From: Halobacillus mangrovi
Lineage (GTDB): Bacteria; Bacillota; Bacilli; Bacillales; Halobacillaceae
Direction of reading: 5' to 3'
Assembly: GCF_002097535.1 (NCBI RefSeq)
Contig: NZ_CP020772.1
Coordinates: forward strand, 124,001-188,000
Length of the DNA: 64,000 nt
Under the pieces are notes generated by a model. It was given only the letters and a program-made list of their open reading frames with translations, had not been told where the DNA came from and did no database searches. Positions within the stretch are counted from its first letter, which is position 1; each line of letters opens with the position of its first letter. The position numbers were made by a program, and so were the translations under genes. Shown one piece after another: positions 1 through 64,000 of this stretch.

Positions 1-142
1 TGAGCTCATCTCCTATAGCCACGTTACTCGCCGCTTTACTTTGATTGCCATTAATGCTGATCCGTCCTTGGTCCGCCACTTCTTTAGCCAACGTCCGCCT
101 TTTAATCAGTCGCGATATTTTTAAGAATTTATCTAAACGCAA
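1..142 (-). CDS. rqcP: RqcP (YabO) S4-domain RNA-binding protein, 3' end cut by window
   Basis: Reading leftwards from a TTG at 142 gives MRLDKFLKISRLIKRRTLAK and on into a typical S4 fold, nearly identical to B. subtilis YabO/RqcP. In that family the protein binds the 50S subunit and helps RqcH add C-terminal alanine tails to stalled nascent chains. About 47 of the roughly 86 residues are in the window; the rest lies left of position 1. The TTG start is chosen because family members begin exactly there, and it lies one base beyond the mazG stop, so the two are translationally coupled in the same operon. Confidence 0.9.
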   Translation of the reverse strand, partial: MRLDKFLKISRLIKRRTLAKEVADQGRISINGNQSKAASNVAIGDEL

Positions 143-143
143 T

Positions 144-1610
144 TTATTCCACTCCTTTATGTTGTTCTTTCGCTTGAACCCAAAGTTCTTCCAGGGCATC
201 TAAATCATAATCGTTCAAGGAACGACCTTTCTCTTGAGCTGATTTTTCCATAGCAGCCAGTCTAGTTCTGAACTTTTGGTTTGTCCGTTGGAGAGCATTC
301 TCACTATTTAATTTGTAATGTCTCGCAAGGTTCGCAATGGCAAACAGCCAATCACCGAATTCCTTCTCCATCTCTACCTGATCTCCCTGTGCACGTGCTT
401 CTTGGAATTCTTGCCACTCCTCCTTCACTTTTTCAATGACAGGTTCAGCAGAATCCCAGTCGAATCCTACTTTGGCAGCTTTCTTCTGAAGCTCTTCCGC
501 TTGTAATAATGCAGGGAAGCTTCCAGGTACGGCATCGAGGATTGAGGACGGCATCCCGCCTTTCTCTTCCTGTTTGATGGCCTCCCAATTTGTCACAACT
601 TCCTCTGCATCGTTGACGGTAACATGCTCAAATACATGCGGGTGACGACGGATCATTTTATCTGTTACCGATACTATTACGTCATCAATAGAGAAAAACC
701 CTTCATCCTCGCCAATTTGGCTGTGCAGCATCACCTGAAGCAACACATCGCCAAGCTCTTCCACCATATGCTCGTCATCTTGTCGATTTACCGCATCAAT
801 GAATTCATAGGCTTCCTCTATCAAATATTTACGTAAGGATTCATGGGTTTGCTTCCGATCCCAAGGACAGCCATTTGGTCCTCTTAAGACCCGAATAACT
901 TCCCTTAAGCGGAAAAACTGATGATTTAGTTTGTCCTTTGGTACTGGAGGGATATAAACACTCGTCAAATTGTTGACTTCCACATTACGGTCAAGCTCCT
1001 TTAGGGGTACAGTGAGCACCTGCTCCTGACTGCTACCCGCTGCAGTTACGATCGTAATAGGATAGTCAGGCGGCAAATCTTCCAGAAGTGTTAACTTTAC
1101 TTCAGAAGCGATCATCGAATCATAGACTTGGCACAAAATCGTATGGTTCACCAATTGGATTTGTTCTCTATGAAGATCTGTAGCGTCTAAAAATTGAAGG
1201 CCTTCAATCGGATCAATTTCTAAAGCGGTAAACGTAGCATCTAAGAAACTTTGGCCGCCTTGAATGTCTAAATGAACATGACCGTGGTCACGCTTTTCTA
1301 TTAAAAGCTGGACCGTCCGCTCCGCTAGCATTGGGTGCCCAGGGACGACATAAACTACGTCTGCCTCCTGTGCTGCCTGAACCAGCTTTTCAACGATCGT
1401 CTCATAAACACCTTGAAATTGGGACTGCTTCTCGTAGACATCATCAAAACTCAGAAATCTCAGTCCGTCTTTTTGCAGCTCATCTATTACGGGATGATCT
1501 AGTGTCCGTACGTAAATAGTTTTGTCTTTACTCGTCAACTGTCGGTAGATGCCTAACGGAAGCTGCTCTTTGTCTCCTGCACCTAACCCTATTACCGTAA
1601 TCGTATTCAT
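144..1610 (-). CDS. mazG: MazG-family nucleoside triphosphate pyrophosphohydrolase with N-terminal methylase-like domain (YabN)
   Basis: This is a 488-residue two-domain protein, the usual length for Bacillus YabN. Residues 1 to about 220 form a tetrapyrrole-methylase-like domain, with VYVVPGHPMLAERTV near residue 87. The remainder is a tandem MazG module: GCPWD near 246, EEAYEF and EELGD as the metal-binding motif near 264-285, and a second weaker repeat (EEWQEFQEA, EFGDW) near 395-420. The MazG part is expected to hydrolyse non-canonical or damaged NTPs in the cytoplasm; the role of the methylase-like domain is not established. It overlaps the upstream flippase gene by 4 bases and abuts rqcP, as in B. 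subtilis. Confidence 0.93.
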   Translation of the reverse strand: MNTITVIGLGAGDKEQLPLGIYRQLTSKDKTIYVRTLDHPVIDELQKDGLRFLSFDDVYEKQSQFQGVYETIVEKLVQAAQEADVVYVVPGHPMLAERTVQLLIEKRDHGHVHLDIQGGQSFLDATFTALEIDPIEGLQFLDATDLHREQIQLVNHTILCQVYDSMIASEVKLTLLEDLPPDYPITIVTAAGSSQEQVLTVPLKELDRNVEVNNLTSVYIPPVPKDKLNHQFFRLREVIRVLRGPNGCPWDRKQTHESLRKYLIEEAYEFIDAVNRQDDEHMVEELGDVLLQVMLHSQIGEDEGFFSIDDVIVSVTDKMIRRHPHVFEHVTVNDAEEVVTNWEAIKQEEKGGMPSSILDAVPGSFPALLQAEELQKKAAKVGFDWDSAEPVIEKVKEEWQEFQEARAQGDQVEMEKEFGDWLFAIANLARHYKLNSENALQRTNQKFRTRLAAMEKSAQEKGRSLNDYDLDALEELWVQAKEQHKGVE

Positions 1611-3187
1611 GATTTCAACCCTTTCGGAAGTAGTCGTTGCAACGTATTATAAAAAGGCATAGGCTCGAGCTCTTTTTTTGTAAAAGTACCAAGCGTCAAT
1701 AACAATAGAAAGTACACAAGACCTCCAAGAGTCGTCATTGTGAGTGTATAAATAAGTAAGAGGACGCGCCCATCGGCCATGATTCTTTCCCCAAAATCGT
1801 GGAACAATGTCAAAAATAAGATCATTCCTGTCAGGGAAGCACCAATTTTCAGCCAGGGCATATTCAGCCATCGGTTCAACGGTATTTCTTTTCCTAAGAG
1901 TACGATATTTCCTGCTAAAACGAAAGCTGTAGCTATCGTGGAAGCTACCGCTGCCCCATGTAAACCAAAAGCCGGGATCAGCCAGTAATTGCCAAAGACT
2001 TTTATCCCAATGGCTAATAGAATCAAAGTGGCGGTATGACGTACATATCCCAGCCCCTGCAGTACAGATGCTGTCGTTAGAGAAAGAGAAGCAAACAAAA
2101 TGACGAGCATAAGGACCCTGAGAGCATTTGTTCCTTGTGTATTTTGAAAAAACAGTTGGTTAATCTCTGGAAATAAAACAATCAGGCCGGCTGTTGCCCC
2201 CAGACTAATGATTAAACTGATTTTCGTTGAATTGTACATATAAGTTTTGACATGTTCCGGATCCTTTTCATAACGTTTCCTCGTCACAGAGGGAATTAAA
2301 GCCAGAGCTACTGAAGAAGCAAGGACGGTCCCTAGTTGAATCAAAGGCTGTCCTCGGTCAAAAACTCCTTTCAGCACTCTTGCCTTTTCCATCTCTACCC
2401 CAAACTCTAGAAGCCCAGGAACAAGTGAAAGCGAATCAACGAATTGCATAGATAGTAACAGTGTATAGTTTAAACAAATAAATAACCCGTAAAACAAAAT
2501 GGTTCGTATGTAGGAAACTGATGTGCTCCATCTCTCATTTTTCCAAATGGACTGTTTTTTTACGAAGAATAATAACACACCTAGTCCTCCGCATGCGCCT
2601 AGAAAAGAGGCGACTGACGCTCCGATCCCAACGACATAGAGGCGGTCAAATTTTATGACTAAAACGGCAGTGGCAATAATTGTACTGACTCGAATGAGCT
2701 GATCTAGGATTTGCGATACGGCTGTTGGCTTCATTTGATTCATACCTTGGAATACACCCCTGAATAAAGAGATGAATGGCACGAGTAAAAACACAAAAAA
2801 AGCCGACCGTAAAGATGGAATGAGTTTTTCATCCCCCATGACAGCAGCTATAGCAGGTGCCTGAGTAAAACCTATCACAAAGATCAGGCCGCAGATTCCC
2901 ATTAACCAGGAGAATACCGGCAAATAAAAAGAAGGGAGAGACAGGAATGACTTTTCTTCCATGAATTCTGAGACAAGCTTTGAAATGGCGGCGGGAAATC
3001 CGTATAAAGAAAGGATCAGGGCTACGCCTAGAATAGGATACACTTGCTGGTAAACATAAAATCCTAAATCCCCTGTAATATTTTGCAATGGCACCCGATA
3101 TCCTGCACTCAGTATCTTACTGATTAACCCTGCAAAGGTTAAGATTAGTGCTCCTTTAACGACGGATTGCGATGTTTGATTGGTCAT
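1607..3187 (-). CDS. polysaccharide/lipid flippase of the MOP superfamily (YabM/SpoVB/MurJ-like)
   Basis: The 526-residue protein is strongly hydrophobic, with about 12-14 predicted membrane helices. It starts with a short polar N-terminus followed by GALILTFAGLISKILSAGYR, typical of the SpoVB/YabM branch of the MATE-like oligosaccharide flippases. These move lipid-linked saccharides such as lipid II across the membrane. Position between spoVT and mazG matches yabM in B. subtilis. The start follows a GAAAGGG-type ribosome-binding site. Substrate cannot be read from sequence; a role in spore or vegetative peptidoglycan is an inference from relatives. Confidence 0.88.
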   Translation of the reverse strand: MTNQTSQSVVKGALILTFAGLISKILSAGYRVPLQNITGDLGFYVYQQVYPILGVALILSLYGFPAAISKLVSEFMEEKSFLSLPSFYLPVFSWLMGICGLIFVIGFTQAPAIAAVMGDEKLIPSLRSAFFVFLLVPFISLFRGVFQGMNQMKPTAVSQILDQLIRVSTIIATAVLVIKFDRLYVVGIGASVASFLGACGGLGVLLFFVKKQSIWKNERWSTSVSYIRTILFYGLFICLNYTLLLSMQFVDSLSLVPGLLEFGVEMEKARVLKGVFDRGQPLIQLGTVLASSVALALIPSVTRKRYEKDPEHVKTYMYNSTKISLIISLGATAGLIVLFPEINQLFFQNTQGTNALRVLMLVILFASLSLTTASVLQGLGYVRHTATLILLAIGIKVFGNYWLIPAFGLHGAAVASTIATAFVLAGNIVLLGKEIPLNRWLNMPWLKIGASLTGMILFLTLFHDFGERIMADGRVLLLIYTLTMTTLGGLVYFLLLLTLGTFTKKELEPMPFYNTLQRLLPKGLKS

Positions 3188-3237
3188 TGTGGACCCTTTC
3201 TCTGTATGATGTATGTTCTTCCCTATTATATCATACG

Positions 3238-3273
3238 AAAGGCCAGATCCTTTACCGTTAAGGACCTGACCTC
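3238..3273 (-). terminator. probable terminator of spoVT
   Basis: Just past the spoVT stop the minus strand has two arms, AGGTCAGGTCCTT and AAAGGATCTGGCCTTT, separated by a 6-base loop. The T run after it is short, so termination may be partial and allow read-through into the flippase gene. Confidence 0.55.
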
Positions 3274-3278
3274 ACTGT

Positions 3279-3815
3279 CTATTCCATTTGTTTGGCAAGA
3301 AAGCTGGCTGCTGTCTGAACCGCTTTGTTTGAACCTTCATCAAGTGGAGATCCTTCCTTGTTAAAAGCGACAACACAACCAATTGGATCACCCTGTGCGA
3401 TAATAGGTTGAATAATGTATGATATGACATCCTCTTCTTGTCCGCGGACGAATTCTACTGGAGTCGGGTGCTTCTCTGAAGCCATGCTTCTTGAGTCCAT
3501 CACCTGCTCTACTTTCGAACCGATTGAACGATTCATATAATCTTTCTTCGCCCCACCAGCTACGGCAATAAATTCATCCCGGTCACAAATCAAAACAGGC
3601 ATTTCAAGGGTTTCACTTAGAGCATCTGCATATTCTTTTGCGAAATCACCCAGCTCACTAATTGGGGAATACTTCTTCAGAATGACCTCACCTTCTCGGT
3701 CAACGAAAATTTCCAGTGGATCCCCCTCGCGAATCCTTAAAGTGCGGCGGATTTCCTTGGGAATGACAACACGACCTAAATCATCTATACGACGTACTAT
3801 ACCAGTTGCTTTCAT
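3279..3815 (-). CDS. spoVT: stage V sporulation transcription regulator SpoVT
   Basis: The 178-residue protein has an N-terminal AbrB-type swapped-hairpin DNA-binding domain (residues 1-50, beginning MKATGIVRRIDDLGRVVIPK) and a C-terminal GAF-like domain, the architecture and length of B. subtilis SpoVT. SpoVT is a forespore regulator that activates or represses sigma-G genes. A strong AAGGAGG site precedes the ATG, and a sigma-G promoter match lies about 80 bases upstream. Its DNA-binding domain closely resembles that of AbrB, encoded at 22939 in the same window. Confidence 0.97.
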   Translation of the reverse strand: MKATGIVRRIDDLGRVVIPKEIRRTLRIREGDPLEIFVDREGEVILKKYSPISELGDFAKEYADALSETLEMPVLICDRDEFIAVAGGAKKDYMNRSIGSKVEQVMDSRSMASEKHPTPVEFVRGQEEDVISYIIQPIIAQGDPIGCVVAFNKEGSPLDEGSNKAVQTAASFLAKQME

Positions 3816-3896
3816 TCTTATGCTGCCTCCTTTTCTTTGGTGATGTTCCTATTACTATCCTATGAAGCGCATGCAGAATAAGCGGGTGATTAAGGA

Positions 3897-3925
3897 TAGT
3901 ATGATACAGCAGAATAAACCTATAC
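3897..3925 (-). promoter_or_regulatory. sigma-G promoter of spoVT
   Basis: On the minus strand GTATA (3921-3925) matches the sigma-G -35 consensus GNATR, then 17 bases, then CATACTA (3897-3903), a perfect match to the -10 consensus CATNNTA. spoVT is a known sigma-G gene in B. subtilis. Confidence 0.75.
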
Positions 3926-4000
3926 ATCCTTGGTATGGATTTTTTTATAATATACCGGTTAATTAGGATAATTTTGTTAAGGATTACGGGTAAAAACTTC

Positions 4001-4036
4001 AAAAAAGATACCCCTCACCTTAAAGGTGAGGGGTAG
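4001..4036 (-). terminator. terminator of mfd
   Basis: Minus strand CCCCTCACCT and AGGTGAGGGG form a 10-bp GC-rich stem with a 3-base loop, followed after ATC by six Ts, just past the mfd stop at 4045. Confidence 0.9.
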
Positions 4037-4044
4037 GATGATGA

Positions 4045-7000
4045 TTATGCCGTTGTCGTTTCCCGTGCCATTTCTGGAAGTTTACTGATGAACTCCTCTA
4101 CAATCTCATAACGCTTGAGCTGAGATTTTCGATCCCAATTGAAGGTTACTTTTAACTGGTTATCTTCCGTACCAAGCTGGACAATCCGTCCGTATTTATT
4201 GGCAAATTCAAACAGTTTTGCTCCGTCAATTTGCTGGCTTTGTTCCGATTCCATAACCATTTCAAGTTTTTTCTTCTTCTCAGATATGGACTCAATTCTC
4301 GCCTGCTTCGCATATAGGCGGATCGAAGACACACGGAATAGATTCTCTACTTCTTCTGGATAATCCCCGAAACGATCAATAAGCTCATCGCGAAGATCAT
4401 GGATATCTTCCACAGATTCTATCGCCTGGAACTGTTTATACATGTCGATTTTCTGCTTTTCTTCACGGATATACTCTTCAGGGATATAGGCGTCCATAGA
4501 CATATCAAGTTCCGGCTGAAAAGGCTGGACAGCTTCCGGCTCTTTACCCTGACGTTTAGCCTCGATCGCATCCTTGAGCATTTGAGAATACATATCAAAT
4601 CCTACAGAATCAATAAACCCATGCTGCTGTGAGCCTAAAAGATTACCGGCTCCACGGATGGATAAGTCGCGCATCGCAATCTTAAACCCGGACCCAAGCT
4701 CTGTAAACTCCTTAATCGCCTGCAAGCGTTTCTCAGCAACTTCAGTTAAAACTTTGTCCTTTTGATAAGTAAAGTAGGCATAGGCGACTCGGTTGGAACG
4801 TCCAACACGTCCGCGAAGCTGATAAAGCTGACTGAGCCCCATTCGATCCGCATCATAAACAATCAAAGTGTTAACATTCGGAATGTCTACTCCCGTTTCA
4901 ATAATTGTCGTGCTGACGAGCACATCGAATTCCCCTTCTAAGAAGGAAAACATGACATTCTCTAACTCTGTTTCATTCATTTGACCATGTGCAAATGTCA
5001 CACGGGCTTCAGGAACCAGCTCAGCGATTTCCTGCGCCATCCGCTCAATATTCTCTACTCTATTGAATAAGAAAAAGACTTGACCGTCGCGGGCCATTTC
5101 CCGTTCAACAGCTTCTCTCAGGAAAATCGGGTTATACTCAAGCACATAAGTTTGAATCGGGAAGCGGTTCGCAGGCGGGGTTTCAATGACAGACAGATCC
5201 CTTACTCCAAGCATGGACATGTGAAGTGTCCTCGGTATCGGGGTAGCGGTTAAAGTTAAAACGTCAACGTTATGCTTCAACTGCTTGATTTTCTCTTTGT
5301 GCTTCACCCCAAAGCGCTGCTCTTCGTCTACAATTAATAGACCAAGATCCTTGAACTGAACGTCTTTAGATAAAATTCTATGAGTACCAACTACAATATC
5401 ATCAAGACCTTTTCTTATACGGTCTGTCGTCTCTTTCTGTTGTTTTCTCGTACGGAAACGGCTCATAAGACCGATATTAATCCCAAACCCTTGAAAACGT
5501 TCCTGAAGGGTCTCATAGTGCTGTTGAGCTAAAATCGTCGTAGGGACTAAAATAGCGACCTGCTTTCCATCGACGATCGCTTTAAAAGCTGCACGGATAG
5601 CTACTTCTGTCTTCCCGTATCCTACGTCGCCGCAAAGCAGACGATCCATCGGTCTGATTCGTTCCATATCTTCTTTGATTTCTTCAATACAGCGGATTTG
5701 GTCTTCTGTTTCTTCATATGGAAAAGCTGTCTCAAATTCTCTTTGCATTTCATCATCTTTACTGAAGGCATATCCTTTCGATGCTTCACGCTCCGCGTAC
5801 AGTTGAATCAAATCATCAGCGATATCTTCAACAGAAGATTGAACACGGCGCTTCACCTTATTCCATTCACTGCCGCCAAGCTTATACACCTTCGGCTCTT
5901 TTCCTTCTGAGCCTACATATTTTTGGATCAAATCTATTTGATCGATAGGTACATAAAGCTTATCGTTCCCAGAATATTTCACCATCAAAAAGTCTTTGTG
6001 ATTGCCATTCATTTCAAGAGTTTCAATTCCGAGATATTTCCCTATACCGTGGTTGGCATGAACGATATAGTCACCCACTTTTAACTCTTGATAATTCTTA
6101 ATCCGTTCCGCATTTGACATTTTCTGTTTTCGCTTCGGTTTAGCAGTTCGTTTCTTGAACAGTTCATTTTCCGTTAAAACGGCGAGGTGGTGCATCGGCC
6201 ATTCAAATCCACTGCTTATGTTCCCGATCATGATCGTTGGTTTAGTAAGCGGTAATTTCACTTCATCCTTCGCAATAACCGCTTCCATATCATAATCTTC
6301 GAGTACGGACTGAATTTTTTCCTGGCGATTTTCATCAGGAGCTAGAATGATGACAGAGTAATCCTGCTTCTGCCAGCGGTCCATCTCACTTTTTAGTAAA
6401 TTCATCTGCCCGTGAAACTGCTGCATTTGCCTGCTGGATATATTGACGATATTTTGCGGATGCGTATTTGGAATATGACGCATGAACACAGACATATAAA
6501 GGCGCGGATGTTCCATCTTCGCCCATGTATCATGCCAGTCATAGGATATCTTCAAATCACGAACCATTTGGTTTGCTTCCAATAAACTCTGGTGCCATTC
6601 GGCCTCTTCCTGATCAAGACGGTTCGCCGTTTCCTGAATCCGACTCATTTCATCGAGAATGAGCAGACCATTCTTTGGCAGATAATCTAGTAAACTTACA
6701 GGCCGGTCGTAAAAGTAACCAATATATTTATATATTTCCTGAAAACGTTCCTGCTGTTTAAGCCGATCCAGGTCTTCTTCAATGAATTGATTTAATGTTT
6801 CTTTTGCCTCTGATTTAGTCAGCTTCTGTAACGAGTGGCTGAGCGCTTCCTCCAAGCGATGATACGCCCTGACAAAGTCCTCATCCCGTAACAACAGTTC
6901 CGTTGCTGGGCCTATAAAAACTTCTTTCAGCTTTTCATGTGAACGCTGAGTTTCTGAATCAAACGTACGAATCGAGTCCACTTCTGTATCGAACAGTTCA

Positions 7001-7581
7001 ATACGATAGGGGTATTCAGCAGTCAATGGATAGATGTCCATTATGCCGCCTCGCAGCGAAAACTCCCCAGGGGTCGCCACCATCTCCGTGCGTTCATATC
7101 CCATCCTGACAAAACGCTCGAGATATTCATCTAAATCAATATCTTCCCCAACACGAAAAGGGAGCTGATTGTGCTCCCAATAGGATTTCGGTGGCATAAT
7201 CCGTTTTAATGCAGCCACAGGGGCAATAAGTATGCCGGTATCTTGATTTAGCCATTGGCTGAGAGAATCGATACGCTGACTTCGAAGCTCTGGGCTTGCA
7301 ATCGCAATCTCAGAAGCGATCAGTTCATTTACAGGGTATAGATGAACTTGATTTGAATCAGTCAGCTCTTGAAAGTCCTCATACAGTTGCTGGGCTTGGA
7401 CCAGTTGATGGGTAACCAGCAATACAGGACGGTTTAACGATTCCTTGACTACAGATATCATTAAACTTCGGGAAGCTCCCGATAAACCCGCTACCATCTG
7501 CTCTTTCATCCCTGATTCAAAACCCTCAACAACTGACTGGATATCATCCTGCGGATATAGATAATCCTTAATTCCTTGCAT
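4045..7581 (-). CDS. mfd: transcription-repair coupling factor Mfd
   Basis: This large superfamily 2 translocase removes RNA polymerase stalled at DNA lesions and recruits UvrA. The order is a UvrB-like N-terminal region, an RNA-polymerase-interacting CarD-like domain near 485-555 ([19 protein letters not shown]), RecG-like motor domains with Walker [12 protein letters not shown] near 645 and DEEQ near 745, and a C-terminal TRCF domain. I start at the ATG at 7581 (1178 residues) rather than six codons upstream, because GGAGG lies a proper distance before it and family members begin near there. It follows fin and pth in the same direction. Confidence 0.97.
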
Positions 7582-7635
7582 AACGAACTCCTCCACCATC
7601 CTGTAAAGCTATTCACCTAGAAAAGCTTTCAGGAT

Positions 7636-7866
7636 TTACTGAATAAAGTGATCTAACTCATGGTAGTGTGGATTCTGATCAAGTGTTTCTTTACACGAAT
7701 CACAAATCGTTTTAATATCCATATTCCCGTTTCCATTCATATGAACCATTTGTTGTTGATCTTCATTATTTAAAAGGTCAAATCCTAATTGTGAAACGTC
7801 TACGTGTTCAGCATCCAACTCACCAACTTGATTGTTGCAATGCCGGCAAAAATAACGAATTTTCAT
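7636..7866 (-). CDS. fin: anti-sigma-F factor Fin (YabK)
   Basis: The 76-residue protein has one zinc-binding CxxC near the N-terminus (YFCRHCNNQVGEL) and another in the middle (ICDSC), plus the conserved ending NPHYHELDHFIQ. Length and motifs match B. subtilis Fin, which binds RNA polymerase or sigma-F and helps switch the forespore from sigma-F to sigma-G. The ATG at 7866 is preferred over one two codons upstream because AGGAGG sits six bases before it. A very good sigma-F promoter lies directly upstream, consistent with the negative feedback known for this gene. Confidence 0.93.
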   Translation of the reverse strand: MKIRYFCRHCNNQVGELDAEHVDVSQLGFDLLNNEDQQQMVHMNGNGNMDIKTICDSCKETLDQNPHYHELDHFIQ

Positions 7867-7895
7867 ATCCATCCTCCTAAAGGCTTGATGGTATT

Positions 7896-7925
7896 TAGTT
7901 TTGCCGGCTTACATAGGGCTTATAC
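7896..7925 (-). promoter_or_regulatory. sigma-F promoter of fin
   Basis: Minus strand GTATA (7921-7925) fits the sigma-F -35 GYWTA, followed by 15 bases and GGCAAAACTA (7896-7905), which fits every fixed position of the -10 consensus GGNRANANTW. It is 30 bases upstream of the start codon. Confidence 0.75.
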
Positions 7926-7950
7926 AGAATCAGCAAACCATTACAGTCAG

Positions 7951-8514
7951 TTACTTTGCATTAAATTCATTCATAACTTCATTAAAGGGCTGGTCAATCC
8001 ATGCTTCACATGCTTTAACTGCGTGCTGGATGCTGTCCTTTACAGCCGTTTGCTGATCTTTATCAAAAGTTCCTAAAACATAATCAATGACAGACATGGG
8101 GACACTCGGTCGTCCCACTCCAATTCGTAATCGTTTAAATTCTTTTGTTCCCAATTGCTCAATGATATTTCGTATCCCATTATGGCCGCCATGACCACCT
8201 TTTTTGCGCAAACGATTTTTTCCTGGAGGTAAGTCTAGATCATCATACACAACCAGGACATCATCTAATTCAATATCAAAATAATCCATGAAGGCCCTCA
8301 AAGACTCTCCTGATAAATTCATGTAGGTCTGGGGTTTCAAAAGAAGTACCTTTTCCCCGTTCACATGTTCAGTTGTATATACACCGCGAAACTTCGTCTG
8401 GTTCAGGGACCATTGGTTTTGGCGTGCCAGTTCATCTATGACCATGAACCCTACATTATGGCGTGTCTGTTCATATTTTTTACCTGGATTTCCAAGTCCG
8501 ACGATACACTTCAT
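7951..8514 (-). CDS. pth: peptidyl-tRNA hydrolase (SpoVC)
   Basis: The 187-residue enzyme recycles peptidyl-tRNA released by abortive translation. It carries the conserved [21 protein letters not shown]-terminus with the catalytic His, the [10 protein letters not shown] loop, the catalytic Asp in [11 protein letters not shown], and GGHGGHNG. The ATG at 8514 is used instead of the TTG directly before it, because AAGGAAG sits about seven bases upstream. In Bacillus this gene is essential and was first named spoVC from a sporulation mutant. Confidence 0.97.
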
Positions 8515-8631
8515 CAAAAACTTCCTTTGCTTTATAATGCTATTTCTAAATTATATCAAAGCTCTTACAAAAAAGTTGTCTAATTCTATCGACAAGGAAG
8601 ATACGTTCGCTATCCTACTCTTCATCATAGA

Positions 8632-8662
8632 AAAGGGGCGGGCCTTCTGGCCTCACCCCTTG
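8632..8662 (-). terminator. terminator of ctc
   Basis: Minus strand AAGGGGTGAGGCC, loop AGAA, GGCCCGCCCCTT, then TTTTC. This is a GC-rich stem with a short T run just beyond the ctc stop. Confidence 0.8.
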
Positions 8663-8675
8663 ATCATAACTTCGT

Positions 8676-9338
8676 TTATTCTTTATCTTTATCTTCGTCT
8701 GCTTCTTCTCCTTCTTCATCATCACTTTTCTCATTGATGACTTCAGGTTCAGCATCCGCATCTTCTATTTCAGGCTCTTCCGGCATTTCTTCTGGAGGAG
8801 TGACAGATACAATTGTTGTATCTTCATCTTCCGTGATTTCATAACCTTTTGCTTCCTTCAGGTCTCCTACAAGGATACTGTCGCCGATATTCAGCTCAGA
8901 CACATCAATAAGGATTTCTTCAGGAATATCAGCAGGTTTCGCACGGACTGCTATTTCGTAAAGAGGCTGTTGCAATACACCGCCTTCTTTCGATCCAGCT
9001 GCTTCTCCTTCCAAATGGATAGGAACTTCAACATCCATTTCCTGACCCATATTTACAACGTAAAAGTCTGCGTGAATAAGCTCGTCCTTCAATGGATCGA
9101 TCTGGTATTCATGCAGCATGACATCGACGCTGTCTTTACCTTCGATATCAAGTGAGATAATGGCGTTTTTACCTTCATCACGAACAGTTTTTAGTAACTC
9201 TATGCTGTCAACAGCCACTGTAATCGGTTCTTTATCTTTCCCGTAAACAACGCTCGGTACGCTTCCTTCAAGTCGTAATTCACGTGTTACAGATTGTTTG
9301 AGATCTTGTCTTTGTTTTGCTTTCAATACGTTAGCCAA
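8676..9338 (-). CDS. ctc: 50S ribosomal protein L25 / general stress protein Ctc
   Basis: This is a 220-residue two-domain L25 of the TL5/CTC type: an N-terminal 5S-rRNA-binding beta barrel (residues 1-92, with VPSVVYGKDKEPI) and a C-terminal domain ending in a long acidic tail rich in Glu and Asp from about 180. It binds 5S rRNA and is part of the stress response in B. subtilis. I choose the TTG at 9338 because GGAGG lies nine bases before it; the in-frame ATG at 9344 is only three bases from the same GGAGG. It sits between prs and pth as in B. subtilis. Confidence 0.93.
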   Translation of the reverse strand: MANVLKAKQRQDLKQSVTRELRLEGSVPSVVYGKDKEPITVAVDSIELLKTVRDEGKNAIISLDIEGKDSVDVMLHEYQIDPLKDELIHADFYVVNMGQEMDVEVPIHLEGEAAGSKEGGVLQQPLYEIAVRAKPADIPEEILIDVSELNIGDSILVGDLKEAKGYEITEDEDTTIVSVTPPEEMPEEPEIEDADAEPEVINEKSDDEEGEEADEDKDKE

Positions 9339-9421
9339 ATTCATCAACCTCCAATAAATTTACCAATCATTTATATCAGTTTCCCGTTATTGACAAGAGT
9401 TAAACATATTTTATTAAATTT

Positions 9422-10375
9422 TTAATCAAATAAGATACTAATGGACTGACGTTCATGAACACGGATGATCGCTTCACTGATCAATCCTGCTACGGAAAGC
9501 TCTGTAATTTTTTCGCTTGTTTTATCTTCACCGAGTGGAATAGTGTTCGTTACGACCAACTCTTTAATCTTAGAGTTGTTGATACGGTCGATGGCTGGAC
9601 CAGAAAGCACAGGGTGCGTACAGCATGCGTACACTTCTTTTGCTCCATTCTCAACTAGAGCATTTGCTGCAAGTGTAATGGTGCCTGCAGTATCAATAAT
9701 ATCGTCGATCAAAATCGCAGTTTTTCCTTCAATGTTACCGACAATGTTCATGACTTCGGAAACATTTGGACGCGGACGGCGTTTATCAATAATGGCAATT
9801 GGCGCTTTCAAACGGTCCGCCATCTTACGAGCACGTGTTACACCACCGTGGTCCGGAGATACGATAACAATATCTTCAAAGTTCTTTTCTTCGAAGTAGT
9901 CAGAAAGGATTGGGACACCGACGAGGTGATCAATCGGCAAATTAAAGAATCCTTGAATCTGTGGTGCGTGGAGATCAAGCATAAGGACGCGAGATGCTCC
10001 AGCCGTTTCTAATAGATCTGCCACAAGTTTAGCTGTTATCGGCTCACGAGCTCGTGCCTTACGATCTTGTCTTGCATACCCATAATATGGCATAACGATA
10101 TTAATCGTACGTGCAGACGCTCGTTTTAGTGCATCAATCATAATCAACAGTTCCATGATGTGCTGGTTAACTGGTTCGCATGTCGACTGAACAACATAAA
10201 CATCGCACCCACGGATACTTTCTTCGATGTTGATTTGAATTTCGCCATCACTGAATGATGTGACGGTGCATTTCCCTAGTTCTACTCCGATATTCTCAGC
10301 AATCTCTTTGGCCAATTCAGGATTAGAGTTCAGTGAAAACACCTTTAATTTTGAATCCTTGTACCCATTTTCCAT
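9422..10375 (-). CDS. prs: ribose-phosphate pyrophosphokinase
   Basis: The 317-residue enzyme makes PRPP from ribose 5-phosphate and ATP for purine, pyrimidine, His, Trp and NAD synthesis. Visible motifs are the N-terminal [35 protein letters not shown] of the ATP site, the [12 protein letters not shown] signature near 130 and the PRPP loop [13 protein letters not shown] near 215. Length equals the family norm. It lies 16 bases downstream of glmU, and the product is also the effector sensed by PurR, encoded two genes upstream. Confidence 0.98.
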
Positions 10376-10390
10376 GGATCGAACCCTCCG

Positions 10391-11770
10391 TTAATCTTTT
10401 TTGATCGACTTCATTTTATTCGCATAGCCTTCTTTATTCGTCTGTCTTGAACGAGCAATGGACAGGGCTTCTGCAGGTACATCTTTATTGATTGTAGATC
10501 CAGCAGCTACATACGCCCCTTCACCTACTGTGACAGGAGCAATCAAATTTGAGTTACAGCCAATAAATGCATCATTTTCAATCGTTGTCAGGTGTTTATT
10601 CTGTCCATCATAATTCACTGTTATTGTACCACACCCGATATTTACACCGCTTCCGACTTCAGCATCGCCGATATAACTCAAATGTGAGGCTTTGCTTCCA
10701 TCACCAAATGAAGCTTTTTTAACTTCCACAAAATTTCCTACTTTTACATCGTCTCCGAGAGAGGATTGTGGTCGAATATGTGCGAAAGGTCCGATCTGTA
10801 CGCGTTCTCCAATTCGGCTGTTTGCCGCTACACTTTGTTTCACCACAGTCTCTTTTCCAATATGACAATCTGTAATCGTAGAGTGAGGGCCAACGACGGC
10901 GTCATGAAAAATCTGTGTATCTCCTTCAATGACACATCCAGGATAAATCACTACATCCTGTCCGATCTTTACATCAGGGCCGATATAAGTCTGGTCAGGG
11001 TCTACAATTGTTACACCGCTTCTCATATGTTGCTCATTGATTCGTTTTTTCATGAGTTTTTCAGCTTTAGATAAAGCAACGCGGTCATTAACCCCAAGGG
11101 ATTCAGAGAAATCAGGCGTTTGATAAGCACTGATGACTTCGTCTTGGTCCTTGAGAATTTCGATCACATCCGGAAGGTAATATTCTCCTTGAACATTGTC
11201 GTTGGATACGTTTTTCAACGCTTCAAAAAGCGCCGCGTTATCAAAGCAATACGTACCCGTGTTGATTTCCTGGATCGCCTGCTCTTCTTCAGAAGCATCC
11301 TTCTGTTCAACAATTCTTTCCACTTGGCCGTTACCTCCGCGAATCACACGTCCGTAGCCAGATGGATCCTCAGCATGAGCTGTCAGAATTGTAGCCTTTG
11401 CCTTCTGTTCGTCATGCTGATCCAGAAGCTTTTGCAACGTCTTACCTGTCAGTAGAGGAGTATCTCCACAAACGACAACAGTCGTTCCTTCTTTATCTGC
11501 CAAAATATCTTCTGCTTGTAAAACAGCATGTCCTGTGCCTAGCTGCTCTTTCTGAATGACATAATGGCTATCTTCACCCAATTGATCTTGGACTTTCTCA
11601 GCACCAAAACCAACAACCGTAATCAATTCTTGCAAATCAAGTGTATTTAACTGGTCTACAACATGCTGAACCATAGGCTTTCCGCATACCGGATGCAGAA
11701 CCTTATAAAGCTTTGACTTCATACGTGTACCTTGGCCAGCTGCTAAAACTACAGCATATCGGTTAGTCAT
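10391..11770 (-). CDS. glmU: bifunctional GlmU: N-acetylglucosamine-1-phosphate uridyltransferase / glucosamine-1-phosphate acetyltransferase
   Basis: The 459-residue enzyme makes UDP-GlcNAc for peptidoglycan and teichoic acids. Residues 1-230 are the nucleotidyltransferase, with [15 protein letters not shown] and CGDTPLLTG; residues 250-459 are a left-handed beta-helix acetyltransferase with hexapeptide repeats and the conserved [20 protein letters not shown] stretch. An RBS (GGAGG) precedes the ATG. Gene order spoVG-glmU-prs is conserved in Bacillus. Confidence 0.98.
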
Positions 11771-11930
11771 AAACGTACCTCCATCCTAATTATCCACTAT
11801 GAATAATATCTTAAAACAGGCCTGATTTCAACAATTCCCCCTATAGGTCAACAGTCATGTGAAAGTATGCCAAACACAAATACATTTGGACTAAATGTAC
11901 TTATTGATAAGAATGGAAAAAAGCATCACA

Positions 11931-11967
11931 AAAAAGAGCCCAACCTCCCAATTGAGGTCAGACTCTC
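11931..11967 (-). terminator. terminator between spoVG and glmU
   Basis: Minus strand AGAGTCTGACCTC pairs fully with GAGGTTGGGCTCT if G-U pairs are allowed, then TTTTTT. It separates sporulation-driven spoVG from glmU, which then needs its own promoter. Confidence 0.85.
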
Positions 11968-11981
11968 TTCGTTCATAAGTA

Positions 11982-12281
11982 TTAGGAAGCTCCGGCTTCT
12001 TCAAATTCTGCCTCAGCTTCTTCTGCTTCGCCAGCACGGTGGTATTCCTCAAGAACTGCATCTTGAATTTTGCCCCGTGTACCGGAATTGATCGGGTGTG
12101 CAATGTCTCTAAACTCCCCATCTGGAGTACGTTTGCTTGGCATTGCAACGAACAACCCATTGTTGCCATCAATCACCCGTATGTCATGAACAACAAACTC
12201 CTGATCCAAGGTAATAGAAGCAATTGCTCGCATTCTTCCATCGGTATTAACGCGTCGCAGTCTTACGTCAGTTACTTCCAT
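11982..12281 (-). CDS. spoVG: septation and RNA-binding regulator SpoVG
   Basis: The 99-residue protein begins [20 protein letters not shown] and is nearly identical to B. subtilis SpoVG until the acidic C-terminal tail. SpoVG proteins bind nucleic acid and affect asymmetric septation, capsule and virulence genes in various Firmicutes. The ATG at 12281 is used (not the one two codons upstream) because family members start there and the GGTGG site is nine bases away. A clear sigma-H promoter lies upstream. Confidence 0.97.
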
Positions 12282-12323
12282 TATCATTCACCACCTTTTT
12301 CCCAAAAAGAACTTATGTACATG

Positions 12324-12351
12324 AATTCCACAAAACGGTAGAAATTCCTGC
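12324..12351 (-). promoter_or_regulatory. sigma-H promoter of spoVG
   Basis: Minus strand GCAGGAATT matches the sigma-H -35 consensus RNAGGAWWT in all positions, and GTGGAATTC fits the -10 RNNGAATWW except the last base. Sequence and layout closely resemble the classical B. subtilis spoVG promoter, including the A/T-rich stretch just upstream. Confidence 0.85.
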
Positions 12352-12489
12352 CTATTTTCAAAAAAATTTTTATAATCAAGATATTTTAATAATTCACATC
12401 GTCTCTTCTAGCTATTCTCTATAATTCCATATAATAACAGAATAGTGAGAGAGATGGTTTCGAGGTGTTTGATTCAAGTTTAGAGCGCA

Positions 12490-12630
12490 TGGGAAGGGTT
12501 CGCTTTCCTGCGGGGGAACTGGCGAGCTTCCTCGGGCTATTCGCCCTGTGGAATGAACATGCTAGATGCCCTGGAAAACGAAGTTTGAGGAGGCTCATCA
12601 CATGCCCACGGAAAGCGACCCGTTTTCCCA
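12490..12630. repeat. interspersed palindromic repeat, copy 1
   Basis: A 141-bp element without a gene. Its ends are inverted: TGGGAAGGGTTCGCTTTCC on the left pairs imperfectly with GGAAAGCGACCCGTTTTCCCA on the right, and internal motifs include CCTCGGGCTATTCGCCC and GAGGAGGCTCATCACATG. It shares blocks with the copies at 25268 and 25522. It occupies the purR-spoVG gap, where B. subtilis has ridA/yabJ. No transposase is linked. The rest of the gap (12420-12490 and 12630-12725) shows nothing I can name. Confidence 0.8.
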
Positions 12631-12725
12631 TCCACCATATATCATGTAAAAGCCCCGAAATTTCTGGTTGGAGGCTTATTTTCAAGAGTGCAACTTACTA
12701 ATCACATGAGGTAACGTTAAGGTAT

Positions 12726-12763
12726 AAAAAATGAAGGTCCTCCATTGCGGAGAGGACCTTCAT
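12726..12763 (-). terminator. terminator of purR
   Basis: Minus strand ATGAAGGTCCTC, a 9-base loop, GAGGACCTTCAT, then TTTTTTAT: a perfect 12-bp stem with a T run. Confidence 0.93.
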
Positions 12764-12775
12764 AGAACCGAACAC

Positions 12776-13594
12776 TTATATATAATTTAAAAGGTTGCCA
12801 GGGCGAACTTCGATCGTTTGACGACGGTCGTCGGCATTCATAATCTGCACAACAGAAATATAATCGTCTACCACTCGATCCTCTTCCTCATCTTCTGCTT
12901 CAGCAAGCACCCCGACCCCGACAACTTCGGCATTAAATTCTTTCAGCAAGTTACGCATTCCATTTATAGTTCCGCCAGCTTTCATAAAATCATCGATGAT
13001 ACAAACCTTAGATCCTTCTTTCAAAGATCTCTTTGTTAAAACCATCGTCTGGATCTTGCGTGTAGACCCTGAAACATAATTAATGCTAACCGTTGAACCT
13101 TCTGTCACTTTCGGGTCGCGGCGGGCAATGACGACTGGTACATTCAAGTAAGAAGCCACAGCATACGCTAGTGGAATTCCTTTTGTAGCAACGGTGATAA
13201 TAGCGTCGATTTCTTTATCTTTAAAGGCTGAAGCAAATAAGCGTCCTATATTTCTCGTCGTTTCTGGATCGCCAAGGATATCGCTCATAAATAAGTACCC
13301 TCCGGGAAGAAGACGTTCAGGATCTTCTAAACGTTCACAAAGCTGATTAACAAAAGTATCACTGTAAGACTTTGAAAAGGCGGGAATATATTTCACTCCT
13401 CCAGCTGCTCCGGAGACAGTTTCCAAATAACCGATCCCCTCATGCTGGAACATCTTGTTGATGATGCCGAGATCTTCGCTAATCGAGGATTTAGCTGCAT
13501 CATAATTCTCAGAGAAAAATGGGAGGGAAATCAATTCGCGCGGACGTTCTAAAATAAAATGAGTCATTGCAACCAACCGTTCACTTCTTTTCAT
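12776..13594 (-). CDS. purR: purine operon repressor PurR
   Basis: The 272-residue protein has an N-terminal winged helix (residues 1-74) and a phosphoribosyltransferase-like effector domain with the PRPP motif VCIIDDFMKAGGTING near 195, the B. subtilis PurR architecture. It represses purine genes and PRPP relieves repression. A GAGGTG site precedes the ATG. It follows ispE as usual, but the ridA/yabJ gene normally co-transcribed downstream is missing. It is about a dozen residues shorter at the C-terminus than B. subtilis PurR. Confidence 0.97.
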   Translation of the reverse strand: MKRSERLVAMTHFILERPRELISLPFFSENYDAAKSSISEDLGIINKMFQHEGIGYLETVSGAAGGVKYIPAFSKSYSDTFVNQLCERLEDPERLLPGGYLFMSDILGDPETTRNIGRLFASAFKDKEIDAIITVATKGIPLAYAVASYLNVPVVIARRDPKVTEGSTVSINYVSGSTRKIQTMVLTKRSLKEGSKVCIIDDFMKAGGTINGMRNLLKEFNAEVVGVGVLAEAEDEEEDRVVDDYISVVQIMNADDRRQTIEVRPGNLLNYI

Positions 13595-13655
13595 GTAGTA
13601 GACACCTCAAAATCCGAATATTATTTATTAATATACCAAATTTGTACGGATTTTA

Positions 13656-14522
13656 TCAAGTGTCCTCCCGATAACCGAGCATACGAACCATATACACTTC
13701 ATGGCAAAACCCTTTTAAACTGTTATAAATCCGCTGCGCACGGGCATCTTGATCCACAAGTGAAAATACCGTCGGGCCGCTGCCACTCATCAATACAGCG
13801 TCTGCTCCTGCATGGTGCATTAGATCCTTGATCTGACCTACTTCCTCATGTAGCTTGAGCGTTACTCCTTCTAATGTGTTTCCAACGTGATCACAGATGC
13901 CGTCAAAATCAAAACGTTGAATAGCAGCAATCATACCTTGTGTATCAGGATGTAAAGCTCCTTCCAAATTAAGATTTTGATAGACCGTCTGAGTGGAAAC
14001 TCCAACGGGAGGCTTGGCTAAGACTACCCAGCATGGGGGAGGGGCGGGCAATGCCTTTATTTTTTCCCCACGTCCTGTCGCATGTCCCGTACCTCCATAG
14101 ACACAAAAGGACACATCTGACCCAATTTCAGCCCCTAGTTCAGCCAATTGATCCGTACTCAAGTTCAACCCCCAAAGTCTATTCACACCTCTTAGCACGG
14201 CTGCCGCATCACTGCTTCCTCCAGCAAGGCCGGCAGCAACAGGGATGTTTTTTTCTATAAAGATCCTTACACCTTCTTCAACTTCATAACGGTCTTTTAT
14301 CAGTTTGGCAGCTCGATATGCCAAATTCCTCTCATCATTCGGAACAAACCGACTTTCCGATTCAACACGGATACTACCGTCTTCAAGAAGATTGAGCTCG
14401 ATTCGGTCCGCTAAATCGACGGTAGTCATAACCATTTCCACTTCATGAAAACCGTCCTCACGTTTATATAAGACATCCAAAGATAAATTTATCTTAGCAG
14501 GAGCTTTTTCAAATAATTGCAT
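13656..14522 (-). CDS. ispE: 4-diphosphocytidyl-2-C-methyl-D-erythritol kinase
   Basis: The 288-residue GHMP-family kinase phosphorylates CDP-methylerythritol in the non-mevalonate isoprenoid pathway. The N-terminal [12 protein letters not shown] and the ATP loop [14 protein letters not shown] near residue 95 are diagnostic, and MSGSGPTVF is near 253. The ATG at 14522 is chosen because family members start with this [10 protein letters not shown] segment and a GAGGTGC site precedes it; the open frame runs 32 codons further upstream without family similarity. Confidence 0.97.
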
Positions 14523-14619
14523 ACGTAAGCACCTCAACTTCATGTTTATCTTCATGCATTGTACCATATTTTCGCATGATGAGGCGCGGGGATTAACGTC
14601 ACGAGCGAAACACATCAAA

Positions 14620-14658
14620 AAGGCCCCAGATGCTTGAGCACACCTGAAGGCCTTTTTA
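14620..14658 (-). terminator. terminator of sspF
   Basis: AAAAAGGCC and GGCCTTTTT arms enclose a partly paired middle region. A/T tracts on both sides would let it work in either direction; it directly follows the sspF stop. Confidence 0.85.
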
Positions 14659-14838
14659 TTATAGCTGGTCTTTCATCATTTCTTCTTCTGCCATTTGAAT
14701 TGCCCGTTTAACCATATTACCGGCATCACGTGTTGTAATGCCGCCCCATCCATCTTGCTGTACCTTGTCGTAAAAACCAAGTTCTTTCGCGATCTCTTCT
14801 TTCAACGAATCGGACATTATTCCTCTTCTGCGTCCCAT
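14659..14838 (-). CDS. sspF: alpha/beta-type small acid-soluble spore protein SspF
   Basis: A 59-residue protein starting [20 protein letters not shown], with the conserved GFYDKV and [18 protein letters not shown] blocks, matches the SspF branch of alpha/beta SASPs. These coat and protect forespore DNA. AAAGGAG precedes the ATG and a sigma-G promoter lies upstream. Position between veg and ispE is the same as in B. subtilis. Confidence 0.95.
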
Positions 14839-14879
14839 CGTCTTCAGCTCCTTTCGCCTTCAACTTGATACGACAATAT

Positions 14880-14908
14880 TAGTATGCTTCTTTTCCCTGT
14901 TATCATCA
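14880..14908 (-). promoter_or_regulatory. sigma-G promoter of sspF
   Basis: CATACTA (14880-14886, minus) is a perfect sigma-G -10. TGATG 17 bases upstream (14904-14908) matches four of five bases of the -35 GNATR. SASP genes are classic sigma-G targets. Confidence 0.65.
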
Positions 14909-14965
14909 CAGCAGATGTATGTAAGGATGGTAAGCTTTTCTAGTGTATGTTCTCTAAAAATGCGC

Positions 14966-15000
14966 AAAATAAAAAGCAGTAAACTTAGTGTTCACTGCTC
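14966..15000 (-). terminator. terminator of veg
   Basis: Minus strand AGCAGTGAAC, loop ACTAA, GTTTACTGCT, then TTTTATTTT. The left arm overlaps the last codons and stop of veg. Confidence 0.85.
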
Positions 15001-15252
15001 AAGAGCCATTGTCTGCAAATCATCGAAGTTCAGTTCTACTGTTTCTGTAAGAACATCGGCATAGCTATACGAAACACGTTCAAAAGCATTTTCTTCTTGG
15101 TCTAGTTCTACAATAAAAACGGCAGGATAGGTTTCTGCAAGAATTCCTGAGCGTTCAATCGTTTTACGACGACCGCCGTTCGCTTTTAATGTTAGTCGTT
15201 TACCAATTTGCCCTTCCAGGGATTGCTTAATTTCCACTAACGTTTTAGCCAC
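14992..15252 (-). CDS. veg: Veg protein, biofilm-linked regulator
   Basis: The 86-residue protein contains [20 protein letters not shown], almost identical to B. subtilis Veg, which is highly expressed and reported to stimulate biofilm matrix genes by acting against SinR. The GTG at 15252 is used because AGGTGGAG precedes it and the family begins with AKTL; five upstream codons in frame lack support. Two good vegetative promoters in tandem lie upstream, which agrees with the famously strong veg promoter. Confidence 0.95.
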
Positions 15253-15275
15253 TACACTCCACCTCACTGTTTTTT

Positions 15276-15304
15276 ATCTTACCATAGAACTGGGACAAAG
15301 TCAA
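15276..15304 (-). promoter_or_regulatory. veg proximal sigma-A promoter
   Basis: Minus strand TTGACT (15299-15304), 17 bases, TAAGAT (15276-15281). Confidence 0.75.
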
Positions 15305-15315
15305 ATAAACATCAC

Positions 15316-15345
15316 ATTATACCAATAGCTATAAAAACATGTCAA
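15316..15345 (-). promoter_or_regulatory. veg distal sigma-A promoter
   Basis: Minus strand TTGACA (15340-15345), 18 bases, TATAAT (15316-15321): both hexamers are perfect. Confidence 0.85.
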
Positions 15346-15520
15346 TCATAATATTTTCAAATAGCTTCTCGGATAGGTTATCCATTAAAAGGAAAACTAT
15401 GCAACAAATAAGAAAAACTTGTAAAATAAGAGTTTTTTAGCGGCTTTGCTGTGTCCATAAAAAAGATCCACATAAGGTAAGGGTATGAAGAATTTTTTTG
15501 AAATATGAGTGAAATCGATG

Positions 15521-15558
15521 GAAAAAACCGCTGCTGCACATTCTTACAGCAACGGTTA
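15521..15558 (-). terminator. terminator of yabG
   Basis: Minus strand AACCGTTGCTG, 9-base loop, CAGCAGCGGTT, TTTTTT. The upstream arm includes part of the yabG stop codon. Confidence 0.88.
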
Positions 15559-16458
15559 TTGATTTTCTCCTGTCTCCTCTGTTCCCTCTATTTCTTCTGC
15601 TTCTTCTGAATATGGAATTCCTATTCTTAAAAGTCCTTTTGTTTCTACTCCGCCGAGACCTTTTTCGCCACTAATTGTATTTCGGATAACTTCCCAAATG
15701 TTGATATGATCCATAAATGAAGTATAGGCTATCCGAGCGGCTACATATACCGGATCGATAGCATGAATATTCACACGCGCAGGTGAACTGGCAAAGTTTG
15801 CCCCCGCTTTAATAATCGATTCAAAATGAGACTGACAGGCGCCCGCAAAAATAACGAGCTGATCAAAATTAGGATATTTACGCCTAATATTTCTGACCGC
15901 TTCTACAAAATAACGAGAATGACGATAGGCTTCCAGTTCCCTGGTCGTTCCTTTAGCTTTCGAGTAGGAATCATGACCTGTTAAAACGACAATTTGCGGG
16001 TGGACCTTTTCAACCAAATCCATGATTCGGTGTGGCATTTCTTTCTCATGAAGATATTGCCCATGAACCTGCAAGCCTAATTGTTCATACAACGCAATAC
16101 ATTTTTTCAAAAACAGAGGATCTCCATCAAGATGAAGAATACGGGGAGGGATCTGAAAATACTTGGCTTCTGTTCCCGTCTGATATCCATTACCTGCTTC
16201 AGCGTCTCTTTTCTCTTTTAATAACCGGTAATCTTGGCGGAAAAGACGATAGGAGTAAGCTTCCTGTTCATCTACTTGCTGTTTACGTCTATGGTACTCT
16301 GAGCCTGAAACCTTCTCCAAATCTTCATATGGAGCATCGGCTTCAAGGCGGATATGCTCTCCCATGAGCTTAACTATTGGACGATCGGCTGATTTCACTC
16401 GAAAAATAATATCATGTTGATAGGACTTTCTTGTAACAAGATCTCCATTAACTATCAT
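15556..16458 (-). CDS. yabG: sporulation-specific coat protease YabG
   Basis: The 300-residue protein matches peptidase family U57. It has the YabG hallmarks GDLVTRKSYQHDIIFRV at the N-terminus, VVLTGHDSYSKAKG near 158 and FAGACQSHFES near 200; the latter contain conserved His and Cys suited to catalysis. YabG trims spore coat proteins in the mother cell late in sporulation. The ATG has a GGGGAG site, and a sigma-K promoter is present upstream, matching the expected timing. Confidence 0.95.
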   Translation of the reverse strand: MIVNGDLVTRKSYQHDIIFRVKSADRPIVKLMGEHIRLEADAPYEDLEKVSGSEYHRRKQQVDEQEAYSYRLFRQDYRLLKEKRDAEAGNGYQTGTEAKYFQIPPRILHLDGDPLFLKKCIALYEQLGLQVHGQYLHEKEMPHRIMDLVEKVHPQIVVLTGHDSYSKAKGTTRELEAYRHSRYFVEAVRNIRRKYPNFDQLVIFAGACQSHFESIIKAGANFASSPARVNIHAIDPVYVAARIAYTSFMDHINIWEVIRNTISGEKGLGGVETKGLLRIGIPYSEEAEEIEGTEETGENQ

Positions 16459-16488
16459 GAACTCCCCACCTCACACCAAACGTTACTG

Positions 16489-16517
16489 TAGTCTATGTGA
16501 GAATGGGCAAGATGTGT
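16489..16517 (-). promoter_or_regulatory. sigma-K promoter of yabG
   Basis: Minus strand ACAC (16514-16517), 16 bases, CATAGACTA (16489-16497), matching the sigma-K -35 mACm and -10 CATANNNTA. It lies 31 bases from the yabG ATG. Confidence 0.75.
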
Positions 16518-16523
16518 CCCGGT

Positions 16524-17949
<1,426 letters not shown>

Positions 17950-18010
17950 CTTATTTCCTCCTGCTTATGTCGGCCGTTATCTTTCCATAGCATACCACGT
18001 GTGCACAAGC

Positions 18011-18042
18011 GAAAAAAGCAGAGGAGCCATTCCTCTGCTTTA
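18011..18042 (-). terminator. terminator of yabE
   Basis: Minus strand AAGCAGAGGA, loop ATGGC, TCCTCTGCTT, TTTT. It ends just after the yabE stop. Confidence 0.9.
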
Positions 18043-18046
18043 TCCA

Positions 18047-19315
18047 TCAGTCTAAAATTTTCACTTTGACGTTTCGACTCCCAAAACTTAAAGCTTCACT
18101 TTTAGAAGACATAAACAAGTCAATACGGTTTCCGTCAATGGCACCGCCTGTATCCCCAGCGACTGCATATCCATACCCTTCAACCCACACTCGACTTCCG
18201 AGCGGTATGACACTTGGGTCGACAGCGATAACTTTTTTATCTGGATTCTCCTTAAGGTTAATCCCCGTTGCTGTTATCCCTGAACACCCTGAACAATTTG
18301 CTGTATAAGCTGTTGCATGCATATATAGGGTTTTGGATTCGCTCTCCTCACCACGTGAAACGACAGTTGTTGCTTCATTGGAAGATTCAGAGCTGGAAGA
18401 GGAGCTTGCCTCCTGAGAGCTTGAATCATTTGATGCTGCCGTATAAGTTTTTTCTACTTTTGTGCCCACAGCTACAATTTTCTTTTTGCTCTCTTTCTCC
18501 ACGGATTCTTTTAACAGTTCACGATCTGTTTCTTCCCCGTTTTTAAGAGTAACTTCATACTTCTTGGTCACTAACCCTTTTTCTCCATCAGAAACGACTT
18601 CCCTTTCCCCTTTAGGCAAAGAGTCATCTTTACGAGTTTCTACTGAATAATCCACTTCTTCCTCAATAACATCTGTCACTTTTTCGACTCTGGTTATTGT
18701 AACGTTCGTGTCCTCTGTTAATGAGTCACTTTTGGCTGGTTTCAATTCATCCAGCTCATTCAATGTGACTTCCTGATTTTTTAGAAAATCTCCTACAGTT
18801 GAAGCTGTTGTCCATACTTTCTCTTCTTCTCCAGCATCATCTAGTACGACTTGTACCGCTTTATCAATTTGCAGTTCCATTCCTGCTTCAATCGTAGTAT
18901 CTGATTGATGCGACACCTCATCTTGTTCTTTAAGACTAATCTCTTCTTCTTCGATAAATTCACCGACTGTGTCTGCAGTGGTGTGGTATTTCTTTTCCTG
19001 ATCATCTATGGTTACACTTATAGATTTAGAAGGTATGTAATTTACATCCATTCCATCTTTAACTTCTGAGGATAACTTATGCGAAAGTTCATCATGTGGC
19101 TGTACGGTGACATTAACCTCTGACAGTAAATCGCTAATAGTATTAGAATGAGTGCGGATAATTTCTGATTCACCATCAATAGTCACTTGTACCGAAGCTT
19201 TAGTAGCTTCATATGTTACCTTTGTCAAAAAGGCCATGCATAGGATTGCAATTGTAAATGCAAAAATCAATTTTCGTTTTGAAATCGATTTGAAACTATT
19301 CTTAATTCCCACCAC
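18047..19315 (-). CDS. yabE: YabE-type cell-wall protein with DUF348, G5 and 3D domains
   Basis: A 422-residue exported protein. A membrane or signal segment spans about 14-34 (KLIFAFTIAILCMAFLTKVT). Three DUF348 (ubiquitin-like) repeats follow to about 200, then a G5 domain near 205-285, a Ser-rich linker near 295-325, and a C-terminal 3D domain with the DTGGAIDGNRIDLF signature of resuscitation-promoting or MltA-like peptidoglycan hydrolases. Relatives are thought to act as autolysins in cell-wall turnover. The GTG start has AAAGGAGG five bases upstream. It lies between tatD and rnmV as in B. subtilis. Confidence 0.93.
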   Translation of the reverse strand: MVGIKNSFKSISKRKLIFAFTIAILCMAFLTKVTYEATKASVQVTIDGESEIIRTHSNTISDLLSEVNVTVQPHDELSHKLSSEVKDGMDVNYIPSKSISVTIDDQEKKYHTTADTVGEFIEEEEISLKEQDEVSHQSDTTIEAGMELQIDKAVQVVLDDAGEEEKVWTTASTVGDFLKNQEVTLNELDELKPAKSDSLTEDTNVTITRVEKVTDVIEEEVDYSVETRKDDSLPKGEREVVSDGEKGLVTKKYEVTLKNGEETDRELLKESVEKESKKKIVAVGTKVEKTYTAASNDSSSQEASSSSSSESSNEATTVVSRGEESESKTLYMHATAYTANCSGCSGITATGINLKENPDKKVIAVDPSVIPLGSRVWVEGYGYAVAGDTGGAIDGNRIDLFMSSKSEALSFGSRNVKVKILD

Positions 19316-19386
19316 TTTTGCCTCCTTTCTAAAATCAGCGTAATCTTGCAGTTATGCAATTGTAAAAATTAAGCAGGCTTCCTTAA

Positions 19387-19424
19387 ATAAAAAAGGAGCC
19401 AGCTTCAAATTCGCTGACTCCTCC
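19387..19424 (-). terminator. terminator of tatD
   Basis: Minus strand GGAGTCAGC, 9-base loop, GCTGGCTCC (one G-U pair), then TTTTTT. It lies between tatD and yabE. An additional inverted repeat (ATGTTACAA and TTGTAACAT, 19460-19506) sits between the tatD stop and this terminator; its function is unclear. Confidence 0.88.
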
Positions 19425-19522
19425 ATTATGCATTTTTACCTATGAGATTAACATAACAAACATGTTACAATTCCCATACAATTTTAATGTGGTTTTGTAA
19501 CATTAGATCAAAAGTCCTCCAC

Positions 19523-20293
19523 CTAGGCTTTAATCCTGAAGAATTTCATCGCATTTGCTGTTGTAATTTCACTCACTTCTTCAAAAGTAAGCTCCTTTAA
19601 TTCAGCAACTTGCTCAGCAACTAGTTTAACGTAAGCAGGTTCATTTCGCTTCCCGCGGTTAGGATGCGGTGCAAGAAATGGACAGTCTGTCTCGACAAGC
19701 AAATGTTTCATATCTACGGCTTTGGCTACTTCTTTAGGGAGCTTTGCATTTTTGAATGTTACAGGGCCGCCTAAAGAAATCATAAAGTTCATATCTATGC
19801 ATTCCTGCGCCGTTTCGACCGGACCGCTGTAACAATGCATGATTCCGCCAACTTCCTCTGCATTCTCTTCTTTTAGAATTTCAACGATGTCATCTGTTGC
19901 TTCTCGATTGTGAATAATAATCGGCATTTTCACTTTTTTAGCAAGACGAATTTGCTTGCGGAAAACATCTTTTTGAACATCGGCTGGAGATTTATCCCAA
20001 TGATAATCCAACCCCATTTCACCAATGGCGACCACTTTCGGGTGAGAGGAAAGTTCTTCGATCCAATCTAAGTCCTTTTGGGTCATATCTATGGCATCAA
20101 CCGGATGCCATCCGACCGCTGCATAAATGTGATCATGGTTTTCAGCGATCTCCATTGCTTTCGGGATCGTTTTTCGATCGAAGCCCACAACTGTCATGTA
20201 ATGAACTCCCGCTTCTTTTGCTCGCTGGATCGTTTCTTCCAAATCATCTTCGAACTGATCTGCGTTTAAATGGACGTGTGTATCGAAAAGCAT
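19523..20293 (-). CDS. tatD: TatD-family metal-dependent deoxyribonuclease (YabD)
   Basis: The 256-residue TIM-barrel hydrolase shows every family metal ligand: HVHLN at the start, EMGLDYHWD near 92, IIHNREA near 126, MHCYSG near 151 and ETDCPFLAPHPNRGKRNEP near 200. TatD proteins are 3'-5' DNases that process damaged DNA. It lies downstream of metG, as in B. subtilis. Confidence 0.95.
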   Translation of the reverse strand: MLFDTHVHLNADQFEDDLEETIQRAKEAGVHYMTVVGFDRKTIPKAMEIAENHDHIYAAVGWHPVDAIDMTQKDLDWIEELSSHPKVVAIGEMGLDYHWDKSPADVQKDVFRKQIRLAKKVKMPIIIHNREATDDIVEILKEENAEEVGGIMHCYSGPVETAQECIDMNFMISLGGPVTFKNAKLPKEVAKAVDMKHLLVETDCPFLAPHPNRGKRNEPAYVKLVAEQVAELKELTFEEVSEITTANAMKFFRIKA

Positions 20294-20512
20294 CGAAATA
20301 CCACCTTTCTTGTTATAGAGATTCTGTTAAATGTCCCATATTAGTCTGGAAATTTCCCATCACTCATCCTACTTGACTGGAAAAACGAAACCGACTTAAA
20401 AGGATTTTTTCAATCCAGTTTGATGTGGAAAATACTTTTAGCTTCATGACAGTAAGTCGTTTCACTCCTGGACCCGGTCGTGAAGTAACTGAGAGAAGTA
20501 TTACAAAACCTA
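20294..20512. other. intergenic region between metG terminator and tatD
   Basis: About 220 bases with no gene. The only structure I see is an inverted repeat, CTTCATGAC at 20442-20450 and GTCGTGAAG at 20477-20485, which could fold as a 9-bp stem with one G-U pair and a 26-base loop. No confident promoter for tatD was found. Confidence 0.4.
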
Positions 20513-20547
20513 TAAAAAGGGGAAAGCACATCTGCTTCCCCTTTTTA
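20513..20547 (-). terminator. terminator of metG
   Basis: Minus strand AAAAGGGGAAGC, loop AGAT, GTGCTTTCCCCTTTT. It ends in a T run and directly follows the metG stop. Confidence 0.92.
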
Positions 20548-20551
20548 TATT

Positions 20552-22573
<2,022 letters not shown>

Positions 22574-22617
22574 TCATTCTATCGATTTATTTTCTGTATT
22601 TCCATTCCTAACATTAA

Positions 22618-22647
22618 AATATACCGAATTTTACGTAAAACTGTCAA
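22618..22647 (-). promoter_or_regulatory. metG sigma-A promoter
   Basis: Minus strand TTGACA (22642-22647), 18 bases, TATATT (22618-22623). Confidence 0.75.
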
Positions 22648-22849
22648 AAACAACGAATATTTACATTTAACATATGTAAATACTCTGGTAAAATTATATG
22701 TAAATCTATAGATGGATTTTTCAACCATTTATGGAATACACACTATAGTGAACCATTCCAGAAAAAGGCCTGGAATTATTGTCATCTTCCCTTCACTTTT
22801 ATACCCAGACCGGTATAAAGTGCTGGAAATAAAAATACAATTTAAAGAA

Positions 22850-22878
22850 TTGACACGTCTGGGAATGGTTGGTACTAT
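22850..22878 (+). promoter_or_regulatory. abrB sigma-A promoter
   Basis: TTGACA (22850-22855), 17 bases, TACTAT (22873-22878), 60 bases upstream of the abrB start. Confidence 0.85.
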
Positions 22879-22880
22879 TA

Positions 22881-22909
22881 TGTCGAGACATATGTCGAAC
22901 GATGACGAA
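22881..22909 (+). promoter_or_regulatory. tandem Spo0A boxes in the abrB promoter
   Basis: TGTCGAA (22893-22899) and TGACGAA (22903-22909) both match the 0A box TGNCGAA, and TGTCGAG (22881-22887) is one base off. All lie just downstream of the -10, where phosphorylated Spo0A represses abrB in B. subtilis. Confidence 0.85.
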
Positions 22910-22938
22910 AATACTTTTGATTGAGGGGAGACAGAAAA

Positions 22939-23217
22939 ATGAAATCTACAGGTATCGTACGTAAAGTTGACGAACTTGGTCGCGTGGTTATCCCGATTGA
23001 GCTTCGTCGCACACTAGGAATCAATGAAAAAGACGCTTTGGAAATTTATGTTGACGATGATCGCATCGTCCTTAAAAAGTACAAGCCTAACATGACTTGT
23101 CATGTGACTGGGGAAGTTTCAGACGAAAATATGAAACTTGCTAACGGCAATCTTGTGCTATCTAAAGAAGGCGCACAAATGCTGTTACAAGAAATTCAGT
23201 CAAACCTAACTAAATAA
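22939..23217 (+). CDS. abrB: transition-state regulator AbrB
   Basis: The 92-residue protein has the swapped-hairpin DNA-binding domain (MKSTGIVRKVDELGRVVIPI) and a short C-terminal multimerisation domain, nearly identical to B. subtilis AbrB. It represses post-exponential genes until Spo0A turns it off. The ATG at 22939 follows GAGGGGAG; the open frame upstream of it is not conserved. It is the only plus-strand gene in the left 31 kb, convergent with rsmI. Confidence 0.97.
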   Translation: MKSTGIVRKVDELGRVVIPIELRRTLGINEKDALEIYVDDDRIVLKKYKPNMTCHVTGEVSDENMKLANGNLVLSKEGAQMLLQEIQSNLTK

Positions 23218-23294
23218 AATAGATAAATAGAAAGATAAACATAGAGAGACGACTACAAAGGTTACTCATTGACGACATGACATATGTTCGAACA

Positions 23295-23336
23295 AAACCC
23301 CTTACTGTTAACAGGCCTGACAGTAAGGGGTTTTTA
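23295..23336. terminator. bidirectional terminator abrB / rsmI
   Basis: AAAACCCCTTACTGT and ACAGTAAGGGGTTTT form a perfect 15-bp stem with an 11-base loop and T tracts on both strands, serving both convergent genes. Confidence 0.95.
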
Positions 23337-23344
23337 TGATGTCT

Positions 23345-24220
23345 TTAGTCTTTTTCTACATGGTAGGCTTGGTAGACATCTCTTTTTGACATTTTACGGT
23401 CCACGGAGGTTTGCTTGATGGCTTCTTTACTTTTCATGTTTTCCGTTTCAATATAATGATTGACATGATCAATGATCGATAAATGGGTCCACCAGAAATC
23501 GTCTTCCCTTTCTTGTTCCTCTGCCCCCTCTACGATGATGCAAAACTCGCCTCGAACATCCTCTTGTTCAGCCCAGTTAACCAATTCTTCCAGGCTGCCT
23601 CGAACATATTCTTCATAGCGCTTCGTCAATTCACGGGCTAATGTGGCTTGCCGATCTCCGAATATCTCCCGTACATGACGGAGCATCTCTTTTAGACGAT
23701 GGGGAGATTCATAAAAAATAATAGTCGCTGATATATTTTTAAGCGCTGTTAATTCAGCTTCCCGCTCTTTCTTTTTTCGTGGCAAAAAGCCACAAAACTG
23801 AAACCGATCTGTTGAAAGCCCTGAACCAGCTAGTGCAGGAAGAGCTGCATTTGCTCCAGGTAAAACGATAACAGGAAGATCTTCTTGAATGGCTTGGCGA
23901 ACCAAATCCGATCCTGGATCAGATATGCCAGGCATCCCAGCATCACTCACGACCGCAATCCGATCCCCTGCGCTAATCTGATCAATCAATTGAGGCCCTC
24001 TCGTTTGTTTATTATGTTCATGATAGCTAATCAGAGAGGTATGGATATCAAAGTGGTTCAGCAGTTTTTTAGTATTCCGGGTATCTTCCGCTGCAATAGC
24101 GTCAGCGTTTTTCAACGTTTCTACTGCACGAAAAGTCATATCATTTAAATTTCCGATCGGGGTCGGCACGATATAAAGAGCTCCCTGCTCCTCATCCTTA
24201 AAACTATTTTGTATTTTCAT
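23345..24220 (-). CDS. rsmI: 16S rRNA 2'-O-methyltransferase RsmI (YabC)
   Basis: The 291-residue SAM-dependent enzyme of the tetrapyrrole-methylase superfamily methylates C1402 of 16S rRNA. LYIVPTPIGNLNDMTFRAVE, AAEDTRNTKKLL and VVSDAGMPGISDPG are the family motifs within the first 100 residues. The ATG at 24220 is used, with GGGAG eight bases upstream. It overlaps the end of yazA by 17 bases, so trmN6, yazA and rsmI form one translationally coupled unit. Confidence 0.95.
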   Translation of the reverse strand: MKIQNSFKDEEQGALYIVPTPIGNLNDMTFRAVETLKNADAIAAEDTRNTKKLLNHFDIHTSLISYHEHNKQTRGPQLIDQISAGDRIAVVSDAGMPGISDPGSDLVRQAIQEDLPVIVLPGANAALPALAGSGLSTDRFQFCGFLPRKKKEREAELTALKNISATIIFYESPHRLKEMLRHVREIFGDRQATLARELTKRYEEYVRGSLEELVNWAEQEDVRGEFCIIVEGAEEQEREDDFWWTHLSIIDHVNHYIETENMKSKEAIKQTSVDRKMSKRDVYQAYHVEKD

Positions 24221-24488
24221 CCACCATGCTCCCTTCTGATTCTCCAATAATCCACGCTTCTTTTTGGGAACGAGACATTCGCTTTACCCGATATTCCTGC
24301 TGCATCGCTTCTTTCTTTGTTTCAAAGGTTTTTACAGCTTCTAAAATGAAGGGACCTCTCCCACGAGTGTATTTCGCACCTTTTCCTTCTTCATGCTTTC
24401 GTAAACGAGCCTCTAAGTTATTCGTGTAGCCTGTATAAAGCGTTTGATCTTTACACCGAAGCACATAAACGACATGCTCATTTTCCAT
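24204..24488 (-). CDS. yazA: GIY-YIG nuclease-domain protein (YazA)
   Basis: A 94-residue single-domain protein: [20 protein letters not shown] carries the GIY-YIG element (here in VYVL/YTGYT form), and the catalytic Arg follows in the next helix. Length matches the UPF0213/YazA family; the biological role is unknown. It overlaps trmN6 by 11 bases and rsmI by 17. Confidence 0.93.
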
Positions 24489-25221
24489 AAAGGATTTCCT
24501 TTAATTCCGGAGTATATTCGTTCTCGTTCGTAAGTGCGTATAAAGGGGGAAGGATAGTTAGGCCTGGTTTACCGTCTCTTGTCCCTTCAATCAATAAAAT
24601 ATTTGCTTCTTTGCCCTCTTTGGGATAAACGAGACGCATGCGCTTCGGCTCAAGCTTATGCTTCTTAAACAGCTCAATAATTTCGACCAATCGATCAGGT
24701 CTGTGAACCATCGATACCTTACCGCCAGATTTAGCAAGACGGCTGCAGGATTCAATGACATCTTCAAGCGAACAATAAATCTCATGTCTGGCGATGGCGA
24801 AATGCTCATTGAGATTCTGTTCATCTGATTTTGGAGTTGGAAAATAAGGGGGATTGCATGTCACAAGGTCAAACTTGCGATTGCCATAATAGGCCGGCAT
24901 GTCTTTTAGATCTCCATGTATCATACTTAGCTGGTCTTCTAGTCCATTTAATTCGACATTACGAAGAGCCATATCGTAGAGGCGTTCCTGTAGTTCCACC
25001 CCTGTAATAGGAACACTTGACCTTCTTGATAAAAACAGAGGGATAACTCCATTTCCCGTACATAAATCAAGAATTTTACCTCGCGTTTTCGGTACGTACG
25101 TGAAATCTGCCAGCAAAACTGCATCTAAAGAAAAAGCGAATACGCTGGGGCTTTGGATAATTCTCATATTTTCTTCCGCTAATAGATAATCGATTCGTTC
25201 ATCTCCATACAATTGAACCAT
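24478..25221 (-). CDS. trmN6: tRNA1(Val) adenine-37 N6-methyltransferase-like protein
   Basis: The 247-residue Rossmann methyltransferase has the SAM loop [16 protein letters not shown] near 50 and the amino-methylase motif CNPPYFP near 117. It is homologous to YabB/TrmN6 and probably modifies A37 of tRNA-Val, though substrate is inferred. An AGAAAA-rich weak ribosome site precedes the ATG. Same neighbourhood as in B. subtilis. Confidence 0.88.
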
Positions 25222-25267
25222 ATTTTCTTTTCCTTTCTTGTACTATAAACATTGAAATGATGGTGAA

Positions 25268-25374
25268 TGGGAAAACGGCTCCCGTTCGGTGGGCATGTGC
25301 TGAGCCTCCTCAGACTTCGTCTTCCGGGGTCTCACCTATCATGTTTTTCCCACAGGAGTCTCGCCGTTTTCCCA
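25268..25374. repeat. interspersed palindromic repeat, copy 2 (inverted)
   Basis: A 107-bp element with perfect 12-bp terminal inverted repeats, TGGGAAAACGGC and GCCGTTTTCCCA. It contains GTGGGCATGTGCTGAGCCTCCTC, close to the reverse complement of a block in copy 1, so it is inverted relative to copies 1 and 3. It lies between yabA and trmN6; no gene is present. Confidence 0.85.
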
Positions 25375-25521
25375 TCCCCGATACGTTATAAAAGAGCTCT
25401 AACAATTCTTGTATAGCAGAGGGTTTTCAGCCTACTAATGTTGTGATTCAGTGCTACCAACTTGTTTTCCTTGGAAAGGGACTACACTAGCAGAATCCCG
25501 AGAAATAGTTTTGGCATGGAG

Positions 25522-25632
25522 AGTTGGGGAAGGGGGAGACTCCTGTGGGATAATAGTACAGAGTGAGATCCCACAGGGCGAAGCCCGAGGAAGCTCACCG
25601 TACGCCCACGGAAAGCGACTCCTTCCCCAACT
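25522..25632. repeat. interspersed palindromic repeat, copy 3
   Basis: A 111-bp element with perfect 12-bp terminal inverted repeats, AGTTGGGGAAGG and CCTTCCCCAACT. It shares GCCCGAGGAAGCTCACC and CCCACGGAAAGCGAC blocks with copy 1. It sits 147 bp from copy 2 in opposite orientation. The rest of 25222-25725 holds nothing I can name. Confidence 0.85.
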
Positions 25633-25726
25633 TCCCTTTCTACACACAATCTTAATCCTGCTAATTAACGTAATGTAATGAATCCTAATAATAAAACATT
25701 GTTTAAAAGAGTTGTTTATATAAAGA

Positions 25727-25757
25727 GAGCCCTTCCTCGGTTGAGCAAGGAAAGGCT
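25727..25757 (-). terminator. possible terminator of yabA
   Basis: Minus strand AGCCTTTCCT, 10-base loop, AGGAAGGGCT, then CTCTTT. The T run is weak. Confidence 0.5.
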
Positions 25758-25768
25758 TGGACCTGGGA

Positions 25769-26116
25769 TTATTTCTTTTTGTTTAAAAACGATAAACAGA
25801 ATAAACAATCTTCATCTCTGGGACTGCCAAAATGTAAATTACAAATATGAAAACCTTCTTCATAGAGTCGTGCTAAATTATCGTAACCTTCTCCAACAGC
25901 CGGTCCCCGGTCTTGTTTAGAGTTGGATGATTTCTGTTTTTCCTGTTCTGTTTCCTTATCTAATCGCTGCCTTAAATGATGATTTTCAAGCGATAAATGC
26001 TGGTTCTCTTCCAGCAAATAAGCAAGCTGCTTTTTTAAATCGCCAAGCTGTTCATACAGCTCACCAATCTGGCTTTCTAAATGGGATACATGTTCAAATA
26101 TGGCTTTCTTTTTCAC
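25769..26116 (-). CDS. yabA: replication initiation control protein YabA
   Basis: The 115-residue protein has an N-terminal coiled coil (leucine zipper, residues 5-60) and a C-terminal zinc-binding domain with [20 protein letters not shown] and the [12 protein letters not shown] tail. YabA bridges DnaA and DnaN and restrains over-initiation. The GTG at 26116 is chosen: GGGTGGAG lies just upstream and the family starts at this point; the open frame extends 17 further codons that lack similarity. It sits between ricT and the trmN6 cluster as in B. subtilis. Confidence 0.94.
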
Positions 26117-26132
26117 GCTTGACTCCACCCTT

Positions 26133-26960
26133 TTACTCTGTGGCTTCTGTTTGAACGACTCCTTCATCGATCAACTCTTGTAAGGAGTACTCAAGAACAC
26201 GTTCTTTATCACGGAATTCGATTTGGACCATACGCTCAAGCATATTCAAGCCGACCACTTTTCCTTTTCCGAAAGAAGTCGCAATGCTTTCACCCAAATC
26301 AGGCAGTTCTTTCTTAGCGATTTCATAATCATCATTCTCATATTTAAGGCAGCACATTAAACGACCGCATAGGCCCGAAATTTTTGCTGGATTTAAAGAT
26401 AGATTTTGGTCTTTGGCCATTTTTATGGATACAGGTTCAAAGTCACCTAAGAAAGTGGAACAGCATAGCATCCGTCCACACGGACCAATTCCACCTAACA
26501 TCTTCGCTTCGTCTCGCACCCCGATTTGACGCAGTTCAATCCGGGTTTTAAACACAGAAGCTAAATCTTTTACCAATGTACGGAAATCAACCCGTCCATC
26601 AGCGGTAAAGTAGAAAATCACTTTATTACGGTCAAACGTATATTCAACATCAACAAGATTCATGTCCAATTTATGTTCACGAATTTTCTTTTCACAAATG
26701 CGGTAAGCTTCTGAGGCATTGTCCTTGTTTTCATCCACGGTTACTTTATCTTTATCATCTGCAATACGGATGACTTTTTTAAGAGGCAAGACGACATCTT
26801 CTTCGTCTACGGATTTATTAGCAATGACAACTTTCCCGAACTCAATCCCGCGTACTGTCTCGACAATGACATAATCTTCTGTCGTCATTTTCATTTCGCC
26901 AGGATCAAAATAATAAATTTTCCCCGCTTGCTTAAATCGGACACCTACAACTTCGATCAC
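26133..26960 (-). CDS. ricT: RicT (YaaT), Y-complex subunit
   Basis: The 275-residue PSP1-domain protein has the paired Cys clusters [18 protein letters not shown] and [18 protein letters not shown] that hold iron-sulfur clusters in the RicAFT complex. The complex promotes RNase Y cleavage of specific mRNAs and speeds Spo0A phosphorylation, biofilm formation and competence. Start is GTG at 26960, seven bases after the holB stop, so co-translation is likely. Confidence 0.95.
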
Positions 26961-26967
26961 TCGATCA

Positions 26968-27954
26968 TCACCTCTGTAGTTGAAGGGTAAGTTGCTCCAT
27001 CACTAAGTTAGGATGGACATTTTGATTTATCTTTCGTTTCGCCTCAAGTATATAACTTAAGCATTGAGCGGATGATTGACGTGACCATCTCATCGCTGCC
27101 TGTTCCAGTTTTTCTCTCTCTGTTATAAACACAATAGAATCTTCCCGGTCCAAATATTGGTTAATGATATCCTGGAACCAAAGCATCAACACGTCAAGAC
27201 CTCGCTGTAAATGCTTACGTTCTTTAAAATGAGGCATCCACTGGTGGTTGATAAATAAAAGTCCTTCATTTGGTTTATTTTGAAGCACTTCAATTAATTG
27301 TATCACTAATTTTCGAACATTAGCAAACCACTCATCTTCATTCATTTCCAGGGCTTCTGTCAAATTATTTGTAAGGGACGCCAATAGTTTTGCATTCGAT
27401 TCGGAAACACCTTCTGCTATGAGCATTTTTTCCACTCTTCTCGAATTCAGCGGCTGAAGAGCAAGCAGCTGGCACCGGGATCGAATCGTATCCAAAATGG
27501 TCTGTCCACTTTCCGTTAATAGCATCGCAGTTGTTTGCTGGCTCGGCTCTTCCAAAAATTTAAGAAGACGGTTGGATGCGTTTGTCGTCATCTTGTCTGC
27601 ATCTACGATGATATAAACTTTACGGTTAGACTCCATCCCTGTATAGGTAAATTCTTTTTGTAAGTGAAGAATCTGTTCTTTTTTAATGGACTGTCCTTCG
27701 GGTTCTACCCAGTGAAGATCAGGATGGTTCCCGGAATCAATCCGATGGCAGTCTCTACATTCTAGACAAGGTTCAGCTCCAGTCCGGTTTTTACAAAAGA
27801 TGCTTTTAGCAAATAATATACTCAATTCTTTTTTGCCGGTTCCTCTGCTCCCCTGAAAAAGATAGGCATGAGAAATTCGGTCTTTCTTAAAGCTGTTCAT
27901 AAGCATCTGGGCAGCTAAAGGCTGAATTTCTTTCATCTCTTTCCATGTCTGCAT
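26968..27954 (-). CDS. holB: DNA polymerase III delta' subunit
   Basis: The 328-residue clamp-loader AAA+ subunit contains FQGSRGTGKKELSI (Walker A) near 33, a zinc module CLECRDCHR near 60 and VDADKMTTNASNRLLKFLEEP near 112. It works with DnaX, encoded at 38350-40059 in this window, to load the beta clamp. The sequence after about residue 210 is divergent, as in other Bacillus HolB proteins. Confidence 0.95.
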   Translation of the reverse strand: MQTWKEMKEIQPLAAQMLMNSFKKDRISHAYLFQGSRGTGKKELSILFAKSIFCKNRTGAEPCLECRDCHRIDSGNHPDLHWVEPEGQSIKKEQILHLQKEFTYTGMESNRKVYIIVDADKMTTNASNRLLKFLEEPSQQTTAMLLTESGQTILDTIRSRCQLLALQPLNSRRVEKMLIAEGVSESNAKLLASLTNNLTEALEMNEDEWFANVRKLVIQLIEVLQNKPNEGLLFINHQWMPHFKERKHLQRGLDVLMLWFQDIINQYLDREDSIVFITEREKLEQAAMRWSRQSSAQCLSYILEAKRKINQNVHPNLVMEQLTLQLQR

Positions 27955-27969
27955 AAAGCCATTCCGTCC

Positions 27970-28410
27970 TTACGTATATAAATTAATTAGCAGACCTTTG
28001 ATTTCTCCAATCATCCCTAACATATCAATCGATCGCCTTTCTTGCTCAATGACAATCTCCGTCAGCTGCTTCAATTGATCATCTACAGTTTCTACGATCG
28101 TTAATTTACGGGTTTGGCCATTTTGATTCCAGCTATGGGAATGTTTTAGACTCATCCCGGATTGTGCAGCTTCCTTAATAAACTCCTTGATGAGCCGTTT
28201 ATACTTAGCTAAGTCTTTAAAAGAGCGCGTGCGAACCAATCGATCCCCTTGTGAACTTATCTTCTTCATCAGCTGGTTTAATTGAGCCTCTTGTAATTGC
28301 CTCGTTTGAGACTGGACTAGGGTGTCAAAATTGGAGCGTCCTTGCGGCTGTTTGGAAGATGGTTTCTTAGCTGAATCCAACTGTGTCCGCATTTCTTGAC
28401 TAACTTTCAT
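27970..28410 (-). CDS. yaaR: YaaR family protein (DUF327)
   Basis: A 146-residue, charged, mostly helical protein of unknown function, with an N-terminal Ser/Gln-rich stretch and a conserved core near FIKEAAQSGMSLKHSHSWN. It sits between the c-di-AMP receptor gene and holB, as in B. subtilis. GAAGGAG precedes the ATG. Confidence 0.88.
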   Translation of the reverse strand: MKVSQEMRTQLDSAKKPSSKQPQGRSNFDTLVQSQTRQLQEAQLNQLMKKISSQGDRLVRTRSFKDLAKYKRLIKEFIKEAAQSGMSLKHSHSWNQNGQTRKLTIVETVDDQLKQLTEIVIEQERRSIDMLGMIGEIKGLLINLYT

Positions 28411-28425
28411 TCTAAAGCTCCTTCG

Positions 28426-28800
<375 letters not shown>

Positions 28801-29439
28801 TCATTCATGCTTTGATGGAAGATAATTCTTTAAAACTTCTTCCGCTTCCTCTTTTACCTTGTCAAAAGACTGACCAGCATTGATAATTTTTATACGTTCC
28901 TGATAACGCTCAGCTAACTGATGATAGGCTTCATAAACCTTTTGATGAAAATCAATTTTTTCCAAGTCAAGCCTGTTTTGTTCCCGTCCTTTGTTAGCAG
29001 TGATTCGGCGTAGTCCTTCTTCTGGATCGATATCAAATAATAGAGTCAGGTCTGGCATACAGTTTTCAATAGCAAAGTCATTAATTTTGTAAACTTCATC
29101 CATCCCTAATCCTCTTGCGTATCCTTGATAAGCAAGACTTGAATCAATGAAACGATCGCATAAGACGATTTTTCCTGACTGAAGTGCAGGTACCACTTTC
29201 TCGACGAGATGCTGTCTGCGGGCTGCTGCATAGAGCAAAGCCTCTGTTCGACCGTCCATTGCTGTATGAGAGCGATTTAAAATAACCTCACGTATCTTTT
29301 CTGCGATCTCAATCCCGCCAGGTTCTCTTGTTTCTAATACAGGGTACCCTTGTTGTCGTAAATCTTTCCCGATTTCTTGGAGCATAGATGATTTTCCTGC
29401 CCCTTCACCACCTTCAAATGTAACAAATAAACCCTTCAC
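28801..29439 (-). CDS. tmk: thymidylate kinase
   Basis: The 212-residue enzyme phosphorylates dTMP to dTDP. P-loop [14 protein letters not shown] near 7, the REPGG element near 40, the [19 protein letters not shown] signature near 95 and a lid near 148 (GREQN) are visible. The GTG start at 29439 has AAAGGAG nine bases upstream. It lies directly downstream of yaaO. Confidence 0.97.
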
Positions 29440-29442
29440 TAT

Positions 29443-30873
29443 TCATTCTCCTTTAAACACACGTATCCCTTGTTCAATATTCTTATTCTGAAAGCGTGCC
29501 CCTTTTTGGACTAAAGAGAGCACACGTTTTTTATGCTCATCTGTAATACGTTCTCCTTTTAATAATAATGGAATTCCTGGTGGGTAAGGAATAACAGCTT
29601 CTGCGGACACTTTCCCCACTGCTCCATCCCAGTCCGTTTTTTTCCCGGTACTTCCACTCATTTCAGAGTACTGCATTACTAAAGTTTCAATTTCCGGAAA
29701 CGAAATTTGATCAATATTTATTGTAGCACGGTTTTTCTCATATTTTAATTGAGAATCGACTTTATCCAGGCACTCTTTCAACCGGTCAACGGGAAGACTT
29801 GGAGCAAGTCCGAAAGTAAAAAGAATTTGATCGAATGCAGCCATTTCAGGATGGATGTCTACTTTTTCAAATTCCTTCATGACTTGGAACCCTGTCCCTT
29901 TTTTGATCCTTAGAGTCATTTTTAAAGGGTCATCATAAGAGGTAACAGGAAGCACGGACCAATGGCCTTCGTAGGATTCAAAAACGCTTCTGATTTGCTC
30001 TATGAACTGGAGAGTCTCCCGTTTTTTTTCTTCTTTCCAATGAGCCAAATAATAACGAGCTAAATCAAGACTTGCCATTAAAGGATAGGATGGGCTGCTG
30101 GATTGAAGCATTTGAAGATAATGTTCGATTTTCATTCGATTTACACGCCTACCCTGAACGTGCAGATAAGATGCCATAGTCATAGCAGGTGCCATTTTAT
30201 GAGCGGATTGAACAACCATATCGGCCCCTAATTGTAAGGCTGAAGGTGGAAATGGATCTCCTAACTGAAAATGGACACCATGGGCCTCATCTATACACAC
30301 AGGAATTCCCTGGGCATGGGCTTCTTTAATAATTTGCTGAAGCGGATAAGTACGTCCAAAGTAGTCAGGATAGGTTAAAAAAATCGCTCGGGCTTTGGGA
30401 TAAGTCTTCAGAGCCTTACGAACAGCAGATAGTGTTATTTTGCTGTACCGTTTAGTCTCCTCTTCATATTCAGGTCCTATGAATATAGGTTTAGCACCTG
30501 CCAGTTCTAAGCCATTTAACACAGACTTGTGGCAGTTACGCTGGACAATAATATCATCTCCAGGACCGCATATAGAGAGGAGCATGGCTAAGTTACCTGA
30601 AGTTGTTCCGTTTACCAAGAAATATGTATGCTCACATTGAAAAAACGCTGCAGCTAGCTTTTGTGCTTGATTAATGACTCCTTCAGGGGCATGCAAGTCA
30701 TCCAGACCGTTAATTTCTGTAGCATCTATGGTTAATATTGCTGAATAATCCTCTTTACCACGTTGGGAAAACACTTGACCATATTTGTGTCCTGGCACAT
30801 GAAAAGATAGAGGATTTTTCTTTTTGTTTTCTACTAGTGCATCATATAATGGGGTTTTACATTGACTGCTCAC
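29443..30873 (-). CDS. yaaO: Orn/Lys/Arg decarboxylase family PLP enzyme (YaaO)
   Basis: A fold-type I PLP enzyme of 476 residues from the GTG at 30873. FHVPGHKYGQVF near the start, CIDEAHGVHFQLG with the PLP-binding Asp, and the Schiff-base Lys in VVQSAHKMAPAMTM match the short-form Bacillus decarboxylases. Substrate is not predictable with certainty; Arg or Lys is likely. I prefer the GTG because AAGGTGAG sits just upstream and homologues start near TPLYDAL; the frame opens 11 codons earlier with an ATG lacking a ribosome site. xpaC and yaaN, present here in B. subtilis, are absent. Confidence 0.9.
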   Translation of the reverse strand: MSSQCKTPLYDALVENKKKNPLSFHVPGHKYGQVFSQRGKEDYSAILTIDATEINGLDDLHAPEGVINQAQKLAAAFFQCEHTYFLVNGTTSGNLAMLLSICGPGDDIIVQRNCHKSVLNGLELAGAKPIFIGPEYEEETKRYSKITLSAVRKALKTYPKARAIFLTYPDYFGRTYPLQQIIKEAHAQGIPVCIDEAHGVHFQLGDPFPPSALQLGADMVVQSAHKMAPAMTMASYLHVQGRRVNRMKIEHYLQMLQSSSPSYPLMASLDLARYYLAHWKEEKKRETLQFIEQIRSVFESYEGHWSVLPVTSYDDPLKMTLRIKKGTGFQVMKEFEKVDIHPEMAAFDQILFTFGLAPSLPVDRLKECLDKVDSQLKYEKNRATINIDQISFPEIETLVMQYSEMSGSTGKKTDWDGAVGKVSAEAVIPYPPGIPLLLKGERITDEHKKRVLSLVQKGARFQNKNIEQGIRVFKGE

Positions 30874-30945
30874 TGTTCTCACCTTTTTTCTATTATCTTC
30901 TCTCATTTATCGTACAGAAACCGCTACTTTGCCGCAAACATACAA

Positions 30946-30972
30946 ATATCCATCTCTTTTTGAGATGGATAT
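30946..30972 (-). terminator. hairpin after csfB, possible weak terminator
   Basis: ATATCCATCTC and GAGATGGATAT form a perfect 11-bp stem, but only a short T stretch follows on the minus strand. Confidence 0.45.
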
Positions 30973-30988
30973 TATAGCTGCTATGCAA

Positions 30989-31171
30989 TTAAGATGGAAT
31001 CATTGAACGATGTGCTTTTGTCATTTGCTCTACAAAAAACTGATATTTGGGATCATCGGCAGAAGTATTAATCATTTCTTTCTCACAAGAATGACAAATG
31101 TACACTCTCAACAAGTAGATTCCATTTTCTGCTTCCTTGGAACAAATACTGCAACATTGCTTCCTAGCCAT
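30989..31171 (-). CDS. csfB: anti-sigma-G factor Gin (CsfB)
   Basis: The 60-residue protein has two zinc-binding CxxC pairs (CSIC and CHSC) separated by about 20 residues, and the family's TSADDPKYQFFVEQM stretch. It matches Gin/CsfB, which holds sigma-G inactive in the forespore until engulfment is complete. A plausible sigma-F promoter lies upstream. Together with fin this window carries both forespore sigma-switch factors. It sits right after the rRNA operon, as in B. subtilis. Confidence 0.9.
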   Translation of the reverse strand: MARKQCCSICSKEAENGIYLLRVYICHSCEKEMINTSADDPKYQFFVEQMTKAHRSMIPS

Positions 31172-31197
31172 TTTTATTCCTCCCCGTCAGCTTGCTT

Positions 31198-31226
31198 AAG
31201 CATTCTCTTAAAATAGGATGATAAAC
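31198..31226 (-). promoter_or_regulatory. possible sigma-F promoter of csfB
   Basis: Minus strand GTTTA (31222-31226), 14 bases, GAGAATGCTT (31198-31207). The -35 fits GYWTA, while the -10 fits only in part. Confidence 0.4.
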
Positions 31227-31278
31227 AATAGATTTATTTCTAGTATCTCCTAATCTATGAATAATATACGGGAAAAAA

Positions 31279-31312
31279 TAAAAAACCTTAGAAGAAATCT
31301 TCTAAGGTTTTA
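31279..31312 (-). terminator. rRNA operon terminator
   Basis: AAACCTTAGAAGA and TCTTCTAAGGTTT form a perfect stem just past 5S, followed by TTTATTTTTT on the minus strand. Confidence 0.93.
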
Positions 31313-31318
31313 TCGTTG

Positions 31319-31434
31319 ACGTGGCGGCGTCCTACTCTCACGGGGATCGACCCGACTACCATCGGCGCTGAAGAGCTTAACTGCTGTGTTCGGCATGGGA
31401 ACAGGTGTGACCTCTTCGCCTTCACCACCACATC
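31319..31434 (-). rRNA. rrf: 5S ribosomal RNA
   Basis: The minus strand carries the conserved GAAGAGGTCACACC and CCGAACACAGCAGTTAAGCT blocks and GTGAGAGTAGGACG near the 3' end. Length is about 116 bases; ends are approximate. RNase M5 (rnmV, this window) should mature it. Confidence 0.95.
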
Positions 31435-31448
31435 ATATAAAGTTTGAG

Positions 31449-31471
31449 GTGAACCCTCAAAACTGGATAAG
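31449..31471 (-). other. 23S processing stem, 3' arm
   Basis: GTGAACC and TCAAAACTGGATAAG here are complementary to 34504-34526 (CTTATCCAGTTTTCAA and GGTTCAC), so the two flanks of 23S rRNA can pair into an RNase III-type processing stem of about 22 bp. Confidence 0.75.
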
Positions 31472-31508
31472 AATCACAAACATCGGAAACGGTCTTTCAT
31501 GGTAGATA

Positions 31509-34421
<2,913 letters not shown>

Positions 34422-34503
34422 ATCTTGTGAAAAGACGTTGTTTCAATTGATGTTTGATGTCTTGTCATCATCAGGATTATCGAAAGATAATGCCTGATCA
34501 TGT

Positions 34504-34526
34504 CTTATCCAGTTTTCAAGGTTCAC
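34504..34526 (-). other. 23S processing stem, 5' arm
   Basis: Complement of 31449-31471 across the 23S gene. The 16S-23S spacer (34422-34591) holds no tRNA. Confidence 0.75.
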
Positions 34527-34548
34527 ATTGAAAGATCTTTTGATCTCT

Positions 34549-34568
34549 CAAAACTGAACAACCAACCA
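34549..34568 (-). other. 16S processing stem, 3' arm
   Basis: CAAAACTGAACAACCAACCA here is complementary, with one mismatch or bulge, to 36241-36261 upstream of 16S. The pair can form the 16S precursor processing stem. Confidence 0.75.
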
Positions 34569-34587
34569 TGTACGCTTCCGTTTCTAT

Positions 34588-36162
<1,575 letters not shown>

Positions 36163-36240
36163 TAAAGTTTGACTTGCTCATTTGCACACCGAATGTGCTT
36201 GTTGTTTTCTTCTTTAAATAAGAAGAAATAATTGACGTAC

Positions 36241-36261
36241 TGGTTGGTTCGTTCAGTTTTC
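36241..36261 (-). other. 16S processing stem, 5' arm
   Basis: TGGTTGGTTCGTTCAGTTTTC pairs with 34549-34568 on the other side of 16S. Confidence 0.75.
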
Positions 36262-36305
36262 AAAGATCAAATGTTTTGTTCGCCGCTCAAAACAGCGACT
36301 TAATT

Positions 36306-36334
36306 AATATATCATGGTTAGTCGTTTAAGTCAA
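36306..36334 (-). promoter_or_regulatory. rRNA promoter, proximal
   Basis: Minus strand TTGACT (36329-36334), 17 bases, TATATT (36306-36311). Confidence 0.85.
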
Positions 36335-36403
36335 CAAATTTTTTCATGATTTTTTTGTAAGCCGTTTTCGGCTTGTCGCCTCTCTCTTAAAGCGACGCTT
36401 ACT

Positions 36404-36433
36404 AATATATCATGTGAATTCGCTATATGTCAA
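36404..36433 (-). promoter_or_regulatory. rRNA promoter, middle
   Basis: Minus strand TTGACA (36428-36433), 18 bases, TATATT (36404-36409). Its -10 lies 98 bp from that of the proximal promoter. Confidence 0.85.
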
Positions 36434-36500
36434 TAACTTTTTTTATGAAATTTTGTAAGCTGTTTTTGTTAATGGCGCTTTCTTTGAAGCGACAAGTAAT

Positions 36501-36529
36501 AATATAGCATGCTATAAAAATGAACGCAA
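36501..36529 (-). promoter_or_regulatory. rRNA promoter, distal
   Basis: Minus strand TTGCGT (36524-36529), 17 bases, TATATT (36501-36506). Its -10 lies 97 bp from that of the middle promoter. Confidence 0.7.
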
Positions 36530-36599
36530 CCCTTTTCTAGTATTTTTTTATATTTTAAAAGATTACTAATTAAGAAGCTGAACTCCATAACAAAAACGG

Positions 36600-36780
36600 A
36601 AGCACCTGGCTTATTCATTCAATGGACAACTAAACTGGGCACGTCTGGCGCCAACGTTGGACTGATCTTTGTGCTAAAGTCGCCCCGACAAGCATATGGC
36701 AAGTGATGATAGTCTTTTAAATCGACTGACTTATGACCTCGAGGGATAGGCGTTGGATCTGGATGCAGCCTCACACCATC
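36600..36780. repeat. degenerate copy of a Bacillaceae intergenic repeat
   Basis: A gene-free stretch between bofA and the rRNA promoters, richer in G+C than its flanks. On the minus strand it contains CCTCGAGGTCATAAGTCA and, about 40 bases later, CATATGCTTGTCGGGGCGAC. I recall both blocks from an interspersed repeat common in Bacillaceae genomes. It also has the palindromes GGCGCC and AACGTT at 36647-36658. No coding frame is convincing. Confidence 0.5.
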
Positions 36781-36801
36781 AAATAGTTATTCACACACAA
36801 A

Positions 36802-36838
36802 TAAAAAAAGATAAGGACAATCATCCTCATCTTTTTCT
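36802..36838 (-). terminator. terminator of bofA
   Basis: Minus strand AAAAAGATGAGGA, loop TGATTG, TCCTTATCTTTTT (one G-U pair), with further Ts. Confidence 0.88.
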
Positions 36839-37100
36839 AAAGCAACCATAAATGTATTGCTGCCAATGACAATACACCTGGTACACCAAGGAGTCCAGAG
36901 ACGACAGCAGTGAAACCATTGATCGGAACATGCAAACCAAATTGCGCTCCAAAGAGATTTACGAAAAAAAGAAGGATAACAGCAACGATTAACCTAGTGA
37001 GAAGTTGCCCTACCCATTTAATTGGGGCAGATGGCAACCCAACAATTAATAAGAAAGGAATGGCTAGTCCTAATAATAAGATGACTAACACCGGATCCAT
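36837..37100 (-). CDS. bofA: pro-sigma-K processing inhibitor BofA
   Basis: The 87-residue membrane protein has two hydrophobic segments (about 2-24 and 35-55) and the conserved C-terminal VPGVLSLAAIHLWLL. BofA holds SpoIVFB inactive in the outer forespore membrane until the SpoIVB signal, delaying sigma-K. The ATG at 37100 is chosen because AGGGGG sits six bases upstream and it gives exactly the B. subtilis length. It is followed by the rRNA operon, as in B. subtilis. Confidence 0.93.
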   Translation of the reverse strand: MDPVLVILLLGLAIPFLLIVGLPSAPIKWVGQLLTRLIVAVILLFFVNLFGAQFGLHVPINGFTAVVSGLLGVPGVLSLAAIHLWLL

Positions 37101-37170
37101 AAAAAACCCCCTGTCCACTTATATACTGTTCTAAGTCAGTATATGTGATCGAACAAGGGGATAGTACAAG

Positions 37171-37386
37171 TTATGATAAAGCATTGATTTGACGAAATCT
37201 GGCTTCTCTTAATAAGTAAAAATATTTCGCTTTAACAAGAGCAAGTTCTGTCAGTCCCTCGTCACTTGGCTCAATACTCTGATTTATGATCGTGTTCAGC
37301 GTTTCCCACTCATGCTTGAGTGTTCTAATATTAGAAAGAAGCTCTTGATCGATCTCTTTCCTAATCTTTTTATGTCTACCGAACAT
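37171..37386 (-). CDS. yaaL: YaaL family protein (DUF2508)
   Basis: A 71-residue, highly charged helical protein beginning MFGRHKKIRKEIDQELL and ending LLREARFRQINALS. Function is unknown. It is always found between recR and bofA in Bacillus. The ATG at 37386 follows AAGGGTGG; the frame upstream lacks similarity. Confidence 0.9.
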   Translation of the reverse strand: MFGRHKKIRKEIDQELLSNIRTLKHEWETLNTIINQSIEPSDEGLTELALVKAKYFYLLREARFRQINALS

Positions 37387-37399
37387 AGAACCACCCTTT

Positions 37400-37996
37400 T
37401 TACAGTTCTCTTCTTCCTTCAAGTGCTTTGGATAAAGTCACTTCATCCGCATACTCTAAGTCTCCTCCAACTGGAAGACCGTGGGCAATACGTGTCATAC
37501 GTATTCCCGAAGGTTTCACTAAACGAGAAATATACATAGCCGTAGCTTCCCCCTCAATGTTCGGGTTGGTAGCCAGAATCAGCTCTTCGACCCCTTCATC
37601 CTTCAATCGATTGATCAAGCTTGCCACATTAATGTCTTCTGGACCAATGCCGTCCATCGGCGAAATAGCCCCGTGCAATACGTGGTACTTCCCGCTGAAT
37701 TCTTTCATCTTTTCCATCGCAATCACATCTTTCGGATCTTGAACGACACAAATCAATGTTTGATCGCGGGAATCATCCTGACAAATCGAGCAAGGGTCTT
37801 GATCGGTAATATGACCACAGATCGAGCAATGAGTCAGTTCTCTTTTAGCGTTCACTAATGACTTAGCAAAGTCAAGAACATCGTCCTCTTCCATCTCCAG
37901 CACGAAAAAAGCCAGGCGGACAGCCGTCTTAGGGCCGATCCCTGGCAGCTTCGTAAAACTGTCGATCAGTTTAGAAATTGGTTCCGGGTAATACAT
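37400..37996 (-). CDS. recR: recombination mediator RecR
   Basis: The 198-residue protein acts with RecO/RecF in loading RecA at gaps. It has a helix-hairpin-helix near 15-25 ([15 protein letters not shown]), a C4 zinc finger [16 protein letters not shown] near 55 and a Toprim domain starting [16 protein letters not shown] near 79. ATG at 37996 is used, with AGGAGGAA upstream; the preceding TTG is less likely. Confidence 0.97.
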
Positions 37997-38007
37997 CAAA
38001 ATTCCTC

Positions 38008-38325
38008 CTAGAACATTCCTCCAGGCATACCTTTCGTGAACTGTCCCATAGTATCGTTTGTTTTATCATCCACTTGCTTCAACACATCATTCGTTGCTGT
38101 GATGATTAAATCTTGAAGCATTTCTACATCATCTGGATCTACAACTTCTTCATCAATTTCGATATCTGTAATTTCTTTTTTCCCGTTAGCGACAACTTTA
38201 ACCATTCCGCCGCCAGCAGAAGATTCAAAAGTCATTTCGTAGAGCTCTTCTTGAGCTTTCATCATTTTTTTCTGCATCTTTTGCATTTGTTTCATCATAT
38301 TGTTCATATTTCCTCCACCACGCAT
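38008..38325 (-). CDS. yaaK: nucleoid-associated protein YaaK (YbaB/EbfC family)
   Basis: The 105-residue protein has a Met/Gln/Lys-rich N-terminal helix and a core with [20 protein letters not shown], then [12 protein letters not shown]. Family members are small dimeric DNA-binding proteins. The ATG at 38325 follows AAAGGAGG and gives the [14 protein letters not shown] start seen in relatives. dnaX-yaaK-recR is a conserved operon. Confidence 0.94.
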
Positions 38326-38349
38326 GGCGAATTCCTCCTTTAATTTCAT

Positions 38350-40059
38350 TTAATCTTGGATTTCTATCAAATCATCTCCGACGAGCTTGCGTGCTTCTGA
38401 GACGAGCGGGTCATCATTACCTTCAGAAGAAGTATCATCTGAAGTTTCTTCGTCGCTGTCATCAGGGGAACTTTTTTGTTTACGCACATATTCCTCGCGT
38501 ACTTCCTGCCAATTAGGCTCTGGAATAGGGATGATCGTCAAAGGTTTTCCTATGAATTCTGTAAGCAAGGGCTCAATTGTACTTTGGTGTTCCATTGCCA
38601 AGGAACAATGGATGTCATAACGAAAAGCAAGTACCAATGCTTTTGAAGAAGCTGCTCTCGGCTTACTATTCAGCAACGTTGCATGAGCCGGGGCATTGTT
38701 CCTCTTCAATGCCTCCATGAAATCTGCCCAATGGCCTTGAACGGTTTTTATTTCTTCCTTAGATGCCTCATTTAATACTTGGCGTATCCGTTCGTAAGGT
38801 ACATTATATCCTTTTCGTCCGGATTTTGCAGGTGTCCGCTTTGGTTTCGATGGTTTAGCCGTTTGCTGTTCTACTCCGTTTTGCTTCAAACTCGTCAATT
38901 CTCTCTCGAGTTCAGTAATTTTCTTAGAAAGCTGATTCAGAGCTTCCGATTCAGCGGGCTTCAATACAGACGCCGGCTTAACTTCCACCATATTCAAAAG
39001 GGCAATTTCAATAAACACCTTAGGACTTGTCGTCCATTTCATCTCTTGCTGACATTGATTCAACTCCCGTATCGCCTGCTGAATCCATTGGGCGGTTAAC
39101 TGTTCAGCCAGCATACGAAACGTATCATCTGGAATGGCGCGTTCCAAATTATGTTCAAGGTCTGGGGCACTTTGGAACAATAGGATGTCTCGAAGATAAT
39201 AAATCAAATCAAAGACAAAACGACCCGGATCTTTTCCTTGCTGAATCAAATCATCCACTGCTTCAAGAGCTGCTTTCACCTCTTGTTCGTATAAAGCTCT
39301 GACGACTTCTGCCAGTTTCCCTTGGGAGACCGACCCAGTGACAGCTAATACATCCTCAACAGTGACTTCTTCTTCACTATAGGAAATGGCCTGATCAAGC
39401 AAACTTAAAGCGTCCCTCATCCCGCCTTCTGCTGTCAACGCCACAATTTCCAACGCTTCACGAGCAATGGTGATCTCCTCAGCAGAGGTAATGCTCTCCA
39501 TCCGGTCCACCATCGCTTTCTGAGATATCCGTTTAAAATCAAATCGCTGACATCTTGAAATAATGGTAAGTGGAATTTTGTGAGGCTCAGTCGTTGCTAA
39601 AATAAATATAACATGCCGCGGAGGCTCTTCTAACGTTTTAAGCAAAGCATTAAAAGCTCCCATGGAGAGCATGTGGACTTCATCAATAATATATACTTTG
39701 TAAGGTACCGCGCTTGGTGCATACTTTACCTTGTCCCGGATTTCACGAATTTGTTCTACCCCGTTGTTGGAAGCAGCGTCAATTTCAATGACATCTGAGA
39801 TCGACCCATCTTGGATACCAAGACACGCCGCACACTCATTGCAGGGTTCCTTTACAGGGGAACGTTCGCAGTTCACGGCTTTAGCAAAAATTTTCGCAGC
39901 ACTTGTTTTACCTGTCCCTCGTGGGCCAGAGAACAGATAGGCATGGGAAAATTTATCTTGTTCAATCGCGTTTTGCAATGTGCGTGTAATATGGGTTTGT
40001 CCGACCACATCTTCAAAGTTTTTTGGGCGCCAGACACGATACAAAGCCTGATAGCTCAT
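38350..40059 (-). CDS. dnaX: DNA polymerase III gamma/tau subunit
   Basis: The 569-residue AAA+ clamp-loader ATPase begins MSYQALYRVWRPKNFEDVVG. Walker A FSGPRGTGKTSAAK lies near 44, a C4 zinc module from CERSPVKEPCNEC to CAAC near 64-80, Walker B IIDEVHMLS near 125 and the ATTEPHKIP sensor near 155. The C-terminal 200 residues are tau-specific with an acidic end. The ATG at 40059 is chosen from its GGGAG site; a sigma-A promoter at 40091-40120 makes the more upstream start impossible if used. Confidence 0.97.
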   Translation of the reverse strand: MSYQALYRVWRPKNFEDVVGQTHITRTLQNAIEQDKFSHAYLFSGPRGTGKTSAAKIFAKAVNCERSPVKEPCNECAACLGIQDGSISDVIEIDAASNNGVEQIREIRDKVKYAPSAVPYKVYIIDEVHMLSMGAFNALLKTLEEPPRHVIFILATTEPHKIPLTIISRCQRFDFKRISQKAMVDRMESITSAEEITIAREALEIVALTAEGGMRDALSLLDQAISYSEEEVTVEDVLAVTGSVSQGKLAEVVRALYEQEVKAALEAVDDLIQQGKDPGRFVFDLIYYLRDILLFQSAPDLEHNLERAIPDDTFRMLAEQLTAQWIQQAIRELNQCQQEMKWTTSPKVFIEIALLNMVEVKPASVLKPAESEALNQLSKKITELERELTSLKQNGVEQQTAKPSKPKRTPAKSGRKGYNVPYERIRQVLNEASKEEIKTVQGHWADFMEALKRNNAPAHATLLNSKPRAASSKALVLAFRYDIHCSLAMEHQSTIEPLLTEFIGKPLTIIPIPEPNWQEVREEYVRKQKSSPDDSDEETSDDTSSEGNDDPLVSEARKLVGDDLIEIQD

Positions 40060-40090
40060 ATAACCGTTCTCCCTTTTTAGTCTCTCATCC

Positions 40091-40120
40091 ATTATACCTG
40101 ATTGGTGCATTGGATGTGAA
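40091..40120 (-). promoter_or_regulatory. dnaX sigma-A promoter
   Basis: Minus strand TTCACA (40115-40120), 18 bases, TATAAT (40091-40096), about 30 bases upstream of the dnaX start. Confidence 0.65.
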
Positions 40121-40264
40121 CCTTAGTTCTTCGACGACATTCGCTTCTAGTTTTAAGGCTTTAGTTATAAAATTAGAGGTAAACGTTCCGTTATGTAATG
40201 GACTGAAAAGGGTATGAGAACGACCCCGTTTCCTCACCCCCCCTCTATTTAAACCGAATATAAT

Positions 40265-40304
40265 AGAAAAAGCCGTTATGAAAATGTCTCATAACGACTT
40301 TTTT
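40265..40304 (-). terminator. terminator of SRP RNA
   Basis: Minus strand AAAAAGTCGTTATGA, 6-base loop, TTCATAACGGCTTTTT, with A/T tracts on both flanks. Confidence 0.9.
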
Positions 40305-40334
40305 ATAATAACCTGATAGTAAAATCATATGTAA

Positions 40335-40603
40335 TGCCGTGCACCCACCGTCGATGGCGTGGCCCCAAGCGTTACTTATGATTACGGCTCGACCCAGGCA
40401 CTCCCGCGGCACACGAGAGGGACAGCTTACTGCTGCTTCCTTCCGGACCTGACAGGATTCACTGATTCTCGTTGCGCAGGACCTGGGTGTCAACACCGGT
40501 CACATAAGGCAGACCTTGAGGCCACACCACCTCGGGTGGGGATTCGGCCTCGCTGTAGCGGATTGCGAGTATAGGGCACCGCTAATTCCCCGCTTAGCAC
40601 GAC
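40335..40603 (-). ncRNA. scr: signal recognition particle RNA (scRNA, large Bacillus type)
   Basis: About 269 bases. The minus strand contains the helix 8 core GTCAGGTCCGGAAGGAAGCA and GCAGTAAG, the Alu-side CTGCGCAACGAGAATC and GAGTGCCTGGGTCGAGC, and the ending GGGTGCACGGC. Start GTCGTGCTAAGCGGGG is seven bases after a strong -10. The RNA works with Ffh and HBsu in co-translational membrane targeting. Location between tadA and dnaX is conserved. Confidence 0.96.
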
Positions 40604-40609
40604 ATTACA

Positions 40610-40638
40610 AGTATAGCGACATTTTAAGTAAAATGCAA
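40610..40638 (-). promoter_or_regulatory. SRP RNA promoter
   Basis: Minus strand TTGCAT (40633-40638), 17 bases, TATACT (40610-40615), six bases before the RNA 5' end. Confidence 0.85.
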
Positions 40639-40645
40639 TGGTTTA

Positions 40646-41146
<501 letters not shown>

Positions 41147-41157
41147 CTATTTCATAA

Positions 41158-41187
41158 GAATATTTTCCCTTTCCGTTTTCATACATT
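41158..41187 (+). promoter_or_regulatory. sigma-E promoter of yaaH
   Basis: GAATATT (41158-41164) matches the sigma-E -35 KMATATT, then 15 bases, then CATACATT (41180-41187), matching the -10 CATACANT. It is 28 bases upstream of the yaaH start. Confidence 0.8.
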
Positions 41188-41214
41188 GATAATGATGAGA
41201 AAGGAGCGATGTAC

Positions 41215-42504
41215 ATGCAAATCCATGTCGTCCAGCCCGGGGACAGTGTATTTTCGATAGCTGGTCTCTATGATAGTACGCCAAATGCTATCATTGATGC
41301 AAACGAACTGGAAACCCCTGGAGACCTCGTAGTCGGTCAAGCTATTGTTGTGCCGATTGTCGGTCAGTTTTATTTTGTCCAGCCCGGGGACAGCTTATAT
41401 ACCATTGCTCAGCAGTTTGGTTTATCCGCAAACCAGCTCGCTGAAGTCAACGGCCTGCAGCCAAACGCGGCACTGCCTGTAGGATTAAGACTGTATATCC
41501 CTGAACAACCACCGACTTTAATCTCTGCCAATGCTTATATTGAGCCTTTTGGAGGAGAAGTTTCCGAAGTTTTGCGATCTTCAGCTGAACAGCGAGCACC
41601 GCTGCTTACTTATTTAGCTCCGTTTAGTTATGAAATCAAACCGGATGGCTCATTAAAAGCGCCGCCGCTTGATAACTTCAAAGCAATCGCTGATAACAAT
41701 GATGCCTCTCTTATGATGGTGGTCACGAACTTAGCGGACGGGGAATTCAGCGCAGAACTTGGGAGAACGATCCTTACAAATGAAAATGTACAAAATACCC
41801 TTCTTGATAACATAGTTAAGACAGCCAAAGAAGTCGGGTTTAGAGACGTTCATTTCGACATGGAATTTCTGCCTCCTGAGCTAAAGGAGAATTATAACCA
41901 GTTCCTTAGAAATGCAAAGCAGCGACTTTCTGCAGAAGGTCTGCTTATGTCGACCGCCCTCGCTCCAAAGACGAGTGCTGAACAAGAAGGGGCCTGGTAT
42001 GAAGCACACGATTACAAAGCGCATGGAGAAATTGTCGATTTTGTTGTGTTAATGACTTATGAATGGGGCTACAGTGGAGGTCCTCCTCGCGCGGTTGCAC
42101 CGATTGGACCTGTCACTGAAGTTGTGGATTATGCGTTAACTGAAATGCCGGCAAATAAAATATTGCTAGGCCAGAATTTGTACGGATATGACTGGACGCT
42201 CCCATATGAACCTGGCGGGGAGTTTGCGAAAGCCGTCAGCCCACAAAGAGCTATACAGATCGCAAGGGAAAACAATGTTCCTATTTCCTATGACCAGGAA
42301 GAACAGGCCCCCTATTTTACGTACACAGACTCGGAAGGAAATAAGCATGAAGTCTGGTTTGAAGATGCTCGTTCCATCCAGAAGAAATTCGACCTTATTA
42401 AGGATCGCGGTCTGAAAGGTATTAGTTACTGGAAGCTCGGCCTATCCTTCCCACAAAATTGGGCTCTGCTCGGTAGTCAGTTCAACGTCGAAAAGAATCA
42501 ATAA
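41215..42504 (+). CDS. yaaH: spore cortex-lytic N-acetylglucosaminidase with two LysM domains (YaaH/SleL)
   Basis: The 429-residue protein has two LysM domains (about 1-45, HVVQPGDSVFSIAGLYDSTP; and 50-96, YFVQPGDSLYTIAQQFGLSA) followed by a GH18 barrel. The catalytic strand is VHFDMEFLPPE near 216, with the acid Glu. B. subtilis and B. cereus relatives cleave cortex peptidoglycan at muramic-delta-lactam fragments during germination. There is no signal peptide, consistent with mother-cell synthesis and coat localisation. ATG at 41215 is chosen because AAGGAG is eight bases upstream (two bases for the earlier ATG). The sigma-E promoter fits. Confidence 0.94.
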   Translation: MQIHVVQPGDSVFSIAGLYDSTPNAIIDANELETPGDLVVGQAIVVPIVGQFYFVQPGDSLYTIAQQFGLSANQLAEVNGLQPNAALPVGLRLYIPEQPPTLISANAYIEPFGGEVSEVLRSSAEQRAPLLTYLAPFSYEIKPDGSLKAPPLDNFKAIADNNDASLMMVVTNLADGEFSAELGRTILTNENVQNTLLDNIVKTAKEVGFRDVHFDMEFLPPELKENYNQFLRNAKQRLSAEGLLMSTALAPKTSAEQEGAWYEAHDYKAHGEIVDFVVLMTYEWGYSGGPPRAVAPIGPVTEVVDYALTEMPANKILLGQNLYGYDWTLPYEPGGEFAKAVSPQRAIQIARENNVPISYDQEEQAPYFTYTDSEGNKHEVWFEDARSIQKKFDLIKDRGLKGISYWKLGLSFPQNWALLGSQFNVEKNQ

Positions 42505-42516
42505 AATTCTCCGCAT

Positions 42517-42556
42517 CAGACAGTCCTGTCAGCAATAAGGCTGTCTGACAGCGGTG
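42517..42556 (+). terminator. terminator of yaaH
   Basis: CAGACAG and CTGTCTG arms enclose a 16-base loop, with GTTTTT a few bases later. The loop contains a second complementary element (CTGTCAG), so alternative folds are possible. Confidence 0.6.
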
Positions 42557-42559
42557 TTT

Positions 42560-43327
42560 TTAACCTTCGGGTATAATCTCTACTGTTCGCTGCCCCGTTT
42601 CAGCTTCATGATAAGCCTTCTCCAGTCCTTTTTCCTCAATAGCTTTTTTAGAAACGGAACGATAAGGAATATACACTTCAAAAGGACGTGAAAAAGGAAA
42701 AGGTTTTACCGAAACTTGTTTCTGGTCTACCCAGTTAGCCATTATTCCGTCCGGAGCAAAATCAAAGGTTTGTTTAAATCCATCTTTAAACCAAGGAACT
42801 TCTTCATCCTTAGATATCCCAGGTTCTTGCATACATACATATAAAGACAAATCATCACAAAATTGAAGCCGTTTGAAATGGAGATGATAGATATCCCTGG
42901 GTACATCCATTTTCATTGCTTCAGATAAATCTTCCTGCCTTTTCTTTTCATCTGCAATAAACTTACGGATGACTGGATCGTCACTATCCTCTGAAAAGAA
43001 GGATGCATAGTGCATACTGCAGAGTATTCCAGCATAAAGAGAGCGTTCAGCAACTTCCTTAATCCCTAGCTGATAAGCCTCTATTTTCTCCTTTAGGGGA
43101 TAATCGATGAAAGAATAGGGTCTATTTTTCTCATTATTCCACTTTGGTTGCTCATCCAAAGGAATCCAGGCACGGTCATGTTGAGCAATGGCCCAGTCGG
43201 CTTCTTCCCTCAACTTTGATCGCAATAGGAAATTTTTCTTCCACTCCAAAACCATTTGGCCAGATATTTGTGCATGATCGTGCTGCTTAATCATCAGAAA
43301 TTCATTTTCACGCTCCTGGACAATCAT
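42560..43327 (-). CDS. DUF3891 family protein
   Basis: The 255-residue soluble protein starts MIVQERENEFLMIKQHDHAQ, typical of DUF3891. It has conserved His and Asp residues (QHDHAQISG, QHDRAWIPLDE, MHYASFF) that recall HD-type metal enzymes, but no function is established. It is alone, with its own GGAGGG ribosome site, at the left edge of the accessory block. Confidence 0.8.
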   Translation of the reverse strand: MIVQERENEFLMIKQHDHAQISGQMVLEWKKNFLLRSKLREEADWAIAQHDRAWIPLDEQPKWNNEKNRPYSFIDYPLKEKIEAYQLGIKEVAERSLYAGILCSMHYASFFSEDSDDPVIRKFIADEKKRQEDLSEAMKMDVPRDIYHLHFKRLQFCDDLSLYVCMQEPGISKDEEVPWFKDGFKQTFDFAPDGIMANWVDQKQVSVKPFPFSRPFEVYIPYRSVSKKAIEEKGLEKAYHEAETGQRTVEIIPEG

Positions 43328-43433
43328 ATCTTCCCTCCTATGTAGTCGATCCCGTCACTCAATCTTTTATCTTTCATTATAAGGCAATTACAGCCATAAC
43401 TCCATAAGTGAACATTCCACCGAAAAATAGAAA

Positions 43434-43463
43434 GAAGCCACGAGGGAAGCCCCCGTGGCTTAC
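43434..43463 (-). terminator. terminator of the PfpI-family gene
   Basis: AAGCCACG and CGTGGCTT arms with a GC-rich loop sit right after the stop; the following minus-strand sequence is T-rich (CTTTCTATTTTTC). Confidence 0.75.
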
Positions 43464-43475
43464 TTTGATTTTTTC

Positions 43476-43988
43476 TTATTGTAGTAGTTTTAAGGATTCG
43501 CGGTTAAAGGCAGGAATATCATCCGGCTGACGACTTGTCACCAGCTGGTCCTGACAGACAACAACCTCTTTGTCCTCATAGTCTACGCCTGCATATTCCA
43601 TATCAACAGCAATCGACTTGAAGCCAGTTGCCGCTCGACCTTCTAATGATTTTGCTGTAATTAATAGCTGAGGACCATGGCAAATGGCGAAAACAGGCTT
43701 TTTCTCATCCATGAAGTGTTTAGCGAATGTTACGAATTTCTCATCACCGCGAAGCTGATCCGGAGAAAAGCCCCCAGGAATGAGAAGGGCATCAAAATCA
43801 TTCGGGTTCACATCATCAATGGACGCGTCGATTTTCACAGATGCTTCTCCTTGTTTTCCTTTTACCTCTTTACCTGATTCCCATTCAATTGTAGTAATTT
43901 CATGCCCTTCATTTTTGAAAGCCTCTGCAGGCTGTGTATATTCGACATCTTCAAACATTGACGTAATGACGCAAGCGATCTTACTCAT
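43476..43988 (-). CDS. DJ-1/PfpI family general stress protein (YfkM-like)
   Basis: The 170-residue protein has the nucleophile elbow FAICHGPQLLITA, with Cys near residue 103, and LLIPGGFSPDQLRGD near 71, diagnostic of PfpI-like proteins. Members act as deglycases or chaperones, or have unproven protease activity; YfkM of B. subtilis belongs to the general stress regulon. AAGGAG precedes the ATG. It is probably monocistronic. Confidence 0.9.
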   Translation of the reverse strand: MSKIACVITSMFEDVEYTQPAEAFKNEGHEITTIEWESGKEVKGKQGEASVKIDASIDDVNPNDFDALLIPGGFSPDQLRGDEKFVTFAKHFMDEKKPVFAICHGPQLLITAKSLEGRAATGFKSIAVDMEYAGVDYEDKEVVVCQDQLVTSRQPDDIPAFNRESLKLLQ

Positions 43989-44085
43989 ATAACATCATCT
44001 CCTTGAATGGTAATGTTAATTTTTTTCACATAGGATATTTTCCCCTTGTTCCCAAAATTAAACATTTTTCATTCTTAGGAAATGC

Positions 44086-45408
44086 TCAGGATGTGCCAAA
44101 GTCTTTCATAGAAAATTGCTGGAACGTTGTATCTTCTTGATTCTTGTATACTTCTTTTCCTGCAATCGTATTGATGATATGGACGTTTCTATGAACCGAC
44201 AACCCTAAGTTCGTAGCTCCAGCTCCATGTGAATGGACAAGATTGGTCAAACTGAAAAAGTAGTGTTCTCGATCATCGTTAAACATAAGCCGATAATCCC
44301 TGGTCATTTTAAACATTTTTTCGTCTTCCCATTCGATCTTTTCTTTATAACGATCCATAAACCAATCTGGGATATGCGGTTTGTAGCCTGTGGCTAAGAC
44401 TACTTTTTCGGTGGCGTACTTGTACTCCACATCTTCCTGCCATTGTTTGCAGTGAAGGACATACCCGTCTTTTTGACCTTCTATTTTCTGGACCTCAGTC
44501 ATTGGCTGAATGAGGACTCGGCTCTCTTTCATTCCAGCCGTGCGATGATAAAGCTTTGTGTACAGCCTTTCCAGCGTTTGAGGATCAATTCCATTACGGA
44601 GCGGCTTTAACGTATCCAGCGTCTGTTTTCTCTGCTCAAATTCTAGATTATGAAAATAATCCACGTAATCCGGTGTAAAGGCTTCTTGAGCGAACTTTGC
44701 TTTATCAAGCTGAAACAAACCGCCCGTCCGGGTTAATAACGTCAGCTTCATGTCCTGGCGCTCCTGTTCCTCCAGCAAATCAAGGAAAACTTCAAGTGCA
44801 CTCTGACCAGAACCGATCACTGTTACATGTTTCGATTTAAGCAGATGTTGTTTTTCAAATAAATATCGACTGGAATGCATGACATCTTCATTAGGAAGTC
44901 CATCCATTCCCTCAAGAACCACTGGGTCATTCCCTGTTCCCAGCACAACATGTTTTGCATTAAAGTATTTTGTCTCTCCTGTCACCTTTTCCATGACGAC
45001 TACTTCGTAATGCGGGGTATCTGCTTCTTTTTTATCGACGACATCTACCACTCGATGACCAAAGTGTAGACTATTTAACTGTCCAGCTACCCATTGCAGA
45101 TAGTGGTTATACTCTTGTCTCGGCACCTCAAAGTGACGATGGAAAAAGAAAGGGAACATCCGGTTATGTTCATGCAGGTAATTCATAAATGTATAGGGAC
45201 TTTTCGGATCCGCGAAAGTTGCCAAATCTGCAAGGAACGGGACCTGGAGATCCATTTTTTCAATTAGCATTCCAGGATGCCACATGAATTCAGGCGTCTT
45301 TTCAAAAAAGAGCGCATCAAGTTCATCCGTTTGGTCAATCAATGCGGCTAGTCCAAGGTTATAGGGGCCAATTCCGATTCCTATCACATCATATAGTTGT
45401 CTTTGCAT
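44086..45408 (-). CDS. FAD/NADPH-dependent amino-acid or diamine N-hydroxylase (IucD/SidA/PvdA family)
   Basis: A 440-residue flavin monooxygenase with the FAD loop GIGIGPYNLGLAAL at 10-23, substrate-site LQVPFLADLATFADPKSPYT, the NADPH loop VTVIGSGQSALEVFLDLLEE near 200 and the terminal ATGYKPHIPDWF. The family N-hydroxylates lysine, ornithine or diamines as the first step of hydroxamate siderophore synthesis. No NIS synthetase, NRPS or siderophore uptake gene is nearby. It lies 22 bases downstream of an NCS2 permease. ATG at 45408 is chosen with GAGGAAG eight bases upstream. Exact substrate is unknown. Confidence 0.87.
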   Translation of the reverse strand: MQRQLYDVIGIGIGPYNLGLAALIDQTDELDALFFEKTPEFMWHPGMLIEKMDLQVPFLADLATFADPKSPYTFMNYLHEHNRMFPFFFHRHFEVPRQEYNHYLQWVAGQLNSLHFGHRVVDVVDKKEADTPHYEVVVMEKVTGETKYFNAKHVVLGTGNDPVVLEGMDGLPNEDVMHSSRYLFEKQHLLKSKHVTVIGSGQSALEVFLDLLEEQERQDMKLTLLTRTGGLFQLDKAKFAQEAFTPDYVDYFHNLEFEQRKQTLDTLKPLRNGIDPQTLERLYTKLYHRTAGMKESRVLIQPMTEVQKIEGQKDGYVLHCKQWQEDVEYKYATEKVVLATGYKPHIPDWFMDRYKEKIEWEDEKMFKMTRDYRLMFNDDREHYFFSLTNLVHSHGAGATNLGLSVHRNVHIINTIAGKEVYKNQEDTTFQQFSMKDFGTS

Positions 45409-45430
45409 TGCGATCACTTCCTCTATATCT

Positions 45431-46732
45431 TCACGTTTTCGACTCTTTCCAAAGCTGTTCCATGATGATGACCAATACCGTTCCGACTAATAATCCGTTA
45501 CTCATTAAATTTTGTACAATCCCAGGCATCCCCTTGAACACCTCAGCAGGAAGAAACATAAGTCCAATTCCTAGTAAAAATGAGATGCACAAGATGGTTA
45601 ACCTTCGCTCATCCAATGTTTCACTGGCAATGTTACTGATTCCAAGCCCCATGAGCTGCACAAAGGTAGCAAGCAGCGCAGCATTGGCAACTGGCGAAGG
45701 GATTCCTGAAATAAGGGCGACCAGAGATGGAAAGAAAGCAATGATTATTAATAAGGCAGATGCATATAAAAATGGCGCTTTCTTCTTTTGACCTGTTAAA
45801 TGGATGAAACCCGAGGACGAGGCCAACGGCACATTAGCAATCGATGAAAACATCGCTGATATTCCATGGGTTATACCTAAAAAGCTGCTTCCCTGATTGA
45901 TCTGATTGTAAGAGTAGGAAGGCTTGCCATATATTGAGTGGCTGACCGCTACCACAGAAGCCACGATATTAGACAAAAGAATGACAGCCGTAATAAAAGC
46001 CAGCGGTACAATCCCCCACTCGAAGTGAGGGGTGCCCCACGCCAGCCAATCTGGGGCAGATATGAAGGACGATTCCCCTCCACTTTCATTCGTGCTCCCT
46101 ACCCAGCCTATGTATAATAACCAGCCTACACTGATGCCGATTAAAACGGCGTAGCTTTTCAGCCAGCCTTTTGCAAAAACAGATAAACCAAGTACGGTGC
46201 AAAACGTTACAAACGCTACAGCAGTCTGATCTACATGAATAGCCTCTACCTGTTGCTGTATGCCAAGCATTCCTTGCAAAAAGGTTCCGCTTAATTGCAC
46301 GGTTAGTAAAAATAAAAAAGCCCCCGTCACTAACGGAGTGAATACAAATAACACCCGATGGGCTAATCGAAAAACCCCGAACACTAGTAAAAATACTCCT
46401 GTAAGAATCATAGCCGCTTCAAGGGTTTGAAGCGTTTCTATGTAGCTTTTTCCCGGTTGAGCACCAGAATAAGCCATCACAGCAAAAATACTAATCCATA
46501 ATCCGGCCGGTCCTTCCATGATGGGCAGCTTGTGGCCGAACATTCCTTGTAGAAAGGAAGTGATGCCTACGACAAAAAATGTACGCTGCATCAGCCCTGA
46601 CACCTGGGTGAAGCTTAAATCAAAGATTGAACCAATGACTATGGGAAGCGCCACAGAACTGGCTAATAAAAAGACGAACCATTGGGTTGTCTCTAATGTG
46701 GCCCCTAGAAAAGATTGATTTGGTTCCTTCAT
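45431..46732 (-). CDS. NCS2-family nucleobase permease (purine/uracil/xanthine type)
   Basis: The 433-residue membrane protein has about 12-14 helices. The N-terminus ETTQWFVFLLASSVALPIVI, MEGPAGLWISIFAVM near 72 and SSGFIHLTG near 309 match nucleobase:cation symporter-2 proteins, closest to poorly studied purine permeases such as YwdJ. Ligand is unknown. GGTGG precedes the ATG. It is the promoter-proximal gene of a two-gene unit with the N-hydroxylase. A parS site lies about 105 bp upstream. Confidence 0.87.
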   Translation of the reverse strand: MKEPNQSFLGATLETTQWFVFLLASSVALPIVIGSIFDLSFTQVSGLMQRTFFVVGITSFLQGMFGHKLPIMEGPAGLWISIFAVMAYSGAQPGKSYIETLQTLEAAMILTGVFLLVFGVFRLAHRVLFVFTPLVTGAFLFLLTVQLSGTFLQGMLGIQQQVEAIHVDQTAVAFVTFCTVLGLSVFAKGWLKSYAVLIGISVGWLLYIGWVGSTNESGGESSFISAPDWLAWGTPHFEWGIVPLAFITAVILLSNIVASVVAVSHSIYGKPSYSYNQINQGSSFLGITHGISAMFSSIANVPLASSSGFIHLTGQKKKAPFLYASALLIIIAFFPSLVALISGIPSPVANAALLATFVQLMGLGISNIASETLDERRLTILCISFLLGIGLMFLPAEVFKGMPGIVQNLMSNGLLVGTVLVIIMEQLWKESKT

Positions 46733-46998
46733 GTTGTTCCACCTGCAATTTCTCTCTATATATCATTTCCTGAATTATCCTCTTCATCCTAACACAGCCC
46801 CTCTCAGGCTGTCTCTATTGAAATATCGGTCGTTCTGTTTCACGTGGAACAACTTTCCATAGCCCTACAAAGCGAAGGCGTTTATCTTATGTTCACTCGT
46901 TTTATTACGCTAATGTGTTCTTTTATAGTGAATAATTTCCATACCTCGTATGCAGTAATAGATAAGTATAAATAAATGAAAATTTTTGTGATTGATTA
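46733..46998. other. intergenic region holding parS
   Basis: Between the permease and the acsA terminator. It holds the parS site (see its entry) and a small hairpin, ACAGCC and GGCTGT, at about 46795-46814 upstream of the permease. I see no confident -35/-10 pair. Confidence 0.5.
46836..46851. promoter_or_regulatory. parS centromere site for ParB/Spo0J
   Basis: TGTTTCACGTGGAACA on the plus strand reads TGTTCCACGTGAAACA on the minus strand, a perfect 16/16 match to the B. subtilis parS consensus. It is intergenic. ParB (Spo0J) would nucleate and spread here to organise and segregate the origin region with Soj and SMC. Confidence 0.9.
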
Positions 46999-47034
46999 AA
47001 AAAGAAGCGTACCCATATGGCACGCTTCTTTCGG
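46999..47034 (-). terminator. terminator of acsA
   Basis: Minus strand AGAAGCGT, 11-base partly paired loop, ACGCTTCT, TTTTTT, directly after the acsA stop. Confidence 0.9.
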
Positions 47035-47039
47035 CTTTA

Positions 47040-48749
47040 TTATTCTTCTAGTGTAGAAGTGTCTCCTGTCGGCAACCCGAGTTCCCACGACTTCAGCAAG
47101 CGGCGCATAATTTTACCACTACGAGTTTTTGGAATCGTATCTTTAATTTCGATCTCTCTTGGAGCCGCATGAGCACTTAGACCTTTTTTCACGAATTGGC
47201 GGATATCTTCTAACAGATCATCTGATTCCTGATATCCTTCGCGGAGTGTAATGAAGGCTTTGATGATCTCTCCGCGCTCTGGATCCGGTTTTCCGATGAC
47301 TCCAGCTTCCGCCACAGCTTCGTGTTCAATCAGCTTACTTTCTACTTCAAAAGGACCGACACGTTCACCAGAAGTATTGATGACATCATCAAGACGTCCC
47401 TGGAACCAGAAATAACCGTCTTCATCCATATAGGCACTGTCACCTGAGACATACCATCCATTCAAGAAGTAACTTTCATACTTTCCTGGATTATTCCAGA
47501 TGGCACGCATCATAGATGGCCAGCCTTCTTTAATCGCTAGATTCCCCATTTGATTCGGCGGCAGCTCATTACCATCGTTATCGACGATTGCAGCCACGAT
47601 CCCAGGGAATGGTTTACCCATGGAACCTGGTCGCATATCCATCGCAGGGTAGTTACAAATGAGCATACCTCCCGTTTCTGTCATCCACCACGTATCGTGG
47701 ATGCGCAGGTCAAAGGCTTCCAGTCCCCATGTGATGACCTCTGGATTTAATGGTTCCCCAACACTCAATACGTGTCGTAATGAGGATAAATCATGTTTCT
47801 GGGCAACCTCAGCCCCAGCACTCAATAATTTTCTGAACGCAGTCGGTGCTGAATACCAAACGGAAACATTCTTCTCAGCAATAGTTCCGTACCAATCATC
47901 TGGACTGAAACGGCCACCGCGAATTACGTTCGTTACTCCATTCAGCCATGGTGCAAAAATTCCGTAGCTAGTTCCCGTTACCCAGCCTGGGTCAGCTGTA
48001 CACCAGTACACATCATCTTCTTTCAAATCAAGCACCCATTTTCCTGTCTGGTAATGCTGGATCATCGCATTATGAACATGGTAAACCCCTTTTGGCTTAC
48101 CCGTAGAACCAGAGGTATAATGAAGCAGCATTCCATCTTCGAGGTCTACCCATTCAATTTCAAAGTCCTCGGAAGCATCTTTCATTTCTTCATCGAATGA
48201 AATGTAGTTGCCTGGAGCATCTCCTCCAACGAGAACAATCTGTTTTAAAGCGGGCAGGTCATCGACTGGAACACGCTCCAATAACTCAGGAGTCGTAACC
48301 AGCATCGTTGCTTCACTATCTTCCAAGCGATCCCGTACAGCTTGTTCCATGAAAGCTTCAAAAAGTGGACCAGCAATGGCACCGACTTTTAAAATACCGA
48401 AAAAGGTTGCATAAAATTCCGGACTTCTAGGCATGAACAAGAAAACACGGTCGCCTTTTTCTATATTGTGTTTCTTCAATACATTCGCAAACTTATTACT
48501 TTGCACTTTCAAATCTTCGAAAGTTAACTCTTCCTCACGGTCAGGTGCTGAATACTTTAACGCTACCTGATTCTTCTTTTGTGGATCTGCGGCATATTTA
48601 TCGATTGCTTCATAAGCAATGTTTACCTTGCCTGTTTCACTCCACGTAAAATTACTTTTCACTTCATCCCAATTGAAATGGTTGTACGTTTCTTTGTAGT
48701 TTTCCATGTTGTGATTGCCTGATCTTGCTGGTATTGGTTGCATATCCAT
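47040..48749 (-). CDS. acsA: acetyl-CoA synthetase
   Basis: The 569-residue ANL-superfamily enzyme activates acetate through acetyl-AMP. LLHYTSGSTGKPKGVYHVH near 210 is the AMP loop, WWMTETGG near 355 the A5 motif, SGDSAYMDEDGYFWFQGR near 440 the A7-A8 hinge, and TRSGKIMRRLLK near 545 the catalytic Lys that AcuA-type acetylases modify. Length and sequence match B. subtilis AcsA. AGGTGA precedes the ATG. A cre site just upstream suggests CcpA repression on glucose. acuABC are not adjacent here. Confidence 0.96.
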   Translation of the reverse strand: MDMQPIPARSGNHNMENYKETYNHFNWDEVKSNFTWSETGKVNIAYEAIDKYAADPQKKNQVALKYSAPDREEELTFEDLKVQSNKFANVLKKHNIEKGDRVFLFMPRSPEFYATFFGILKVGAIAGPLFEAFMEQAVRDRLEDSEATMLVTTPELLERVPVDDLPALKQIVLVGGDAPGNYISFDEEMKDASEDFEIEWVDLEDGMLLHYTSGSTGKPKGVYHVHNAMIQHYQTGKWVLDLKEDDVYWCTADPGWVTGTSYGIFAPWLNGVTNVIRGGRFSPDDWYGTIAEKNVSVWYSAPTAFRKLLSAGAEVAQKHDLSSLRHVLSVGEPLNPEVITWGLEAFDLRIHDTWWMTETGGMLICNYPAMDMRPGSMGKPFPGIVAAIVDNDGNELPPNQMGNLAIKEGWPSMMRAIWNNPGKYESYFLNGWYVSGDSAYMDEDGYFWFQGRLDDVINTSGERVGPFEVESKLIEHEAVAEAGVIGKPDPERGEIIKAFITLREGYQESDDLLEDIRQFVKKGLSAHAAPREIEIKDTIPKTRSGKIMRRLLKSWELGLPTGDTSTLEE

Positions 48750-48773
48750 TAAATCACCTCATCAGAATGTTTT

Positions 48774-48789
48774 TTGTAAACGTTTTCTA
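48774..48789. promoter_or_regulatory. cre site (CcpA operator) of acsA
   Basis: TTGTAAACGTTTTCTA matches the cre consensus WTGNAANCGNWWNCAW at all but one position, 25 bases upstream of the acsA start codon. Confidence 0.7.
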
Positions 48790-48945
48790 CTTGTGCCTAA
48801 AGTAAGCTCTGTCGTTTGCAGAGCTCTTTCAATGGGGTATTTTCAGAATTTTTCATGAATTACTTCTTATTTTAGGGGAAAAGGGAAGATTTTTAAAGGG
48901 AAATGACTAAATATTTACATAATTAGGTCAAGAGAAGGAAGTCGA

Positions 48946-48974
48946 TTGACAGGGATTCATCGCATTTATATAAT
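48946..48974 (+). promoter_or_regulatory. queF sigma-A promoter
   Basis: TTGACA (48946-48951), 17 bases, TATAAT (48969-48974). Both hexamers and spacing are ideal, starting transcription about 20 bases before the riboswitch. Confidence 0.92.
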
Positions 48975-49000
48975 GATTGAAGCAATAAATCGTATAATTA

Positions 49001-49082
49001 AGAGGTTTCTTAGCACCCCTCTATAAAAAACTAAGGAAGCTGAACTTTTAGTCCGCAGCCCTTAGAGCTGCGGATTTTTTTG
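49001..49082 (+). promoter_or_regulatory. preQ1 class I riboswitch with transcription terminator
   Basis: AGAGGTTTCTTAGCACCCCT, then CTATAAAAAACTAAG (49001-49035), is the compact preQ1-I aptamer, a hairpin plus A-rich tail that closes an H-type pseudoknot. Downstream TCCGCAGC, loop CCTTAGA, GCTGCGGA, TTTTTTT (about 49050-49082) is the terminator. The aptamer tail CTAAGG (49031-49036) is exactly complementary to CCTTAG in the terminator loop, giving a clear antiterminator. When preQ1 captures the tail, the terminator should form and switch queF off. Confidence 0.93.
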
Positions 49083-49090
49083 TATAATCT

Positions 49091-49131
49091 TCCTCCTCAG
49101 GTCATCCAGATATTGGATGACCTGAGGAGGA
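49091..49131 (+). repeat. 18-bp perfect hairpin between riboswitch and queF
   Basis: TCCTCCTCAGGTCATCCA, loop GATAT, TGGATGACCTGAGGAGGA. There is no T run on either strand, so it is not a normal terminator. It ends 39 bases before the queF start. Its left arm contains CTCCTC, complementary both to its own right arm and to the queF ribosome site GAGGAG at 49156-49161. Confidence 0.85.
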
Positions 49132-49169
49132 AAAATAAACTAATAAATAACTAAAGAGGAGTGTTATCT

Positions 49170-49664
49170 ATGCCTGGCCGTAAAGAAGATGACTTAAATC
49201 TATCCCTTCTAGGGAATCAAAATAATGAATATTCGTTTCAGTATGATCCTGCCGTTCTTGAAACGTTTGATAACCAGCACCCTAATCGAGACTATTTCGT
49301 TAAATTTAATTGCCCTGAGTTTACGACTCTATGTCCGAAAACGAGACAGCCGGATTTCGCTACCATTTATATCAGCTACATTCCGGATAAGAAGATGGTT
49401 GAAAGCAAGTCTCTGAAGCTCTATTTATTCAGCTTTCGCAATCATGGAGACTTCCATGAAGACAGCGTCAATACTATTATGAATGATCTGATCGAATTGA
49501 TGGACCCTCGATACATTGAAGTGTGGGGTAAATTCACTCCAAGAGGCGGCATTTCTATCGACCCTTATTGCAACTACGGAAAGCCGGGGACGAAATTTGA
49601 ACAAATGGCAGACCATCGCATGATGAATCATGATATGTATCCAGAAACGATTGATAACCGCTGA
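49170..49664 (+). CDS. queF: NADPH-dependent 7-cyano-7-deazaguanine reductase QueF
   Basis: The 164-residue unimodular QueF reduces preQ0 to preQ1 in queuosine synthesis. The nucleophilic Cys lies in [20 protein letters not shown] near 53, the QueF motif in [20 protein letters not shown] near 75-95, and RGGISIDPY near 127. It is nearly identical to B. subtilis QueF in its second half. The ATG at 49170 follows AGAGGAG; the annotatable GTG three codons upstream overlaps that site. queC, queD and queE are not adjacent, so QueF is controlled alone by the preQ1 riboswitch. Confidence 0.97.
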
Positions 49665-49670
49665 GTAATA

Positions 49671-49707
49671 AAGGAAAGCCTTTTTTGTAGGGCTTTTCTT
49701 TTTTTAT
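49671..49707 (+). terminator. terminator of queF
   Basis: GGAAAGCC, 9-base loop, GGGCTTTTC, then TTTTTTT. Confidence 0.85.
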
Positions 49708-49735
49708 ATAATTGTAGAAAAAGGAGGTATTCTTA

Positions 49736-50548
49736 TTGAGCGAGAAAAAGGTCATTGAGCAAACGGCCACGCCTCAAACCTTAGAAAGCCTGAAACAAAA
49801 CTTATATAACTTAGGTATAAAGAAAGGAGATATCATTCTCGTCCACGCTTCCATGAAAGCGATCGGTTGGACAAGCGGAGGACCGCAAGCTGTCATCCAA
49901 GCCTTAATAGACACCATTACAAAGGAAGGAACGTTAGTGTTCCAAACTCATTCACCGACGCTCTCAGATCCTTTCGAATGGGAGAACCCACCTGTACCAG
50001 AGGAATGGCATGAAACAATAAGAAATACGATGCCTGCATTCGATCCAGATAAGACTCCTTCTACCTATCTAGGCGTACTTCCTGAATTGTTTCGTAAGTT
50101 TCCAGGTGTTTCCCGCAGTTATCACCCTGCTTTTTCTATATCAGCCTGGGGGAAAGAAGCTGAGCGAATGACAGAAAGACACGAATTGTCTTATCCTTTG
50201 AGCGACACATCTCCACTCGGTCAAGCCTATGAGAGAGAGGCAAAAATCTTGTTACTTGGCGTAGGATACGATTCGAACACTAGCTTTCATTTATCGGAAT
50301 ACCGCTCCCATGTGCGTAAAGAAAAGACAAGAGGTGCTCCGTTAGCGGAAGAAGGGAAGACACAATGGCTCACCTACGCGGATGTCGATATTGATGATGA
50401 GCCTTTTGAAAAAATCGGCGCAGAATTCGAACAAGCTTACGTGGTCCAAAAAGGGAAAGTAGGGAATGCAGATGCCAGTCTATTTTCCATGCGAGAATCT
50501 GTTGATTTCGCTACTAAATGGTTAAAAACGAACCTTTCTTCACAATAA
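49736..50548 (+). CDS. AAC(3)-family aminoglycoside N-acetyltransferase-like protein (YokD-like)
   Basis: The 270-residue protein has the antibiotic acetyltransferase fold: GDIILVHASMKAIGWTSGGP near 32, GTLVFQTHS near 69, RSYHPAFSISAWG near 126 and LLLGVGYDSNTSFHLSEYRS near 177, with the catalytic His. Chromosomal Bacillus homologues (YokD) exist without proven resistance. It should not be called a resistance gene from sequence alone; the natural acceptor may be another amine. The TTG start follows AAAGGAGG at good spacing. Confidence 0.85.
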   Translation: MSEKKVIEQTATPQTLESLKQNLYNLGIKKGDIILVHASMKAIGWTSGGPQAVIQALIDTITKEGTLVFQTHSPTLSDPFEWENPPVPEEWHETIRNTMPAFDPDKTPSTYLGVLPELFRKFPGVSRSYHPAFSISAWGKEAERMTERHELSYPLSDTSPLGQAYEREAKILLLGVGYDSNTSFHLSEYRSHVRKEKTRGAPLAEEGKTQWLTYADVDIDDEPFEKIGAEFEQAYVVQKGKVGNADASLFSMRESVDFATKWLKTNLSSQ

Positions 50549-50577
50549 AAGGGTGCCCGTTAAGGACACCCTTTTTC
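50546..50577. terminator. bidirectional terminator
   Basis: AAAAGGGTG, CCGTTAAGG interior, CACCCTTTTT; it separates the convergent acetyltransferase and aldA genes. Confidence 0.9.
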
Positions 50578-50584
50578 GCATCTT

Positions 50585-52036
50585 TTATTGTTTATCGTTT
50601 TTATATTGCATATAGACGACTTGGGTGACAAGAAAGTCTTCCATTCCGTGCTTCCCATCTGCACCACCTAAGCCGGATTTACGCATTCCGGCATGATAGC
50701 CTTGAACGGCTTCAAAATTCTCTCGGTTTACGAACGTCTCACCAAATTTCAATTCATTGACGACTCGCATTGCCTCATGCATATTTTCGGTATAGACAGA
50801 AGAAGAAAGTCCATAGTCTGTGTCATTCCCTTTTTCAATCGCTTCATCAAGAGTTTTAAATGTTGTTACAGGAATAACCGGTCCAAAGATCTCTTCTTGC
50901 ATAATATCCATGTCATGCTCCACGTTAGTTAGAATGGTTGGTTTGAAAAAGAAGCCTTTCTCAAGATCAGGTCTTTCTCCACCGATTTCTACTTTCGCTC
51001 CTGCATTGACCGCTTCTTTCACCATTTGTTCGACTTCTTCCAGGCGATCCTTGCTGACAAGCGGACCTACATCAGCATCCTTATTTTCACGTGGATCTCC
51101 AATGGTCAGAGATTCAAAGCGATGCCGTAATTTTTCAATAAGCTCATCGGCCACACTCTCATGGACATATACCCTCTCCGCATTCGTACACGCCTGACCA
51201 TTGTTTGCCAGCCTTGAAGTAGTGATGTTCTCTGCTGCGACATCAAGATCTGCGTTAGCTGTTACGATGGCAGGAGCCTTACCTCCTAACTCCAGGTTCA
51301 CTTTCGTTATGTTTTGCGCAGCTGCTTCCATTACTTTGGTACCTGCAGGGACACTCCCTGTCATCGAAATCATATGGACATTTTTATGGGATGCGAGGGC
51401 ATTTCCTATTTCTGATCCTGTTCCGGTAACGACATTGTACACACCTTTAGGGATTTCCTCCATAGAATGTATGATCTTAGTAAATTCCATAGCCGTATTA
51501 GGAGTCTGCTGACTTGGTTTCAACACAATCGTACAGCCAGTTACTAGGGCTGTAGCGACTTTCCTGGCCAATATGAAGACAGGAAAGTTCCATGGAACGA
51601 TTCCACCCACGACCCCAATTGGCTTTTTATAGATAAATATGTTTTCATTCGCACGGTCACTGGGAACGATTTCTCCTTCAATTCGGCGTGCCCATTCGGA
51701 CATGTAGCGGAAATAATCGATAGCTAAATCAACTTCACCACTCGCAAGCTCGTAGTCTTTCCCTTGTTCTTCTTGCAAAAGGTCGATGAAGGTTGCCCGA
51801 TTCTCTTCAATTCGATCTCCTAACTGACGCACAATTTTTCCACGCTCGATGTTCGGAGTCAACTCCCAGCCTTTCTGGGCTTCCACTGCTGCCTGAACTG
51901 CACGGTCTACATCCTCTTTTGTCCCTTTTGGTGTTTTTGAAATGACTTCTTCTGTCGCTGGATTTATAATATCGATCCATTCGTTTCCGGTTGATGCTGT
52001 ATATTCACCATTAATATAGAGTTGATGTTCCTTCAA
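50585..52036 (-). CDS. aldA: aldehyde dehydrogenase, lactaldehyde/glycolaldehyde type (AldA-like)
   Basis: A 483-residue NAD-dependent aldehyde dehydrogenase. VNLELGGKAPAIV near 246 holds the general base Glu, NNGQACTNAERVYV near 278 the nucleophilic Cys, and MTGSVPAG near 222 the NAD loop. The C-terminal FVNRENFEAVQGYHAGMRKS and GGADGKHGMEDFLVTQVVY closely follow E. coli AldA, which oxidises L-lactaldehyde and glycolaldehyde. The TTG start has AGGAGGAA upstream. No fucose, rhamnose or glycol genes are near, so the physiological substrate is open. Confidence 0.9.
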   Translation of the reverse strand: MKEHQLYINGEYTASTGNEWIDIINPATEEVISKTPKGTKEDVDRAVQAAVEAQKGWELTPNIERGKIVRQLGDRIEENRATFIDLLQEEQGKDYELASGEVDLAIDYFRYMSEWARRIEGEIVPSDRANENIFIYKKPIGVVGGIVPWNFPVFILARKVATALVTGCTIVLKPSQQTPNTAMEFTKIIHSMEEIPKGVYNVVTGTGSEIGNALASHKNVHMISMTGSVPAGTKVMEAAAQNITKVNLELGGKAPAIVTANADLDVAAENITTSRLANNGQACTNAERVYVHESVADELIEKLRHRFESLTIGDPRENKDADVGPLVSKDRLEEVEQMVKEAVNAGAKVEIGGERPDLEKGFFFKPTILTNVEHDMDIMQEEIFGPVIPVTTFKTLDEAIEKGNDTDYGLSSSVYTENMHEAMRVVNELKFGETFVNRENFEAVQGYHAGMRKSGLGGADGKHGMEDFLVTQVVYMQYKNDKQ

Positions 52037-52165
52037 GAAAATTCCTCCTAAAATGATTTATGACACTCTTTCCACCATTGAACCCATCATAAACCAAAGA
52101 GTCGGTTAATCTTTTACTAACAAGGGAAAAGCAGGAATAACCTAAATGAGAAAGAAGGAGATACG

Positions 52166-52354
52166 ATGAATGAACAAAATCAAATGTTTTGGATTTTAGG
52201 GGTAATTGGCTTATGTAACCTTATCGCCTCTATTATTCTGTATATATCCATCCAAAACCCTATGATATCTGGTCTGCTTTTCGTATCAGGACTCCTTCTG
52301 ATCACAGGGGGTATTGTCGACCGAATAGAACGGAAGAAGAAAAAGAAAGATTAA
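52166..52354 (+). CDS. small two-helix membrane protein
   Basis: A 62-residue protein with two hydrophobic helices (about 8-28 and 32-50) and a strongly basic tail (RIERKKKKKD). AAGGAG precedes the ATG and a terminator follows, so the gene looks real. I do not recognise a family. Confidence 0.7.
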   Translation: MNEQNQMFWILGVIGLCNLIASIILYISIQNPMISGLLFVSGLLLITGGIVDRIERKKKKKD

Positions 52355-52387
52355 AAAAAAGTCCTTTTAATAAGGACTCCTTTTTAC
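52353..52387. terminator. bidirectional terminator
   Basis: AGTCCTT, loop TTAAT, AAGGACT, flanked by an A run and CCTTTTT, between two convergent small genes. Confidence 0.88.
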
Positions 52388-52635
52388 CACTCTAATACAA
52401 AACCTTTAATTTTTTTCATTCCGCCATCTTCACTTTTCTGTTCTGCTGCAAAGTAAGGATCTTCTTCGTTCAAATAATAGTTTATCGTTTCAGGATCGAG
52501 GTAGAGCTTATACTCCAAGTCATTAATTTTATGCAGAGTAATATCGGGAATAGTCGTTTGATTTGCTTCCTCATCAATGATCAGGATATCAATATGATCA
52601 TACCCGTGTGTAAGTAAGCGCTCTTTTAAATCCAT
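52384..52635 (-). CDS. hypothetical protein, 83 residues
   Basis: A soluble, acidic protein (LLTHGYDHIDILIIDEEANQ, NYYLNEEDPYFAAEQ). A good ribosome site (GGAGGATTGGTATT before the ATG) and a terminator at its end support a real gene. I do not recognise the family. Confidence 0.7.
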   Translation of the reverse strand: MDLKERLLTHGYDHIDILIIDEEANQTTIPDITLHKINDLEYKLYLDPETINYYLNEEDPYFAAEQKSEDGGMKKIKGFVLEW

Positions 52636-52743
52636 AATACCAATCCTCCGTACACTATAGTCTTTTTACCCATACCCTGAAATCATTCTCTAAAAACTAA
52701 TTTTATGTAAGAAAGCGGGAATACCGCTTTCAAATTTTATAAA

Positions 52744-52848
52744 TTAATAACCGTATCCACGGCCACCTACAAAAGATGCACCAATGATGATCAATAGGAT
52801 GAACAAGACAACTAATAGCGCGAAACCTCCGCCATATCCGTAGCTCAT
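52744..52848 (-). CDS. YjcZ-family small sporulation protein
   Basis: A 34-residue peptide: Gly/Tyr-rich N-terminus MSYGYGGGF, a hydrophobic core [17 protein letters not shown], then VGGRGYGY. This is the YjcZ/YuzC-type sporulation peptide pattern common in Bacillaceae. AGGAGG lies seven bases before the ATG. A hairpin (GAAAGCGG, CCGCTTTC) at 52714-52736 follows. Too short for routine ORF calling. Confidence 0.85.
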
Positions 52849-52939
52849 TTGCCTACCTCCTCTCTTGCTTACTTTACTACCTTATTCACTTTCAAAAGGT
52901 TAGGCAGGGCAGGAGCGGAGTTTTTTTATTTTTTATTAT

Positions 52940-53596
52940 TCACACCAAAAATACTCGTCGGAGAGTAAGCCAGGCAAAGTATAGAGCTTGAGCAAAAAAG
53001 GCGATTCCCCATATCGGTGCCGGAATGAATTTTGTGGCGCGTGCTAAGTTTGCAGCGTCTCCCGCTTGTAACGGGGAAACAAAGCTGATCCACATGATTT
53101 CAAAAGCACTTGTTAGAGCTTCGACGAATACTAAAGAGGCTAAGAAAATTAATACGTACTGGATCAAGGTTTGATTTCCACTTCTCAATAACCATATAAA
53201 ACCTGCTCCGAACGTAACGATCCAAAACAATCCATACACATTCCTCACCCAAAAAATAAGGTTGATGGCTAAGAAAGCTAACAATAGATAAATCATCCAT
53301 TTGTATTGCCCTTTAACAATAAGATAGAAAAACAAGAACGAAAAAAATGATGCAAATACATAACCGGCCATACTGGTTAATACGTGGCTGACCCAAGAGG
53401 AATGACCGGTCATCGTTGTACCTGATGTATTCGGAAGCAGAGATATTCTCCTTACTTCCCCTCCTGTTAATAAAGCCATCAAGGAATGTCCGCTTTCGTG
53501 GATCATCGTATTCAATATAGCGAAATACTTCCCTGCAATCGGAAGCTGAGTCAACAATAAAGCTAAAACTAAACCAATGAGGATTTGCATTTTCAT
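52940..53596 (-). CDS. M50B-like integral membrane metalloprotease
   Basis: The 218-residue protein has about six hydrophobic segments and the zinc motif HESGH near residue 33, preceded by AILNTMI as in the M50B-like family. A second conserved element with Asn or Asp (SPLQAGDAANLAR) is near 180. Function is unknown; relatives are uncharacterised. It is monocistronic, next to the divergent mod operon. Confidence 0.8.
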   Translation of the reverse strand: MKMQILIGLVLALLLTQLPIAGKYFAILNTMIHESGHSLMALLTGGEVRRISLLPNTSGTTMTGHSSWVSHVLTSMAGYVFASFFSFLFFYLIVKGQYKWMIYLLLAFLAINLIFWVRNVYGLFWIVTFGAGFIWLLRSGNQTLIQYVLIFLASLVFVEALTSAFEIMWISFVSPLQAGDAANLARATKFIPAPIWGIAFFAQALYFAWLTLRRVFLV

Positions 53597-53695
53597 AACG
53601 ACGATCCTTTCTTAATAAGAGTAGACAGAATGATTCGTCAAATTTTTTATATGGCGTTATAATAATGACTAACATTAATAACCGAGGATTGAAAA

Positions 53696-54466
53696 ATGAT
53701 AAAAAAAACAGCTCCCCTATTCTTATTCGTTCTATTTCTATTTGGCTGCGCATCAGAACCAGAACCCAAAACCACACTGACGATCTCTGCTGCAGCAAGC
53801 TTAACGGATGCTATTCAAGAAATCGTCAATACATATGAAGAAACCCATCACGTTAACATCAGACTGAATTTTGCAGGATCAGGTAAATTAGCTCAACAAA
53901 TCGAGCATGGAGCACCTGTAGACCTTTACTTGTCAGCCAATCAAGCTTGGATGAACAAGCTTGAAGAAAAAAAACTTGTCGAACCCGATTCACGGACTGA
54001 TTTTACATCAAATCGTATCGTAATGATCGGGCCAAAAGGTCAAGAACAACAGGGATCGCTTGAAGAGCTTCCCTCCTGGTCTACGGAACAACAGCTGGCT
54101 ATTGGAGATCCAGAAAGTGTGCCTGCTGGTACTTATACGAAACAAGCCCTCCAAACGATTCAAGTTTGGAGTAAAATCCAAAGCCAGCTTGTCTTTTCTA
54201 GTGATGTCAGACAAGTGCTTGCTTATGTCGAATCAGGAAACGTAGGATATGGATTTGTCTATGCAAGTGACGCACAGATATCAGATCAGGTTTCCGTTCT
54301 GTCTACCTTAGACCCGAAATGGCATAAACCGATCATATATCCTGCTGCTATTCTATCAACTAGCGAAAAGAAAGAAGAAGCCAAATCGTTTCTTTCCTAT
54401 TTATTGAGTGAACCGTCACAAAAAATCCTTCACAACTATGGTTTTCAGAAAGTGGATGATCAATGA
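53696..54466 (+). CDS. modA: molybdate ABC transporter substrate-binding lipoprotein
   Basis: The 256-residue protein has a lipoprotein signal (FLFVLFLFGCASEP, lipidated Cys near 18) and a ModA domain: TISAAASLTDAIQEIVNTYE, NFAGSGKLAQQIEHGAPVDL and GYGFVYASDAQI. It captures molybdate or tungstate. Its stop overlaps the modB start by four bases (ATGA). Confidence 0.94.
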   Translation: MIKKTAPLFLFVLFLFGCASEPEPKTTLTISAAASLTDAIQEIVNTYEETHHVNIRLNFAGSGKLAQQIEHGAPVDLYLSANQAWMNKLEEKKLVEPDSRTDFTSNRIVMIGPKGQEQQGSLEELPSWSTEQQLAIGDPESVPAGTYTKQALQTIQVWSKIQSQLVFSSDVRQVLAYVESGNVGYGFVYASDAQISDQVSVLSTLDPKWHKPIIYPAAILSTSEKKEEAKSFLSYLLSEPSQKILHNYGFQKVDDQ

Positions 54467-55140
54467 TGAACGCTTCTCCTTTATGGCTTTCTCTTAAAAT
54501 AGCTACGATTGCTACCATCATCGTTTTCATAGGAGGAATCCTATTATCAAGACTTATTTCTCGTAAATTATTTCCCGGGAAAAGTATCGTTGAATCTATC
54601 CTATTACTTCCATTGGTTTTACCTCCGACAGTAGTGGGTTTCGGACTGCTCTATCTGTTTGGTAAAAATGGATGGATAGGCAAGTGGCTGCTGGAATGGT
54701 TTGATCTTCAAGTGGTTTTTACGTGGACAGGAGCTGTCATTGCTGCGATCGTCGTCTCTTTTCCCTTAATGTATCAAAGTGCAGCGGCCGCCTTTCAAAA
54801 CTACGATCCTAATATCGAAAATGCAGCGTTAACCATGGGTGCTTCAAAACTTAAAGTCTTTTTCACGATATCGCTCCCCCTTGCCTGGCCTGGGCTTCTG
54901 GCGGGTCTCGTCTTAACATTTGCTCGTGCACTAGGCGAATTTGGAGCAACGCTTATGATTGCCGGCTATATTCCGGGAGAAACCGACACCATTCCCCTTG
55001 CTATATACTTTGCTGTAGAAGCGGGACGAATGGAACAAGCCCAAATGTGGGTGATTGTCATTCTTTGTCTTGGATTTAGTTCGGTGTTATGGCTGAATTG
55101 GTGGACGAAAAGAAAAATATCACCCTATCAAAGAGACTAA
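54463..55140 (+). CDS. modB: molybdate ABC transporter permease
   Basis: The 225-residue permease has five to six helices and the cytoplasmic EAA loop ENAALTMGASKLKVFFTISL near 127-147 that docks with ModC, then GEFGATLMIAGYIPGETDT. Translation is coupled to modA. A near-perfect Noc-binding palindrome lies inside this gene at 54570-54583. Confidence 0.94.
   Translation: MMNASPLWLSLKIATIATIIVFIGGILLSRLISRKLFPGKSIVESILLLPLVLPPTVVGFGLLYLFGKNGWIGKWLLEWFDLQVVFTWTGAVIAAIVVSFPLMYQSAAAAFQNYDPNIENAALTMGASKLKVFFTISLPLAWPGLLAGLVLTFARALGEFGATLMIAGYIPGETDTIPLAIYFAVEAGRMEQAQMWVIVILCLGFSSVLWLNWWTKRKISPYQRD
54570..54583. promoter_or_regulatory. candidate Noc-binding site inside modB
   Basis: ATTTCCCGGGAAAA matches the 14-bp Noc-binding palindrome ATTTCCCGGGAAAT at 13 of 14 bases, with a perfect 12-bp palindromic core. 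Noc bound at such sites prevents division over the nucleoid. Confidence 0.6.
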
Positions 55141-55158
55141 ACGTATGGAGGCAGTTAT

Positions 55159-55779
55159 ATGCTAGAAATCACCATTCAAAAACAACTGGCTCACTTTCAT
55201 CTCGATATCCATATGACCGTAGAAAATGAAATTGTTATCCTATTTGGTCCATCTGGTTCCGGTAAGACGACGATATTGAATTGTATCGCCGGGCTTACCA
55301 ATCCTGATCAAGGGCAAATACAGTTGAATAACAGAATGCTTTATGCCGCGAATGAAAAACCTGTTCCCGTGCAGAAGCGTAAGGTCGGATACCTGTTTCA
55401 AGACTATGCTCTCTTTCCACATATGACTGTAAAAAAGAATATTGAATACGGAGCTGCTGATAGGGAATTAACAAATCAGCTGACACGTGTGGTCGGAATT
55501 GAGCACCTCCTGAATAAATATCCTCGACAAATTTCAGGCGGAGAAAAACAACGTGTCGCTTTAGTGCGTGCATTAGCCACTCAGCCCGATCTTTTGCTTC
55601 TGGATGAACCCTTCTCCTCTTTAGATACTAAAACAAGAGAAGAATGTCATCAGGAATTAAAACGGCTGCATGAGATGTGGAAGATTCCAATCGTTATGGT
55701 AACCCATGATGAGTACGAAGCTAAAAAGCTGGGAGATCGTATCATCTATATGCATAGAGGACAGATCATAAACGAATAG
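55159..55779 (+). CDS. modC: molybdate ABC transporter ATP-binding protein, short form without TOBE domain
   Basis: The 206-residue ATPase has Walker A LFGPSGSGKTTILNC near 29, Q-loop YLFQDYALFPHM near 77, signature ISGGEKQRVALVRAL near 121 and Walker B LLLLDEPFSSLD near 143. It ends right after the H-loop region, so it lacks the C-terminal molybdate-binding TOBE repeats of E. coli ModC (about 350 residues). The preceding genes identify it as ModC. GGAGG is upstream, 18 bases after modB. No modE or Mo-box is evident. Confidence 0.9.
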   Translation: MLEITIQKQLAHFHLDIHMTVENEIVILFGPSGSGKTTILNCIAGLTNPDQGQIQLNNRMLYAANEKPVPVQKRKVGYLFQDYALFPHMTVKKNIEYGAADRELTNQLTRVVGIEHLLNKYPRQISGGEKQRVALVRALATQPDLLLLDEPFSSLDTKTREECHQELKRLHEMWKIPIVMVTHDEYEAKKLGDRIIYMHRGQIINE

Positions 55780-55822
55780 AGAGGCATATCGACCGGCGAT
55801 ATGCCTCTCTTCTTATGATCCA
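55779..55822 (+). terminator. terminator of modABC
   Basis: GAGAGGCATATC, short loop, GATATGCCTCTC, then TTCTT. The stem is a perfect 12 bp. Confidence 0.9.
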
Positions 55823-55890
55823 AGTATGTTATTTGAAACTAGCTCATTATCTATTCGTATCCCTATTAACAAAGATAAAGGGGGGATTTT

Positions 55891-56094
55891 ATGGCCATGT
55901 TCATCTCGTTAATAGGGATAGCAATAGTCATTATCATTGCTATTAGAAATATGAGATCAAGCAGAGATACATTTTTAAATCGTACCGCTTATTTAACCGA
56001 AAAGACTGGTGCCGTGAAATGCCATCATTGTGAAGCTATTATGAAGCGGCAAAAGCATGGGCAGCATTGTCCAAATTGCAGATGCTGGGTGTAG
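55891..56094 (+). CDS. small membrane-anchored zinc-ribbon protein
   Basis: The 67-residue protein has an N-terminal transmembrane helix (about 4-18, ISLIGIAIVIIIAI) and a C-terminal zinc ribbon with CHHC and CPNC pairs plus HGQH. AAGGGGGG lies before the ATG. I do not recognise a named family, and function is unknown. Confidence 0.72.
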   Translation: MAMFISLIGIAIVIIIAIRNMRSSRDTFLNRTAYLTEKTGAVKCHHCEAIMKRQKHGQHCPNCRCWV

Positions 56095-56177
56095 ATCGCC
56101 CGGCAATACAAGCGATACATGAAGCAATTTTAGGGAGGAGGTGCATATCGCTATGAGATATGAGCCTGCGGATTCGG

Positions 56178-56315
56178 CTATTCAAAATGAATTTCAATAT
56201 ATTGCTGCTCTTCAGTTGTACTCATGAGCCTTGTTACTTTTCCTACATTTCCGCCTTTCCATTCCCAAATGGTATTATGAACTTCAGCTGCGTAAAAATT
56301 GACATCCTTCGCCAA
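56178..56315 (-). CDS. putative 45-residue protein, not recognised
   Basis: From a TTG at 56315 the minus strand reads MAKDVNFYAAEVHNTIWEWK and ends in TEEQQYIEIHFE. Composition is protein-like (aromatic, charged, no long hydrophobic run). AAAGAGG lies 11 bases upstream, a bit far. A plus-strand 24-residue frame with a strong ribosome site (56153-56227) overlaps it antisense, and so does a longer, Phe/Leu-rich plus frame that looks spurious. The gene lies downstream of tRNA-Arg. Confidence 0.45.
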   Translation of the reverse strand: MAKDVNFYAAEVHNTIWEWKGGNVGKVTRLMSTTEEQQYIEIHFE

Positions 56316-56370
56316 ACTTTATTCAAACCTCTTTCTCTTCGCATATTTTTTAAAACAGTTTTGATTTTAG

Positions 56371-56424
56371 TGAAAAAAATCCTCTTCCGTAATCCTGTGA
56401 AAATCACAAGAAAACGAAAGAGGA
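56371..56424 (-). terminator. terminator of tRNA-Arg
   Basis: Minus strand CCTCTTTCG and CGGAAGAGG outer arms with an inner TTGTGA/TCACAG stem, then ATTTTTTTC. Confidence 0.75.
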
Positions 56425-56509
56425 AATATGGATACCTTATTAGTAATCTATCTGTGTACTAACTGATACTGGCTTATTAGCATTACACTGTGCGTCATTT
56501 TGATAATAA

Positions 56510-56582
56510 CGCCCCCGGCAGGATTCGAACCTGCGACACACGGTTTAGGAAACCGATGCTCTATCCCCTGAGCTACGGGGGC
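56510..56582 (-). tRNA. tRNA-Arg (anticodon CCT)
   Basis: The 73-base minus-strand cloverleaf has acceptor GCCCCCG pairing with CGGGGGC, D-arm GCTCAGGGGATAGAGC, anticodon loop TTCCTAA, and T-arm GCAGGTTCGAATCCTGC. CCA is not encoded. It reads AGG codons. It stands at the right edge of the accessory block. Confidence 0.95.
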
Positions 56583-56828
56583 TAAAAAGCGTACGTAGAA
56601 TATTATACAAAACAACACGCCTATTGAAAAGCAATTTCTTTCCCAAATTGACCCATTGATGTTACTTCCTCTCTTTGTATATGATAAAATGTTATTTGTC
56701 TGTCTAAACGTATCGAACATTGTGTTTTATTGTTACTAACAGCACCCACTGAATTCATAAATGAATGATATTTTTATAAACTTTAATCAAAGGTGCACGT
56801 TTAATTGAGTGTTTAAGGAGGAGAAGAG
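56583..56828. other. divergent promoter region of tRNA-Arg and dgk
   Basis: On the minus strand TATAAT (56602-56607) lies about 20 bases before the tRNA with a weak TTTTCA -35 17 bases upstream. On the plus strand TTACTT, 17 bases, TAAAAT may serve dgk. Otherwise A/T-rich, without other structure. Confidence 0.4.
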
Positions 56829-57470
56829 ATGGGACAAACACCTTTCATCGCTGTTGAAGGGCCCATTGGGGTAGGGAAAACGTCTCTGTCTAAAAAGCTC
56901 GCCTCCCAGTTTGATTTTCATTTGCTGAAGGAAATCGTTGAGGAGAACCCGTTTTTAGGCAAGTTTTACGATAATATTGAAGAATGGAGTTTCCAGACGG
57001 AAATGTTCTTCTTGTGTAATCGTTACAAACAACTGGAAGATATCGATCGTAAGTATTTGAAGTTAGAAAAGCCGGTTGTTGCCGATTACCACATTTCTAA
57101 AAACATGATCTTCGCACGCCGCACGTTGAGAGAAGATCAATTCGTTAAGTACTCTCAAATTTTTGATATATTAACAAACGATATGCCACGACCGAATATC
57201 ATTGTTTACCTGCATGCAAGCTTAGATACCTTGCTTGAGCGTATTCGGATGAGGAATCGCGATGTTGAAGCCAATATCCAGCCGTCCTATTTGAAACAAT
57301 TATCACAGGACTATGAGGATTTTATGAACCATTTTGAAGCCACACACCCTGAGATTCCTATTATTCGATTAAACGGGGATCATTTGGATTTTGTTAAACA
57401 TCAAGAAGATTTGAACTATATTGTTGATCAAGTCGAGCAACATTTAAATAAAGGAGAAGTTATCAAATGA
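56829..57470 (+). CDS. dgk: deoxyguanosine kinase
   Basis: The 213-residue deoxynucleoside kinase has P-loop VEGPIGVGKTSLSKKLA at 9-25, EEWSFQTEMFFLCNRYKQLE near 50 and the lid arginines RIRMRNRD. It matches B. subtilis Dgk (YaaG), which salvages deoxyguanosine. GGAGGAG precedes the ATG. Stop and the dck start overlap by four bases. Confidence 0.94.
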   Translation: MGQTPFIAVEGPIGVGKTSLSKKLASQFDFHLLKEIVEENPFLGKFYDNIEEWSFQTEMFFLCNRYKQLEDIDRKYLKLEKPVVADYHISKNMIFARRTLREDQFVKYSQIFDILTNDMPRPNIIVYLHASLDTLLERIRMRNRDVEANIQPSYLKQLSQDYEDFMNHFEATHPEIPIIRLNGDHLDFVKHQEDLNYIVDQVEQHLNKGEVIK

Positions 57471-58150
57471 ACGCACGTGAACGCTTCGGAATTCCCCATG
57501 ACAGTGTGATCACGATTGCAGGAACCGTTGGAGTCGGTAAATCGACCATGACAAATGCCCTGGCGAAAGCACTGAATTTCCGTACTTCTTTAGAAAAAGT
57601 GGATACCAACCCTTACTTAGATAAGTTTTATCAAGACTTCGAGCGTTGGAGCTTCCATTTACAAATATATTTTTTAGCAGAACGTTTTAAAGAACAAAAG
57701 AAAATTTTTGAATACGGTGGAGGATTCATCCAGGATCGCTCCATTTATGAAGATACAGGCATTTTTGCTCGTATGCATTATGAAAAAGGAACCATGTCTG
57801 AAACGGATTACGAAACGTATCGTAACTTGTTTGATGCGATGGTTATGACACCTTATTTCCCGCATCCGGACTTGCTTATCTACTTGGAAGGTTCTTTTGA
57901 CGATATCGTCAGCCGCATTAAAGAACGCGGTCGTCCTATGGAACAAGAAACTCCAATTGAATATTGGGAAGAGATGTTTAATCGCTATGAGAACTGGATT
58001 GATAATTTCAATTCATGTCCAGTTCTTCGATTGAATATTGCAGACTACGATGTGCTGAACAACGAAGAAAGCATCGAGCCGATTCTTGAAAAGATTGGAC
58101 ATTTTATTCAACAATCACGGAAGTGGCGCTCCAGCCATCTCCTAACTTAA
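57467..58150 (+). CDS. dck: deoxyadenosine/deoxycytidine kinase
   Basis: The 227-residue kinase has P-loop IAGTVGVGKSTMTNALAKAL near 17, FERWSFHLQIYFLAERFKEQ near 60 and QDRSIYEDTGIFARMHYEKG near 87, matching B. subtilis Dck (YaaF). It salvages deoxyadenosine and deoxycytidine. It is translationally coupled to dgk; together they complete purine and cytidine deoxynucleoside salvage. Confidence 0.94.
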   Translation: MNARERFGIPHDSVITIAGTVGVGKSTMTNALAKALNFRTSLEKVDTNPYLDKFYQDFERWSFHLQIYFLAERFKEQKKIFEYGGGFIQDRSIYEDTGIFARMHYEKGTMSETDYETYRNLFDAMVMTPYFPHPDLLIYLEGSFDDIVSRIKERGRPMEQETPIEYWEEMFNRYENWIDNFNSCPVLRLNIADYDVLNNEESIEPILEKIGHFIQQSRKWRSSHLLT

Positions 58151-58157
58151 TAAATAT

Positions 58158-58197
58158 AAAATCCTGCAGAACATAAGGTTTCTGCAGGATTTTTTTA
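58158..58197. terminator. bidirectional terminator dck / Nudix gene
   Basis: AAATCCTGCAGAAAC and GTTTCTGCAGGATTT arms with a short loop and a run of Ts. Confidence 0.93.
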
Positions 58198-58659
58198 ATT
58201 TTTTCGGTTTTGATTTATGATATATTCTTTAAGCATTGTCCTATGACTGCCAATCATTTGATCAGGAAGCTTATCTGCAGAAATAAATTGAAATTGGAGC
58301 GATTCATCTGGGTCTACCTTCATATCGCCTGAAAACGATCGAGTAAAATAAGCTGTTGTCACCACGTAAAATTCATCACCGTTTTCCGCTCTAATAAATT
58401 GATCTTTTCCAGAATAGACGTTCAATAGCTTAAGATCATCTACAATTAAACCAGATTCTTCGTAGACTTCCCGTTTAGCGACTTCTTCTGTACTTTCCCC
58501 TAATTCCATCAGACCGCCTGGTAGCCCCCAAACTCCATGCGGGGACCTCCGCTGCTGGAGCAAAACCCTATCGCGATCATCGACAACAATGACTACAGAA
58601 CCGACAAATATTAACGGCCTATTACCTACGATCGCACGTAAATCTTCAACGTATCCCAA
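58195..58659 (-). CDS. Nudix hydrolase
   Basis: A 154-residue enzyme with the Nudix box GLMELGESTEEVAKREVYEE and SGL near 45-67 matching GX5EX7REUXEEXGU, and an N-terminal strand VVIVVDDRDRVLLQQRR. It hydrolyses a nucleoside diphosphate linked to some moiety; substrate is unknown. The TTG start follows AGAGAGGAAG. Confidence 0.9.
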   Translation of the reverse strand: MGYVEDLRAIVGNRPLIFVGSVVIVVDDRDRVLLQQRRSPHGVWGLPGGLMELGESTEEVAKREVYEESGLIVDDLKLLNVYSGKDQFIRAENGDEFYVVTTAYFTRSFSGDMKVDPDESLQFQFISADKLPDQMIGSHRTMLKEYIINQNRKN

Positions 58660-58682
58660 AAAATCTTCCTCTCTTTAGCTCA

Positions 58683-59297
58683 TTAGTTTGCGAGGCCAAC
58701 CGTTTCTCTCATCCATTTTTCTTCTTCTAAAGCAGTGAGTAAGAAGTGGGCAACATCACTCCTGTTAATTCGTTTCCCATTTTCCGGTACAATACCTTCT
58801 GTCGAGCGATACTCTTTCGTCAGTGCTCCATCATCTAACCGCATTGGGCGTGCGATTGTATAGTTTAAATCAGCAGCCATAATCGTATTGACAGCTCTCC
58901 TATGATCTTCTAACACATTTTTTAATAGGCGTTGAGACATCCAGCCAAGAAATCCAGGAATCTCCTTATATATGCCTGCTGAGGCGACATAAAGAATTCT
59001 CCTTAGTCCGTGTTTTTGCATAGCGAGCACGATGTTTTGGGCCATTTCCTCTAAAACGGTTGAAGGTTTCAATCCTTCTGCACCCAAACAGGAAACGACA
59101 GTCTCATGTCCTTCTACAGCTCGATCTACATCAATTTTATTGAGGGCATCCCCCTGAATGATAGTCAGCCGCTCGTGGTCTACTTGCAATTTGGAAGGGG
59201 TTCGGACAAAAGCGGTGACGTAATGTCCTGCTCCCAACGCTTGTTTAACGAATTCTTTCCCTGTGCCTCCAGTGGCACCGAACACAATAATTTTCAT
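58683..59297 (-). CDS. NAD(P)-binding Rossmann protein, NmrA/atypical SDR type
   Basis: The 204-residue protein starts MKIIVFGATGGTGKEFVKQA, with the GxxGxxG nucleotide loop. It lacks the full YxxxK catalytic pair of classical SDRs (YVASAGIYKEIP). Relatives are oxidoreductase-like or redox-sensing proteins. It lies 23 bases upstream of the Nudix gene, probably in one operon. Confidence 0.88.
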   Translation of the reverse strand: MKIIVFGATGGTGKEFVKQALGAGHYVTAFVRTPSKLQVDHERLTIIQGDALNKIDVDRAVEGHETVVSCLGAEGLKPSTVLEEMAQNIVLAMQKHGLRRILYVASAGIYKEIPGFLGWMSQRLLKNVLEDHRRAVNTIMAADLNYTIARPMRLDDGALTKEYRSTEGIVPENGKRINRSDVAHFLLTALEEEKWMRETVGLAN

Positions 59298-59360
59298 GAT
59301 TTACCCCCTTCATATATCTTCCTATTCCATTATCTATGATTTGTGCGTCAATAGAAACTG

Positions 59361-59599
59361 TTAATAGTCGAGCCAGGAGCTTAGAAACTCTGATTGACCA
59401 CCTTCAAAGTAGTCTTCAAAATACTGAGCAAATTGTTTCGTCGTGTTTCTTTGTTTGTTATTTCTTCTTCATCCGAAGGCTTGATGTTTTCTGATGTAGA
59501 TACCTTAGATGAATCTGAATACCCCCAATAGTTAATGGAAAACCCTAAAACTATAACTCCTATGATAAGCGCGGATCCATATATGCAAAACTTTTTCAT
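59361..59599 (-). pseudogene. frameshifted small membrane-anchored or secreted protein gene
   Basis: From ATG 59599 the frame gives an N-terminal membrane or signal segment (MKKFCIYGSALIIGVIVLGF) and an acidic linker ending DEEEITNKET, then continues only to a stop at 59381 with an unlike tail. One frame over, the same DNA reads TTKQFAQYFEDYFEGGQSEF then LSSWLDY and stops at 59361, a far more protein-like C-terminus. A one-base shift near 59446 would join them. Either a mutation, a sequencing error or programmed frameshifting explains it. Family not recognised. Confidence 0.6.
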
Positions 59600-59668
59600 A
59601 ATGATCCTCCTTGCTTCTTCTACTGTAAGATATTAGGGAAAAGTGAACAAAATCCTGCTTACATATTA

Positions 59669-59704
59669 AAAAAGAAGAATCCCTCCGTGGAGGAATTCCT
59701 CTTT
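59669..59704 (-). terminator. terminator of the MFS gene
   Basis: GAAGAATCCCTCC and a near-complementary AGGAATTCCTC arm, then TTTTTT on the minus strand. Confidence 0.75.
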
Positions 59705-59706
59705 CA

Positions 59707-60903
59707 TCATTTTTCTAATTTTGTAAGAATACTCGTTAACAGAACCGCACCTGCCACCATAAGTGCTCCAATCCAAGGTGTGTGAATCAGCCCCATAGAA
59801 TCCACAACCACTCCTCCAACAAAGGAGCCGATAGCTATTCCGACATTAAAGGCAGCAATGTTTAAAGCAGAGGCAACGTTAACAGCTGATGGGATATATT
59901 TTTCTGCCAGATTTACAACTAAAATCTGCAAAGCAGGAACATTCATAAAAGCAAATAACCCCATAAGGAAGATAACAACGAGACCGATCGCTTTGAAAGG
60001 AATCGTAAACGTCATTATGAGTAGAACAATTGATTGTAGGACAAGCATCCAAAACAGAGCTTTTAGCGGGTTTTGATTTGAGACCTTGCCACCGACCGTA
60101 TTACCGATCGCTACTGCTACACCATAAATGAGCAAGATCACACTGACAAAGCTCGGGTTAAAACCTGTAACTTTTTCGAGTAACGGAGCTAAATACGTAA
60201 AGGCAACAAACGTGCCGCCATAACCTAAAGCTGTGATGATAAAGGCAAGAACAATTTTTTCATTCTTCAATATTCTCATTTGTTCTTTGAATTTAGCTGA
60301 TGGTGCTTCTTCAAGATTTTTCGGTACGAGAAGAGCACTGGCAATGATTCCGATGACTCCTAGTAAGGCAACTCCTCCAAAGGTAGCCCTCCATCCAAAG
60401 GTTTGACCGATGAATGTCCCTAGAGGTACACCAGTCACTGTAGCTACCGTAAGGCCCGTGAACATAAAGGCAATTGCGCTTGCCCGTTTATGCTCAGGGA
60501 CTAGACTTGCTGCAATTGTGGAACCAATCGAAAAGAAGATCCCATGAGAAAAAGCTGTAACAATTCGAGCAGTGAGCAATAAACCAAAACTTGTAGAAAA
60601 AGCAGCCATTGAATTTCCTAATATAAAAATAACCATAAGTGCCATAAGCAGGCTTTTCCGATTCATTTTATTTGTCAGTGCAGTCAGCACAGGATCCCCT
60701 ACAGCGTAACTCGAAATTAAAAGACCAGCAAGAGTAATCGAGATAGACAGGTCTCCGGCAATGGCTGATAATAATCCAACAGGCACAAATTCTGTCGTAC
60801 CAATTCCAAACGCACTGATCGCAAGGGCAAGCAGCGCAAACGTATTCGTTTCTTGTTTATGCTGAACAGTAGATGCATGGACTCTTTCAGTTTGTGATCC
60901 CAA
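59707..60903 (-). CDS. MFS drug:H+ antiporter-1 family transporter with lost 5' end
   Basis: The core (from TNTFALLALAISAFGIGTTE near 60845 leftwards) is a normal 12-helix DHA1 transporter, with VTGVPLGTFIGQTFGWRATF as the motif C region. Upstream of that the open frame runs on to a GTG at 61065, but those codons are antisense to an hxlR gene remnant and are Ser-rich nonsense. Only a TTG at 60903, without a ribosome site, is available near the family start. I conclude that a deletion removed the native promoter and start; expression is doubtful. Confidence 0.75.
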   Translation of the reverse strand: MGSQTERVHASTVQHKQETNTFALLALAISAFGIGTTEFVPVGLLSAIAGDLSISITLAGLLISSYAVGDPVLTALTNKMNRKSLLMALMVIFILGNSMAAFSTSFGLLLTARIVTAFSHGIFFSIGSTIAASLVPEHKRASAIAFMFTGLTVATVTGVPLGTFIGQTFGWRATFGGVALLGVIGIIASALLVPKNLEEAPSAKFKEQMRILKNEKIVLAFIITALGYGGTFVAFTYLAPLLEKVTGFNPSFVSVILLIYGVAVAIGNTVGGKVSNQNPLKALFWMLVLQSIVLLIMTFTIPFKAIGLVVIFLMGLFAFMNVPALQILVVNLAEKYIPSAVNVASALNIAAFNVGIAIGSFVGGVVVDSMGLIHTPWIGALMVAGAVLLTSILTKLEK

Positions 60904-61048
60904 AGTGGAGTATGAACTGACAGAATACGGTTGGACGCTAAAAGGAGCACTCGACATGCTGTGTGAATGGGGAGAACAGCATATCGAAAAAACACATCCT
61001 AATAAAGAAGATGTGCTCTTAGATACAGATGAATTAGAAACAGTGTAA
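60899..61048 (+). pseudogene. 3' remnant of an HxlR-family transcription regulator gene
   Basis: In frame on the plus strand: PKVEYELTEYGWTLKGALDM, then LCEWGEQHIEK, an acidic tail and TAA. This is the typical C-terminal helix region of HxlR regulators after the wing. The N-terminal half, including the recognition helix, is absent; sequence to the left is MFS gene. A good terminator (61053-61091) still follows. Confidence 0.8.
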
Positions 61049-61052
61049 ACAG

Positions 61053-61091
61053 AAAAAACCCTCACTGGCTTAAGCCAATGAGGGTTTTCTA
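61053..61091 (+). terminator. terminator of the hxlR remnant
   Basis: AACCCTCA, TGGCTTAAGCCA interior, TGAGGGTTTTC: strong stem with flanking A and T runs. Confidence 0.88.
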
Positions 61092-61098
61092 AGATAAT

Positions 61099-61126
61099 AA
61101 AAAATCGTTACATAACGTAACGATTT
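61099..61126 (-). terminator. terminator of tRNA-Ser
   Basis: Minus strand AAATCGTTAC, loop GTTATG-type centre, GTAACGATTT, TTTATT. Confidence 0.88.
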
Positions 61127-61173
61127 CTGTTCTATTAAATCTCCAATATTTATGCGCTATTGTTGAAATTAAA

Positions 61174-61266
61174 TGGCGGAGGAGGAGGGATTCGAACCCC
61201 CGCGAGGCGCAAACCTCCTGGCGGTTTTCAAGACCGCTCCCTTCAGCCGGACTTGGGTACTCCTCC
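61174..61266 (-). tRNA. tRNA-Ser (anticodon TGA)
   Basis: The 93-base class II tRNA has acceptor GGAGGAG pairing with CTCCTCC, anticodon loop CTTGAAA, a long variable arm, T-arm GGGGGTTCGAATCCC, and encoded CCA. Location next to serS matches B. subtilis. Confidence 0.95.
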
Positions 61267-61284
61267 GTGTGACCGACAATGAAT

Positions 61285-61313
61285 ATAATATCATGGTGAT
61301 GTTAATCCGTCAA
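61285..61313 (-). promoter_or_regulatory. tRNA-Ser promoter
   Basis: Minus strand TTGACG (61308-61313), 17 bases, TATTAT (61285-61290). Confidence 0.8.
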
Positions 61314-61515
61314 TAAAATAAAAGAATTTTTTCTATAAAAATTTCTTTAGTGACTGAATCACCTTTGCCACTCCGTTATTATACTAATCCCCAAACTTGA
61401 AGTCAATCCGTGGAATAAAATCTTAGTCGTATGCGTGCTTTTTTACTACCGGTGAAGGGTGAGACCACGCTCTCGGAACAGGAGGATGTTGACGAAGCGG
61501 TATTTCTGGATAAAA

Positions 61516-61560
61516 GGAAAGCCGAACGAATGTTTACACATCGTTCGGCTTTCCCTTTAG
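61516..61560 (-). terminator. terminator of serS
   Basis: GGAAAGCCGAACGA, 11-base loop, TCGTTCGGCTTTCC: a perfect 14-bp stem with Ts on both flanks, 34 bases after the serS stop. Confidence 0.9.
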
Positions 61561-61593
61561 ATTCAACGCTTTTGACTTAAGCTTTTCAGCCCA

Positions 61594-62883
<1,290 letters not shown>

Positions 62884-62894
62884 TTATTGTGTAT

Positions 62895-63140
62895 ATAAAA
62901 TAAAAAACTCCCGTCCCTTTAGAAAAGGGACGAGAGCTTTGGTTTTATAGCTTCCCGCGATACCACCCAGGTTGAAGATCACATACTGATCTTCCGGCTT
63001 AACTCATAACGGTGAGGGCCGGCCCGACATACTGATTGGTTTCAGTCAGGCACTCAAGGATGGATTCACGCATCTCTTTTGTCAGTTTCCACCACCCACT
63101 GACTCTCTAAGAAAAGAAGATCACGCTACTATTTCCTATC
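62895..63140 (-). promoter_or_regulatory. T-box riboswitch (serine) upstream of serS
   Basis: Minus strand order: stem I with a TCC serine codon (63062-63064) in GTGAATCCATCC as the likely specifier, then the conserved T-box core GGGTGGTATCGCGGGAA (62954-62970), then the terminator CTCTCGTCCCTT, loop, AAGGGACGGGAG, TTTTTTA (62900-62938). Uncharged tRNA-Ser would pair its CCA end with the T-box and prevent termination. The stem I upstream boundary is approximate. Confidence 0.9.
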
Positions 63141-63190
63141 ATCGCGTTAATGATTAGTGATTGTGTTACATAAGATTAGCTGAAAATGAT

Positions 63191-63781
63191 TTATAATGCA
63201 AGTGTTTTTTTGGATTCTTCTACCATTTGCACAAAATGAGCTGTCAAACGATGGTCATCCGTCAATTCAGGATGGAATGAACAAGCCAAATAGTGCCCTT
63301 GCTGAGCAGCTACGATATGACCATTGTAAGTTGCCAGCACTTCTGTTTCTTCACCTACACCCTCAATATATGGAGCTCGGATGAACACAGCATTATAACC
63401 TTCCGCTACACCTTTAATATCGAGATCTGCCTCAAAGCTTTCACGCTGACGTCCAAAAGCATTTCGACGGACTTTGATATCCATGACGCCTAAATGTACA
63501 TCGTAGGAACCGTCAATCTCAGAAGCAAGCAAAATCAAACCGGCGCATGTGCCAAAGATAGGTTTCCCTTGTAATCCGAATTGACGAATCGGTTCAAGAA
63601 AATCATATTTATCGATAAGACGGCGAATAGTTGTACTTTCGCCTCCTGGAATGATTAGACCATCAATTTCATCCAGCTGTTCTTTCTTTTTCACTACAAC
63701 GGCTTCTGCACCTGTAGCTTCTACAGAACGAACATGCTCACGAAAGGCTCCTTGAAGTCCTAATACACCGATAGTAGTCAT
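63191..63781 (-). CDS. pdxT: pyridoxal 5'-phosphate synthase glutaminase subunit PdxT
   Basis: The 196-residue class I glutamine amidotransferase releases ammonia for PdxS in vitamin B6 synthesis. [15 protein letters not shown] near 46, the nucleophile in [12 protein letters not shown] near 79, and the His/Glu pair in [12 protein letters not shown] near 170 are visible. AAGGAGA precedes the ATG. pdxS, normally a few bases upstream, is not within the 219 bases to the window end. Confidence 0.96.
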
Positions 63782-63811
63782 GATGCATGTCTCCTTTATG
63801 TTTCAAACTTA

Positions 63812-64000
63812 GGACGACTGTCGCTAAACAGTCGCCTCTACACCTAATCTATCCGGTTGCGGCTCCTAGCGACTAGCGAGACTTCCCTCGCTTCTGTACG
63901 ATAAGTCAACATCGAATCACTTCGTTCTTCGTGTTTCCTTTATCTCCTCCAGCTCAGTCCAGTCCGTACGTCGCTGAACAGTCGCCTCCACACTTAATTA
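63812..64000. repeat. interspersed repeat upstream of pdxT, cut by window end
   Basis: Two direct copies of a 30-base block (TGTCGCTAAACAGTCGCCTC at 63819 and CGTCGCTGAACAGTCGCCTC at 63969) lie exactly 150 bp apart. Between them are motifs such as GCGACTAGCGAGACTTCCCT and CGATAAGTCAACATCGAATC. I recall similar intergenic repeats from many Bacillaceae genomes. No coding frame or transposase is visible. Confidence 0.65.

Follow-up and report, generated by a model that had tools for sequence, protein, structure and literature searches.

A conserved origin-proximal parS site beside acsA in Halobacillus mangrovi, a genome in which no soj was found

ParB proteins load at parS sites, spread on the adjacent DNA in a CTP-dependent manner and recruit Smc, as described in excerpts of PMC7053999, PMC8494293 and PMC9564211, and the idealised parS consensus is TGTTTCACGTGAAACA according to a passage of PMC7383237. 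In Bacillus subtilis, where the ParB protein is Spo0J, eight parS sites over about 0.75 Mb are given in a passage of PMC8357415 and ten sites in one of PMC7022226. ParA (Soj) is bound by the N-terminal peptide of ParB, which also stimulates its ATPase, while Streptococcus pneumoniae and Staphylococcus aureus have ParB and parS but lack a ParA homologue (both points from excerpts of PMC7333895). The system of Halobacillus mangrovi described here uses the 16-bp palindrome of B. subtilis, and as in that species multiple sites surround oriC and spo0J and noc lie near it; the system differs in that there are four sites with no more than one mismatch instead of eight, and in that no soj was found. 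The genes neighbouring parS presumably also differ between the two genomes.

The window is the whole stretch of DNA that was analysed, 64,000 nucleotides long, and corresponds to positions 124001-188000 of the single 4,142,697-base contig (C1). Its only place matching parS at up to three mismatches is 46836-46851, where the minus strand reads TGTTCCACGTGAAACA and is matched at all 16 bp; the same place read on the plus strand is a two-mismatch match. This parS site, supported by the exact 16-bp match and by a conserved footprint, is a palindrome of the chromosomal parS type. Its C form is one that we take to be a B. subtilis parS. The preliminary description had claimed an exact match to B. 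subtilis parS, which stands for the 16 of 16 bp in the window, with the reservation that TGTTCCACGTGAAACA is one base off the published palindrome TGTTTCACGTGAAACA. Shuffled windows contain on average 0.56 matches at up to three mismatches, and two matches were reached in 13 of 100 shuffles. The three-mismatch count alone is not significant in the window; the exactness, the clustering and the conservation of the site are.

In the complete genome, dnaA lies at 201193-202515 on the minus strand, and a scan with TGTTTCACGTGAAACA gave four sites with one mismatch or none, at 170836 (the window site), 218723, 244138 and 437714. Their offsets from dnaA are +31.7, -16.2, -41.6 and -235.2 kb (plus meaning downstream of dnaA), so that all four are within 236 kb of this gene. 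The origin clustering that had been anticipated is thus borne out, from -235 to +32 kb, and the even scatter of equally good matches around the chromosome that would have spoken against it was not seen. The same scan gave two sites with two mismatches, both distant from dnaA (1183948 and 2359717), and 26 places with three. When TGTTCCACGTGAAACA was used as the pattern, four further two-mismatch places appeared, against two in the reversed control. One of the four is at 260182 (about -58 kb); the three others are distant from dnaA and count against the parS reading. A chance match to parS is nevertheless extremely improbable. Three-mismatch palindromes are common, making up 26 of 32 places in the genome-wide list, and the reversed control has 14 places in total, but the four sites with one mismatch or fewer all lie near dnaA and the place is conserved in relatives, and on this conservation and genome-wide clustering the chance reading was rejected.

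Among 22 Halobacillus genomes, 88 parS-like sites were tabulated (at most one mismatch, or exact GTTTCACATGAAAC), of which 73 are on the contig of dnaA and 69 of these within 250 kb of it; the other 15 are on different contigs and cannot be placed relative to dnaA. The other three H. mangrovi sites appear uneven in their conservation of position. Among 3-kb loci of 34 relatives, which were brought in by parS-like matches and unevenly chosen, so that the counts are a guide only, purA and a LOG-like ORF (both named by eye), which flank the -42 kb site, recur together in 5 of 34; the two flanks of the spo0J-proximal site recur in 2 of 34 and those of the -235 kb site in none.

Two ParB-family genes are found at 216.7-218.7 kb of the contig, the first being Noc and the second Spo0J. 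Specificity residues, positioned relative to the GKS anchor and not by alignment, are R173, G201 and R204 in Spo0J and Q173 and R201 in Noc (numbering of PMC7383237), which is as expected, on sequence, for binders of parS and NBS, respectively. A candidate cognate ParB with parS-type residues (R173/G201, against Q173/R201 of Noc) is therefore encoded in the same genome. The site at 46836-46851 carries parS bases and not the NBS bases of TATTTCCCGGGAAATA-like sites. The only NBS-like place in the window, ATTTCCCGGGAAAA at 54570-54583 with one mismatch, is within the modB reading frame.

The parS site is located in the intergenic region between acsA and the NCS2 gene (46733-47039, no strand assigned). 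The acetate--CoA ligase gene acsA (47040-48749, minus strand), which matches NF003313 above its cut-off, is the conserved near-side neighbour of parS. The NCS2-family purine/pyrimidine permease gene (45431-46732, minus strand, NF037981) varies between genera, and beyond it the conserved neighbour on the far side is a gene for a flavin-dependent N-monooxygenase-like protein (44086-45417, minus strand), whose best family match, TIGR04439, scores 353 bits and does not reach the cut-off of 700. An extended -10-like element of the NCS2 gene, TGTTAGGAT at 46786-46794 on the minus strand, lies 41 bp downstream of parS and was assigned by pattern match and conservation. A sigma-70 promoter scan of 46700-47060 gave a single weak match, a yield not above that of shuffled sequence, at a place other than this element. 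An ORF at 49736-50548 resembles aminoglycoside 3-N-acetyltransferases (191 bits, family cut-off 270), and a match to it is present in 4 of the 17 named Halobacillus loci.

These 17 loci, whose genes are ordered as in the window, are the Halobacillus members of a set of 21 named loci that have a related permease, and on this basis the window is placed in that genus. Together with the window they provide 18 Halobacillus upstream regions, and each has a site of at most three mismatches ending 46-103 bp upstream of NCS2 (9 sites at one mismatch or fewer, 16 at two or fewer), where first-order Markov resampling predicts 0.03 regions with such a site. In the alignment the site stands out against diverged flanks, with 11 of 16 columns invariant and variation at columns 1, 5, 9, 12 and 16. 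Since two of the named loci (L056 and L058) have three mismatches and three others (L045, L046 and L061) have CACATG as the core, site strength may vary among Halobacillus loci. The loci L045, L046 and L061 are also the three with an extra 1.7-3.2 kb between acsA and NCS2. Four further Halobacillus genomes hold the site in the same gap, with 0 (G010), 2 (G012), 1 (G015) and 2 (G016) mismatches. Conservation at the same position in relatives, proposed earlier as a check, was thus observed, since all 22 Halobacillus records examined carry parS in the acsA-NCS2 gap. The site is flanked by acsA, the N-monooxygenase gene and pfpI in 21 of these, the 3-kb locus of G010 showing acsA and NCS2 only, and each of the 17 named loci, like Thalassobacillus, has the genes in the order acsA, NCS2, N-monooxygenase, pfpI, orf42560, yaaH, tadA. 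The distance from parS to dnaA varies, being about 26-37 kb in most Halobacillus and 50-54 kb in genus g2. In the Halobacillus genome G006 a parS-like site was tabulated at +29.2 kb. In G015 (C1:2225000-2244900, L154) the acsA-NCS2-dnaX block with its parS is about 78 kb from dnaA rather than about 30 kb, and the site is still in place.

The position of the site, which ends 46-103 bp upstream of NCS2 in all 18 regions (46-102 bp in the 17 named loci) and is followed in 15 of them by the extended -10-like element (3 have no match to the pattern), would also suit an operator through which a local regulator controls the permease gene and which only resembles parS; this reading is very unlikely. 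The acsA-monooxygenase region was taken from 12 of 22 family genomes outside Halobacillus, six of them chosen with the knowledge of a parS-like site at about that distance (G022, G027, G028, G030, G033 and G036) and six without it (G024, G025, G026, G031, G034 and G035). A site of at most two mismatches is present in this interval in all 12, including 6 of 6 of the genomes chosen blindly, and acsA, the N-monooxygenase gene and pfpI flank it in each. No NCS2 match was found in the stretch in 11 of these 12 genomes, where parS is kept. Conversely, three NCS2 homologues in other neighbourhoods (L059, L060 and L063) have no site within three mismatches. In Thalassobacillus a three-mismatch site starts 599 bp from NCS2 and 79 bp after the acsA match; the spacing from the end of parS to the -10-like element ranges from 25 to 41 bp in the 15 regions with the pattern; and near-identical sites adjoin unrelated genes around oriC. 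The operator reading is largely refuted by the sites without NCS2 (11 of 12) and by the NCS2 homologues in other neighbourhoods, of which 0 of 3 have a site. Because parS is kept without NCS2 and NCS2 homologues elsewhere are without parS, the site is best read as a feature of the chromosomal locus, with NCS2 as a variable neighbour, and not as an NCS2 operator. It had at first been placed inside an accessory block; that placement is contradicted by its presence in the same gene interval in the 22 Halobacillus records and the 12 other family genomes, and an accessory location was rejected on the conserved acsA, N-monooxygenase and pfpI flanks, NCS2 being the neighbour that varies. The site would accordingly count among ordinary, well-conserved parS sites that dock ParB, at the same spot in related bacteria.

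A parS of this kind could have a second function, in which the ParB complex represses or insulates the adjacent NCS2 promoter; we consider this unlikely. The site adjoins the -10-like element of NCS2, so the arrangement could influence this gene. In Pseudomonas aeruginosa, according to excerpts of PMC5521831, the intergenic sites parS3 and parS4 likewise adjoin promoters and repress them, and in that species the repression by ParB was measured. A parS at -1.6 degrees influences comCDE of S. pneumoniae, 5 kb away, according to a passage of PMC7022226, but the same source describes the B. subtilis genes adjacent to parS as unaffected by loss of Spo0J. Against a second function are also the distance between parS and the -10-like element, which is not fixed, and the adjacency of parS and NCS2, which is absent in 11 of the 12 other family genomes fetched. 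As a parS at a conserved position beside a gene that is present or absent by genus, the locus offers a natural test of the effect of ParB on neighbouring genes.

The gap between noc and spo0J in the H. mangrovi genome (G000; C1:216.7-218.7 kb, L075:12696-14671) is 260 bp, and soj is absent from it. By visual reading of the tabulated positions in 61 genomes, the noc and spo0J matches are separated by 417-432 bp in four (G000, G001, G010 and G019) and by at least 979 bp in the other 57. When Soj of the genus was searched against the G000 genome, only MinD-like (28% over the length), Mrp-like (43% over about 60 residues) and CapB-like (27%) places were obtained, and the four PF13614 matches of this genome, named by eye from ORFs and neighbours, resemble MinD, a CapB-like kinase, an ArsA-like ATPase and Mrp. 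A complete ParABS set, with ParA (Soj) included, was not found in G000, and this strain appears to have lost ParA, the usual partner of ParB. Of 30 loci fetched, 26 encode a full-length Soj (257 aa, 79-100% identity) and that of G000 has none, while a Soj remnant of 36-57 aligned residues is found in G001, G010 and G019, that of G001 being sub-threshold in one search. On the ParB tree of the 30 genomes the soj label needs two changes, and the starred branches force two. These observations point to at least two losses of soj in the genus, the one in G001, G010 and G019 being separate and having left a putative pseudogene remnant. The LG(x)[KR]G stretch of the ParB N-terminus is present in 26 of 26 soj-positive genomes (24 KG, 2 RG) and in none of the 4 soj-negative ones, so each loss of soj is apparently accompanied by decay of the predicted ParA-contact peptide. 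The ParB branch of G000 is also long, 0.18 against 0.02 for its sister G021. From the soj loss and the peptide decay, the parS described here most probably functions in the absence of ParA, like those of S. pneumoniae and S. aureus; the difference from these species is that here soj was lost at least twice within one genus and is kept in 26 of the 30 compared genomes. As ParB and parS are kept throughout, comparing closely related genomes that have or lack ParA could allow the ParA and Smc outputs of parS to be separated. Literature searches for Halobacillus with Spo0J or with parS found no papers, and among the matches listed for Halobacillus and soj none concerned chromosome segregation by its title and the start of its abstract.

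The sequence of the site, its origin clustering, the cognate ParB gene, the conservation independent of NCS2 and the lack of a soj match are the observations behind the mechanism that we hold to be highly probable, that of a chromosomal parS belonging to a four-site oriC set and lying about 32 kb away on the downstream side of dnaA, where Spo0J would form CTP clamps and recruit Smc-ScpAB with the ParA limb missing. Spo0J (ParB) dimers would bind parS at 46836-46851, close as CTP clamps and slide to the adjacent DNA, and the Spo0J-parS complex would recruit Smc-ScpAB, with which the alignment of the arms and the resolution of the origins would begin. We infer binding, clamp loading and Smc recruitment at this site from the protein family. 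To our knowledge smc and scpAB are nearly universal in Bacilli. With no ParA (Soj) limb in this genome, parS probably acts mainly through the recruitment of Smc. It is rather doubtful that in Halobacillus the permease gene lies beside an older parS with its promoter abutting the ParB loading site, and that in ParA-less lineages ParB-parS combines Smc loading with promoter control; if true, the repeated soj loss and the decay of the ParA-contact peptide would mark the release of ParB from ParA.

Sites with the CACATG core are more widespread than the three named loci, since exact GTTTCACATGAAAC is found in 20 of 44 family genomes, with 27 matches against one for the reversed control, and 26 of the 27 are on the contig of dnaA within about 67 kb of this gene. 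A clade-specific shift towards this core was considered at first; the CACATG sites are now read as a probable ordinary parS variant and not as a new specificity. The CACATG core is asymmetric, and examples of it are found in G004 at C3:59363, 90703 and 92942.
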